Positions 1-64,000 of a stretch of DNA of 64,000 nucleotides are shown piece after piece; position 1 is the first letter of the stretch; every line of letters begins with the position of its first letter. This DNA comes from Carya illinoinensis (taxonomy: Eukaryota; Streptophyta; Magnoliopsida; Fagales; Juglandaceae), in NCBI RefSeq assembly GCF_018687715.1, contig NC_056762.1, positions 17,685,364 through 17,749,363 on the forward strand, written 5' to 3'. The position numbers and the translations under genes were made by a program. A model generated the notes under the pieces. It was not told the DNA's origin. It did not search any database and saw only the letters and a program-made list of their open reading frames with translations.

Positions 1-495
1 GGATAAAATGGCAATAGCTCAGAGTCGTCAGAAAAGCTACGCAGATACCAGGAGGAGAGAGTTATCTTTTGAAGAAGGTGATTGGGTTTATCTAAAGTCT
101 CTCCCATGAAAGGAGTTAAGCGTTTTGGTAAAAAGAGGAAACTGGATCTGAGGTATGTAGGCCCTTTTCAGATTTTGGAGAAGGTAGAGTCCGTCGCTTA
201 TAGAGTTGCTTTGCCAGAATATTTTGGGGATATTCATGATTTCTTCCATGTATCATCCTTGAAGAAGAGTTTTGGATAACAAGAGCCGTGCTTTGTCGAC
301 TCAGAGAGTATTCAGTTACAACTGAACCTTACTTATGAGGTTGTTCAGTCGCAAATTATGGATTGGAAAGAGCAACAATTGAGATCCAAGACGATACATT
401 TGGTAAAGGTGGCATGGGGAGATCCGTTAACTCAAGATTTCTCTTGGGAGAGAGTAGCTGACATGAGGGAGCAGTACCCCTACTTGTTTGAGTAA
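1..495 (+). pseudogene. Chromovirus (Ty3) pol 3' end: integrase C-terminus and chromodomain, decayed
   Basis: The reading frame starts outside the window. It encodes the end of a Ty3 integrase ([36 protein letters not shown]), then a chromodomain-like tail (DWKEQQLRSK, LVKVAW, WERVADMREQYPYLFE) ending at TAA 493-495. Chromodomains of this class direct integration to heterochromatin. It is broken twice: a one-base frameshift near 95-100, where the conserved LKV-SPMKG block changes frame, and an in-frame TAA at 277-279 where related elements usually have Gln. A polypurine tract and an LTR follow directly, confirming the 3' end of the element. The Tekay/Del-type assignment rests on the chromodomain and gene order. 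The rest of the element is not in the window. Confidence 0.9.
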
Positions 496-593
496 ATGAC
501 GGTACGTTTCTTGATCTTGGTCTCAGTGGAATCATGTGGCTTGTTTCAAGTTGATGTTTGATCTTACAAATCTCGAGGACGAAATTTGTTTTT

Positions 594-605
594 AAGGGGG
601 GAGGA
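594..605 (+). other. Polypurine tract of the chromovirus
   Basis: An all-purine run (AAGGGGGGAGGA) ends one base before the TG that opens the LTR. This is the normal position of the plus-strand primer in an LTR retrotransposon, and it fixes the LTR start at 606. Confidence 0.85.
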
Positions 606-2379
606 TGTGATACCCCGTTTTTACATGTATTTTCACTGAAGGAGTGTCTTTAATTTAATTAATATAGTAGTTCTTTTATTTTAAATTATTGTATTTTAAA
701 TTGGTTTTATTTTATTTGATGTGGTGTTTAATTTATTTTAGTCATTTTATGTTTTTTTTTTAAAAAATCGTTTTCGTCGGGTTAGGTTTTTTGGATTCCG
801 GAAGTGAGGACTGGACCTCATTTCTTTTCCCTCATCTTTTCTTTTTCTTTTCTCTTTTTTTCTTTTTTCTTTTTCCTTTTTCTTTCTTTTTCTTTCTTTT
901 CTTCTTCTTCTTTTTTTCCTTCTCCTCTCCCGCACGCCCGAACTGCTCTCTTCCTCTCTCCCGGCGCCGTCCGTTGACCCGCCTAGACTTGCCGCCGTTC
1001 AAGGCATTTCCCTATCAATTTCGTGTCTTGGTTTGTCCCCGTTCAAAAGTGGGTTTATTACCCACGGCCACAGTGTAAAATATACTGTTACGTTGCTTTT
1101 TCTCCGCAATTTGCAACGCCGTAAGCTTTCAAAAAATACCGTATAGTGCCGTAAGTATCTTCCAAACTCTGCTTTTAGATTTAAATATATTTTGCTCTTA
1201 CAATAATTATTTGACTGCTGGTTGGTTGATTCCAGACTGAGTCTGACGAGTTCGGAGGTCGGATGGATTGAGGACGGAGTTGTTTGGTTTGTTGATTTGT
1301 GATTGATTGGTTATTTGTGCCTTGAGGTTGCATTTACATGGTGCATTCACGTGCATTTTATTTAAATTGAGAAAAATTATGGTTTGTTGGCGTAAATAGA
1401 TTTTCGGGTGCGTGTGTATCATGACCCCAAGCTGGGATGGGGTATTATCTTGGTGGAGCTCCTCTAGTCACTCGGGAGTGGATAATACTGAGTGACATCC
1501 TCTGGGTTGTCGCCGGGCGATGACTGGATCGCACGAAACAGTAATGCTGTCGTGTCGACTCCGTGGTCCCTAGAGTGGCGAGGACTAGAGGATGGCCTGG
1601 TCCAGGGACGCACTAGGCGCGAGTACTGGGCATCGCTCGTTTAGGTGTCACACGCGTAGACATTACCTGCGGTGTGACACAGGAGCCAGAGTGTGCGGAT
1701 GATCCCTAGGGAGATCATGGTACATGCAATAATTGGATCGGTTTTATGGTTTTGGTTACGAGCAATTTTCTGGGAAAATGACGAGATTTGGTTTGAGGCT
1801 ATGTGATCCATTTTCTGGAAAAATGATGGTTTATTGATTTGGGTCATTATCTGGGATAATGGCGGGGAATGGTTTTAAAGGTTATGTTTTTGTTCCAAAT
1901 GGGTTTTTTTGGCGTGCGTGGAAAAAATGTGGTTTTTGTGGGACATGTGCATTTGTATTCTTTTATGCATATTGTTTGAGTTTTAATATACTTTTATCTA
2001 GTGGCGTTTGGATCTTACTTACCTGCGGCACTATTTTTGGTACTGTAGATTTTGATGCAGAGGTCGAGGAGGAGGAGGAGGCTGAGCCCGAGAATGCGAC
2101 TCTGCTGGAGTACTGAGTTGGAGTTTATGCTTTGTAATTGATTTAACAATATTTGTAGTTTGCAATCTTTTATTATGTATGATTTGAACGGCTTTGTATT
2201 AAACTATAAAAATTCTGGTACTTAGTTATGAAACTTTGCTATTCGCTGCGTGTTTCTTCGTGCATATTTGTTTCTTATACACACACTTGGCACTTAGCGA
2301 TAGGGTGGTGACCCGTGATGTCACCATCCGAATGTCTCGATTTCCCTGTGTCCGTAAGTGGGGATTTGGGGGTGTCACA
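606..2379 (+). repeat. 3' LTR of the chromovirus (1.77 kb)
   Basis: It starts TGTGATACCCC and ends GGGGGTGTCACA, an imperfect terminal inverted repeat with TG...CA ends. It contains a T/C-rich tract (about 835-930), a GC-rich block near 1430-1680 and an acidic-looking short frame near 2060-2110. The same sequence recurs on the minus strand at 25785-27822 (solo LTR D), which supports both boundaries. Small ORFs inside are not genes. The 5' partner LTR lies outside the window, so the target duplication cannot be checked. Confidence 0.9.
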
Positions 2380-2731
2380 CTTGTGTTTTGGTGGAGGGAA
2401 CCTCGTGGAGAAAGACGCAAAGGATGAAGAAAGAGGACGGCAGCACTAGATGAAAATGATGAAACCCTAAGGTTTGAGACCACTTGCATACAGACTAGGC
2501 CCATTTGGTTTTACAACCCTCAGTTTTTTTGTGTTTATATTTCTATGTAAGCTGTTATTTTTACTTTAATTGAAAAATAAAAAATAGGCTATTGGACTTT
2601 ATGTCCATATTAATAGTGTCACACTCCTCCTTTGAAGGAAGGTGGGTGATTGTACTCCTCCTCATTGGGAGGATGGAGCGTGTTACTATCTTTTTTTTTT
2701 TTATCGGAAGAGAGGTCGCTCAGTTCTGTTT

Positions 2732-2815
2732 TTAACAGAACGCTTTCTCTATTCATTGTTGTCATGAGAGAATTTATAGAAATTAACAGAACGCTTTCTC
2801 TATTCATTGTTGTCA
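2732..2815. repeat. Perfect 33-bp direct repeat, two copies
   Basis: Copies at 2732-2764 and 2783-2815 are identical and begin TTAACAGAACGC. The period is 51 bp. The first copy also forms a small hairpin with the TTCTGTT just before it. It lies about 350-430 bp upstream of the start codon. Confidence 0.85.
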
Positions 2816-3120
2816 CAAAATAATTTGTAGGCAGAGGAGTTCTTAACAGATGAATAGTTTAGCTGATAATTTAGATTTTTTTCTATATTAATTAGTCACA
2901 GTTATAATTTTGATTTTATTTAATGAGACGAAGTCTATTTTTTTTTTTTTTTAAAAAAAGACAGGTAGTAATAACCAGTATCATTACCCGTGAAAAATAT
3001 AACGTTCGTCCAGGCGGTGTCCCCAGACTCCATCGAAATTGCCCGCCGCCTAATGAAATACGTTTATTCGAACGAAAATAAATCGGAGGCTGTGTCTTCT
3101 TTCTTTCGTCTACTCTGGAG

Positions 3121-3129
3121 GAACCCTAA
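3121..3129 (+). promoter_or_regulatory. Telo-box-like motif in the presumed 5' UTR
   Basis: GAACCCTAA differs by one base from the plant telo-box AAACCCTAA, which is enriched upstream of ribosome-biogenesis and other growth genes. It lies 36 bases before the ATG. A single mismatched copy is weak evidence. Confidence 0.3.
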
Positions 3130-3164
3130 CGCACTCTGACCAAGCTACTTTCATCAGGTCATCA

Positions 3165-6100
3165 ATGGCGGAACCTGGTTCCGATGATGATAAAGTGTCT
3201 CAGAACAACATAGTGTTCGTGGACACCAGCCTCGATACTCACTTGGCCTTGATGGTCTCGGATTGCGACACTGTTTCCGATCTCAAAAGTAACCTAATTA
3301 TTCTATATCGCCCTAACTTCTTTCGTTTACTTTTTTCTAAGTTTTTCTCAGATATTTTTTCAATTTTTTTAATTTTTTTTATAAGTAAGAATAAATTATT
3401 AATCAACATAATTAGGCATAGTCAAGAACACAGGAAGATATTTTTTTTCAGGGTTAATGCTCGAGGTTTCGTATTCGAACATCAAATTTGTGGAGTTGCT
3501 TTTGATGCGTTTCATGCATGATTTCGTAGTACATGATTATTTATGATGTCTTCTTAACGAATTTTCAAAATTTATTGGACTTATATTAAACATTCATTCA
3601 AGACCAGGAAAATTCAATGGATTTGAATGCTTTTGCCAGGGTGCATTTAAAAAATGCCAAACTTATTGATCAGAAGATTTATTAGTTTAAACGTGAGAAT
3701 GATCAGTGGTGGAGGATTACTGAGAACAGTTGAAGGGTCACTAAGTTCATCTCTATTGATGTTGTTGCTATGGAGTGGTTGGCATCTGCGGTGGGAGCTT
3801 GTGGAGCATCAGTTGGTTCCTCTGAGATTTTTAAAACTTGAAGGAAGGGGAATCGGGTGTTGGTGGCTCAAAGATGTCACAATAGTTTCAATCGATTTTT
3901 GTCTTTGTCGGAGTTTGGACAAGATAAAAGGTGTGGTTTCATCGCTATACCAGAAGGATTAAAGGGTGAGGGATGGGGGAGGTTTGAAGAATTGTTGCGA
4001 CAGGTGGTCTGTTCTTTCTTTGTTTCGAGCATGAATTACGAAGTACCTGAGAAGGTTGTATCATCTTCTCATGTTGCTGAGGGACGAAGGGAGACCTTTG
4101 TGGAGGCTTTGAAGAAGTTTCCGCCTGGTGTCTCAGTGTCTCGGTTATAGTGAATGGGCTGGGCCTGGTTAAAAGCCCGAATAGAATAGTAAGAAAAGTT
4201 TCGGTGTTTGGGGAGTTTCGGTTTTGGCTTCCTCTTCAAGCATGTTGGCGTCGATACTTGCTCCGATGGTCTCAGAAGTAGCACAGACTATTTCGCTGGT
4301 CTCTGGCAACTCGTCTGGTGGTGTGACAGAAATAGTATTGTCGCCAAAAGTAGAAGAGGGTGAAGTAGTGCTACTAGACATTGAAAAGAAGGTGCTGAGT
4401 GGAGGGGAGTTTAACCCATTCGACAGGGTTGGGAAACCGGATTGCGGTTATACTTTTCAAAATGGCGTAGATACTCTTATTAAAAGTACTCTTTCCAACC
4501 TCCCAACTTATTGCCTTTCTTTATTTCTTTTGCCTGCAGGGGTGGGAAACCGGATTGAAAAATTATTTTGTACATTTTTGTGGGGTGGAATAGGAGAGGA
4601 GACAAATCAACCTTGTTAGTTGGAATAGAGTTTGTTCTCCTATTTCAAATGGTTGTTTGGGGGTTTGTAATTTAAGTAGCTTCAACAATGCCTTGTTGGG
4701 GAAATGTTTGTGGAGGAATCAATTAGAAGGGGAGTCATTGTGGAGGGAGGTTATAGATCGGAAATATGGGAGTGATTGGGGGATGGTGTTCTAAGGAGGC
4801 TAGGGGGGCTTATGGTGTGAGTCTTGGGAAATTTATTAGAAAGGGATGGGAGAATTTTGTTAAACATATTAACATTGCTGTTGGTGAGGGTTCAAGGATC
4901 CGTTTTTGGTTTGATGTTTGGTGTGGTGTTCAGGCTCTTTTTAGTGTGTTTCCGGCTATTTATCTTACGGCAGCCCATCGGAATGCTTCCATTTCTGATT
5001 TGTTAGTCCGTTCTAATACAACCTTGCAGTGGGATGTTGGTTTTACTAGAGCTACATAGGACTGGGAGCTTGATGAGATTTCTGAGTCTTTTCAGTTTCT
5101 TATATTCCTTGGGGTTTTGGGGTAGTGAGAGGGCCAAAATGATATGGAAGCATATGGGTAGTAAAAAGTTCTCAGTATGTGTTGACTGTTCAGCATTGTT
5201 CACCTTTTCCTTGGAAACTTATTTGGAGGTCTCATGTACCTTTCAAAGTCGCTTTTTTCATATGGACAGCATCACTCGCTTTTTTTCATATGGACAGCAT
5301 CACCTGGAAACATTTTGTCCATCGATAATTTGAGAAAGCATGGTTTTGTTGTTATGGAGTGTTGTTTCATGTGTAAGAAACATAGCGAATCTATGGATTA
5401 TTTACTTTTGCACTGTGAGGTGGTAAAGGCATTTTGGAATGGTGTTTTCAGTAGAGTTGTGTTGGTTTGCGTGATGCCTATGAAAGTAGTGGATTTACTT
5501 GAGTTTTGGATGGGGCTTCAAAGTTCTCCTCAATTCGTTGCTATGTGGAAGATTGTTCTTTTTTGTCTCATGTGGTGTATTTGGTGGAAAAGGAATGAGC
5601 AATGCTTTAATAATAAGGAACCATCTTCCACACAACAGCCACTTGAGGAGGGGAGGAACCTGTAATGGTGACAGAAACAATGGACAACAACCATATGGCT
5701 ATGGAGCAAGCAGTTGGCGAGAATGAAATTATCAGCTTGTCGTTGGTGCCTTGTGTGGAAGAAGGTTTAGAGTTGGGAGTGTAGTTGGGTATTGTGTCTG
5801 GGGATAATGTCTTTCCCCTGGTTTCTTTTCCTTTGATAAATGATATAGTGGGTTCGCCATCAGATTGGGTTTTGAATGGAGTTAACGGGGTTCAACAAAT
5901 CCTGGGGCTTTCACATGGAGAATATGAAGATCAATTTAAAGCATTACTCATTGTGATCGAGGCGAGCCATGTGCTTGAAACCAAATCAAATTTTAAGAAA
6001 AGCAAGGAGTTAAAGCATCTTTTAGGGGCAATCAACTATGATGCTAAGGGAAGTAGCTCAAGTCAAAGGAAGACTAAAGGGAGGGCATTGTGAAGACGTT

Positions 6101-9100
6101 CTTGTAGTGGGATTTTCGGGTAGAGGATTAGTTTTACGGGAAACAAGGGACTGGGGTTGGGGAGGTGTGTCACTTTCCAATTCAGGCTTGGTGTATTTTG
6201 GATAGTTTTCACGGGTTCTTTGGGCCATTAGGGACTCTCTAGTATGGGCTAGGTGTTTTCTTGTATACATCCAGTGTATTTGGTTACTTCTATTGATATA
6301 TATAATATTTTTACTTATTAAAAAAAATAATAAGGAGCGCAGTGTGGAGGAAATCGGGAAATTCTTTGTATTTTCTTTATTTCAATGGTTTTCTGCAATA
6401 GTGTTTAATGGAGCTTCAGTTCATGATTTTCTGTTTTCATTTTCCTCTTTATAGAATGTAATTAGGTGTTTTCTTTTGTATATTTCCACTATACATGGGC
6501 TTCACCTATTACATTCATGGAATAAAATTCTATCTTATGAAAAAAACAAAAAAAATACAAAAAACCCCAATCTCACCCAAAAGGATGAACTATTTGATAT
6601 AGTCTAGGATTTTGGAAGCTGACTGTCAATGAGGCATTGAATGCCCATTATCTTTCTTCAGGTGCATTTAAAAAATGCCAATCCCACCCAAATGGATGAA
6701 CTAGTTGATAGTTGAGGATTTTGGAAGATTACTGTCAATGAGGCAAAGATTTGTGTTATGTTATGCTTTTTTCTTGTTTCCGTATTATTTTAACAGTTTG
6801 TTTGTATTTATGGACTAGTTGATAGTTCATTCTATTTTAGCAGTTTGTTTGTATTTATGAACTAGTTGAGAGTTAATTCTAAAGAATGATCAAAACTTTC
6901 AATTGATCCAGTGCTTAAAATCTGTCTACTAGTCTAAGCAAGAAGTAATGGTTCGTCACTTTCTACTTCTAATGATCTCTTTATGTTGACGAAATGCAGA
7001 GAAAATTATATATGAACACCCACTGTGCTTCCCTAACATTGGGCTGATACAAATTCATGCTTTGAAGGTATACTCTTTTAACATTCAGAACAATACTGTT
7101 GAATATCTTGCTTGTTGAATACATATCTATGTCATTCCCGTTAACAAAGGTATAATAAACTTGGCAGGTTAAGCGCAAAGGATACTTTTATCACTTATCA
7201 GATTCCATGTTTGTAAAAAGTGCTTTTGATGGGGTCAAGAAGAATTGGTTTCTTGGTGTTGATGCTTCTCGTTCGGCAGAGCATGGTGAAAATCAACATT
7301 GCCTTGTTCCTGCCACTGAAAACAATCTATTACGCTGTTTTGGCATCAAGAATGGTACTTCTTTTGATAGGATTGATCCTCCTCATGATGGTCCACTGAA
7401 AAGGCAATCCAATTATGATGGTTCATCACTGCCGCTAGTTGAGAGCAACCATAATGCAAAAGAGAATGTTCCTATTGCTGACTGGTATGGTTCCAGTGAA
7501 TCTAGTAGAGGAGTTTTAAAAGAAAAGGATGCTTCATTTACTGGAGTTGACAAAGATACGTCACAGCAGGATATTATAATTCCAGAAAAGTCTTTAATTG
7601 ACGCAGGTAGAGAAGTTTCATGTGATATGAGGATGGGAATAAAAGACATTGCTGATGAACCTTGCAGGAGTTCGTCTTCTAATACAAGTAGGAGATTGGT
7701 TTCTAAAATAAAGAAGACTGACTATCTGAGCAAGGAGACTGAAGTTACAGAAAAACATGGAGATTGCGTAACTGGAAATTTCAATAATGATGTTGATTTG
7801 AAATGCAAGAAGTCTTTGGAGGAAGCTTCACAAGTGAGACTTCATGGAAAGAGAAAGCGTAAGATTGAAAAGAAAGATGAAGATGAAGATTCGTTGGAAG
7901 GAAAAACAGCTTTGACTTGCAATTCTAATAAAAAAAATTCCAAGGCAGTGGGTACATCTCAGCACTCCATGGGGGACAAACTGAAGACCAATGCCACCTT
8001 AGACACTATATTTACTGAACCAGTTGAGGATGTCCATTTGTTGGAAACTGGTTCAAGAAGTGGGAAGAGTAAGAAAAGGCGAAAGAAATCTTCAAATTCT
8101 ATTAATCAAGTGCTGGCTGAAGTCCCTTCTGCTGGGAAAGATGCTGGGGAAAATTTTAGTGCTGCTGTGGTAATTAAATGCAAGGTTTTAGGTGAAGAAC
8201 CTGGTGAAACATCAGTTCCTAGACAAGGTGTCCAGGAGGCTGCAACTTCTGAACTTTGTGGAATCTCTATAATGGAAAAAAAGCACGTTGATCTAGTCCA
8301 TAAAGAAGAAGAAATTAATAAATTACCCCTCTCATTAGTGCACAAACAGAAGGCAAATGCCACCCTTGAACGTTTAGCTTCTGAACCTTTCAAGAATGTA
8401 CATTTGGTAGTAGGAATTGACTCAGGCAGTGGGAAAAAGAAATCTTCAAATCCCTCTACTCAAGTAGATGCTGCCGCTCCATCTTGTGAGAAAGTTGTTG
8501 GGGAAGAAAGTTCTAGGGTCGCTGTGGGAATTAATCTGGAGGATTCAAGTAATGGACCACATTTAGATGGAGACATTGTTCAGGATGCAATGACTTCTGA
8601 ACACTGTGGGCTCTCTCCGAAGGAAAAGCAATGTGACCCCTTCCCTGAAATTGGGGAACATGATAAATTGCCAGGTGACTTGCGCCCGTTGCATTGAATA
8701 TGATTTAATCTAGTCTTGCTTTCATCAAATTGTATCTTAATTTTAAAGAATGCATCCCGTTGTTTTACAGGACAATTGTGAAATCTTGGCATGCTTAAAA
8801 ATATTTTCCATTATGAAAAAAATGTGTGTTCATGAGCCTCAAAAATTGTGCATTACTGCAAGGATGCTATCAGTTTTAGCAAGAATCTCTTGCATTGATA
8901 TTATTTTCTTATTTTTTAAAATTATAATTTTCAGAATGCAAACCATCATTAATAAATTTATTTGTTTGTGGGGGTAAAATTTCCCTATATATTTACCACC
9001 TGCACTTCATTGATGCATTGCAGCTATGTTGATGTCCTGGAATCATGGCCTGCTGATTGTAATGTTATTGTTTGTTTGTAGATATCAACATGTGTGACAC

Positions 9101-12100
9101 TAGTGCTGGGAATGTCAATAGCAATGACGATGCATCCAATGAAGAAACAGCAGTTGGAGTTGGAAAAATGAAAAATTTGAAGGATGGTTGTATTTTTGAG
9201 TTGAAAGGATTCAAAGAGCCTAGTAGTCTCCGAAAGGACATTGAGCTTTCCAGGCCTGAGAATACTGTCCCTAATGATGAGGATGATTGTGAAACTGGTT
9301 TGACTGATAGAGTTTACGTGGAAAGAGAATCATCACATAATAGAGTCTCAAAAAGAATACTGTCAGAAAAGTTCAAACCACCCAGTCAGAATGAAACAGA
9401 CATGAATGCTAAAGAAGTGATTGCCACTTCTGAATCATTAAATGGGACTGGAATCCTAAAGGAAAGAAAATCAGTTAAGAAAGGAAGGAAGAAGAGGAAA
9501 ATTGAGGATTCAGTTGAAGGGACACTAATGAAATCTCGTCTTGAGCATACTAAATGTTCCGAACATGACATATCTTCAACTGAGCCTCATAAAACTATAA
9601 ATGGTGATGATTACAGTTGCAAAGATAAGCAAGAAGAAAGGGATTTTTCTCCAGTAAAGGGAAAAGAAGTATCAAAAACAAAAACAGTTAGTACTCGTGT
9701 TTTGGGTGCTGGTTGGGAAACTGGTGAGGTCAATGGAGATGAGGTGGAGTCCTTGCAGCATATCAGCAAAGCCCAAGCAAATTCAGAGAGTACGGATGAA
9801 AAAATGGGAAAGAAATTATCAAAAACAAAAACAGTAAAGGCTTCTCTTTTTTCTACAGGAAGAGAAACCTGTAATGCCCGTGAAGATGAGGTAGATTCCT
9901 TCCAGAAAATTGGCAAAACTCAATTAAATGCAGAGAATGTGGATGAGAAAATAAAAAGGAGATTTAAGAAGAAAAAGAATTCTGCTGCTCAAGACACTGG
10001 TCATCACAGTTCAATGCCTTCAGCTGATAATCAAAGGAAGGCAGAAGCTTCATCTAAAATGAGAAATGAGAATCAAGGAAGTGAAGGAAAATTGCTTGCC
10101 AGCAACACTATCACCATGCAATTTCAAGGATCAGTATCAAAGGATGAATGTGCCGAGCACATGCTTCACCTTGGAAAGAAAGAGATTTTAAAAATTTCCA
10201 GAAGTGAGGATTCAGTTGGAGGAAAACCGATTAAATCAGGTGAAGAGCACGGCAAAAGTTCTGAACATGACATATTTTCATCACACTTTTGTGAAAATGT
10301 AATTGGTGACCATTCCAGTGTGAATGCTAAAAAAGAAGGAAATTTTTCTCGAACAAAGGGAAAGGCATCAAAATCAAAAACGTTAAGTACTTCCCTTTTT
10401 GGTGCTGGTCAGGAAACCAGTGATGTCAATGTAGATGAGGTGGAGTCCTCGCTGCATGACAGCAAAACTCAGGCAAATGCAGAGAATGGTAATGAAAAAA
10501 TGAGAAAGAAATCTAAGAAGAAACCAAATTCTGCTACGAAGAGCCTTCCAGTTCAAGATGATGGTCATAAGGATCCAATACCTTCAACTAATAATCAAAG
10601 TGAGGTGAAAGTGTCAACTAAAATGAAAAATGAGAAGGAAGGGAATGGAGGTAAATCAGAAGCTGGCAAATCTAGCACCACCATCCAACTGCAAGGATCT
10701 CTGTCAAAGGATGAAAGAGCAGAGCACACGCTTCAACCTGAAAATAAGCTTCTAAAAGTTTCTACGAGAAGTGGGACAATTGCTCCACTAATTGGTAAGT
10801 CTGATAAGCTCACTTCACTTCCTGAAGATGCAAGAAGGCTCAGTATTGCTGATGCTGAGCTGACCAGCATTAATTCAGAGAAGAAAAGTGAAGCTTTTGC
10901 TGTGTCAAAGTCTAACTTGGGGAATTCTAAGAAAACAGTTGATCAAAACAAATTAGGTAACAAGAGTCAATCAGGTGTTGGCCAGGCTGTTAGAAAAGCT
11001 TCTATTAACGATGTCGGGGAAGTTGTAAATAGATCAGAACATGACAAGAGCTTGTTAACCAAATCAGGAACAATTTTCAACGATTATTCTAGTGGGAGTT
11101 CTGAAGATGATGATGGAGTCAAAAATTCGGATTCCAGCATCAGAACTCCATCAGCTAATTCATTTTCATCTGACTATTCTGATGGAGAAAGCAATGCAAA
11201 TCTGAACTCACCACAGGATGGTAATTCAAATTCTCTCTCGATTTTCTAGTGCCTAACATTGGTATTTTACTATGAGGTTATATACCTTATACATAACATA
11301 TGTGCTTTTGAATTTCTTAAGTATAATTTGACCTTTTCTGTTCTTCATACTTCTCAACACTCTTAATTACCGAGTTTGCCAAACTGTTGCAATCATAGCT
11401 TATCTAATGAGTCTTATTGATCAAGAAGGCCACTTCCTATCCTGAAAATTCATTGCTATTTCTTTTATTTTCCAAAGCTTAGTCTTTTAGAATGTATTTG
11501 TTGTGGCTTTAATTATCTCATGGTAAGTCACTTAATTATTTATATTGTCCTTATTCATATCTCCTAAGGGAGATATGAATATGAGAAGGTGAAGTCACAC
11601 TGTTTAGGCCATTACTTCTCACGACTTCCAAATGGTCCTTTTAGCGTCTATGAATGAGGCTGCATCTGTGTCTTCAATACCTTAGTTCAGTAAATAGATT
11701 GCCTGTTGTTTTCATTTACTTCTCATGATGAGTTTCTGATCAATTTTAAGGCTTGTAAAGGTTAGAAGCTGAACACAATCATTATTTGTATATAAACTGG
11801 ATTTGGAACTTCCTTTACATTGTGCTTGTATGATGTAAAATGTTTCTTTAGATGCCAGAATATGAACAATTGATCTATTGTCCGCAAGTCAGTGCATTGC
11901 AGTAACTTTATTGTTCCTTTTGCTCTTACCATATTTCTTCAAATTGTATGTACTTAGGGCTGGGCATATTGTACACCGAAGCTATTATAGGAAGTTCAAG
12001 ACATTGGCATTCAAGAGATTTGAGTGGATAACTTGTTATCCTCTGCCACTTATAGTTTGCAAAATTTACTCTGAACTTAAAGCAGCTAATTTTTCAATTT

Positions 12101-12595
12101 GAATCAAAATCGTTTCAGGATCTTATGACTCAAAAAGAAAGAACAGTGATGGAAGAAGCATCAGAAAAGCAAGGTAAGTGTCAGGAAGAATATGTTTGTG
12201 CACGCACGTTTGTCTGTGTAATATTATATATATATATATGTGTGTGTGTGTGTGAAAGTGGCGTCTGTATCATACTGAAAAAGTATTTCTGCATCTCTAT
12301 GTGATGCTACTAGAAGCTAATTTTTCTTAAAAATCTGTCTCTTCAAGGTTACATACTCTTCAATATGTATGCTGATTTTTTCTTTCTGGTTATAAAACAA
12401 TAATCACATTCTCTCTCTTATGCATGTAATGAATCTACCAGAAGCTCTTCAAGGGCCAAGAGTTTGACCTTAGATACAATCCTCAGAAGTTCGAGCAGAT
12501 ACAAGAAAGCTAAACAAACAGCCGTTCAATCAGAGCTGGAGGACACCGAAAGTCAGCCTGTTGATTATGTTCCAGACAGTCTGGTTGATATCTAG
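3165..12595 (+). CDS. Six-exon gene: lysine/serine-rich nuclear-type protein with N-terminal ubiquitin-like region (1348 aa predicted)
   Basis: Proposed join: 3165-3288, 7000-7067, 7168-8674, 9082-11220, 12119-12173, 12442-12595. Every intron is GT-AG, phases match, the total is 4047 nt, and the frame ends at TAG 12593-12595. Residues 1 to about 90 ([56 protein letters not shown]) have the spacing of a ubiquitin-like beta-grasp domain. The remainder looks disordered: repeated KKRKKK basic clusters that could act as nuclear or nucleolar signals, and a Ser/Asp-rich stretch near the C-terminus ([18 protein letters not shown]). The last residues are VPDSLVDI. No catalytic domain was recognised. 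From memory, similar plant proteins are uncharacterised and dentin-sialophosphoprotein-like. Exon boundaries are predictions by eye. Intron 1 is 3.7 kb because of a LINE-derived insertion. Confidence 0.85.
3661..4435 (+). pseudogene. Decayed LINE ORF1-like segment in intron 1
   Basis: Across shifting frames the + strand reads like a plant retroelement ORF1: [32 protein letters not shown], then [16 protein letters not shown] and [24 protein letters not shown]. Stop codons and frameshifts interrupt it, so it is not coding. It matches no host exon and is presumably removed with intron 1. The identity is judged by resemblance to ORF1-type proteins, not by a catalytic motif. Confidence 0.55.
4436..5640 (+). 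pseudogene. Decayed LINE ORF2 C-terminal segment (RT thumb and zinc-binding region)
   Basis: The + strand frames contain the region after the LINE polymerase core ([57 protein letters not shown]). The zf-RVT region follows ([40 protein letters not shown]). Several stops and frameshifts break it, and no polymerase active-site motif is present. It sits between two ORF1-like segments, which is not the normal LINE order. Confidence 0.75.
5641..6332 (+). pseudogene. ORF1-like C-terminal segment and A-rich tail in intron 1
   Basis: Frames read [49 protein letters not shown] and [20 protein letters not shown], typical of the end of a plant LINE ORF1 before the endonuclease ORF. An untranslated tail with A8 near 6320 follows. 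With the two preceding entries it forms the order ORF1 - ORF2 fragment - ORF1 end, probably one insertion into another or a rearranged transcript copy. Confidence 0.55.
6568..6742. repeat. Imperfect tandem duplication in intron 1
   Basis: Two copies of about 65 bp (6568-6632 and 6679-6742) share CAATCnCACCCAAA, GGATGAACTA, GGATTTTGGAAG and ACTGTCAATGAGGC with scattered differences. The rest of 6333-6999 is AT-rich intron in which nothing else was recognised. Confidence 0.7.
7168..8674 (+). CDS. Exon 3 of the lysine/serine-rich gene
   Basis: The acceptor is TTGGCAG before 7168 and the donor is CCAG|GTGACT after 8674. It carries the end of the ubiquitin-like region ([14 protein letters not shown]) and then a low-complexity body with basic clusters ([27 protein letters not shown]). 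A related serine/lysine segment recurs ([17 protein letters not shown] and [13 protein letters not shown]), which suggests an old internal duplication. Reading on past the donor reaches a stop within 25 bases, which supports the splice site. Confidence 0.85.
8675..9081 (+). other. Intron 3
   Basis: AT-rich sequence between CCAG|GTGACT and TTTGTAG|ATAT. It lacks any frame continuing the protein, and the phase-1 junction restores an Asp codon. No other feature was seen. Confidence 0.8.
9082..11220 (+). CDS. Exon 4 of the lysine/serine-rich gene, with degenerate internal repeats
   Basis: The acceptor is TTTGTAG before 9082 and the donor is CAGGATG|GTAATT. This is the largest exon. It shows a repeated block of about 65 to 80 residues: [19 protein letters not shown], then [19 protein letters not shown], then [19 protein letters not shown]. 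Each is followed by DEVES/DSxQ..., KxQxNAENxDEKM and KKSKKK. A second pair, [19 protein letters not shown] and [17 protein letters not shown], accompanies it. The repeats suggest growth by tandem duplication. Function is unknown. Confidence 0.85.
11221..12118 (+). other. Intron 4
   Basis: It runs from GATG|GTAATT to GTTTCAG|GATC. Splicing changes the frame from an early stop at 11247-11249 to a continuing Ser/Arg/Lys-rich sequence ([18 protein letters not shown]). No other structure was recognised. Confidence 0.75.
12174..12441 (+). other. Intron 5 with a TA/TG microsatellite
   Basis: The donor AAG|GTAAGTG is close to consensus and the acceptor is CTACCAG. A (TA)n(TG)n run lies at about 12225-12254. 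Exon 6 then reads [15 protein letters not shown] to VPDSLVDI and stop. Confidence 0.75.
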
Positions 12596-13259
12596 TTGGT
12601 CTGTTGCTTGGATTTTATTGTTGACAATCTCTTGGAGCACAAAACGTTTTGGTTATTTTTCACTGCCGGCTGTGCAAGAAAGGAGAAACAACCACTCACA
12701 GTTTGGTTCAAACAGATCTGCTGGTTATCTAATTACATCATCTTCTAGTTTTACCCCAAAATATTCTCAGTTTTATCTCTCCATCAAATGGAATCTTGCC
12801 TAAAGAGATTCTCAAAGTTAAAACTGTTGTCTTGAGAGCCGATTGACAATGCCGTAGACATAATTTCCTTGCCTAAAGAGATGCTCAGTTTGTAGGGTCC
12901 GATGCCTTGCAGGTTGTGTATGTTTGCCCATATCATGTGAGTTTGCATATAAAGCAGTATAGAAGAATTTCTGACTTCAATTTGATTCGATATATATGCT
13001 TTACAGTAAAATATCTCTCGTCTTGTTTAATGTTTGAAAATGAAAAATAAGGTAAGTCTGCTAGTAATAATTCTATCATTGGCTGCATTTTAAAATGGCA
13101 ATTTATGAATAAAATTTGGGTATATTTTTGGAGATGATGATTAAAAGATTTCTGAATATAATTTCTCTTTAAAAAAATTTTAGGAAGAAAGCGAGTAAAC
13201 TACATGACCATGGTACCTAAGTACCTTTGTGTACTTATTATTAAAAAGTAAATAATTAG
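12596..13259 (+). other. 3' flank of the gene
   Basis: AT-rich sequence presumably containing the 3' UTR. No clear cleavage or poly(A) site can be fixed. A phrase near 12800-12815 (CCTAAAGAGATTCTCA) recurs in altered form near 12869. No other gene was seen. Confidence 0.4.
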
Positions 13260-13316
13260 TTACCATAGTATGTTTATGTGCTGATTATTAAAAAGTACAT
13301 AAACATACTATGGTAA
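13260..13316. repeat. Perfect 20-bp inverted repeat with a 17-base loop
   Basis: Arms 13260-13279 and 13297-13316 are exact reverse complements (left arm TTACCATAGTATGTTTATGT). Part of the left arm recurs at 13322-13337 (CCATAGTATGTTTATA), and ATTATTAAAAAGTA occurs twice nearby (about 13238 and 13283). This may be a small MITE remnant or a slippage product. Confidence 0.85.
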
Positions 13317-13339
13317 CAGATGCCATAGTATGTTTATAG

Positions 13340-14046
13340 GTCATTTCTTCTCGTATTCTTGTCCCTCTGATTCTATTTTTCTCATCAATTTCTTCCTCTG
13401 TTTCGTTTTTATTTTATCTGGGATGGATCATGTAACTCCCAGTAGACTTTCCTTTTCCTATCCTTATTTTATCCTTTCTCCCAAAAATATTGTCTTTTAT
13501 TTTGATTTAATAGTTGCTAAAACATTAGAAGTGTTTGTACTACGAACGGCTACAACCAAGAATTCCTCCGCTACCCGGCTCTTTTTCTCTCTTCATGTGC
13601 TTATCCCTTCACTCACAAACAGTTACTACTATAGAGCAGTTGCAGGGTGTCTTACAACCATTGGGTAACTATCTCCCTTCCACTAAAAAGCCTATTGAGC
13701 TTAGCCCAGATTTCTATGGGCCTAAATCAGGGTCGAGTCTGATGCCCTTAAATGAAGCCCTAAAACAGATTGAATCCTTTGTTTCTGCTTCTCCCTAACA
13801 TGGTAAGGGTGTTATGAAATCTGGAAACCATCCCCAACGTACTGCATTTAATCAGGTCGTTGGTAGTTCCATCGAAACATCACCATCTGGAGGCTAATGC
13901 TCAATCCCGCCGGGCACCATGAAGATTATGAGCTGGAACTCTCAAGGGCTTGGAAACCCTCAAGGAGTTTGTGTCCTCCAAGATTTGTTTTAGAGGGAAG
14001 ATCCCGATATAGTCTTCATCATCGAGACACGCTCTAATACTCGTCG
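13340..14046 (+). pseudogene. LINE fragment: end of ORF1 and first residues of ORF2 endonuclease
   Basis: At 13918 the + strand begins an apurinic-endonuclease N-terminus (MKIMSWNSQGLGNPQG, then after one stop PDIVFIIETRSNTRR). Before it a frame (LNEALKQIESFVSAS, HGKGVMKSGNHPQRTAFNQ) fits an ORF1 end. The endonuclease is cut at 14046 where an LTR-like sequence begins. Its continuation was not found in the window, so it may lie beyond the right edge or be deleted. The upstream limit is approximate. Confidence 0.65.
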
Positions 14047-16633
14047 TGTAACAACCCACTCATAATAATAGAGCCCAAGATTTGATAAGACAAATAGCCC
14101 AATGTAAGTTATTAGCATTATCAAACCCATGAAGCCCTAGTAGATTAGTTCTAGCTCAATGAACCCAAAGTCCATGAAGAGAAGCCATAAAATAGACCAA
14201 GACCCTAATGGGCCCAAGGTCCAAACTTAGTCTACAACCAAGCCACATGGGCCGAATACTCATTAAGGCCCAAAATCCATTTCTAGTCCAACCCGCCACC
14301 CAAAAGCTAGGACTAAAGGAATTTCCAATTTAAAACACCAAGTTGGAAGAAATTATGAAAATATCACCTTAGGAAGTTTCCTAGAAGATGCCTAGAAGGA
14401 AGATTACATTGGACTTCTTTATTTAATAAACTTCCAATTTTACCCTTACTTGGTTGGTCATTGAAGTCAATTCCATCAAGGCACTCCACTTAGGTTATGT
14501 AATCCTTAAGCTCTTCATTTATTTGGAATTAGATGGGATTAAACCAAGGACAAACCAAAACATGACTTATCCTTCATGACATGTATGGTCAAACCTCACA
14601 CTCACTTTGTATTAGTCATAATAAATGTGTCTTTCATTGAACAACACCTAAACTACCTAGTATCCAAGAGCCAATCAAAAATCACATGACAAAGGCATGA
14701 CTCACACGCAGAAGGCCATATTAGATATCACATATCCACTTCGGGTAACACATGTCCAAACAAAACCAAACTCCATCTCTACATTTCTTTGTCCAAATTA
14801 GACTAATAATATGTGCCACCAACATAGAATAACAGCTGATCACATAGGAATTTGTGGCCAGTAGTAAAAATACAAAAACAATCATAGAACGCAAGACACA
14901 CCCTTATGGCATGTCACTACAAGCCATATTCGGACCAACCTACAAGCCAATGGTTGGAAGAAACTCTTTCCCAAGTCTTAGACATTGGCCCCAAGAAAAG
15001 AATAGGAAATTTCCTAAATCCGAAATCAGATTTGGCCCCATTTAGTCAAAGAGTCAAGAAGCAAAGACCATAACCACCTAAGATACCTATTCGGGCAGAT
15101 TGTGTCCCTTGAAAGCAAAACAGAATTTTTCTACCTCCCACACGTTGCCAACACCTCATCTTCACAAAATATGACCTAGACACATCACCCTAAGTGTATG
15201 AGAGAAGTCGACCCATGTCAAAGCCCCTAGCCACATGTCAAATGACTTGAACACCACTCATAACCAAAAAACAAGCAATTGGGTACCCCTAAGGAAAAAC
15301 CAATGATTTGAGTCAAGTTTGAAGGAAATTTTCTGAAGATTATCAATTCAAGTAAAGGTCTTTGAGAGAGGAATCAGATCTGCAAAAAAGGAAGCAAGGA
15401 CAGTGCTCTTAGGATCCAACCAAATAGGAACTATTAGCCTAGCTCTAGCCGAATCTCATTAATGAGCTTTCTTCCAAATCTTCCACTACTCCCTCAACTC
15501 ACTGCGTAGCCTTCAAGCAAAAATGAGATCTACAAATCTTCATATCCAAATGACACATAATCATGATTTGAAACCATGGAAGAAGAAGAAAGAATCAAAG
15601 AAAAACAAAGGGATAGCCAAATGGAGTTTATCAGCTTCTACACACTTGTCCAAGGAACCTTGTTTACATTATTGTATGGATGATGATTTTTGCCTTTGAA
15701 TTTTTGGCTAAGTGTTGAAAGAGCTCATTAGGCCTTTTCTAATTTTTGGTAGGAATTGGATCTTATGGTGTATGGTTCTCTAGCCCACAAGAGGCAAATA
15801 GGAAGAATAGGCCCATGGAATTTGGCCCTCAAGGAATTAGGGTATTGGAAGCTCAAGTTGAACCCAAAAGGTGGTGCACCACATGGCATGGGAAGATCTT
15901 TTGGTTTTTCTAAAAGCTCATCATTTGAAACCTAGGAAAGTGTCAACACATGACACTTGTCCAACATGCATAGAGGCTCTAGAAGGAAGTGAGTGGATGA
16001 GATAAAGAGAGAGGATTCAGCCATAGGGTTGCACACCCCACATGCAAAAGTCAACCACCTTGGTCGACACTAGTCATGCATGGAAAGGATTTTTTTATTT
16101 TTTATTTAGTTCCAAGAGGGATCTTTGCTTGGGAATAGGAAGTCATGATTCTAGAAGATTTTGGTAAGGCGAGAAGAGGGGCGATGGCTTAGACAAGGAA
16201 CCCCAAGGGACACACGCCACCTACAACTAGGGAAGACCAAAAATCATTGAGAAGATATAGGATTTTCGGCAAGCACAAGGAACCCAAACACACACTCCAT
16301 TCACCACATGGCAACCATGCACATGGGTAGAAGATTTAGGGTTTTCAAATATTCCCTTTCACCACTAGATACAATGAACCTAGACACGTGAAGAAGGGAC
16401 AATGAAGGAAAGAGGGTTTCAGTTTGGGGAGGCTACACGCCACTTGTAAGAAGCAACCTTTGGCTTTTTAATGCAATCCCATCATAGGGAAGAGAAAGCG
16501 ACTCTTTTGGCCAAGAAGCCAAGTGGCATTCATGCACAAGACTCTTGGTATTTCTAGAAGGGAGGGTGACGCCTATAAGAAGGGGGAGTCAAAAATGAGA
16601 AGCCTTTCTGGGACAAATTTCCAAAATTGTTTC
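14047..16633 (+). repeat. LTR-like sequence A, first part
   Basis: It opens TGTAACAACCCACTC directly against the cut LINE endonuclease, which is typical of a plant Ty3 LTR start. It is non-coding, rich in GGCCCA and CACATG motifs. At 16633 it is interrupted by solo LTR B and resumes at 43095 after the GTTTC duplication. No matching CA end or target duplication was found, so the LTR status and right end are inferred. Confidence 0.5.
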
Positions 16634-16787
16634 TGTAATAACCCGCTCCTTTCTCTCTCTTATGGTCATGAGTCTCATTATGTGTGCCGGACCTCGATAG
16701 CGTGTTTTTAAAAGATATCAAGTGATTTTTAAAGTAAGTCCGATATTTTAAAACCTATGGATATTTTAAATGTCTTTTTTTTTTTTT

Positions 16788-18418
16788 GATAAGAAACATA
16801 GCACTTTCTTCATTAAACAGCAAAAAGTACATCATAGATTCAGACCAAATAATTTGAAAGATACATTCAAGAAAAGAATCCCACCAAACTATCAAATCTT
16901 CTAGATGCTTAGCATATCTTGCTAAGTTGTGAGCTGCCTCATTTGCCATACGCCCCTTGTATTGAACTGAACATCTTGGTATTCTCTTCATTAACTCTTT
17001 CACTTCATGAACTACATTGCCCCAAGCTGACCTTGACTCCAAACTATTGTTTAATTCTTCTACCAACATTAAAGAGTCACTTTCAATAAGCAAATCTGGA
17101 ATGCCCATTGGAATGCGTAGTTGTAGACCTCTCAGTATTGCTAGCAACTCCACCTTCATGGGATTTGTCACCCCATTTTCCTTCTTGCTTGCTGAAAATA
17201 GGACCACTCCTCTATCATTCCTCAACAACATTCCTACCCCAACTCGATCTTGATCTTCAAAAATTGCTCCATCCACATTGAGCTTCAAAGCACCTAAAGA
17301 TGGAAGCTCTACAAGAGTATTTAATCTTCCTCAGATGCCTCACATCTCTGACCTCTTTATATTCTGCTGCAATAGATAAAGCTTTATCAATAGCCATATC
17401 AGGTTGTATAGTTATGTGTTCAAAAATCTGCTGGTTTCTCCTATACCACATGCCCCATGCTATAAGAAAAATTTTTCAAGATCACCAAGCCTTCCCTTTT
17501 CCATGACCTCCATTGCAATCTGTATGACCTCTTTTTGCACATCAGTATTTAATAAACCCCGAAAGTGCTTATGCCATGATTGAATTACCATTGGACAATA
17601 ACATAATGCATGCCCCACATCTTGCTCATTATTACACCACACACACTGATCTTCATTAATAACAAACCTCCCCTTAAGATTGGCACGGGTTGGAAGACCA
17701 TTCTTGCAAGCTCTCCAAGCAAAGATCTTTATTTTGTTAGGCAGTTTCAGCTTCCATAACTTTGTCTAGAACCTAGTATAATCATTAGCATTTGAACACT
17801 CCCCTTCTTGTCTATCTTTTGAAAATAGTCATATGCACTCTTTACACTAAACACCCCATTCTTCTCATGATCCCATATAATGCAATCAGGCCTTACATCA
17901 TTACTGATCAAGATTTTCAACACAGATTCTGCTGCAGCAGGTGGTAACAGCCTTCTAACCTTTTCTATATCCCACCATCTTGTGTTCTCATCAATAAGGT
18001 CTTCAACCATAAGTGTTTCATCAATATTTGCTTGTATCGAATGTTGCAACACTCTATATCCAGGTATCCAATAATCTGTCCAAACCTTTATTGACTTCCA
18101 TCCCCAACTCTCCATCTGCAGCCCCTTAGCATATCATCTTTTGATTCCCATATACCCCTCCAAACGTATGAAGGGTTAGATCCCAGCCTTGAGTTGTTAA
18201 AATGTGAAGAGGGGAAATATCTTGCTTTATATAACTTATGCAGAAGTGTATTCTCCTCTGTCATGATCCTCCAGGGTTGTTTTGCAAGACGAGCTTGGTT
18301 AAAGATTTTCAGGTCTTTAAAACCCAGCCCTCCTAACACCTTTGTCCTACACATTTTCTTCCATCCTACCCATCTAATTTTCTGTTCCTCCTGCTTCTGA
18401 CCCCACCAAAAGGGCATC
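16788..18418 (-). pseudogene. LINE ORF2 C-terminal half: post-RT, zinc-binding and RNase H regions
   Basis: Reading the minus strand: PFWWGQKQEEQKIRWVGWKK, GGLGFKDLKIFNQARLAKQPW and SYVWRGIWESK; then a zinc-binding stretch (CVWCNNEQDVGHALCYCPMV), then a plant-LINE RNase H-like domain (LNVDGAIFEDQDRVGVGMLL, MKVELLAILRGL, LIESDSLMLVEELN, NEAAHNLARYAKH). Frameshifts at about 18100, 17750, 17460 and 17270 and several stops make it non-functional. Confidence 0.85.
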
Positions 18419-18751
18419 TGGTCAGAAAGTCAACACAGGAAAGACCTCAATGATTTTTAGCAAGAATGTGAACCAATGTACCCAGCAGGAGATCATGGAC
18501 TTATGGGGAGCTCAACAATTTCAACAATATGACAAATACCTTGGCCTACCACCTATGGTTGGAAGATGGAAGAAGCAAGCTTTCTTTGATCTCAAACATA
18601 AGGTTTGGCATAAACTGAAAGGGTGGAAAGAGAAGTTATTATCCCAGGGAGGCAAGGAAGTGCTGTTAAAGGCTGTTGTAATGGCCATTCCTACTTATAC
18701 CATGAGTTGTTTCAAGTTACCAGCTACTCTTTGTAGTGAGTTGGAACAATT
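18419..18751 (+). pseudogene. Inverted LINE reverse-transcriptase segment
   Basis: An open + frame reads SGQKVN...KTSMIFSKNVNQ, YDKYLGLPPMVGRW, LLSQGGKEVLLKAVV, IPTYTMSCFKLPATL and LEQLIF. This is the segment immediately upstream of PFWWGQKQ in LINE ORF2, here on the opposite strand. It joins the other half at about 18418 with a few residues missing. Confidence 0.9.
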
Positions 18752-18768
18752 GATATTTTAAATGTCTT

Positions 18769-19858
18769 GGAAATATTTATATGGGATATTTCCATTATTA
18801 TAGGACTAGGCTTGATTTTAAATAACACAATTATAGTATTTTTGAAAAGCTCCAAGAATATTATAATTGTGGAAAATTATTTAATTTAAATGATTTCAAT
18901 CAATTAAAAATATTATGAGATTTAAATTTATGTTAAAAAAACTCTAAACTAAATTACATGGTTTTATTCTCTTAAAAGTAATTAGCAAAACTACATCATT
19001 TAATAAATGATGAATATTATATTTAAACTAAAATTTAGTTTAAAATATTCTATCTTAATTCCTCTCAGTGTTTTAAGTTACATAAATGTTTACGCATTCT
19101 CAAATCAGTGTTTAAAACTTACCGTTAGATCGTTTTGAATATCCCAAAATGAAGGGCCTGGATTAAATACCCAATTTTCCCCTCACTTTTCCCTTTCCCC
19201 TCTCTCTCCTCTCCCTCCAGCCGATAGCCCTCTCTCTCTCTCTCTCATGAGTTCTCTTCTTACCACTATAATCCAACCGTAGCTCAGCCACCACTGGCCG
19301 CACCTCACTCCAGCCACCTCCGGCACCAACCCTAGCCACGGGAAACACCCACAGTAGCTCCCTTTCCCCACACGAGTAGTCCCTTCCTCAATGCTTCTCT
19401 CCCTCTTCGCAGCTCCTAGCACCACCGTGGCACAACCGCAAGCCACCAGCCACCTCTCAACGGCCTCCCCTATCATCAATGGACCCCCTCCACCAAACCC
19501 AGCCTCCCTCTCCCTCCCCATTGCACACACACACACACAACCCATAAATTGATTTCATGCATGGTTTTACCCCCGCCAATGGCCCTAGCATTGCCATACT
19601 CTACCTCCCTTGCCACTGAGCACCACCACTAGCCTCCCTCTTCATCTCCCTAGCTCTCCACAAAATTCCATGGCCTCCCTCAACCTCATGCATCCTCACT
19701 CTCTAGCACATGGCTTGCACCACCCATGGCCAAATCCTCCTCCGTGGACCACCGTGCCGCCTCCACCTCACCACCACAACTCCACTAGCAACCCCCCTAA
19801 GCTCTTCCATGCCTAGACCTAGCCTCCAACCACTCCCTTACCTCACATGCACCCTCAC
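18769..19858 (+). repeat. Segment of solo LTR B
   Basis: AT-rich sequence to about 19140, then a CT- and CCACC-rich stretch (19190-19850). ORFs on either strand in the CT-rich part are low-complexity and show no domain. It continues across the C insertion into 24840. Confidence 0.6.
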
Positions 19859-22800
19859 TGTAACAGTCTGCTAAAAATTCAATGGTGAAATTTTTATAGA
19901 CTTTAGGATTCTTATGAAAACTCCGTAAGTTTTCATGAATCGACTAATCACAAAGGTTTTAGTCTGTTAACATAGTCAGTGTTATCACTCATTATGGTGC
20001 CAGAAATGTGATTTTAATTGTTTGAGGTACTTAAAAGTGTCAGAATACAATATGGTCTACACCACTAGACTAAGTTGATTATTTAGGATTAAATGGCGCA
20101 ATAACTCATTTTCATAATTTTGGACGAAACGCATGTTCGAAACTGTGAAATTAATTTTAGGGGCACTTTGGGGTTGAGTTTTGGTAAACGATTTTCACTA
20201 TAGGTTAATATGAATATTTAGGATTTTTCAATACTAAATTTATTATGCATTTTTTTGAGTGAATAGTAACCTCAATTAGCGTACTAAGTACATTGTTTTC
20301 AAAATCATATTGTGGAATGTCCAAATTAGGTTAGAGAAGTTTTATTTGGACACTTAACAAGATCTTAGCCACACACATTGAATAGTATTAGACACTTGGC
20401 ACAAAGAGAAACCATTAGATGGATTTGTGAAGGAAATCAAGATGTGAGATCATGCCATCTAAGCAAAACTTTTTTCATCTAATCAACCAAATTAAGCCAG
20501 ATCAAAGAGGGTTTTAACCCTAATGAAACCCTAAATGGTTGGAATTTTCTGAAAGCTTGGTTGAAACCGAAACCCTAAACAGTTTCCCCAAACCCTAAAG
20601 TTGGACTTCAAATCAGTTTTGATCCAATTTCTAGCATTGTGTTTAATCACTTGATTAAATCACTTCCACATGCTATTAATTTCTCAAATTCTTGTTATGA
20701 CATCATTATCCAATCTTTTAAACCTTGAAAATTTGATTTAGCCAAGAAGGATTTGGGCTTGATAGCATCTCAAACCCTAACCAAGTGATTTAAAAGATTG
20801 AAGCTCACTTGGTTGAGGCCCACCAAGACCCACAAATTTGGCCACCTTGCTTAACTTCTTGAAGAAGTTTCCTCCCTCACATGGCAGACCATCCACTGCC
20901 CTTGGTTGCACCCAATAGTGCCTTGATGAGATGGAGAACCCACCTCATCAACCTCAATACCTCACAGCTTCTACAGACAGTCCTTTCCCCTCACTATTCT
21001 CCACTTTATGCCACAACCACCTCCAACAAGGGTCATTCAAACCCATATCTTCCCCCTACAGAAGTCTAGAGTCATGCAAGGCACACTTCTTTTCCTTTAA
21101 TCACTTCTTCACCCCGTTCTTAGGGAGAAACCCAATAGAGCTCTCTCAGGCAGATTTCTAGGTCTTTTTGCGTGGAGCTTTTCGACCCTTTGTAAGTATT
21201 TTCATACGATGAATCCTTCGTAAAAGTTGTTCCTCTTTGAGTATAGTTTCAATATGTATATTATTAGTATCATTCCATGGTCAAAAGTATTTTTAACCAT
21301 GGAAAGGTCATAATGGGCGTGAAATTGGAGAGTAAGTTATGTTTTAGAATTTTTGTCCAAGCTAAGGGACATATCTTGGTCCAAAAATGTTATGGAGTGT
21401 TTTTAGCATGTCTTTAAGAGTGTTCATTGAGGTTTTGTTGCATGAATAAAGCTTTTAATGATAAATTTTCTTAGATCTAGAAACTTAAAAACTGGAAGTG
21501 GAAAAACAGTTTTTATTTGGATAAAATTTGAATATTTCGAGGTTTGATCTTACTCTAAAGGCTTTGATATTTTTATATGATGATCCTAAGTCTCTTATTT
21601 TGATGTTAGGATGTTATTTTGAATATATTTAGTATTAGTTTCAAAGATATAATTTTTCTATGCAAGAGGATTTCGGTTAGGCCTAAGATTTGATATTTTT
21701 GGATTAGATCCATGTTTTATTGAATTTTAGCCATGTGATTTTAATTTTTATGGTTGAATATTCTTTAGGACAAATTTTTAAACCATGTGATGCTTTATTT
21801 TGAAGATCTTACCTTCTTAAGCCCAAGAGATTTATCAAAGCTAGTTGAGGAAAAAATTTCTGTTTTTAGACTAAGTGTAAAACCACAACCTCCACATGTT
21901 ATTTTGTGATTTTGGTGAATTTAGTTTGATGATTTAAAAGCATGTTTGATCTTAAGATGATGTTATGAATATGTTATAAGTAAGATTCAATTGTTTTGGA
22001 ATTCTTGGAGATGTTTGGATTTAGGGTCAAAGCTTATGATTCAAGTGTTTGGATTTTTTTATAAAAAAAACGTTTGGTGTTGATTATTAGTTTTTTCTAA
22101 ATGGAGTTTTAATTATGGTTTTAAACTTAGGATAGGAAGATTTTTGCTACAAAATTTTGGTTTAAGCGTGAGTTTTGAAGTTGGAAGGAATTGCAACAAA
22201 AATCAAGAGAAATGACCTATGGATGTTTCAGCCATAGTGTGTTTTCCATAGTTGCGATTTGTTTTAAATTTTTTTGAATTGATATTTGAGTTTAGGACAA
22301 AATTTACATGAAGAATATAAATCTTGAAAATTTTTAGAGTTAGGATGTGAAATTAGGGGTAAAATGGTCATTTTCTCATATTTAGAGGGTAAAATGATAA
22401 TTTTACTCTAAGTTGTCTCTTTTACACATTTCTAATTTTTAGTAGTTAAATTTATAACTTTTAGAATATCCTCTTACGGTTTCTCGTGTTTCACACTTTT
22501 TTTCATTGAACGCGACAAACGAGGTAAGTTAGCTTCTAACTTACTATCAGTTTATCGTGTATGTATGATGGGTAATGGAACTACAATTTATGTATATATA
22601 TTATCATATATGTCATGCCATGTCACGTCATTACATGATTTTTTGTTATGCATGACTTATTCTGTCACGAATATTTATCTGTTATACAATCTACTATTTC
22701 ACGTATTGTTATATGTTATAAGTATGTCATATGTTACATGTATGTCATATCATGTAATATTCATCATTGCAAGTATGTCATGTTAAGTAAAGAAGTCAGA

Positions 22801-23300
22801 TCAAGTTTATCTTTAGTCAAGTTTCAGATCTTATTCATGTCAATCACGACCCTAAGTGCTAGGATGAGGTAATATCCTAGTGGAACTCTTTTGTTCATGC
22901 TGGAATGTCTAAATAGGTGTGAAATTTCCTGAGTTGACAAAATACAGTCAACAGGTTGCGAATGAGACCTAACTGCTGGTCACCAAATCGTGCCAGACAC
23001 TAGCGCCGATGGAGCCATATTTTATTTTATGTATGTTCACATCAAGTGTGGCAGAAACAATTCATGGGGCCACAACAACTGTGGAGCATACATTACATAA
23101 GACACAACAATTGTGACACGTAGAATATGTGGGGCCACAACAACTGTGAAGTACGTATTAACGCACTCACAGCTGTTGTAAATACCTGTGTTGTGATGCG
23201 GTAATCGGCAGGGACACATGGCTTATGGGGACTCATGTAGCACCCATATGGTCACGTTATTAATTATATCTATTGAACAAGATTTCAAGTTCATGTCAAG

Positions 23301-23650
23301 AAGTTAAGAATAAGCAATCATGATTAACGTCATGAGATAAGAATAAGCAATCATGGTAACCTCATGAGATAAGAATACATCATCATGGTGACCCCATGAA
23401 ATAAGAATAAGAATCATTGTAACCCCATGAAATAAGAATACACCATCATGATAACCCCGTGAGATAAGAATAAGCAATCGTGGTAACCCATGAGATAAGA
23501 ATACACCATCATGGTAACCCCATGAGATAAGAATAAGCAATCGTGGTAACCCATGAGATAAGAATAAACAATTATGGTGACCCCATGAGATAAGAATAAG
23601 CAATCATGGTGACCCTATGAGATAAGAATAAAAAATCATGGTGACCCCAT
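23301..23650. repeat. Minisatellite, about 11 units of 31-33 bp
   Basis: The unit is approximately GAGATAAGAATA, then (A)GCAATC or CACCATC, then GTGGTAACCCCAT. Units with AGCAATC and CACCATC alternate in the middle, suggesting a dimer of about 63 bp. Copies differ at a few positions and lengths vary by one base. There are no spacers, so it is not a CRISPR array. Confidence 0.9.
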
Positions 23651-23659
23651 GAATAAGTT

Positions 23660-24200
23660 TCAGATCAAGTTCATATTATGTTATATTATGTTTACGTATA
23701 TGTTATGTTCATGTTCACGTTAAGTTTCAAGCTCATGTTCATATCATGTTGTGTTCACGTTTATGTTATGTTCAAGCTCACGTTCATGTTATGTTATGTT
23801 CATGTTCACGTTATGTTTTAAGTTCACGTTCATGTCATATTATATTCACGTTCATGTCATATTATATTCATGTGCATGTTATGTTCATGTTATGTTATGT
23901 TCATGTTTACATTATGTCTCAAGTTCATGTTTATATAATGTTATGCTTAGGTTTATGCTAAATTCAAGTTCATGTTTATGTCATGTATGTTCACTTTCAT
24001 GCTATGATTCAAGTCTATGTTATGTATGTTCACGTTCATGCTATGATTCAAGTCTATGTTATGTTTCAAGTTCACGTTCATATTATGTTGCTAGCCTATG
24101 TTATATATTATAAGTTCAAGTTCATGTCATGTCAAGTCAAGATCAGTTCATGTTTCAGTTCAGGTTATGTTAGTTATGCCATGCTATATGTCAAGTTATG
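23660..24200. repeat. Degenerate GTTCATGTT / TATGTTCACGTT repeat field
   Basis: Short degenerate words (GTTCATGTTATGTT, GTTCACGTTCATG, TTCAAGTCTATG) recur for over 500 bases directly after the minisatellite. Cys/Val/His-periodic ORFs here (for example 23751-24113) are products of the repeat. Confidence 0.8.
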
Positions 24201-24290
24201 TTATGCTTACTTACGACTTTAATTATGCATTCATGTTTTTACTGCCATGAATGCATTATTAACCTGTATGGGAGTTTCCTGTTAACTTAC

Positions 24291-24312
24291 TGAGATTTGT
24301 AATCAAATCTCA
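24291..24312. repeat. Perfect hairpin in LTR C
   Basis: TGAGATTTG - TAAT - CAAATCTCA, a 9-bp stem with a 4-base loop. It lies about 520 bp before the LTR end, close to where transcript start or end signals are often found. Function unknown. Confidence 0.7.
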
Positions 24313-24839
24313 CCGTGATAGTCCCAACTACCATTCCCGTTGAATGGTAGGCAATGTGTCAGGATCAGAGCAGGGAGTGGACATTGGTAGACTGAAAGAG
24401 GTTGACTAGACGCCACAGACATGACGTAGAGCTTACAGCTTCCATAATTAGTTTTTGGACAGTATTCTGGCCTCATTTGTCGAGTTACAAGAGTTACTCG
24501 ACGAACTTCCTCAATAGTTTATTTTGGTAATGTAAATATAGAGTCTAGTCGACCATACTTTTGAGATTACAGTCTTCTGAGACTCATACTGAAATCGTGG
24601 ATGTTTATTTTTATTAAGTATGCTTAGATTACGATTTAACTATTTGGGATATTATAAGTTTGGTGCATAATATTGCTAAAAAAAAAATTATTCACTGCGA
24701 ATATTGCATAATGTTAGATTCATGTTAGGAACATTGCATCTTATATGTCATGAACGAGGGTAGGTAACCTTGTGTTGCATGTCCCGACGTTTCGGATGTC
24801 TGTCCGATCCCAAACGGAATCTGGGGGCGTCACATTCAC

Positions 24840-25784
24840 ACTTTTGGATCCGCTCCTCACCGCCATTCCAAGGCCACTATGAGCCTCCCCATGACCACCC
24901 CTTCCAAGTCCACCAACCCACATGCACAAATAGCCACTGTGCACGGTGAACAGCCACTGTACGTGGCCAATTGCCACTATACATAGTGTTAGCACCCTCG
25001 CTCAGCCCAAATCTAGTAGCCAAAACCCTAGGGGAGGTAGCCCATTCTAAGGTAACGATCGTGACCGCTAGTGCCCAAGCAAGTGGCTTCCAACACCACT
25101 GGTTGTGCCAGGTAGCGAGTAACACATGGGTTAATCTCGACGATGATATAACCCTCTCTCCCTCATTATTTACGATAAATGTTAGTTGATCGGTTGTGGA
25201 CTGTGCTGTTACTATTGTGGAGTTCGCTGAGTAGTGAAGTGTTGGGCTTAATTGTGTAGTGTGCTGCGTAGTGTTGTGGACTGTGTTGTGAAGTATGGGT
25301 GTGAGGTGTGTGTCATAGTTATGATGCGGCGTAGTGTTGTGAAGGGAGTAAACCTTAGAGTGTACTCCATGTGATGGAGTGATGTACCATATGGCTTGTA
25401 TGCCATATGTGGTGATGTGGCATAGCATGTGTGAAGGGAGTACACGTGGAGTGTACTCCATTAGGTGAAGCGATGCTCTGTGTGGTGTCGTGATGCATAG
25501 GATGGTGTGTCATGAAGGTTTGGATAGCATAGTTGGGGAGCGTAGAGCGTGTAAGTAGTGTCAGAAACTATCGAACAGTGTCCCGAAATAGCTATGAGGT
25601 GGCCTATAGTCCGAGGTGACAGGTATCACCTTATAGTTGACTTATGGCGGAGAGTATGTGTGAAGTGATAGAATAGTGCAAGAGTAGTGCAACAAAAGCA
25701 TGACGGGGGAATGTCACTAAGTGACATGGTTAAACAAGCAGTCATACTTGTGATGGGTGAGGAGTTAGTGTAAGAATGACGTAG
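24840..25784 (+). repeat. Segment of solo LTR B with local duplication
   Basis: C-rich start, then G/T-rich sequence with GTAGTGTTGTG words. A block containing GTGAAGGGAGTA and GTGTACTCCAT occurs twice (about 25337-25385 and 25431-25476). The 194-codon minus-strand ORF here is low-complexity and shows no domain. Confidence 0.55.
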
Positions 25785-27822
25785 TGCGACGCCCTCAAAA
25801 CCCCACGCACGGACAAGGAAAAATTGAGACGTCCAGATGATGACAACCCGGGTCACCATCCTATCGACGAGTGTCAAGTGTGTGTAAAAGTAACAAATGT
25901 TTACGAAGAAACATGCAGCGGATAGCAAAGTCATATAACTAAGTACCATAATTTTTCTTGTTTAAATATAAAGATGTTTAAAATATACATAATAAAATAT
26001 TACGTAACACAAATATTATTCAAAGCAACAACAAGATATTAACTTCAACTCAAAACTCCGGCGAAGCCGCAGCCTCGGGCTCAGCCTCCTCCTCTTCCTC
26101 GAACTCTGCACCAAAATCTACGATACCAAAAATGGTGCCGCAGGTAAGTAAAATCCAAACACCACTAGATAAAAACATATAAAACTCAAATAATATGCAT
26201 GAAAGGATGCCAGTGCTCAAAACCCATGAAATCATATTTTTCCACACATGCCAAAAATCCCATTTGGCCCAAAAACATAACCTTTCCAAATATCCAGCCA
26301 AAAGTCACATTTGGCCCATATCTAACTCAAACCATTAACCAATTAATCCCTATGTACCATGACCTCCCCTAGGGGTCATCGGCACACCCTGGCTCCTGTG
26401 CCACACCGCAGGTAATGACCACGCATGTGACACCTAAACGAGTGATGCCCTGTTCTGCTCCCCGCGAGTTCGTAGCCAAGCATCCTCTAGCCCTCGCCAG
26501 CAAAGGGCCACGGAGTCGGTGCATAGAGCGATGCCCAGTTCCGCGCCCGGCGTGTTCGTAGCCAAGCATCCCCTAGCCCCTGCTCCCGTCATTGCCCAGC
26601 GACAACTCAGGGGACATAACTCAGTATATTACGCTCCCGACTGACCAGAGGAGCTCCACCGAGATAATAACCCATCCCGGCTTGGGCTCGTGAGACACAT
26701 GCTCCCAAAATCCATTTATGCCAATAAAACGGGATTTTCTCAATTTAATTAAAATGCACATGTATGCAATATGTAATGCACGTCTCATGGCACAAATAAC
26801 CAAGCAATCACAAACAGTCAAAATCAAGCACTTCGTCCTCAATCCATCCGACCCCCGAAATCCTCGGACTCAGTCCGGAATCAACCAACCAACAGATAAA
26901 TATTTATTGAATGAGAAAAATATATTTAAATCTAAAATTAGGGTTTGGAAAATACTTACAGCGCTATATATTAATTTTCGATGGATTGGCGTGCAGCAAA
27001 CGGTAAAGGAAAAGCAACGTAACAGTGAAATTTCACTGTGGTCGTGGGTTGTAAAATACCCACTTTTGAACGGGGACAAACCAAAGCTCAGGATTGATAG
27101 GGAATGGTCTAGGGATGTTTATGAAGCTAAGGGAAGTGGAGTTTGGCCGTGGGTGGCGGCGAAAATGGCAGTAGGAGGCCAAAATACCCAAATCGGAAAG
27201 CTAGCTCGTGGGGACTATTTCGGCGACAGATTGAGGCCGGAAATGGATGGGTTAGGACGGCAAGGAGTCAGTGATGAAGTGGTGAAGAGGTGGTGGCCGA
27301 AGTTGGAGCGACGGCGACAAATCAGGGCTAAAACTGTGCGGCTTGATGGTGATTTTTCGGATAAACGGCGGCACGATTGGGTATGAAAGTTGGTGGGGTA
27401 GTTCACCAGAGGGAGGGGCAGAGATTGGTGGTGGTGGTGTGCTGCACGGTGGCCGGTGACAGTAGGTCTGGGTTGTTGGACAGAACGGCATGAGCGAGAG
27501 GAGAGAGAAAAAGAAAAACGCATGGGGAAGAAGGAAAGAAAAAAAGAAAGAAAAAGAAGGAAAAGGAAAAAGAAAAAGGAAAAAGAGAAAAGAAAAAGAA
27601 AAGATGAGGGAAAAGAAATGAGGTCCAGTCCTCACTCCGGAAATCAAAACAGATCTGCCGAAAACGATATTAAAAACCGTAAAACGACTAAATAAATTAA
27701 ATACAACATCAAATAAATTAAAAACCAATTAAAATACAATAATTTAAAATAAATAAACCAATATATTAATTAAATTAAAAACAACCATTCAGTGAAAATG
27801 CACATAAAAGCGAGTCATCACA
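25785..27822 (-). mobile_element. Solo LTR D (chromovirus LTR, reverse orientation)
   Basis: Read on the minus strand it follows the LTR at 606-2379: TGTGATGACTCGCTTTTATGTGCATTTTCACTG at the start (compare TTTTCACTG in the other copy), the same purine/pyrimidine tract (27500-27615), the same GC-rich block and the same end with TATCGACGAGTGTC-type sequence. Flanks CGTAG (25780-25784) and CATAG (27823-27827) match at 4 of 5. It is about 260 bp longer than the other copy. The 222-codon + strand ORF inside is an antisense artefact. Confidence 0.88.
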
Positions 27823-27827
27823 CATAG

Positions 27828-28235
27828 CAGGATATAAGGTGACATGATAAGGTCACAATGCTAGAGAGTAGTCTCGAGCTATGTGACACAACGAAGATGT
27901 AGTTGTGAATGGAGCCCTGTCGTGTCAAGTTGGGATAAACTTGTAAGGGGCAGGAAAGTAGGAAGATCTTGCTCACCGGGTTTGAATAGAAGTTGGTATC
28001 AAAGTATGGGAGCTTGTTTATACAAGCAAGCGTTCAACGAACTATAAGTTGATCTTATGTGATAAAAAGGGTAAAGTACATATGTGCATCTGTTGAGACA
28101 CATGTACTGGATGGATTTATCGTATATAATGGGTAATTTGTCCTAAGTGTGGCTACACAATGTTTAAACTTCAGAGTTGGCTTAAAGTCATGTGGCATAT
28201 ATGGATGGGAATGAGGATTTAATATATGCTAGGAT
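27828..28235 (+). repeat. Segment of solo LTR B
   Basis: Non-coding sequence between D and element E. It ends with AGGAT (28231-28235), the target site of E. Nothing else was recognised. Confidence 0.6.
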
Positions 28236-28981
28236 TGATGGGAACCAAGGCAGGCCTACTCTTAAAGATCTTTTGCAAGTTCCAGATGGGCCAATTACAA
28301 GATCGAGAGCCAAGAAGATTAAGGAAGCAATGCAAGGATTAGTATAAAGAAGAAGCTAGCAAGAGCCCAATACTCAAGATGGACTTGAAAGAAGAAGAAC
28401 CAGCTTTGATCCACTTGATCCAAGCTGTGGAAGACTTGACTTAGAAATATGGCCTTTAGATATTAAGGTCTTCACTTTGTTTAAAGGATTTTTATTATTA
28501 GTTTTGAATAAGTGGGCTTGAGGATGCTTAACCCACATATGTCTTACTTATTTGAACTAGGGTTTAGAAGTACTGTAGCATGACACTGTTCACTAAGGGC
28601 ATTTTTGAGAGAAAGGGTCTCAAATTTTAACCTAGGGTTTTATCATGTTTTGGAGAGGGTATTTAAAGGACGTAGCTAGCCATTTCAAGGCAGATATTAT
28701 TTTATTTCGAATTTTAATTTTGAGTGAGTTTTCTCCTCTTGTTCTTAATTGAACTCTTGAACTTATCAAAGGTAAATCACAACCTTTGTGGTGTTCTTCC
28801 TTGTAATTTGGGTTCTTGAGACGGGATTTCAACGGGTCTAGATTTTGATATAATCTAGGTTCTTGAAACGAGTTCTCAACGGGTCTAAATTCTCCATCCA
28901 TAGACTTGAGTTTGGCATTCTTGGGTAAGTTTTCAAATTGATTGTGGGTTTAAGGGATTCTCTTCCCGCGGGTTCATATCA
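28236..28981 (+). repeat. 5' LTR of element E (746 bp)
   Basis: TG...CA ends. It is nearly collinear with the 3' LTR pieces 34434-34941 and 39452-39670, with single-base differences. It lacks 27 bp present in the 3' LTR, lost between two CTGTTCAC copies. A TATTTAAAG box-like word lies at about 28660. Confidence 0.93.
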
Positions 28982-28982
28982 T

Positions 28983-28998
28983 TTCGTATTCAGAGCCA
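28983..28998 (+). other. Primer-binding site of element E (degenerate tRNA-iMet type)
   Basis: TTCGTATTCAGAGCCA starts two bases after the LTR and resembles TGGTATCAGAGC, the complement of the initiator methionine tRNA 3' end. Element G has TTTGATATTCAGAGC at the same place. Confidence 0.65.
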
Positions 28999-29253
28999 GG
29001 TTTCCATTCAGGTCTAATTCTATCTTATGTTTATTGCATCTTTAATTCTAGAGCTTCATTGTTCTAAGGTTCCAAAAAAAGAAAAAAAGTGCAGAAATTC
29101 GTTTTTCCTAGGGCTACGAAAATTTGCACCATTTAGGATTGAAATTTCTATGGTTTCATTAATTCCCATCTATTTCCTTGTCAATTTTTATGTGTTTGAA
29201 TTCAATTGTTTGATTATCCCAATTGAATATTTCTGTTTGTGGATGAATTGTTG

Positions 29254-29346
29254 AGAAAAGAAAAGAAAAGGAAAGAAAAGAAAAGAAAAGAAAGGAAAGG
29301 AAAAGAAAAGAAAAGAAAAGAAAAGAAAAGAAAGGAAAAGAAAAAA
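29254..29346 (+). repeat. (AAAAG)n purine tract in the leader of E
   Basis: Nearly uninterrupted GAAAA/GGAAA repeats of about 90 bases lie between the primer-binding site and gag. A comparable tract occupies the same position in element G (about 48163-48300), so it is a feature of the family leader. Confidence 0.85.
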
Positions 29347-29776
29347 AAATCGTCCAGAAAAAAAAAAAAGGTTTAGAAGAATCCAAAAAAATTTTTTGAG
29401 CCTTTCATCATAGGGATTGTGCATCCTTCATTATAGTTGGTATCTTGTGTTACAGTCACTCTTCCATTCGTATAATTTCCGTGATTCTCGTGTTGTTTCT
29501 TTCCTTCCATGTTTCTCTTGTTCTTGTTTCTTGGATCTAATTGCTAGTTGGGATTAAACAAGGTTACTTTGTCTTGATTGAGTTCAATTAGTTCTGAAAG
29601 AACTTGAGTGGGAAACTCGAGGTAAAAGGCAAGAGAGTGTGAGATTATTATCGAAAAAACAAAGCCAATTCAGAGTGAAACACGAGTGGAGTGCCATCAT
29701 TTGAGTGTAAACACGTAAGGGAGCGTGTGAGGTCCTTTCTTTTTCTGCTAACATTTTCTTTTTGCTGCACATTATA

Positions 29777-30760
29777 ATGTCTCACCGCAGTGGCTCATCA
29801 CCCAAGGGGATAGCAGATAACTCATTTGTGTTGCAAGCCATGCAACAACAGTTTGAGCGGATGAACATGCTATTGGGACAAATGGAGGATAGGATGAATG
29901 AATAACAAACAGAGATTAAAAATTTGCAAGGTGGGAGAAATCGGAGGCGACGTGAGCCTAGGGTTGAAAATGCATATGAGAATGAAGGAGATGATGAGGA
30001 TGAGGAAGATCTAACATCTGAAATTGGGTTGGGTAGACATAGAGGAGTTAGGCGTGAAAGAGGATTTGAGGGGAACCTAGGGGGTCGGGATGGTGTCGAT
30101 AGAGACTTGGGGAGCATCAAAATGACAATACCATCTTTGCAAGGTAGAACTGACCCAGAAGTTTATCTAGAGTGGGAGAAAAAAATAGATTTGGTATTTG
30201 ATTGTCATAATTACTCTGAGGAGAAGAAAGGAAAGTTGGCAGTAATTGAATTCACTGATTATGCTATTATTTGGTGGGATCAATTAGTGACCACTAGAAG
30301 GAGGAATCATGAGAGGCCTATAGAGACATGAGGAGAGTTGAAAGCTCTCATGAGGTGGAGATTTGTACTTAGTCACTACTATAGGGACCTTTATCAAAAG
30401 CTCCAAAATCTTACACAGGGTTCTAGGAGTGTGGAGGATTACCATAAGGAGATGGAGGTGGTTATGATTCGGGCTAATGTAGAGGAGGATCGGGAGGCCA
30501 CCATGGCTAGATTTTTGAGTGGTTTGAATAGAGATATAGTCAATGTGGTTGAATTGCAACATTATGTGGAGATAGAGGACATGGTGCACATGGCTATGAA
30601 GGTGGAGAGTCAATTAAAGAGAAAAGGGACAGGAAGGTACATTTCGGTTTCTAGCACTACTTGGAAATCAAAGTGGGATAGGAATGATCCTGCTGAAGCA
30701 AAAAGAAAGATGGAACCACCTAAGGGCAAGATGAGGGACCTAGTAGCAAAGCCAAGGTAG
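29777..30760 (+). pseudogene. gag of element E
   Basis: The ATG at 29777 opens MSHRSGSSPKG, LQAMQQQFERMNMLLGQM. A basic/acidic stretch follows (GGRNRRRREPR, ENEGDDEDEEDL), then a plant retrotransposon gag domain ([77 protein letters not shown]). All of this is one frame, broken by stops at 29903 (TAA), 30329 (TGA) and 30758 (TAG). The protein would form the particle and bind RNA. The zinc knuckle follows in another frame. Confidence 0.9.
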
Positions 30761-30771
30761 AATCTCAACCT

Positions 30772-30950
30772 TGAAGGAATAGAGATATTAAATGTTTTAA
30801 GTGTTTGGGTTCAGGGCACATTGCTTCTCATTGTCCAAATAGGCGAGTGATGATTATGCGTGACAATAGGGAGGTGATGACTGAGAGTGAGGATGATCGT
30901 GATGGAGTGCCCGAGTTGGTTGATGCTAGTGATGACAAAGGAGTGTGATA
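30772..30950 (+). pseudogene. Nucleocapsid zinc knuckle of E
   Basis: CFKCLGSGHIASHC fits the CX2CX4HX4C RNA-binding knuckle. An acidic stretch follows (TESEDDRDGVPELVDASDD). The frame differs from the upstream gag frame, so an indel lies near 30760-30790. Confidence 0.9.
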
Positions 30951-31323
30951 TACACTGTGAGTGAGTCTCTTGTTGCTAGGCGTGCTCTCAACACACACAT
31001 TAAGGTGGATGATGCCGAGCAACAGAGAGAGAACATTTTCCATACTAGATGCCACGTCAACAGCAAAGTATGTAGTATGATCATTGATGGAGGGAGTTGT
31101 ATTAATGTGGCTTGCACTACTTTGGTTGAGAAATTGAATTTACCAACAACACTCTAGACCATACAAATTGCAGTGGTTGAATGATTGTGGGGAAGTTAGG
31201 GTGGATAGACAAGTGTTAGTTCCTTTTTCAATTGGGAGGTATCAGGATGAGATGCTTTGTGATGTTGTGCCTATGCATGCTGGCCATATTTTGTTAGGGA
31301 GGTCGTGGTAGTATGATAGGAGG
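30945..31323 (+). pseudogene. Aspartic protease region of E
   Basis: ESLVARRALNTH, QQRENIFHTRCHVNSKVCSM and IIDGGSCINVA carry the retropepsin-type Asp motif (D-G-G-S here). A frameshift near 31150-31160 separates it from RPYKLQWLNDCGEV and LCDVVPMHAGHILLGR. A TAG at 31309 follows Trp; the homologous codon in element G is CAG (about 49313). Confidence 0.85.
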
Positions 31324-34300
31324 GTGACACATGATGGGTTCAAAAACATGTACAACTTTGTAAAGGAGGGCAAAACAGTCAAGCTTGCTCCTTTAACTCC
31401 AAGCCAGGTCTATGAAAACCAACTGAAATTGAAAAGTGAGGTTGCTCTGAAAAGAAAGAGTGAAAATGAGAGTGATCAAAAAAGAAAGAGTGAAAATGAG
31501 AGTGATAAAAAAAGAATGAGTGAAAAAGAGATTGAGCAGAAAAGAGAGAGTGATAGTGAAAATGAGCACAATAAAAAGAGTGAAAAAGAAAGTACAGATG
31601 TGGCTGAGAGTAGAGAAAAAAAAGATGAGCCACGAGAGAAAAAGAAAAGAGAGTCTGGAGAGAGGAAAGGAAAGACAAAACTGAGTTTCCATACCAGAGA
31701 GACTGAGGTTAAGAGGGCTTTCTTCGCAGATCGCCCTATGATTTTTCTTGTCTATAAAGAGTCTTATCTTACTCTTGATGACACTCACCAGTCTCTTCCT
31801 AGTTTGGCTATTTCCTTGTTGCAGGAGTTTGATGATGTATTCCCAAAGGAGATGCCTAATGAGTTGCCACCCATTAGAGGCATTGAGCATTAGATTGATT
31901 TTGTACCTGGAGATGCTATTCCAAACCGACCAGCTTATAGGAGTAATTCAGAGGAGACAAAGGAGCTTCAGAGGCAAGTTGAGGACTTGATGAGCAAGGG
32001 GTACGTGAGGGAGAGCATGAGCCCATGTGCAGTACCAGTGCTATTAGTGCCAAAGAAGGATGGGACGTGGAGAATGTGTGTTGATTGCAAGGCGGTCAAC
32101 AATATCACAGTAAAGTATCGGCATCCCATTCCTAGATTAGATGATATGCTTGATGAATTGCATGGCTTGTGTATTTTTAGTAAAATTGATCTTAAAAGTG
32201 GATACCATCAAATTAGAATGAAAGAGGGTGACGAATGGAAAACTGCTTTTAAAAGCAAGTATGGCCTTTATGAATGGTTGGTTATGCCATTTAGACTTAC
32301 AAATGCGCCCAGTACTTTCATGAGATTGATGAACCATGTCCTACGTGCATTCATTGGCAAGTTTGTGATTGTGTATTTTGATGATATTCTAGTGTACAAC
32401 AAGGACTTAAATGAGCATATTGAGTACTTGAGATGTGTGTTTGATGTGTTGAGATGTGAAAAGTTGTATGCTAATTTCAAGAAATGTACCTTTTGCATGG
32501 AAAGAGTTGTTTTTCTTGGATATGTTCTTAGTACAAAGGGTTTTGAGGTGGATGAAGAGAAAGTCAAGGCCATCAAGGAGTGGCCAACGCCAAAGAGCAT
32601 CACTGAGGTAAGAAGCTTTCATGGCTTAGCTAGCTTTTATCGGCGTTTTGTTAAAGACTTTAGCACCATTGCTGCACCACTCACTGAAGTCATTAAAAAG
32701 AATGTTGGGTTTCATCGGAGGGCTACTCAAGAGAATGCTTTTGCCACCATTAAAGAAAGGTTGTGCTCTGCACCTGTGCTAGCATTACCTGATTTTAACA
32801 AAGCTTTTGAGATTAAATGTGATGCCTCAGGTATAGGGATTGGAGCTGTTTTGATGCAGGATAGGCGGCCCATTGCCTTCTTCAGTGAAAAGTTAAGTGG
32901 GGCCTCACTCAAGTACCCTACTTATGACAAAGAGCTTTATGCTCTTGTTCGTACATTGGAGACTTGGTAGCACTACCTATGGCCTAGGGAATTTGTGATC
33001 CACACTGATCATGAATCATTGAAGCATCTCAAGGGCCAAGGTAAGTTGAATAAAAGACATGCTCGTTGGATGGAATACATTGAGACATTTCCATATGTCA
33101 TCTGTTACAAGCAAGGTAAGGAGAACATTGTTGCTGATGCTTTATCTCGAAGGTATGTATTTCTTACTTCTATGAGTGCTAAGATGCTTGAGTTTGAATA
33201 TGTGAAAGACCTATATGCCGATGACGCTGACTTTTCTAATGTGTACATTGCCTGTGATAAGGCGGCATTTGGTAAGTTTTACAAGCATGAGAGTTACTTG
33301 TTTAGAGAAAACAAACTTTGTGTGCCAAGTTGTTCTATGCGTGAATTACTAGTGCGTGAGGCACATGGTGGGGGATTAATGGGACACTTTGGTGTCAAGA
33401 AGACTTTGGACATTTTGCATGAACATTTCTTTTGGCCTAAGATGAGAAGAGATGTCACTCGCATTTGTGGCAGATGCATTACATGTGGGAATGCCAAATC
33501 TAAAGTGTTGCCACATGGGTTGTATATACCCTTACCCGTTCCTAGTGAACCACAGGTCGACATATTTACGGACTTTGTTTTGAGGCTACCTAGGACAAAA
33601 AGGGGTAGAGATTCTATTTTTGTGGTTGTGGATAGATTTAGTAAGATGACACATTTTCTTCCATGCCATAAAACAGATGATGCCACAAACATAGCTGACT
33701 TGTTTTTCAGGGAGATAATGCGACTCCATGGTGTTCCCAGGAGTATTGTTTTTGATAGGGATGTTAAATTCCTTAGCTACTTTTGGAAGGTGTTGTGGGG
33801 GAAATTGGGTACCAAGCTCTTATTTTCTACTACTTGTCATCCGCAGACTGATGGTCAGACTGAAGTAGTTAACAGGACCTTAACTCAGCTTTTACGCACT
33901 GTTGTTCATAAGAATTTAAAAACTTGGGAGGATTGTTTGACATTCATAGAGTTTGCATATAATAGGACCATGCATACTACTAATTCATATTCTCCTTTTG
34001 AAATTGTTTATGGATTCAATCCGCTTACCCCTTTAGATTTGATGCCTTTACCGGTTGATGGCAGGAATAGCTTGGATGGACAAAAGAAGGCGAAGTTGGT
34101 GAAGTCACTCCATGAGAGGGTATGGCTTCAAATTGCGCAAAAGAATGAAAGGGTTGCTTCCCAAGTCAATAAAGGGCGAAGGCGTGTCATCTTTGAACCT
34201 GGAGATTGGGTTTGGGTTCACATGTGCAAAGAAAGATTCCCAGCTCATCGAAGGACTAAGTTGCATCCTCGAGGAGATGGACCTTTCCAAATCCTTGAGA

Positions 34301-34533
34301 AAATTAATGACAATGCCTATAAAGTGGATCTCCCAGGTGATTATAATGTGTCTGCTACCTTCAATGTTTCTGATCTTTCTCCTTTTGATATAGGTGAAGA
34401 TTCGAGATCGAATCCTTTTGAGAAGAGGGGGAATGATGGGAACCAAGGCAGGCCTACTCTTAAAGATCCTTTGCAAGTTCCAGATGGGTCAATTACAAGA
34501 TCGAGAGCCAAGAAGATCAAGGAAGCAATGTAA
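31324..34533 (+). pseudogene. pol of element E: reverse transcriptase, RNase H and integrase
   Basis: One frame throughout, broken only by TAG at 31891 and 32968. A Lys/Ser/Glu-rich linker (31430-31680, KRKSENESDQ-type repeats) precedes RT. RT has [31 protein letters not shown] and the active site VYFDDIL (YFDD at 32374-32385). RNase H has [13 protein letters not shown]. Integrase has an HHCC-type zinc module ([26 protein letters not shown]), catalytic DDE positions in [14 protein letters not shown] and [12 protein letters not shown], and a C-terminal module ([13 protein letters not shown]). The last 100 bases (NDGNQGRP to IKEAM) lie inside the 3' LTR. A TRSRAKK tail replaces a recognisable chromodomain, which could mean a CRM-related lineage. 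Confidence 0.93.
34421..34433 (+). other. Polypurine tract of element E
   Basis: AGAAGAGGGGGAA ends exactly where the 3' LTR begins (TGATGGGAACC at 34434). It lies inside the pol frame. Equivalent tracts precede the LTRs at 46840, 50786 and 63247. Confidence 0.85.
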
Positions 34534-35033
34534 GGATTAGTACAAACCACTTGAGAAGAAGCTAGCAAGAGCCCAATACTCAAAATGGGCTTGAAAGAAG
34601 AAGAACCAGCTTTGATCCACTTGATCCAAGCTGTGGAAGACTTGACTTAGAAATATGGCCTTTAGATATTAAGGTTTTCAATTTGTTTAAAGGATTTTTA
34701 TTATTAGTTTTGAATAAGTGGGCTTGAGGATGCTTAACCCACATATGTCTTACTTATTTGAACTAGGGTTTAGAAGTACTGTAACATGACACTGTTCACG
34801 CTACAGTACCAGCGACTACTGTTCACTAAGGGCATTTTCGAGAGAAAGGGTCTCAAATTTTAACCTAGGGTTTTATCATGTTTTGGGGAGGGTATTTAAA
34901 GGATGTAACCAGCCATTTCAAGGCAGACATTATTTTATTTCTTTTTTTTTTTTTTTGAAACGGAGTTGATTCTTTCATTACTAGAAAACAGAATTACATG
35001 GCTTCAGCAGCAACAAGATTTACATAAGTAGAA

Positions 35034-38000
35034 TTACATAGCTTCAACAGCAACAAGATGCCTAATACAAACTGGAATTTCCTCTAGATCATACTGATCA
35101 CCCTCACCTAAAAGGGCATCCTTGGCTAGCTTATGTGCCACCATATTAGCTTCTCTTTTAGTATGACACACAGACCAGGACACGAATGACCTTAGGACAT
35201 TTCTAGTGTCTTCCACCATCAGGCCTCCTGTGCTCCTGTTTTCGACTGAACTTTGCAGCTTCTCTACAACCTGTAAAGAGTCACCTTCTTGCATTAGATC
35301 AATAAACCCTGCTTCTTTACTGAAGAGCACTGCCACCATCAAAGCATAAGCTTCTGCCTCGAAAGGGGAGAGTGACAGATTCCTTCTGGCTCTTAGAGTC
35401 GCTAGCACCTCCCCATTACAATCTCTGATTATGCCCCCCATTCCTACTAGACCCCTCGTGACATCCATGGCAGCATCCCAATTGAGCTTATATTTACCTT
35501 CTGGAGGTTTAATCCACTTCACATGAGGTCTGACACCCCTGTAGACCCCAGTTGATGGTTTGTTCTGAGCTTCCCTGAAGCACCTCAGATCACCTGCTGC
35601 GTTTTGGATGATTGAGTTTGGGTGTCTGAGAGCTTTCCCATACACAAAGTCATTTCTTCTAGTCCAGATAAGTCTAGCTATCATGCCTGCTTCTTCCATT
35701 TCAGCTTGGGATAATCTCTCTCTCATCTGGGACCACACTTCCCTGAAGCATGGCTCATTGGCAGTCATCTTTTGGACTTGTCTACTGGCTTGTCCCCATA
35801 CATCACGAGCAGCTTCACAGTCCCAAAGTGCATGGCTTGAGGTCTCCTCCTGCATATGGCATACTGGGCACATCCCGTCCTCTCTGATCCTCCTTCTATG
35901 CAGGTTACCATAGGTGGGCAAAGCCTCACTGCAGGCCCTCCAAAGGAACATCCTCACCCTACTAGGCAGGTTCATTTTCCACACATCTTTCCAGAATCCC
36001 TCTCGGTTCAGGTTCCTTGATGTACCCCCCTCCAGATTTGCATGTAGCTCCCTGTGTAGATAGTAGGCACTTCTCACTGAAAAAATACCATTTGAGGTTC
36101 CACCCCATCCCAATCGGTCCTCTCTGCCACCTAAACTGACAGGGATGGTTTTAATGACATCCACAGTATCTTGTGAGAATAGATTGCAAAGGGTATTTTC
36201 ATCCCACTTCCTTAGCACTGGATCTGTTAGCTCCTTCACTAGAGTTTCAGTCGGCCTCTCATTTCTGTCAGGATTTGAGGAGAGGAAGTGAGGTCTTGGC
36301 AGCCACCTGTCTTCCCATATCCTGATTTTAGCTCCATTGCCCACCTTCCATAGGAGACCCTCCCTCAGAATCCCAATCCCTGCTTTCAGGCTTCTCCAAA
36401 CCAGTGAAGGTCTATACCCCATCTTAGCTTCTAAAAAGGACCCTTGACCATAGTACTTCTGTTTCAGAACTTGGGCAGGCAGGCTTTCAGGTCTAGTTAG
36501 AATGTTCCAACCTTGTTTTGCTAGTAGAGCCAAATTAAAACTCTTGAAACTCCTGAATCCCATACCTCCTTGGTCCTTAGCCCTGGCCAAACTTTCCCAC
36601 CTGATCCACTGAATCTTGGTATGCTTCTCATCAAAAACCCACCAGAACTTCCTTAAGAGTTGGTCCAGTCTACAAACTATAGATTCAGGTAGAAGGAAAA
36701 TGCCCATAGTGTAGGTGGGAATTGCCTGTAGGACAGATTTGAGTAGGACCTCTTTACCTGCTATGGAAAGCAATTTGGTTTTCCAATTAGTGACCCGAGC
36801 CCAAACCCTATCAATAAGTCCATGGAAAGCAGCTGTTTTTGCTCTCCCCACCATGGCTGGAAGGCCTAGGTACTTCTCAAAGGAGCCAGTAGCTGGGATA
36901 CCTGCAATTCTCAGGATGGTTTGCCTATTTTCTGTTGGAGTATTCCTACTAAAAAATATGGATGACTTTTCCTTGTTGAGCAGCTGACCAGAAGCATTCT
37001 CATACTGACTCAAAATCCTCATAAGTCTGCTCCATTCTAGGGAATTGGACTTGCAGAAAATCATACTGTCATCTGCAAAGAAAAGGTGGCTGACCTTGAT
37101 AGGGCCTCTTCCCACTGGTACACTAGAGATGCTTCCTTCTCTTTCTGCCTTGTGAAGTAGATTTGATAAGGCTTCTGCACATAGAATAAAGAGGTAGGGG
37201 GAGAGGGGATCCCCTTGCCTTAGCCCCCGGGTTGGCTTGAAAAGAGGCTGTGGTTCACCATTCAGCAGGATTGAATATGAGACTGAGGAGATGCACTCCA
37301 TCACCAGCGAGATAATTTTCCTATCAAACCCCAGTTTTGCCATTACTGCAGAAATGAAAAGCCACTCCACTCGGTCATAGGCCTTGCTCATATCGAGTTT
37401 GAAAGCCATAAAGCCAGACTTCCCATGCAGCCTTGTAGGCATTGAGTGGAGAGCTTCATAGGCCACCAAGATATTGTCGGAGATGGTTCTACCTGGAACA
37501 AAGGCACTCTGGTTTTGAGAGATGATGTTAGGCAGAATGCTCTTGAGTCTGTTAGCAATAACCTTAGCTACTACTTTGTATGAAACGTTACACAAGCTTA
37601 TAGGTCTGAAGTCAGCAACTCTTTTGGCATCTTTAACTTTTGGGATAAGGGTAATGAAGGTGTTATTGACCTCCTCTAGTTGTCCCCCTTCATTTAGAAT
37701 ATTGAGAGCAAACTCAGATACCTCCTTCCCAACCAATTCCCACTTAGTCTGGTAGAATAGTGCAGGAAAACCATCTGGTCCTGGTGACCCCAAACCATTC
37801 ATCTGAAAAACAGCTTCTCTAACCTCCTCTGCAGTAAACACCCTTGTCATCACTGTGTTCATTTCAAAAGTGACTTTTTGAGGCAAGGCTTCTAGGCATT
37901 CCTCTATTCCACAGGGTCTCGAGGATGTGAATAATTCAGTGAAGAAGGAGGAGAGTATGGACGCTATTTGTTGCTTCCCAGTGACCAAGTTACCTCTGCA

Positions 38001-38312
38001 GTCAAGTATTTCCTGAATTCTGTTTGTCTTTCTTCTTTGGGTGGCATGAAGGTGGTAAAATTTTGTATTTTTGTCTCCCATTTTCATCCAGTGTTGTTTT
38101 GCTCTTTGCTTCCACTTTAGGTCCCCCTCAGCTAATGTTGATTCAATCTCACTCTGTAACTTAAGCACGTGTGACAATTGATCCCCACTTCCCATTTCCT
38201 GTAATTCACCAAGCCTTTTCATTTTTTCCTTGATCTCATTAGGTGTTTTCCTGTTCTCTGTTGAACTCCACCTTCTCAAAGCTGAACTACAGTTCCTGAG
38301 TCTGCTAGACAT
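35034..38312 (-). pseudogene. LINE ORF2 part 2: reverse transcriptase, zinc-binding region, RNase H (1092 aa open)
   Basis: In frame with the endonuclease across the single TAG. RT shows FRPISLCNVSYKVVAKVIANR, QSAFVPGRTISDNILVAYE, KLDMSKAYDRVEW, GLRQGDPLSPYLFILC and the catalytic FFADDSMIF (about residue 408). Then come the thumb (KEVLLKSVLQAIPTYTMGIF, KFWWVFDEKH), a zinc-binding segment (CPVCHMQEETSSHALWDCE) and an RNase H domain (LNWDAAMDVTRGLVGMGG, EAEAYALMVAVLF, EGDSLQVVEKL, NMVAHKLAKDAL). With the endonuclease it makes about 1370 codons, full LINE length. The single stop means it probably inserted fairly recently. Confidence 0.93.
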
Positions 38313-38321
38313 CCTTGCAGT

Positions 38322-39146
38322 CTAACTAACACCAGGGGCCTCCATTCTCCACCCTTCCTTAATAGAATGGTCACACCCTTCCCTTAAGTTCCATGCAGCT
38401 TCAAATCTGAACATTCTGATCTTGCTATTTCCAGTCTTCCATTTGCAGTCTAAGCAGATGTTCAGGGGTGAGTGGTCTGACTTGACTGTAGGTATGACCA
38501 TACAGGAGGCATCTCTAAACATATGTAACCAGGCTGGATTTCCCAAGGCACGGTCCAGTATTTCTTTGGTATGACTCGGTCCAGTTCTATTGTTTGACCA
38601 CGTGAATATTGGACCTTCTGTCCTAATCTTGTTCAAGGAACACCACTCAAGAGATTCTCTGAACACCTCCATTTGTCTATAGGGTCTGGGGGAACCTCCC
38701 ACCTTCTCTGCCTGACAAGTAATTTCATTGAAATCACCACTGTAGAGCCAAGGTGTTGAGTCCAGGGGTTTAAGTTCTTTAAGGAATTCCCAGCTACCAC
38801 CTCTTTTTGAGGTTTCTAGATGGCCATAGAAACCTGTGAAGAGCCAGGTTTGGTCCCCTACAAAGCTCGAGACATGGGCATTGATATGCCATCTAGAATA
38901 GTTGTAGATGGACACCATAGTGTTGGTTTTCCACATTAGAGCCAAGCCACCTGCACTTCCTCTACTTTCCACTACCAGGCAAGCCTCAAACTTCAAGCTT
39001 CTTCTAACTGCTTCCACTCTTTCTTTTCCACACTTTGTTTCCATGAGGAAGATCATGGATGGGCTCTTTTCCTTAACCAAGAGTTTAAGGAAGCTAACTG
39101 TCTGAGGGTTCCCAAGCCCTCGGCAGTTCCAGCTTAAAAGGTTCAT
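38322..39146 (-). pseudogene. LINE ORF2 part 1: apurinic/apyrimidinic endonuclease
   Basis: A 274-residue frame starts MNLLSWNCRGLGNPQTV. It has MIFLMETKCG (catalytic Glu), SGDFNEITCQAEK (Asp/Asn), FTWSNNRTG and TVKSDHSPLNI (Asp/His), so all main APE motifs are visible. It nicks target DNA to start reverse transcription. It ends at one in-frame TAG (38322-38324), after which the same frame continues into the RT part. Start and motifs agree with full-length plant LINEs. Confidence 0.92.
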
Positions 39147-39450
39147 TTGTCTTGGCAGGGCTGTCTTGCAGCCTCTGCCATGTGTTGATCATCACACGAT
39201 AGGCCTGGTTGGCCTCAGACCTCCTAAGGGTTATTCGTGATCTTTTAGTCCCTTGGGTGTTAGAGATGTCACCCAATACAGCACTACTAGCTCTCTTTCT
39301 TGTTGGTTCAATTGAATCATCAGGATGTAAAGATTTGGCTAGTTTTGTTTCACGAGCTTTTCTTTTCCAGGTGGTCTTCCTTGTTGTTATCGAGTAATTT
39401 GACTGAACTCCCTGGTCTTGTTTACTTCTACTCAGATTCTTTGGCCACTT
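39094..39450 (-). pseudogene. LINE ORF1 C-terminus (truncated)
   Basis: The minus strand reads TTRKTTWKRKARETK, then GDISNTQGTKRSRITLRR and ANQAYRVMINTWQRLQD. The TTWKRKARE segment matches the ORF1 tail of the LINE at 52851-61216 (TTWKRKAREVTLPNP). It overlaps the ORF2 start in another frame. Confidence 0.8.
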
Positions 39451-39675
39451 GTTATCAAAGGTAAATCACAACCTTTGTGGCGTTCCTCCTCGTAATTTGG
39501 GTTCTTGAGACGGGATTTCAACGGGTCTAGATTTTGATATAATCTAGGTTCTTGAAACGAGTTCTCAACGGGTCTAAATTCTCCATCCGTAGACTTGAGT
39601 TTGGCATTCTTGGCTAAGTTTTCAAATTGATTATGGGTTCAAGGGATTCTCTTCCCGCAGGTTCATATCAAGGAT

Positions 39676-41489
39676 GCATGAAGGTAGTACTGGGTACGTT
39701 ATCTAGGATTGGGATGCGTGACTTAGTCTGCCTAAGTCATGCATCTAAATGTGGTTAATAGGAGAGTAGGACAAACTTCTTTGTGTCTTAACACTAAGGT
39801 GAATCATGGAGGTTCACTTTAAAGGATAACACCTCAAAGTATAATGCTGAATTTAGAAAAGGTGACCCAAGTGGGTCCCAAAAAAAGGAAGTGTGATAAG
39901 GAAGACATAGAATATGGAGGCAGTGATTGTAAATGAACCCTGAAGGTTTTAGCATAGTAAATGAAACATAAGAACATAGGGATAGACAGAGAGTGTTCCA
40001 AGTGAGCTGTAGTTCTATTTCTAGTTTAGTTGCTTATGTACTAGATTGAGAATGACGTTAGGGTTATGTGTATGCATGTAGGTTGCCATCTATGAATGGA
40101 CTGCAAGAAATGAGTATGGCATGGAGTTTAGGTGAGTATTACATTCATACTCTTCTTGAGTTTTCTAAATAAATAAAAATCAAAATTAAATGTTTTTACT
40201 TTACAATGCTTTATGAAATGACACAAACAACGTTTTAAGAAAGAGTCCTAAGTATAAGTATGTAACGATTGACCAATTCTAGCAGCTTCAATATGAAAAA
40301 CAGTCAGAACAAACACAAGGGCCACGCACAACCATTTTTGACCGCCTACCTCCATCTTTTTCAATTTCCCAGGCTTCACTGTCTCAATTCTATTACCTCC
40401 TTTCACATACATTCACCCTTTAAATGACATCCGATTGTTCCTATTTTTGAAATGATATTACTTTTCAATGGTCTTCCTGTTTCTTTGATATTGTACACTA
40501 ATTCTCTATCTATTTTAGCAATGATCGAAATTCTTGCTTATTTGACTTTTTCAACGAGGTATCCGTATCTGAATTTTTTATAATTGGCTTTGCCACATAT
40601 TCTTTTACAATTGAGAGAACAGAACTAGTATAACGTGTTAATATTTGATGCTAGGGTTTACTAAGTCTATCCACAAGTATAACATGTATTTGTCTCTTTT
40701 CAAGTTGTAATGATCAATTCATAGAATTGTGAAAATCTATTTATTTAACTATCCCTATTATTTAGGCATGATGGAAATTTTCATTAATTCCCCCATCTTC
40801 CTTAGATGACCGATGATCATTTACTAGAAAAATCAAAAGGAAAATTCTATACATTATACTACAATGCTACTTGCATCCCATTAAGTAAGATGTGGCACAT
40901 TTACTATTATTGAATGATTATTTATTGCCTACTTCTTTATCATCAAATGGTGATAAATACGTCACATCATATATAGTGGGATGTAAGTGAGATTGTGATG
41001 TGGTGTGTAACATTACTCAAACCAAAAACAAAAAACCTATTAGGCACCCAAGTATGTAAGTGTATGCATGTAATTGGATGGTATACGTGGTAAGTACTGG
41101 ATGTATTTTCACGAAATGAAATGTTAGGCTAAACCCTTATACTTTTAGCGATGCTTTAAAGGACATGAAGAAAATGTTTTAAAATGCCCCTACGAAAAAT
41201 GATGCTTTAAATGATGCCATGAACTGATGTTTTAAATGATGCCATGAAAGGTTATGTTTAAACTCATGCTTTTAAATGAATTTTATGGATGAACAGGCTG
41301 AAGGACTGAAATGAATGAAAGGATTTAATGCCTTAATGTATGAAAATACTTAACAGCCACATGAATGGATGAATGGGTACCAAAGGACTGGACTAGACAG
41401 ATTGCAATGCCGGGTAAGTAGTACTAGTAATGCACCTAGTGCTGCACCTTGGTGAAATGGATTCCTAATTTGTGGCCACGGGTGGATTC
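39676..41489 (+). repeat. Segment of solo LTR B
   Basis: 1.8 kb of AT-rich non-coding sequence after E. The 40070-40200 stretch and the ATGATGCTTTAAATGATGCC repeats at about 41200-41250 are the only patterns noticed. No gene was recognised. Confidence 0.5.
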
Positions 41490-42479
41490 TGATATGAACT
41501 CATGGAATTGGAATCCCTTGAACCCACAACCAATGTGAAAACTCACCCAAGAAAGCCAAAATCAAGTCAATTGGATGAAATAATCTAGACCTGTTGAGGA
41601 ACTCATTTCAAGAACATAGATTATATTAAAATTTAGACCCGTTGAAGAACCTGTCTCAAGAACCTAGATTACAAAAAAAGAACATCACAAAGGTTGTGAT
41701 TTACATTTGATAAGTTCAAATGCTCAATCAAGAGCAAGAGGAGATAAACTCAACTCACAATGAATAAAATTCATCAATTTCATAAACTTTCATATCTTGT
41801 CTAAAATGATGCAACAAGATGTATTTAAACTAAGATAAATGATATTTGCAGTCGTGATTGTGCAAGCGGCGTGCAGTCGCTTTGAAAAAAGTGAATTAGT
41901 ATGGGACCCACATGAAAAAAAAATATTTTTATAATTATTTTTTATTCATTCCGTACAACCGTTTGCATCTCGTTTGCATTTGCCGACTGCATCTAGCAGT
42001 TCTGTTAAACTAAACCCTCACAAAACCCTAAGCTAAAATAAAACCAATCTTTTACAAAAATTCCCTTGAGTGAATAGTGCAGTGCTACAGTTTCATAAAC
42101 AGTGACACACTACAGTAACTCCTTGAAATCCTAGTTCAACAAAAAATAATAATTTTTCCAACATACCCTTAAGTCCTTCTCATAATAAACCCAATTATTT
42201 TAAACTAATAAAATAATCTCTTTTAATGAAATAAATAAGTCTAAGACCTTCAATAATAATAGGCCCAAGTCGTGTTTTCCATAGCGTATCACATGGATGA
42301 AAACTAGATTTTCTTCTCTCAAGCCCATCTTGAATGTTGGGCTCTTGCTAGACTCGACGCAAGTGGATTGTACCAATCCTTGCATTGTTTCCTTGCTTTT
42401 CTTACCTCTCGATCTTGTGATTGCCCCATCTGAAATTTGCAAAGGATCTCTAAGGCGCAGTCCACCTTGGGGCCCATCA
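41490..42479 (-). mobile_element. Solo LTR of the E family, reverse orientation
   Basis: The minus strand starts TGATGGGCCCCAAGGTGG (42479) and ends GAGTTCATATCA (41490). It contains the family words GACAGGTTCTTCAACGGGTC and AAAATATTATTTTTTG-type promoter sequence. The LTR-encoded pol tail (AITRSRGKKSKETM) gives the ORF at 42200-42586, which is not a gene. The 5-mers beside it (GATTC, AAATC) match at 3 of 5, so a target duplication is not established. Confidence 0.8.
41834..42004. mobile_element. MITE-like insertion (171 bp) in the solo LTR
   Basis: It is flanked by exact 9-bp TTAAACTAA copies (41825-41833 and 42005-42013). One copy fits the uninterrupted LTR sequence. The ends carry imperfect inverted repeats around TGCAGTCG / CGACTGCA. 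A 9-bp duplication suits a Mutator-like element, and 8 bp would suit hAT. No coding capacity. Confidence 0.65.
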
Positions 42480-43094
42480 AAATCAAGGTCCAAAATATTG
42501 CTAACCCTTTCACATGGGATGTAATAATGTGCTACAGTCAATGAAAGTGATAAGAAAGAATGTATGGATGTTAAGAAAGAATGCATGTATGGTCAGACTC
42601 TTTAAGAAATGAAGGCAGCAAGACGAGGGGAACTGTTTTACGAAAGAAAACGTTTTTTAAAGAAAAGACCCCACTTCGTAACGTCTTAAACGAAGGAATG
42701 TTTATGTATGATATGTATGGAATGATGAATGCATGACTGAAAACTTATGTTGTTATATTTTAACTGTATGAAGTAATGCTTATGTGTCATCGACTCGTTT
42801 TAGTTTTTATGTGTGCTCTCCCAGGGACAAGATGAGCATGACGCATCAGGATGGACACAACCCAAGGGGAAGAGAACGGAAGCCTAGGCATAACATTTTG
42901 TATGAGAGACTTTAATTATAAAATTTAATATTTTCCGCTGTAACCCTTTAAATTAAGAAACACATTTTATTTATAAACATTGAGTCTTTTGTATCTTGGC
43001 ATGGAAGGAAAAGAAATTTCAAAACGAACAGTAATTCCTGTCTCTTTTCATAAAATCATTTTCTAAAGGACCCACCACAAGGACGGGCGTTACA
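42480..43094 (+). repeat. 3' end of solo LTR B
   Basis: Non-coding sequence ending GACGGGCGTTACA. The run ATTTTCCGCTGTAACCC near 42930 and the inverted match of the end with the B start (TGTAATAACCCG) support it as an LTR terminus. Confidence 0.7.
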
Positions 43095-44523
43095 GTTTCT
43101 TAGCACCATTTGGCTATCACCATTGCTCTCTGTAGTTTTCATTTTCTCAAGTTTTCCCACCAACTAGACACCACCATCACTCCTCAAACCCTATTTCGAA
43201 ATCATCAAGGATTTCTCTCCTATAGCATTCTAGAAGAATGGAAATACACAAAGGTAAGAACCACCTCACTATTTCTTACCTATAAACACACAACCAATAG
43301 CAAAAAACAACACCTCCAATTTCAGTTTTAGGGTTTCTCACATGAGCACTCACTTTCACTTGGGCAAACTAGGGTTTTTCTTCAAGGTTACCTATGGTAT
43401 TTTCTTACTTTAAGTACATGAGCATGAAACTTTGGAGAGGTTGAGAGCCGCAACCATTATACGGAGAAAAACTAGGGTTTTTATTTTTAGAAGTTTTGGA
43501 CCTAAGGGAGAAAGAGCCATGAAGACTAGACTTTCTCTTGTTTTAAGAATAACCTAGAGCACTCACTCATTCACGCACGACTTAGGATTTTGAAAGAATG
43601 CATTCTCATTGCCTTGTTATACTATATTTTTCAGATTTGCTTGTTTTACTTGGACGTTGGATTTTTGTAAGTAAACTTCCAACCCACTCTTGATAACACT
43701 TGTATATATTGTGTAAAGTCTTGTTTGGTTAGTTTTCTTGAATATTGCTATCTTGTTCCATGAAATGTATTCAGTTTATATGATGTGTAAGCCTTTGCAT
43801 GAACTTTGTTGTTTAAATCTTGTTATTCCATGGTGATATAACCGGCTTTTGATTAAAATGATAAAATGCTAAGTTTTGTGATGCTTTGGTGGAAAAGAAT
43901 TCAAAGAGGTTACATAAGGGTTTTGGTTCTGCCTTATACATGTGTTGTGCATGTTTGTTTGAACGTAAGATTAAGTAGAAACAATAGTTTATGAGTTGTG
44001 ATGATGATAATCCATGTTTGGAGGACTTGGATGTTTTGGCCAAGGCCACATTATTAGAATCCGAATCTGTTTTTGATTTGGATGAGTGTTCTTCAAGTGT
44101 GTTTACATATATATGTATTCATCATAGAATGTATGTTCTAATGTTTTCAAGCCATATTGTGAAATTTACATTGTGAATTGGATCATAGATGTTTCGGGGT
44201 TGCACATGTTTGCATGAGTATGATGAAGTGTTATGCCATACGTTCATGTTTCATGCATTTGGGTCCATGTTTTCAAAAGAAAGAGTCAATATATGTTTTA
44301 TCAAGACCCAGATGCTAGGACGGGGAAATGCACTATTAGAACTCCCTGTCCACTCTGGAGTATTTAAAGTCGAGTAGAGGCCCCCGGGTAGACAAAGTAC
44401 AATCGATGGGTCTCGAAAGGTTCCTTTGGAAGGATACCAGAGCGAGGTTGTACCTAAAGCTAGTGGGTGCGTATTACAGTGAAGGCGAAATATGCAAACT
44501 ATCGTACATAAACATATTCATAT
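43095..44523 (+). repeat. LTR-like sequence A, continuation after solo LTR B
   Basis: It starts with the second GTTTC copy (43095-43099). It contains GATGCTAGGACGGGG and a stretch with LTR-like features near 44310-44470, resembling the arrangement in LTR C around 22855-23000. It gives way near 44524 to Ty3 pol-derived sequence (F1). No gene was recognised; the small ORFs lack family features. Confidence 0.45.
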
Positions 44524-45566
44524 GTTGAAAAACAATTGTGAGGCTGAGAGTTCAAAAAATATGTTGAAAAAAAGAGTGAAAGAAAAAAAGAGTGTAAAAA
44601 AAAAATGACAGCGAAAAGAAAAGTGAGAGTGAAAAAAGTGAGAGAAAAATAGAGAGAGAAATGAGTCTTTATACTAAGGTAAATTTTAATACTAACAAAC
44701 TTAACGTACCTTTGCCTAGTATTGTTGTTTCTTTGTTGCAGGGATATAAGATCATGATTCCTACTGGTGTGTTTAGTGGATTGCCACCTATTAGAGAGAT
44801 AGAGCATTACATTGATTTTGTGCCGGGTGTGACATTTACTAACCAACCTCTCTTTCAAGAACATGAGTCCTTGATACACTTGAAGGGACAAGGTAAGTTG
44901 TTGACTAGAATGCATGCTAAGTAGGTCGAATGTATTGAGACATTTCCTCATGAAATCAAATACACACATGGTAAGGAAAATCTTGTGTTTGATGCATTAT
45001 CAAGAAGGTTTGTCCTTGTCTTCATTTTGGATGCAAAGTTATTGAGACTTGAATATGATAAGAACATGTTTGTTAATGATGATGGCTTGGCTAGTGTGTA
45101 TGGAGTACGTGAGAAAGCATCGTTTTCTCATTTATATAGACTAGATTGGTACTTATTTAGAGAGAAAAGACTTTGTATGCCTACTAGTCTTATGTGTGAG
45201 TTGCTTGTGCGTGGATGTAGTCTGTTGGGAAATTTTGATATAAAAAGGACTTTAGACGTGTTGCATGACCATTGGTGGGAGTACTACTTGCCATTCATTA
45301 AGTTTGCATATAGTTGGAGTGGTTACTTTGGTATAAAGAATATTTTAGGCATATTGCATGAACACTGGTGGGAGTAGGCCTGTGCAAAATACCCGTTGGG
45401 CCGCTTAACCTGCACAACCCGGTTGGGTCGAACCTGCTAAAATCGGGTTAGGTACATGTCGAACCCCGTTGGGTCGAACCCGCTCACACGATATCCATTT
45501 TCAGTCCAATTTCTTTTTCTGGTCGTTTCTCGAGAAAATTCTTCTTGCATCAAATTTTTTTGGGTC

Positions 45567-46019
45567 ATGGAAACGGGGGGAAAGGTGAAGAGAGGTGCTG
45601 CAGGGAGGAAGGGAGGCGGTCCTGAGAAGAAACCTGTGTCCCGGTCCGTTAAAGCCAGTCTGCAGTTCCCCGTTGGACGAATCGGCTGGTACTTGAAGAA
45701 AGGCCGTTACTCTCAGCGTGTGGGCATCGGTGCTCCTGTTTACCTCACCGCTGTACTCGAGTACCTAGCCGCTGAGCTTTTGGAGTTGGCTGGAAATGCC
45801 GCAATAGACAACAAGAAGAACAGGATGATCCCAAGGCACGTGCTACTGGCCGTGAGGAATGATGAAGAGCTTGGGAAGCTTCTCGCTGGTGTGACCATTG
45901 CGCATGGAGGTGTCCTTCCCAACATCAATCCCGTCCTTCTGCCGAAGAAGCCTAACAAGGTTGCTACCAAAGAGCCCAAGTCTCCATCTAAGGCCACCAA
46001 GTCCCCTAAGAAGGCCTGA
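45567..46019 (+). CDS. Histone H2A (H2A.W type) captured by a hAT-like element, 150 aa, intronless
   Basis: The frame is intact from [17 protein letters not shown] to stop 46017-46019. The histone fold is clear: [86 protein letters not shown]. Acidic-patch residues (LEY..AAE.LE and NDEE) are kept. The tail [13 protein letters not shown] has the SPKK-like motifs of plant H2A.W, which marks heterochromatin. Length matches H2A.W. Deviations from the usual plant sequence include Trp for Arg after GRIG, Ile for Thr in GTGAPVY and Ile for Arg in AARDNKK. Only about 190 bases of the element lie upstream, so expression is uncertain. It may be a retained functional copy, but more likely is a decaying capture. 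Confidence 0.88.
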
Positions 46020-46026
46020 CCCTAAG

Positions 46027-46155
46027 AAGGCAAGCGATATGGGCAAACTCAATCGCCTGGTTATCCCAAAGTAGCACGCCGAAAACTACTTCCCGCTGGA
46101 CGACTCCACCAACGAGAAGGGACTCCTTCTCAACTTCGAGGATCGAAACAGGAAA
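46027..46155 (+). pseudogene. Captured fragment of a B3-domain transcription factor gene
   Basis: The + strand reads ASDMGKLNRLVIPK, one in-frame TAG (46072-46074), then HAENYFPLDDSTNEKG and LLLNFEDRNRK. This is the N-terminal half of a B3 DNA-binding domain of the NGATHA/RAV/LAV type, where GKLNRLVIPKQHAE is near-invariant; the stop sits at the Gln codon. The rest of the domain is absent. It follows the H2A stop by only a few bases and is in another frame. A 12-bp repeat CCCTAAGAAGGC (46004-46015 and 46020-46031) marks the junction. Confidence 0.87.
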
Positions 46156-46839
46156 TCTGCAAATGAACGTATGGAAAGCAGAGTAAAGAACGGGTTCGAC
46201 CCGATCCTTATTTTTTTGGTCGGGTCGATCCGCATCCGTGAGGCTTTTCCTGCGGGTCGGCCCAAAATCTGGGCGGGCCGGATTGTTGTGCAGGCCTAGG
46301 TGGGAGTATTGTTTCTCATTCATTGAGTTTGCATATAGTTGGAGTGGTCACTTTGGTGTAAAGAAGAGTTTAGGCGTATTGCATGAACACTTTTGAGAGT
46401 ATTGTTTACCATTCATTGAGGTCACATATAATTGGAGTGGTCATCTTGGTGTAAGGAAGATTTTGAATGTGTTTCAAGAATGTTTGTGGGAATATCATTT
46501 TCCTTTCATTGACTTGTTGCATAAACATTTGCGGGAGTATTGTTTGCCCTTGTTAGAGTTTGCATATAATAGGACCATGCATACTACCATTTTTTATTCT
46601 CATCTTGAAATTGTATATGGTTTTAATCCCCTTACTCCGTTAGTATTGATGTTTTTGCTTGTTGATAATAGGAATGGCTTGGATAGACATTTTCACATTC
46701 TTGAGAAAATTAATGATAATTCATATCAAGTGGATCTTCTAGGTAAGTACCATATTTCTACGACTTTTAATGTTTCTGATATTTTTCCCTTTGATCCAGG
46801 TGGAGATTCGAGAACGAATCCTTTTGAGGAGAGGGGGAA

Positions 46840-47131
46840 TGATGGGCCCTAAGGTGGACCAAGTCGTAAAAATCCTTCGCAAGTTTCAGAGGGGGCAATT
46901 ACAAGATCAAGAACTAGGAAGATCAAGTGGATGGAGGTGCAATCCACTTAAGACGTGTTTAGCAAGAGCCCAACATTGAAGATGGGCTTGAGAGAAGGAG
47001 ATCCAGTTTTCATCCATGTGATATACACTACAAAAAACATGACTTGGACCTATTGTTATTGAAGGCATTGGACTTATTTATTTCATTAAAAGAGTTTATT
47101 TTATTAGTTTAGAATAAGTGGCTTGAGGATG
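46840..47131 (+). repeat. Left part of the LTR apparently shared by F1 and H
   Basis: It follows the F1 polypurine tract and starts TGATGGGCCCTAAGG. It breaks off after GGCTTGAGGATG, where the LTR of G begins. The remainder resumes at 51590. Confidence 0.8.
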
Positions 47132-47893
47132 TGATGGGCCCCAAGGCGGACCAAGTCTTACGGATCAATTACAAGATTAAAAGCCATAAAGATCAAAGGA
47201 CCAAAGCAAGAATTGGTACAATTCAATTGGGATGAAGCTAGCAAGAACCGGACACTCATGATGGGTTTGAAAGAAGGAGAACCAGTTTTGATCCACTTGA
47301 TCTAAGCTATGGAAGACACGACTTTGGCCTATTGTTATTGAAGGCCTTGGACTTATTCATTTCATTAAAAAAGCTTATTTTGTTAGTTTAGAATGAGTGG
47401 GCTTAAGGATGTCAGCCCACACATATGTCTTATTTTTAATGAATTAGGGTTTTTGGTAAGGCCTTGTATTTTGGCCAAGGGCATATTTGAAAAGTTATTA
47501 TTTTATTTGAACTAGGGTTTTAGATGTTACTGTAGTGCGGCATTGTTCCTTTAGGGTTTTGGGGAATGCTTATTTAAACCACTTGAAGCCTCATTTGAGA
47601 GGGTAAGACATTTTTTATTGAATTTTCATTGTGAGTGAGTTTTCTCCTCTTGTTCTTAATTGAACTATTGAACTTATCAAAAGTAAATCACAACCTTTGT
47701 GACGTTCCTCCTTGTAATTTGGGTTCTTGAGACGGGATTTCATTGGGTCTAAATTTTAATATAATCTAGATTCTTGAAACGAGATCTCAACGGGTCTAAA
47801 TTCTCCATCTATAGACTTGATTTTGAAGTTCTTGGGTTTGTTTTTCCAATATTGTTGTTCGGTCTCAAAGCAAGTCGATTGGGGTTCGCATCA
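47132..47893 (+). repeat. 5' LTR of G
   Basis: 762 bp, TG...CA. TTTGATATTCAGAGC (47894-47908) follows as a degenerate initiator-tRNA primer site. Confidence 0.88.
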
Positions 47894-48162
47894 TTTGATA
47901 TTCAGAGCAAGGTTTCCAATCAGGTCTGAATCTATCTTTTTATGTATTGTATCGTTAATTCTAGGGCTTCAATGTTCTAGGATTGCCAAAAAAAAAAATA
48001 CAAAAATTCGTTTTTCCTAGGGCTGCCAAAATTTGCATCATCTAGGGTGTGAAATTTCTAGAGTTTCATTGATTCCCTTCTATTTCTGTGTCAATTTGTA
48101 TGTGTTTGAATTCAATTGTTTGATTATCACAATTGAATATTCCTGTTTGTAGTTGAATTGTT

Positions 48163-48300
48163 GAGAAAAGAAAAAAAAAAGGAAAGGAAAGGAAAAGAAA
48201 AGAAAATAAACGAAAGGAAAAGAAAAGAAAAGAAAAGAAAAGAAAGGGAAAAAAATTCGAAAAAAAAGGAAAAAAGTTCGAAAAAAAAATGAAGAGAAAG
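48163..48300 (+). repeat. (AAAAG)n purine tract in the leader of G
   Basis: Same position as the tract in element E, between primer-binding site and gag. Variants GGAAA, AAAAG and GAAAAAAA are mixed. Confidence 0.85.
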
Positions 48301-48754
48301 AAAAGGATTTTGGGTAGAGGTTGTTTGAAATACTTTGCCATATGAAATTGAGTGGTTTGGCATTGATTGAGCGTTATCTTTAAAGGGGCTAAATACATCT
48401 ATCTAGTTGGTATCTTGTCTTATAGTACCCTTCCATTCCAATAATTTCCTTAATTCCCTTGTCGTTTTATTCCTTCCATGTTTCTTTTGTTCTTGTTTCT
48501 AGGACCTAATTATTAGTTGGGATAAGACAAGGTTGTATTGTCTTGATTTAGTTCAATTAGTTTTGAAAGAACTTGAGTGGGAAAACTCTTGAGGTAAAAG
48601 GCAAGAGAGTGTGAGATCATTATCGGGAAAAAGTCAATTAAGAGTAAAACACGAGTGGAGTGCCATTATTTAAGTGTAAACATGTGAGGGAGAGCGTGTG
48701 AGGTCTTGTTCCACTAACATTCTTTTTTGTGCAGCACATACGATACTCATTAAA

Positions 48755-49440
48755 GTGACTCATAACGGGATGTCAGACAATTCATTCTTTTTGTTGCAGT
48801 CCATGCAACAAAAGTTTGAAAGGTTAAATTTGAAGTTGGGGGAAGTGAGGAATAAGATGGAATAACAAGGTGCATTGATTAGAAATTTGCAAAGTGGGAG
48901 AGATAGGAGGAGATGTGAGCCTATTATTGAGAATTGGTACAATAAGAATGAAGAGTATGAAGAGTCTCTTGTTGTTAGGCATGCTCCTAATACAAAATTT
49001 AAGATGGATGGTATAGAGCAGCAAAGAGAGAACATTTTTCATACTAGATGCCACATCAACAATAAGGTATGTAGTATGATTATTGATGGAGAGAGTTGTA
49101 CTAATGTTGCTAGCACTACTTTAGTTGAGAAATTGAATTTACCTACTTTGAAACACCCTAAACCATACAAGCTGCAGTGGTTGAATGATTGTGGGGAGGT
49201 TAGGATAAATAAGCAAGTGTGAGTTTCTTTTTCAATTGGGTGGTACAAGGATGAGGTACTTTGTGATGTTGTGCCTATGCATGCTGGCCATATTTTGATG
49301 GGAAGGCCGTGGCAGTATGATAGGAGAGTGATCTATGATGGGTTTAGAAACATGTACTGTTTTGAAAAGGATGGAAAAAGAATCAAACTTGCTCCTTTAA
49401 CTCCAACATAGGTCCATGAGGACCAACTGAAATTGAAAAG
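48755..49440 (+). pseudogene. G: gag start fused to protease
   Basis: SFFLLQSMQQKFERLN and NLQSGRDRRRCEP match the gag N-terminus of E. After NEEYEESLVVRHAPNTKF the sequence is already in the protease region (QQRENIFHTRCHINNKVCSM, IIDGESCTNVA, LPTLKHPKPYKLQWLNDCGE, MHAGHILMGRPWQYDRR). The gag domain and zinc knuckle are deleted between them. A stop lies in the gag start (about 48862), another at 49219. Confidence 0.85.
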
Positions 49441-50785
49441 TGAGGTTGATAAAAAAAAGAAAGAGAGAAAGTGAGATTGATAAAAAAAAAAGAAAGAGTG
49501 AAAGTGAGATTGAGAAAAAAAGAAATAGTGAGGCCAAAACCTCAAGAGAAGGAGAGAGTGAAGAAAAAACAGAGAGTGAAAAGAAAATAGAAAGTGAAAA
49601 GGAAAAAGAAAGTGAAAAGAAAAATGAGAGTGAAAAAAATAAAGAGACTGAAGAAAAAGAGAGAATGAAAGGAAAAGAGAGAGTGAAAAGAGAAGAGATA
49701 GTGCAGAAAATGAGAGGAAAACAAAAAAAAAATGAGTTTTTATACAAGGCAAGTTTTAATACTAACGAACTTAACGTACCTTTGCCTAGTATTGTTGTTT
49801 CTTTGTTGCAGGAATATAAGGTCGTGATTCCTAACAGTGTTTAGTGGATTGCCACCTATTAGAGAGATAAAGCAATACATTGATTTTGTGCCAGGTGCGA
49901 TAATCCGTACCCGACCTTTTTTGAAGAACATGAGTCTTTGATACACTTGAAAGGACAACGTAAGTTGACTAGAATGCATGTCAAGTGTGAGGAATATATT
50001 GAGACTTTTTCTCTTGTAATCAAGTACACACACGGTAAGGAAACTTTTGTGGCTTGTGCATTAGCAAGAATGTATGATGATATCGTTATTTTAGATGCAA
50101 AGTTATTGAGATTTGAATATGACAAGAAATTGCATGCTAATGATGATGACTTTGCCAGTGTGTATGGAGTACATGAGAAAACATCGTTTGGTAAGTACTA
50201 TAGACTAGATTGGTATTTGTTTGGAGAGAATAAACTTTGTGAGCCTACTAGTCTTATGCGTAAATTGCTTGTGCATGGATGTGGTTTGTTGGGTCATTTT
50301 GGTGTATAAAGGATTTTAGATGTGTTTCATAAATGTTTGTGGGAGTATTACTTTCCATTCATTGAGTTTGCATATAATGGGAGCTATATATTTGGTGTAA
50401 AGAAGATTTTTGACGTGTTGCATGAACGTTGGTGGGAGTACCATATACCATTCAATGACTTGTCACATGAACACTTGCGAAAGTATCATATGCCATTTAT
50501 AGAGTTTGTATATAATAGGACCATGCATACTACTACTTCATATTGTCCTTCTGAAATTGTTTATGGTTTTAATCCATTTATTCCTTTTGATTTAATTCAT
50601 TTACCTGTTGATGACAGAAGTAGCTTGGATGGACATTTCCAAATTCGTGATAAAATTACGATACTTCATATCTAGTGGATCTTCCAGGTAAGTATCATGT
50701 GTTTGCTATTTTCAATGTTACTGATCTTTTTCCCTTTGATCCAGGTGGAGATTCGAGGTCGAATCCTTTTGAGGAGAGGGGGGAA
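49440..50785 (+). pseudogene. G: linker, RNase H end and integrase remnants
   Basis: A Lys/Ser/Glu-rich linker (49440-49730) leads to FNTNELNVPLPSIVVSLLQ. The sequence skips RT and goes to EHESLIHLKGQRKL. LGHFGV and FHKCLWEYYFPFIEFAYN show the same zinc-module/core junction as F1, in about three diverged units. It ends [22 protein letters not shown] and the integrase tail, with [14 protein letters not shown] in a shifted frame. Several stops and frameshifts. No RT active site and no DDE triad. Confidence 0.87.
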
Positions 50786-51589
50786 TGATGGGCCCCAAGG
50801 CGGACCAAGTCTTAAGGATCAATTACAAGATTAAGAGCCATGAAGATCAAGGGAGCAATGCAAAAATTTGTGCAATCCAATTGGGATCAAGCTAGCAAGA
50901 GCCCAACACTCATGATGGGCTTGAAAGAAGGAGAACCAGTTTTGATCCACTTGATCCAAGCTATGGAAGACACGACTTGGGCCTATTGTTATTGAAGACA
51001 ATGGACTTATTTATTTTATTAAAAGGGCTTATTTTATTAGTCAAATGAATTAATCAAGAATAATTGGGCTTGGGGGATGTCCAGCCCACACGTCTTATTT
51101 CTAATAAACTAGGGTTTTGGGGAAGGTCTTGTATTTTGGCCAATGGTTTATTTGGAAAGTTATAATTTTATCTCTCACTAGGGTTTTAGAAGTTACTGTA
51201 GCGCGGCGTATGGCACTGTTCACGCTACAGTACCCGAGGCATTGTTTACTTAGGGTTTTTGGGGATTGTCTATTTAAACCACTTGTAACCTCATTTGAGA
51301 GGCAGACTATATGGAATTGTCATTGAGAGTTGAGTTATCTTCTCTAGTTCTTCTTGAACTTCTGAACTTATCAAAGGTAAATCAAAACCTTTGTGGCATT
51401 CTTCCTTTGTAATCTAGGTTCTTGAGACGGGTTTTTCAACGGGTCTAGATTTTGATATAATCTAGGTTCTTTGAATGAGTTCTCATCAAGTCTAGATTCT
51501 CTACCCATATACCTGAGTTTGGCTTTCTTGGGGTTGTTTTGCCAGTATTGTTATTGGGTCTCAAAGCAAGTCTATTGGGGTTCACATCA
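50786..51589 (+). repeat. 3' LTR of G
   Basis: 804 bp, preceded by GAGGAGAGGGGGGAA. It differs from the 5' LTR by substitutions and small indels, for example extra sequence around GCGCGGCGTATGGCAC near 51200. Confidence 0.88.
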
Positions 51590-52047
51590 TAGGGTTTAAA
51601 GAGTGTTATTGTAGCGCTGCACTGTTCACCCTAGGATAATTTTGAGAAAGAGGGTTTTATTTTAACCTAGGGTTTTAATTAGGTTTTAGTATAAATACTC
51701 TTTATTGCCTCAATTTGAAAACATGCAAGTTTTTAAAAATTGATGAATTTTATTCATTGTGAATTAAGTTTATCTCCTCTTATTCTTAATTGAACTTTTG
51801 AACTTATTAAAGGTAAATCACAACTTTTGTAGTGTTCCTCTTTTGTAATTTGGGTTCTTGAGACAGGTTTTTCAATGGGTCTACATTTTTATATAATCTA
51901 GATTCTTGAAATGAGTTCTTCAATGGATTTAGGTTCTTCCATTGACTTGATTTTGAGGTTCTTCCATTGACTTGATTTTGGCTTTCTTGGATAAGTTTTC
52001 AAATTGATTGTGGGCTCAAGGGATTTCAATTCCACAAGTTCACATCA
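51590..52047 (+). repeat. Right part of the shared LTR
   Basis: It starts TAGGGTTTAAAGAGTG, matching the middle of E-family LTRs (TAGGGTTTAGAAGT in E), and ends AGTTCACATCA at 52047. Pol linker sequence follows at once, without a primer-binding site or gag. AGGTTCTTCCATTGACTTGA at 51950 is a short tandem duplication. Confidence 0.8.
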
Positions 52048-52888
52048 GAAAGTGAGGTTGATCAAAAGAGAGAGAGAAAGTGAGATTGATCAAAAAGGAG
52101 AAAATAAAAGTGAGGTTGAACAAAAAAGAAAGAGTGTGAGTGAGATTTAGAAAGAAAGAAATAGTGAGACCGAAGGGGGGAGAGAGAGAGAAGAGAGAAA
52201 AAAGATGAGGATGAGACTGAAACCTCAAGAAAAAGAGAGTATGAGTTCAAAAACAATTGTGAGGGCAAGAGTTCAAAAAAACATGTTGAAAAAAAAAACA
52301 AAGAGTGAAAATAAAAAGGAGACTTAAAAGAAAAGCGAGAATGAAGAAACTGAGAGAAAAACAAATAGAAGAGTGAGTTTTTATGCTAAGATGAATTTTA
52401 ATACTAATGAACTTAACGAATCTTAGTGTTGTTATCTCTTTGTTGCAGAGATATGAGGTCGTGTTGCCTAGCAATGTTCTCTGTGGATTGTCACTTACTA
52501 GAGGAATAAAGCATCTGATGAGTGTGCGAAAGTACACTCTAAATACCCTATTATTGGACTAAAATGCTAAAATGTGAATAGAAATCGTAGGAATTAATGT
52601 GTATTCTTTAATTGAATTTCTATTTACGTTGAGATACTCTTAAGCAGTTTTTTTTTATGTTTAATTTCAGAATTTATAAAAGAGCAAGTCAAGCCCAGTC
52701 AAATTCAAAGAAGGGCATTCATGGGGTTTGAGAGAAATTTGGAAGAAAAGAAAAAGAAAAAAATCACAAAATGAAACCACAAGAAGTCCAAGTCCGAAAT
52801 TCGCTAGGAGACAGTCTGGACATACTTTAGTCTTTTAACTGTATCTTTTTTTTTTTGAGAGAAACGTCATACTTTCATATAAAACCCA

Positions 52889-53674
52889 TTAAAAGGGGCC
52901 ATGATTACATGGTGTACCATAGACCAGTTCAGTCGAGTTCACAGCTAACATTAGAGATTCTTTGGCTAGTACATGAGCACAGTGATTACCACTCCTCCCA
53001 ACAAAAACCACAGACCAAAGACTAAAACTAGAGAGAATACTCTTAGTGTCAGATAAAAACATGCCCACATTATCGCCGCTGTCTAAAGGGAGATTGAGAC
53101 CATTAACAACCTGTAAGGAATCCCCTTCAAAGATAACAGAAGTGAGACCCATCTCCTTGGCCAGGGAAACCGCATGAAAAGCACCTATAGCTTCAGCCAG
53201 CAGAGGTTCAGGAAAGCAAGAAATGGAGAGCTTTTTGCTGATCATAACATTACCCACTTGGTCTCGAGCCACCAGTCCAATACCAATTCTATTGTTAGGA
53301 CCATCCACAGCAGCATCCCAGTTAATTTTCGTGACACCTGATGGAGGGGGAGACCACATGGATGCTTGAGAGTGGATCTGAGCCTTTGTCTTCCAGTTCT
53401 CTTGGGCAGTCCTATAATCAGTCAATGATTGTGAAGCCTGATTTACTAACAGACTTGGATGCACAAAGGACCCCTCGAAGATCATCTTGTTTCTTCTAGA
53501 CCAAATGCTCCTGGCTAACACAGAAAACTGTTCCATTAAGCTTTGATCACACTGACTATATAGGCTCTCGAAAAGCTCTTTGAAATTGGCTTTCCTTAAA
53601 GAACTTTTTTGAAACACTATATGGCCTTGACTCCCTCCATACATCCATAGCAGAAGTACATTCCCACAGTGCAT
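52889..53674 (-). pseudogene. LINE ORF2 part 3: RNase H domain
   Basis: The minus strand reads GHIVFQKSSL, ARSIWSRRNKMIFEGSF, then KINWDAAVDGPNNRIGIGLV, LAEAIGAFHAVSLAKEMG, VIFEGDSLQVVNGLN and GNHCAHVLAKESL, a plant-LINE RNase H with D, E and D positions. It is separated from the preceding part by a frameshift near 53630. Confidence 0.9.
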
Positions 53675-53687
53675 GAGTTGTGGATTC

Positions 53688-54467
53688 CTATTCCCTACGA
53701 CAGATGGGGCATATAGGGGAGTCTACTATCTTCCTCTTAGATAGGTTGAGCATGGTTGGAAGAGATTCCAGGCAGGCCCTCCAGATGAAAATCTTAGTTG
53801 CATTAGGGATCTGCAGCTTCCAGCATCCTGTCCAAACTTCCTTGTTCTGTATTCCTCTAGAGGATTGACCCTTAAGTTGTTCCATGGACTCTTTCTGCAA
53901 ATGATAGGCAGACTTGACTGAGAAAGATCCATCTTTGGTGCCCAACCAAATGAGTCTGTCGTTGGCACCAGAAAAACTGATAGGAATTCTTTGAATTAAA
54001 GAAGCTGTATCAGGCCCAAAAAGAGCTGTGGTTAGACCTCTATCCCATTGTTTTGTCTCATTATTAATGAGTCTTGCCACCACTTCATTCTCAGGAAATA
54101 GATGGACAGGGCTTTGGATTTTGTAACTAGAAGGTTGGGGCAACCATCTATCTTTCCAGATTTTGGTTCCTAGACCATTACCTATGCGCCATAGTGACCC
54201 TTTTTCAACCAAACCTCTTGCAGCCTGAATGCTTCTCCATAAGAAAGATGGTCTAGAGCCCAACTTGGCTTGAAAGAAATCCACATTTGGGAAGTATTTC
54301 AGCTTGAGGACTTGAGCAGCTATAGAGTCAAGATATTGAAGAAGTCTCCACCCCTGCTTGGCCAGTAGAGCCAAATTAAAGCTCTCAAGGTCTCTATAAC
54401 CCAGACCTCCTCTAGTTTTCGATCTACCCATCTGTCCCCAAGACACCCAATGCACCTTTTTTTTCAT
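53688..54467 (-). pseudogene. LINE ORF2 part 2: thumb and zinc-binding region
   Basis: KKKVHWVSWGQMGRSK, GGLGYRDLESFNLALLAKQGW, FLWRSIQAARGLV, IGNGLGTKIWKDRWLPQ, and the first cysteines of the zinc region (PICPICRRE). It is in a different frame from part 1 because of an indel at the A8 run near 54458-54465. It ends at an in-frame TAG (53688). Confidence 0.9.
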
Positions 54468-57000
54468 TTTGGAGATGACCCCACCAAAACTGGTTCATAA
54501 CTTTGTTGATCTCACCTAGAAGGGATTTGGGGAGTTTAAAAACTCCCATGCAGTAGGTAGGGAGGGCTTGAACCACTGCCTTGAGGAGAATATCCTTCCC
54601 TGCCTGGGATAGAAATTTGTTTTTCCAGTTACTGACTTTTCCCCTGACTCTATCTAGTATGCCCTTGAAAGCAGCATATTTAGATCTGCCTATGAGATTT
54701 GGGAGACCCAAATACCTTTCATAACAAGAGGAGGCTCTTGTTTGAGCAAGACTCAAGATGTACTCCCTAGTTGCTGGTCTTGTATTAGGACTAAAATAGA
54801 TCGAGGTTTTAGACTTGTTGAGCTTCTGACCTGAGGCCTCCTCATAGAGATTTAGAATAACCTGGATTGAAGCCCATTCTCTTGCATTTGCTCGACAGAA
54901 TAGGAGGCTATCATCAGCAAACAAAAGGTGGTTAATGCTAAGCCTCCCCCTGCAGATAGGAAAGCCCTGGATGAGCTTGGTGGTTTCAGCATGGTTCAGA
55001 AGGCTGCTAAGGACCTCAGCTACCAGAATGAAAAGGTAGGGAGAAAGGGGGTCCCCTTGTCGAATCCCTCTTGATGGAGAGAAATTGCCTTGAGGTTTCC
55101 CATTAATAAGTGTGGAGTAGGAGATTGTAGTTACACACTGCATTGTCAGAAATATCCATCTTCTGTTGAAACCCATTTTAGCCATGACCTTTGCCAAAAA
55201 CTCCCATTCCACCCTATCGAAGGCCTTGCTCAGGTCTAGTTTTATGGCCATGTAACCTTGTTGCCCTTTGCCTTTGATGGACATGGAGTGCAAAGTTTCA
55301 AAAGCCACAATAACATTATCCTGAATCATCCTCCCCTGAATAAAAGCACTTTGAGTGGGAGCAATGATCGAAGGAAGGATCAACTTCAGTCTATTAGAAA
55401 GAGTTTTAGAGACCACTTTGTAAATGACATTGCAAAGAGATATTGGTCTGAAGTCCATAATTGTTTGAGGGTTTTTAACTTTCGGGATTAAAACAATATA
55501 TGTTTCATTTATGTGTGAAATTTCCCCATTCCCATTTAGGATATCCAACACTGCTTTAGTGACCTCTTCTCCTACAACATCCCAGTGAGATTGGTAAAAT
55601 AATGCAGGAAAACCATCTGGACCAGGGGCACCCATGGGGTTCATTTGGAAGAGGGCAGACTTTACCTCCTCAGCTGTGAACTGTTTGGTCAGGTTGGAGT
55701 TCATCTCACTATTAACTCGGTGATGTACTTGGTTCAAACAGACATCAATGCTGTTTGGAGATGCTGAAGAAAAGAGCTCCTGGAAATAAGTGGTAAACAT
55801 AGAGGAAATCTCACCTATGTCAGTTGTGATAAGGCCATCATTTCTTACAAGCTTCTGAATGCTATTGTTTTTCCTCCTCTGATTAGCGCACTTGTGGAAG
55901 TAATTTGAGTTCCTATCCCCGTCTTTAAGCCACATCTGTTTAGCTCTTTGCTTCCATTTCAGATTTTCTTCTTCAAGGGCTTTATCAATCTCCTTGTGAA
56001 GAGCCTTAACTTCAGCTGTTCTTGAACCAGTGTTAGAGTCTTGCATTTCCAGGAGCCTGTTCAATTGAGCTTGGATATCCCTCTTATGTTTCCATAAGGT
56101 TGAGCTCCAGTTTTTTAGGGAGGCCTTACATCTGTTGAGCTTCCTCAGGACTGAGTGGATATTATAAACTTGTTGAGAATCCTGATGGGACCAGCAGGAT
56201 TTAATAATGCTATTGCATGCTTCATGAAGATTCCATCTTGCCTCAAATCTGAAAATTTTCTTTCTTGTAGGAACTAAATACAGCTCCCTTCTTCCTCTTT
56301 TGTTTGCAGATATCAATAAAGGGCAGTGGTCAGATGTTTGGGCAGCAAGAACATTGAAATTGTTTTCATTAAACATACTAGTCCATAGCATGTTTCCCAA
56401 TGCTCGATCCAGTCTTTCTTTAGTGAAATGTGTTCCCATTCTATTATTGCACCAAGTGAATTTGGGTCCTACAAAGCCTAGGTCGCTCAGGCCACACCAT
56501 TCCATGGATATTCTAAAGGCTTCCATCTGAGAGTAAGGTCTGTTAGCTCCTCCAACCTTTTCATGATTATGCAAGATTTCATTGAAGTCTCCAAAGCACA
56601 GCCACGGTATGTTCTCTGCAGGTTTAATCAGTTTCATCAGGTTCCAACTATCCCCCTTTCTAGCTGATTCAGGGAAGCCATAAAAGCCAGTGAGAAGGAT
56701 CTGTTGACATTCCTCTGCTAATCTGAGTACCATAGAGATATGGTTTTGTGAGTAGTTTTCTAGTGTTAGATCTAATGTGTCCTTCCACAGAAAAGCTAAC
56801 CCGCCACTAGGCCCTCTACTGTCAACCACAAAGCTGTTCTCAAAATGCAACATGTTCCTTACTACCTCAGCCCTTTTCCTACCACACTTGGTCTCCACAA
56901 GGAAAATAAAATGGGGGCACTTTGTCCTCACAAGGAGGTCTAGCTCTCGAACTGTACGGGGGTTCCTAAGCCCCCTACAGTTCCAGCTAAGGCCTATCAT
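54424..57000 (-). pseudogene. LINE ORF2 part 1: endonuclease and reverse transcriptase (858 aa open)
   Basis: Starts MIGLSWNCRGLRNPRTV. APE motifs: FLVETKCGRKR, CFGDFNEILHNHEK, FTWCNNRMG, QTSDHCPLLI. RT motifs: FRPISLCNVIYKVVSKTLSNR, QSAFIQGRMIQDNVIVAFE, IKLDLSKAFDRVEWEF, GIRQGDPLSPYLFILV, and active site LLFADDSLLF near residue 693. Domain order and length fit plant L1-type ORF2. The start codon overlaps the ORF1 stop in ATGA. The frame shifts at the A8 run at its end, so the full protein cannot be made without correction. Confidence 0.93.
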
Positions 57001-57914
57001 GGCTGTGGGTGGGGCTGCCCAGCAGCCTCCACCATCTTATGATTGGAGCTGTTTTCATACTTGTCATTAGTATCTTTAGCTTTTTTCGCAGGTTTTGATA
57101 AGTCTAGTTGAGAGGTCATACCTCTTTTCTTGCTTCCTCTGCCTTTAGAGACCGTGTCCCTAGGATTAGGTAGTGTAACCTCCCTGGCCTTCCTTTTCCA
57201 TGTTGTCCCTTTTTGCCTAGTCACCACCCCCACAATACTGGGCAATACCAATTCTTTGTTGACATTGGCTTGGGACATCTCCCTTCCCAAGTCTGATGGA
57301 GATTTGCAGAGGTCATAATGATGCATCTGGTTAGAGGTAATCTCTTCCTTTTCGGCTGAGATTGGTAGCTTAATGGGCCGGTGGATTGGAGTATAAGCCT
57401 CAGTCATAGGATCTATAAGTGATACAGTATTTTGGGTAGACTCAGTTTTAGTTTTAGCAATTCCCTCTTTAGATTGAGGGTCAGATGAGGTCCTGGATAC
57501 CTCTTCTCCCTCCTTATCATCAACATTTGGTTCACATTCATTATCCTTAGTAGTCTCATGTTTCTGCCTGTTCTGTTGGTTCTAAGAGCCAGGGTTGCCC
57601 CCATATGGTCGACTGTCAAAAATCTTTGAGTTCATCGGTTGAGCCCTGAGCCAGGGGCCAAATTGCAAAGTTTTAGTTCCATCCACAGAAGAATGTACCC
57701 TCTGTTGATTGCAGTTTTTTCCTTTATGAGCAATGATGCCACAATGAAAACAGTAGGCCTGAAGTCTCTTGTACTTAATGGAAACCCAGTGTTTCATGTT
57801 ATTCACTTCCACCCATTTTCCACGTAAAAGTGATTTGTGTAGGTCTACTACCACTCTTATCCTCATACTCTTGCCCCAAGCAGCACCATCCGAATCAGCA
57901 TCCACCCTTATAAC
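56997..57914 (-). pseudogene. LINE ORF1 3' part: zinc knuckle and basic tail
   Basis: VDADSDGAAWGKSMRIRVVV and LRGKWVEVNNMKHWVSIKY lead to the CCHC knuckle CFHCGIIAHKGKNC. A Lys/Arg-rich tail follows (TTWKRKAREVTLPNP, KKRGMTSQLDLSKPAKKAK). One in-frame TAG (57582-57584) breaks it. It ends TGA at 56997-56999. It binds the LINE RNA. The solo LTR at 57915-60536 separates it from the ORF1 start. Confidence 0.9.
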
Positions 57915-60536
57915 TGATTGAGCTGAAATATTGCATGTTTTAGCTATTTAAAACCAATGTATTTTAAATTCTTCGTGACACTATTATTGGTTTTAGATAA
58001 AAAAAATGATTAATAAGCATAAATACGAGTTGTGAATTTTAATTGATTGATATCATGTTTATGCTTAATTATGATTTAATGAGACAATATTTCCTCACAT
58101 ATATAGTCTGTTTTTGATAATTTATTTATTTTGAGTGCTATTTCTTTCTTCTTATTTTCAGTTTAAATAAAATTCAAAAGAGATCCGGTTGGAACTTATG
58201 ATAAAAAATGCATACTAATTGAGAGGAAGCTTGGCAGCTGAAAAAGCACAAAATGAAGAATCAATGGTTATTTTCTCCCTTTGATCATTCAAGATGCATG
58301 TGACTCATGGTTGAACAAAACTCACGGATTGAAATTTTGGTGGTGCAAAGATTGTGTATATTCGGTGCATGATCTGCTAGAATTGTGCTGGAAAGAGAAG
58401 TTGAAAGAAGAAAGGCTGTGGAATAAAATGTGAAATTAAATGATTCTTCAAGATCCACGATGTTCGGCTATTGATTTTTCTGCTATAAAAAGAAAGGACG
58501 ACAAGAAAGAAACATGGGGTCGGTGAGAGTGGCTTGAGAGGAAAGTATGTGAAAAGAAAGGAGGGAGAGGTTACGTGGGAGATGGAGGTGGAAAGCAATT
58601 GATGTGGGTTAGCTGAAGTGCAGGAGAGAGTATAGACGTGTTGATTGATTAGTGTCGGTTTCATCCAAGTCGTGATTGAAGAAAGGGATGGAGACAAGGA
58701 GGTGTAGAGTGAAAGGGATAGGTGCAGAATTTTCGTGAGATAGGAATTGAGAGAGAGAAGGAGCTAAGATGAAGGAGAGTGGGTGAGCAAAACCAATGGT
58801 GCTGGAATTTTAAAGTATTAATCTGATTACATAATGAGGCATATGTATATATATATAATGCTGGACGACAAAGAGATAGAAAAGGGAAGAAAGCATGGGC
58901 AGACACATGGGGACACGGAAAGAGAGAGAAGTGAAAGCAACCGGTGTAGAGTGAAAGGTGAGAGAATTGGAGGGAGGAATCGGTGAGAAATTTACGTAAG
59001 AGATATAGGAAAGGGTGAGAAAAAGTGAGTAGAGAGGGAGAGTAATGAGTGGAAGGGAATTGTGTTAGCTGAACGTGGGCCCCTCATTAAAGAATCATTA
59101 AAGAAAAGAAGGTGAGATATTGGTTGATAGCCGAGTTGAAGGAGTGAAATGCTGAAAGTGAAAGAAAGCATCAATGCATGAATATAGGGAGAGATTGAAG
59201 GAGTGATGTGTGGGGTCGGTTTGGTAGAGAAAGAAAGTGCCGATTGGTTTAAGAAAGGAAAGAAAGGAGGAGATAGAATCCTTCTAGCTGGAGAAGGGAA
59301 CGTGGAACCGGAATTGAGGAAATTGATTGATTCTTCAAGAGGCAGCTAGTGGAGTAGTTGGCTGGGATTAATTATTCAATGCATGATTTGAGAGGGACCA
59401 ACCGGTGGATGCAAGATTAGAGAAAACAACCAATCAAATGATTCTTCAAGAGGCAAGTGGATGTTTCGGCTCTTGAATTTTTTTTCTATAAATTGAGACC
59501 GGTTGAGGAGTTAAGGGACAACACATTTGAGAGAGAAGTGGGGGAAGAGACAAGTAGGGAGAGAAGGCTGAAATACCACTCATGTTCGGCATTTTTTTGG
59601 CTGAAATCTTTAGTTTTTGTTCGGCAGTTTTTTTTGTTGCAATGCTTTGTTGTTTTAGAGTTTTTATTAAGTGTATTAATATTTGTTCTAGAATTGTATT
59701 TCATTAAGTATAATACCTTAATTTCCATTAAGTTACTAGTTTGTTTCATACAATAAAAGGAATTGTTTTAGAAGTTCTAAATTAATTGTGTTACTTTAAT
59801 TTATTGCAAGAAAGATTTGATTTTAAGCTTTTGTTTTTGTTTTTGATTTTTCTGAATATCATACGTGAAGAGTAGAGGAATTGTTATAGAGTTTTTATTA
59901 AAGGTTTAGAGATTAATTTTCAAGAGTGATACGTAAGAAATTGTTCCTTTTCGTTTCGAATTTCAATCGAATCGTGAAAGGACGTTTTCGTTTAGATTTT
60001 TCATTCCCTATTTTATTTAACTTCAGTTTAAAGTTTATAGAATACTTTTGAGTTTCTGTTTACTTATTTCGTGTTATTTATTTTTCTTACTTCTTTAAGT
60101 TTTCATTTAATAGTGATTACAACTGTTATGTGTTATTTTGAGAATTCGTGATTTAATTACAAAGATGAATTCTAAAATCTTGGTTTTGGGTATTTTAAAT
60201 TTTCCGTTCATGTTTTGTCAATTACTTTCTAATTTAGTTTAATGCTTAATTTAGTTTTATTAATTTCTGAGTTTAATTTATTAGTCTTTTACATTCCAAT
60301 CCAACAAACAAAAAATTCAAAAGATATGAATCTAGTCCATGACTAGTACCCTTTTCCATCCATTGCATATACCATCATTTTATTTTCTCTTTGTGAAGTT
60401 TTTCACAATTTTTTAACAAGTTTAATTTTAAGCAACTTTTCCCTGAGGAGACGATCTAGGAATTTATTCCTAATTATTACACGACATCCTCCTGCACTTG
60501 GGATAGCATTAGTGCTACTCATTTTTGAGTGAGTCA
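57915..60536. mobile_element. Solo LTR (2.6 kb) inserted in the LINE ORF1
   Basis: TGATTGAGCTG at the left, TTGAGTGAGTCA at the right, flanked by exact ATAAC duplications (57910-57914 and 60537-60541). Removing the insert and one copy joins ORF1 in frame: GHVI is followed by RVDADSDG. The interior is AT-rich (GAGA-rich at 58500-59500), with no gag or pol. The right end CTGAGGAGACGATC... TGCACTTGGGATAGCATTAGTG resembles other plant LTR termini. Confidence 0.9.
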
Positions 60537-61000
60537 ATAACATGACCCACCGATGAGCCCACATTTCTGCCTACCTCCTCTGTCATTGCTCCCCATGGCA
60601 AGCCGTGCAACTGTACCCAGAATGGTTCAAATTGGAAATGGATTGCGCTTAGAGATACATTTTCATCAACCTCTAGGAAGGACACCAAGTTTCGATCAAA
60701 AAACCAGGGGCGACCTCCTAAGACTTTTTCTTTGTCTCCAAGAAATTGGAATTCGATGAGGAACTGGAAGTCCCCTAGCTCTTTAAATTTTACCCAACCC
60801 TCCAATCTCCAAACTTGAGACATTGTAACTCTGAATGCTTCGTTACTTAAACCTCTTTCCATCATCACTCCCCCTACAATACAGTGTTTTCTACGTAAGT
60901 TGCCGTCGTCTGACCTAACCGTAGAGATTTTTAGAACTTCACTTTCTGTCGAAGACAGGTTAAGTCTTTCCCATCTCTTTGCAAGGTCTTCTTCCTCCAT
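60537..61000 (-). pseudogene. LINE ORF1 5' part (DUF4283-like)
   Basis: MEEEDLAKRWERLNLSS starts at 61000, the likely initiation codon; the frame is open back to 61072. Features of plant LINE ORF1: LRRKHCIVGGVMMERGLSNEAF, VWRLEGWVKFKELGD, FLIEFQFLGDKEKVLGGRPWFFDRN and HFQFEPFWVQLHGLPWGAMT. Cut by the solo LTR after VGHVI. Confidence 0.9.
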
Positions 61001-61138
61001 TGTGGCTATCAAGCGGGGATAAGGATCTTGAGAGGGCGAACTCCCGCCAAGGATAAACCTGTGAAAGGACAAACTCCCGCCAAGGGAGACGACACCACCC
61101 TGTAAGGACAGGAGGACTATACCTTACTCTGACTTAGT

Positions 61139-61142
<4 letters not shown>

Positions 61143-61196
<54 letters not shown>
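61143..61196. repeat. (GA)n microsatellite in the LINE 5' UTR
   Basis: About 26 uninterrupted AG dinucleotides lie between ORF1 and the 5' end of the LINE. CT repeats in the sense strand are common in plant leaders and may be part of the promoter. Confidence 0.95.
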
Positions 61197-61198
<2 letters not shown>

Positions 61199-63246
61199 AC
61201 CCACAAATATGAAAACTTTAACTGTATCTTTTTACTCACATATCGATTGATGCGATTCTTTATGAATTGGAAAGCTATCTTCAAGGAACTTTGTCTCTAA
61301 TAAGGATTTCCAAATTCGAACTCCTGAAGGTCGTACGTGACTGACAAGATAAGTCCTAAAATTTAGGCGATTTTTTTTTATGCGGAAATTAAGAGGACAT
61401 TAGGGTTTCTTTCCTACCCTATATAAGTATATCATTAGCACGAAATGGAAGGGAGGAGGCACAAGAGGCAGATTTGAAGAGAGGAGAAAATCACTTCCAT
61501 GGCCACCATTCACCTCAGTTTTCTATGGAGATTTTTGTTGTCCAGTATATTTATGGGTAACTAAATTCTCAAGTAGGGTTAGGGATGAACTTGCACATTA
61601 GATGGTATTTATAATTTATTTTTAATTCATGTATTTGATTTTCAATTGCTAAAACTCTTTTATTTTATCATTCTCAATTCATCATTGATGTTTTCTTCTC
61701 CGAATAATCATAGAATTTATTCTGTTTATGGATTCAGTCATGCCTTTTCTATTGAATGGATTAGTTCTTTGATTATGTTTGGATCAATTATTTATCTATA
61801 TTGATTTAGTTTTTTTGCTGCAATATCGCTCCCTGAGTATATTGTTGTCTTTGGATTTTCTCAATAGGGGTAGTAATTTACGTATTTTAAAAGTGGTGAA
61901 TGTTTTTTCAAATGGTTAAATTTGATTTAATTTTGGTTTATAAATCTATACCTTCCGATTGGAAATTTTGTAAATTGAGTTCCTAATCAAGTTATCCAAT
62001 GAATTAAGAATAATTAAAATACCAGATTTGTGCAAGAGATTCCCGATGCTCTACTGTTCGTCAAATTTGCGTATTTTTTCCGTTAATCACATTGCTTCAC
62101 TTAAATTTACATTTAAAATTAATCTTTATTCTCCATTACTTATTTAATATTTTTCTTTAGTTTTTTTGTTCCTCTTGCTTTTCTTTTAATTTGTCTTCTT
62201 GTGGAATCGACACCCCAAAGCTGTGCTATAACTACCGCATTATTTTTTGGGCGTAAACAGCATCAAATTGATTTTGTGATAGCATTCTAGAATTGGCGAC
62301 ATTACCTTTGGCCAAAAGAATTTGTCCTGCATACTAAACATAAGTCTTTGATGCACTTGAAGGAATAAGGTAAGTTGTTTACTAGAATGCATGTTGAGTG
62401 GGAGGACTGTATTGAGATTTTTTCTCATATAATCAAATACAGATATGGTGAGGAAAATTTTATGATTAATGCATTAGCAAGAAGGTACGAGCTTATCTTT
62501 ATTTTAGACGCAAAGTTATTGAGATTTGAATATGAAAATAATTACATGGTAATGATGATGACTTTGCTAGTGTATATGGAGTATGTGAGAAGGCATCGTT
62601 TGGTAAGTGTTATAGATTAGATTGATAATTGTTTATAGAAAATAGACTTTGTGAGCCTACTGGTCTTATGCATTAGTTGCTTGTGCATGGATATAGTTTG
62701 TTGGAACATTTTGGTGTAAAGATGACTTTAGACATGTTGCATTACCATTGGTGGGAGTATTGTTTCCCATTTATTGAATTTGCATATAGTTGGAATGGTC
62801 ACTTTAGTATAAAGAAGATTTTAGGGCGTATTGCATGAACACTTTTGGGAGTATGGTTTGCTATTAATTGAGGTTGCATATAATTGGAATGATCATTTTA
62901 ATGTAAGGAAGACTTTAAATGTGTTTTATGAACGTTTGTGGGAGTATTATTTGCCATTTACAAAGTTTGCATATAATAGGACCATGCATACTACTACTTC
63001 ATATTCTCACTTTAAAGTTGTTCGTGGTTTTAATTTACTTACTCCTTTAATTTTGATGCTTTTGCTTGTTGATTACAAGAATAGCTTGGATAGACCTTGT
63101 CAAATTCTTGAGAAAATTTATGATACTTTATATCTAGTAGATCTTCCAGGTAAGTATCATGTGTCTGTTATTTTCAATATTGCTAATCTTTTTCCCTTTG
63201 GTGCAGGTGGAGATTCGAGATCGAATCCTTTTGAGGAGAGGAGGAA

Positions 63247-64000
63247 TGATAGGCTCCAAGGTGGATCAAGTCTTAAAGATCCATTGCAACTTCAAAATGA
63301 AGCAATCACAAGATCGAGAGCTAAGAAGAGTAATAAAGCAATTGGATTGGTGTAATCTGAGACGTGTCTAGCAAGAGCCTAACATTCAAAATGGGCTTGA
63401 AGGATGAAGAAACAGTTTTGATTCATTTGATATAAGTTCTGGAAGATGGCAACAACATGACTTAAAGGCTTTGGACACTTTGAGGCTTTAAACTTGTTTA
63501 ATTCATTTAAATGACTTATTTTATTAGTTTAGTTTAGAATAACTGAGTTTATTATGAGAAGGCTTTAAGGACATGTTGAAAAATTTATTATTTTGTTGAA
63601 CTAAAGTGGTTTTAAGATGGTTACTGTAGTGTGGAACTATTCACTTAGGGATATTTTTGGAAGATGTGACCTTATTTTGGCTTAGGGTTAGTTTTGTTGG
63701 GGAGTATTTAAACATCTTTGACTGCCCACTTCAAGTTTAGACAATATTGAATTTTCATTGTGAGTTGAGTTTACTCATCTGGTTTTTTTATTGAACTTTT
63801 AAACTTATCAGATGTAAATCACAACATTTGTGATGTTCTTCCATATAATTTGAGTTCTTGAGACAGATTCTTCAACGGGTCTAAATTTTAATATAATCTA
63901 ATGTTCTTGAAACGAGTTCCTCAACAGATCTAGATTTTTTAATCCATTAATTTGATTTTAACTTTTTGAATAAGTTTTTAAATTAATTGTGAGTTCAAGA
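63247..64000 (+). repeat. 3' LTR of H, running to the window edge
   Basis: It is preceded by the purine tract GAGGAGAGGAGGAA and starts TGATAGGCTCCAAGG. It follows E-family LTR order to GTGAGTTCAAGA at the edge, where related LTRs have about 25 more bases. The end and any target duplication lie outside the window. Confidence 0.88.

Follow-up and report, generated by a model that had tools for sequence, protein, structure and literature searches.

We found in the pecan (Carya illinoinensis) genome a Pack-hAT transposon that carries a whole, intron-less H2A.W histone coding region next to part of an NGA-type B3 gene, and its relatives elsewhere in the genome indicate that the histone sequence was inserted into B3 cargo that the element already had. 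Pack-type elements are held to shuffle genomic pieces of genes, whereas the cargo in pecan includes an entire histone coding region without its intron. The whole history that we propose, namely a Pack-hAT with B3 cargo, then an RNA-derived H2A.W insert, deletions and transposition, is probably correct. This grade covers the whole history including the RNA-derived insert, and it overlaps with that of a LINE-type explanation discussed below, which shares the RNA origin. The case suggests that cut-and-paste transposons can also gain genes from spliced messenger RNA. As the nested capture is ordered by sibling copies, the mechanism of capture becomes testable. The element lies in a window of 64,000 nucleotides (C11:17685364-17749363), by which we mean the whole stretch of DNA that was analysed, and the genome comprises 674 Mb in 17 contigs. 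The coordinates of the features are collected in Table 1.

Table 1. Features of the pecan Pack-hAT and of its insertion site, in window positions
Feature	Position	Strand	Remark
Whole element: non-autonomous Pack-hAT, 924 bp, without a transposase frame	45375..46298	+	Full-length siblings on C8 (L009) and C1 (L010)
Target site duplication GGTGGGAG, left copy, 8 bp	45367..45374	n/a	
Target site duplication GGTGGGAG, right copy, 8 bp	46299..46306	n/a	
Left end: terminal inverted repeat TAGGCCTG and subterminal GGGTCGAACCCG-type repeats	45375..45486	+	
Right end common to the family, terminating in CAGGCCTA	46151..46298	+	
5' UTR of the donor H2A.W gene	45482..45566	+	First base 34 bp below the beginning of the TATTAAA in the donor
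H2A.W coding frame, 150 codons and TGA, intron-less	45567..46019	+	ATG at 45567, TGA at 46017-46019
CCCTAAGAAGGC, copy of 46004-46015, at the H2A/B3 join	46020..46031	+	4 bp of donor sequence past the stop, and slippage or filler
NGA-type B3 gene fragment, part of the B3 domain	46031..46155	+	TAG at 46072-46074 only in the window copy
Host DNA: one ~93-bp repeat unit of a decayed Ty3-type element	45274..45366	+	Resumes at 46307, giving the empty site

The first-pass annotation had described a hAT-like element with exact 8-bp duplications, inverted ends and no transposase, possibly belonging to a small multi-copy family, and these points hold. GGTGGGAG flanks the element on both sides, the TAGGCCTG and CAGGCCTA ends are present in all three full copies, and no transposase-sized frame is found among the open reading frames of the element. 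Both ends recur in the genome, with siblings carrying and lacking H2A, and the first ~87 bp of the left end recur in a wider hAT family. The element search of the genome gave at least 59 matches with 40 of the 108 candidates scored, so that copy numbers are lower bounds. One full-length sibling is located at C8:6778974-6779915 (L009; 96% identical, duplication matching at 7/8 bases) and another at C1:38965238-38966185 (L010; 95% identical, 8/8). Sixteen elements were checked for duplications, which agree at all eight bases in 12 elements, at seven in three and at one in a single element (L021, whose right end was extrapolated). The hAT target preference is nTnnnnAn. T is found at position 2 in 9 of 14 duplications and A at position 7 in 10 of 14 (L021 and L028 omitted; left copy taken where the two copies differ). 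The window element fits a non-autonomous hAT of the Pack-TYPE kind, with class II ends around host gene sequence and without a transposase, and it would be mobilised in trans.

The insertion site gives further information about the duplication. Joined together, both flanks and one duplication align without gaps to the adjacent ~93-bp repeat units, and the element is nested in a decayed Ty3 retroelement. GGTGGGAG occurs eight times in the window against 1.4 expected, and three of these eight occurrences are in the repeat units around the element, which makes the duplication weak evidence when taken alone. The terminal 15-mer is at chance level, having two matches in the window with up to 3 mismatches against 1.94 expected. 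A chance duplication was nevertheless rejected, and the hAT reading kept, because siblings with other duplications exist. Decayed Ty3-type elements are seen at 45212-45376, 46299-46494, 50310-50675 and 62825-63355. They contain an in-frame repeat of ~31 amino acids (93 bp), which seems to occupy the place of the integrase core in the more intact Ty3 element at 32971-34533, and they are perhaps a non-autonomous subfamily. The window also has two long sets of LINE-like frames on the minus strand (35034-39465 and 52889-57947), which are possible sources of reverse transcriptase.

The wider hAT family seems to capture repeatedly. L020, a member of the same family, has fragments of a glycosyl hydrolase family 17 gene at 1024-2113. 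A different cargo, which looks captured, is common to L019, L022, L023, L025 and L026 (in L019 it occupies the element from base 739 onward); when two of its pieces, one from L019 and one from L022, were compared with Pfam, neither matched. In L015 (2028-2182), a right end that is 92% identical to element bases 776-924 is joined to DNA unlike that of the other elements, and no match to the left end occurs within the fetched stretch.

The 150-codon H2A frame with an SPKK-type tail, recognised earlier from the letters of the window, was confirmed as an H2A.W. It contains the Pfam H2A domains, has KSPSK and KSPKK in its C-terminal tail, and has Arabidopsis H2A.7 and HTA6 as its nearest solved relatives. 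The donor (L011) at C10:34588650-34589533, on the minus strand, consists of two exons separated by a 338-bp GT-AG intron. This intron is exactly absent in all three window-type copies, where its position falls after codon 70, between 45776 and 45777. When the genome was searched with the H2A segment, 24 matches were obtained from 20 of 20 scored candidates, and only the three window-type copies span the intron position. Outside these elements and the donor, 17 of 18 matches start or stop no more than six bases from it, and a C13 paralogue, one of those loci that was inspected, has an intron at the same position. In a relative on C2, the H2A sequence stops 5 bp short of the intron position (the match overruns that position by 8 bases through alignment run-on), so that this relative is uninformative on whether the insert was intron-less from the start.

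On the 5' side of the H2A segment, a pattern search found six TATA-like sites in the kilobase upstream in the donor; the nearest is the TATTAAA 34 bp above the segment start, and the next is at -300. The segment start is thus close to the donor messenger start as predicted from a TATA-like motif, which is supporting but not strong. On the 3' side, the H2A sequence ends with TGACCCT, 4 bases past the stop, and is followed by the rest of a 12-bp repeat and then by B3. This CCCTAAGAAGGC repeat, located at the join near the stop codon, looks like template slippage. The H2A insertion lacks a poly(A) tract, a 3' UTR and a long target duplication, and only 3-4 bp (CAAG) are doubled there. The divergence from the donor (Jukes-Cantor) is 0.01-0.03 for H2A and 0.05-0.08 for B3, indicating that H2A was acquired later.

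The donor of the B3 cargo was found as well. The first-pass annotation had placed the N-terminal half of a B3 factor 20 bases after the H2A stop; the piece is indeed present, but it begins at ~46031, and only 11 bases separate it from the stop. At the DNA level it matches an open B3 gene (L016) at C11:33.04 Mb with 94% identity over 125 bp, and L017 with 86% over 117 bp, while its 51-residue translation is under the Pfam cut-off (E 0.025, 15 bits vs 30.1). The donor L016 is open over 446 codons from stop to stop and belongs to a family that we take to be NGATHA. The in-frame TAG of the window copy is CAG in both siblings. In the C2 relative (L012), the B3 segment is 93% identical over 446 bp to L016. 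The 5' part of the B3 piece is found in five places only (5 of 5 candidates scored), which are the C2, C9 and C6 relatives, the donor and a paralogue. The element thus carries parts of two unrelated host genes, as had been proposed, and these map to separate parental loci on different contigs. An ordinary chromosomal locus with H2A next to B3 was rejected as a source, since one donor is on C10 and the other on C11, and the two sequences were not found together outside the elements (20 of 20 and 5 of 5 candidates scored). In the DNA fetched around the donors (5.5 kb for L011 and 6.4 kb for L016), matches to the element are confined to gene parts and include no element ends. Capture of the B3 piece from RNA is unsupported: the captured 5' stretch has an apparent 3' splice site (CTTGCAG). 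No clear TATA box was seen at a distance fitting the B3 capture. Judging from these sequence features, genomic capture of the B3 piece is as likely.

The relatives of the element give the order in which the two cargoes were loaded. In the C9 and C6 relatives, ~560 bp of the B3 gene are unbroken and H2A is lacking. In the C2 relative, B3 runs as far as ...GTGACTCCAAG and is followed by H2A, which extends from GCTCACACG to CTAGCCG, and by the right end. The window type has the left end, H2A from the same GCTCACACG start to TGACCCT, the rest of the 12-bp repeat, and B3 from CAAGCGAT. The C2 relative and the window type therefore show opposite sides of one B3 breakpoint, and they are most simply explained by a single insertion that preceded two different internal deletions. 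The ends of the C2 relative are 95.0-97.0% identical to those of the three window-type copies, compared with 83.4-86.0% for the ends of the C9 and C6 relatives. The H2A coding substitutions that all three window-type copies share are without exception missing from C2, which means that C2 branched early or, less simply, that it was loaded separately at the same point. An undeleted ancestor with the whole B3 piece and H2A was not found in this assembly (20 of 20 and 5 of 5 candidates scored).

These comparisons show that a hAT element gained ~560 bp of an NGA-type B3 gene, a stretch that starts upstream of the ATG and reaches into the B3 domain. An intron-less copy of the H2A.W messenger would then have entered this B3 cargo, at the site marked by the breakpoint, with an extent from approximately the messenger start site to 4 bases beyond the stop codon. 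The route that we prefer, with moderate confidence, is that a break in the element was repaired on a spliced H2A.W RNA or cDNA template, primed by short homology. Two internal deletions would have generated the window type, in which the 5' half of B3 is lost, and the C2 type, in which the 3' part of H2A and the rest of B3 were removed. The distinct duplications show that the window type moved to three chromosomal sites.

Three other origins of the insert have to be weighed against this RNA-templated repair. Genomic H2A.W might have been captured together with its intron by template switching during gap repair, and the intron might later have been deleted exactly through a direct repeat. AGGT is shared by both splice sites of the donor intron, so an exact DNA deletion could mimic intron loss; the lack of poly(A) at the insert agrees with this origin, and template switching at short homologies is an accepted account of Pack elements, according to PMC8277862. 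This explanation demands, however, that exactly one pair was used among the 1154 direct-repeat pairs of the segment (at least 4 bp long and at least 100 bp apart), and it gives no reason for the coincidence of the segment start with the predicted messenger start. We regard it as unlikely. A similarly doubtful explanation is that a LINE-type processed pseudogene of H2A.W landed by chance in the B3 cargo of the Pack-hAT. An intron-less H2A with an apparently complete 5' end would be expected of such a pseudogene, and LINE-like frames, by our own reading, are present in the same window. The insert nonetheless has neither poly(A) nor 3' UTR, its target duplication is only 3-4 bp long, and on the 3' side it ends 4 bases after the stop, with a slippage-like repeat of 12 bp.

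The model of Gisby and Catoni for Pack-TYPE elements, in which two adjacent hAT insertions mobilise the intervening DNA, is very improbable for the history as a whole. It has been proposed for Pack-TYPE elements, and local pairs were counted for maize hAT (as reported in PMC8903248); it could still hold for the first capture, that of B3. The location of the donors on different contigs largely refutes it for H2A, and the H2A sequence interrupts the B3 segment. The surroundings of both donors, which resemble the element in gene parts only, also speak against it.

We then considered whether the element-borne H2A.W could be a functional gene under selection, for example one acting on transposon chromatin. 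The 150-codon frame is kept in all three copies (the stop is TAA in L010), and public pecan gene models (P0058, P0063 and P0121) match the copies. Since the copies split, 14 nonsynonymous and 2 synonymous changes have accumulated, with a neutral expectation of 73% nonsynonymous by site count (p = 0.26), and purifying selection on the frame was rejected as unsupported by these substitution counts. Between the donor and the common state of the copies, 2 nonsynonymous and 4 synonymous changes are seen, too few to judge. Seven amino-acid changes are private to the window copy (K20E, R41W, A61T, V71L, R80I, I87M and D130N), and six of them hit residues that are identical in all ten other aligned H2A proteins. 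Moreover, the segment starts at the 5' UTR, so that the donor promoter was not captured. A working gene is thus hardly credible. The H2A frame is probably open because it is young, and it is best read as young and neutral rather than as a working gene of the transposon. Beyond what the first-pass annotation had noticed, the comparisons of sequence thus indicate that H2A lacks the intron of its donor, that its insertion took place in B3 cargo which a Pack-hAT already carried, and that its frame is without a sign of selection.

Transposon cargo apparently stands among the public pecan gene models, and the case therefore bears on annotation. The H2A frame of the window is 95% identical to the Carya illinoinensis protein P0058. 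Both P0058 and P0063 carry S31 and I54, which are marks of the element copies and not of the donor; compared by eye with the C8 and C1 copies, they show one and three residue differences, and they are probably transposon cargo. The C2 relative contains a frame of 248 residues (L012:1979-2722, minus strand), in which the N-terminus of B3 is followed by the translated 5' UTR of H2A and part of H2A, and which continues through the right end of the element. It is 100% identical over 248 residues to Carya illinoinensis LOC122301598 (P0121). All three public proteins, as far as their sequences tell, appear to be transposon cargo.

In general terms, breaks in class II elements may be patched from spliced host mRNA or cDNA, which would deliver an intron-free coding region from start to stop that is then amplified. 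We put this forward tentatively, with slightly more doubt than belief. If true, patching of this kind would add a third way of capturing genes to the two already considered, genomic gap repair and mobilisation by neighbouring elements, and in one derivative it would have yielded the in-frame B3::H2A fusion that figures among the annotated genes.

The kind of element is known, as Pack-hAT elements within the Pack-TYPE transposons have been described in maize and rice (Gisby and Catoni 2022, PMC8903248). The words intron, cDNA, mRNA, histone and retro are absent from the main text of that paper, and the pecan element differs from the Pack-hAT elements described there in having a complete intron-less coding frame inside an earlier capture. 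In a literature search at the level of titles and the openings of abstracts, none was found to report that a plant hAT element had captured the spliced mRNA of a histone or of another host gene. The animal Pack-TIR elements (Nat Commun 2021, PMC8277862) resemble the pecan element in their class II ends around host sequence and in short homology at the breakpoints, and hAT is the commonest superfamily among them, with 208 of 370 as given in that article. As described there, intron-less captures of multi-exon genes were excluded as a control for retroduplicates, and this is the class to which the pecan H2A belongs; screens of this design would overlook such cases. The same article mentions the retrogene ARF6, almost wholly captured in a MER20 element, for which recurrent retroposition is an alternative account. 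Like retroposed gene copies, the pecan H2A shows an exact loss of the intron and a 5' end near the predicted messenger start. Unlike them, it has no poly(A), 3' UTR or long target duplication, and it was carried onward by a DNA transposon. The CACTA transposases offer a further parallel, being intron-less genes in a class II element that PMC4158355 attributes to cDNA, with intron loss mediated by reverse transcriptase proposed. In the CACTA case, the gene is the element's own transposase, whereas in pecan it is a captured host gene.
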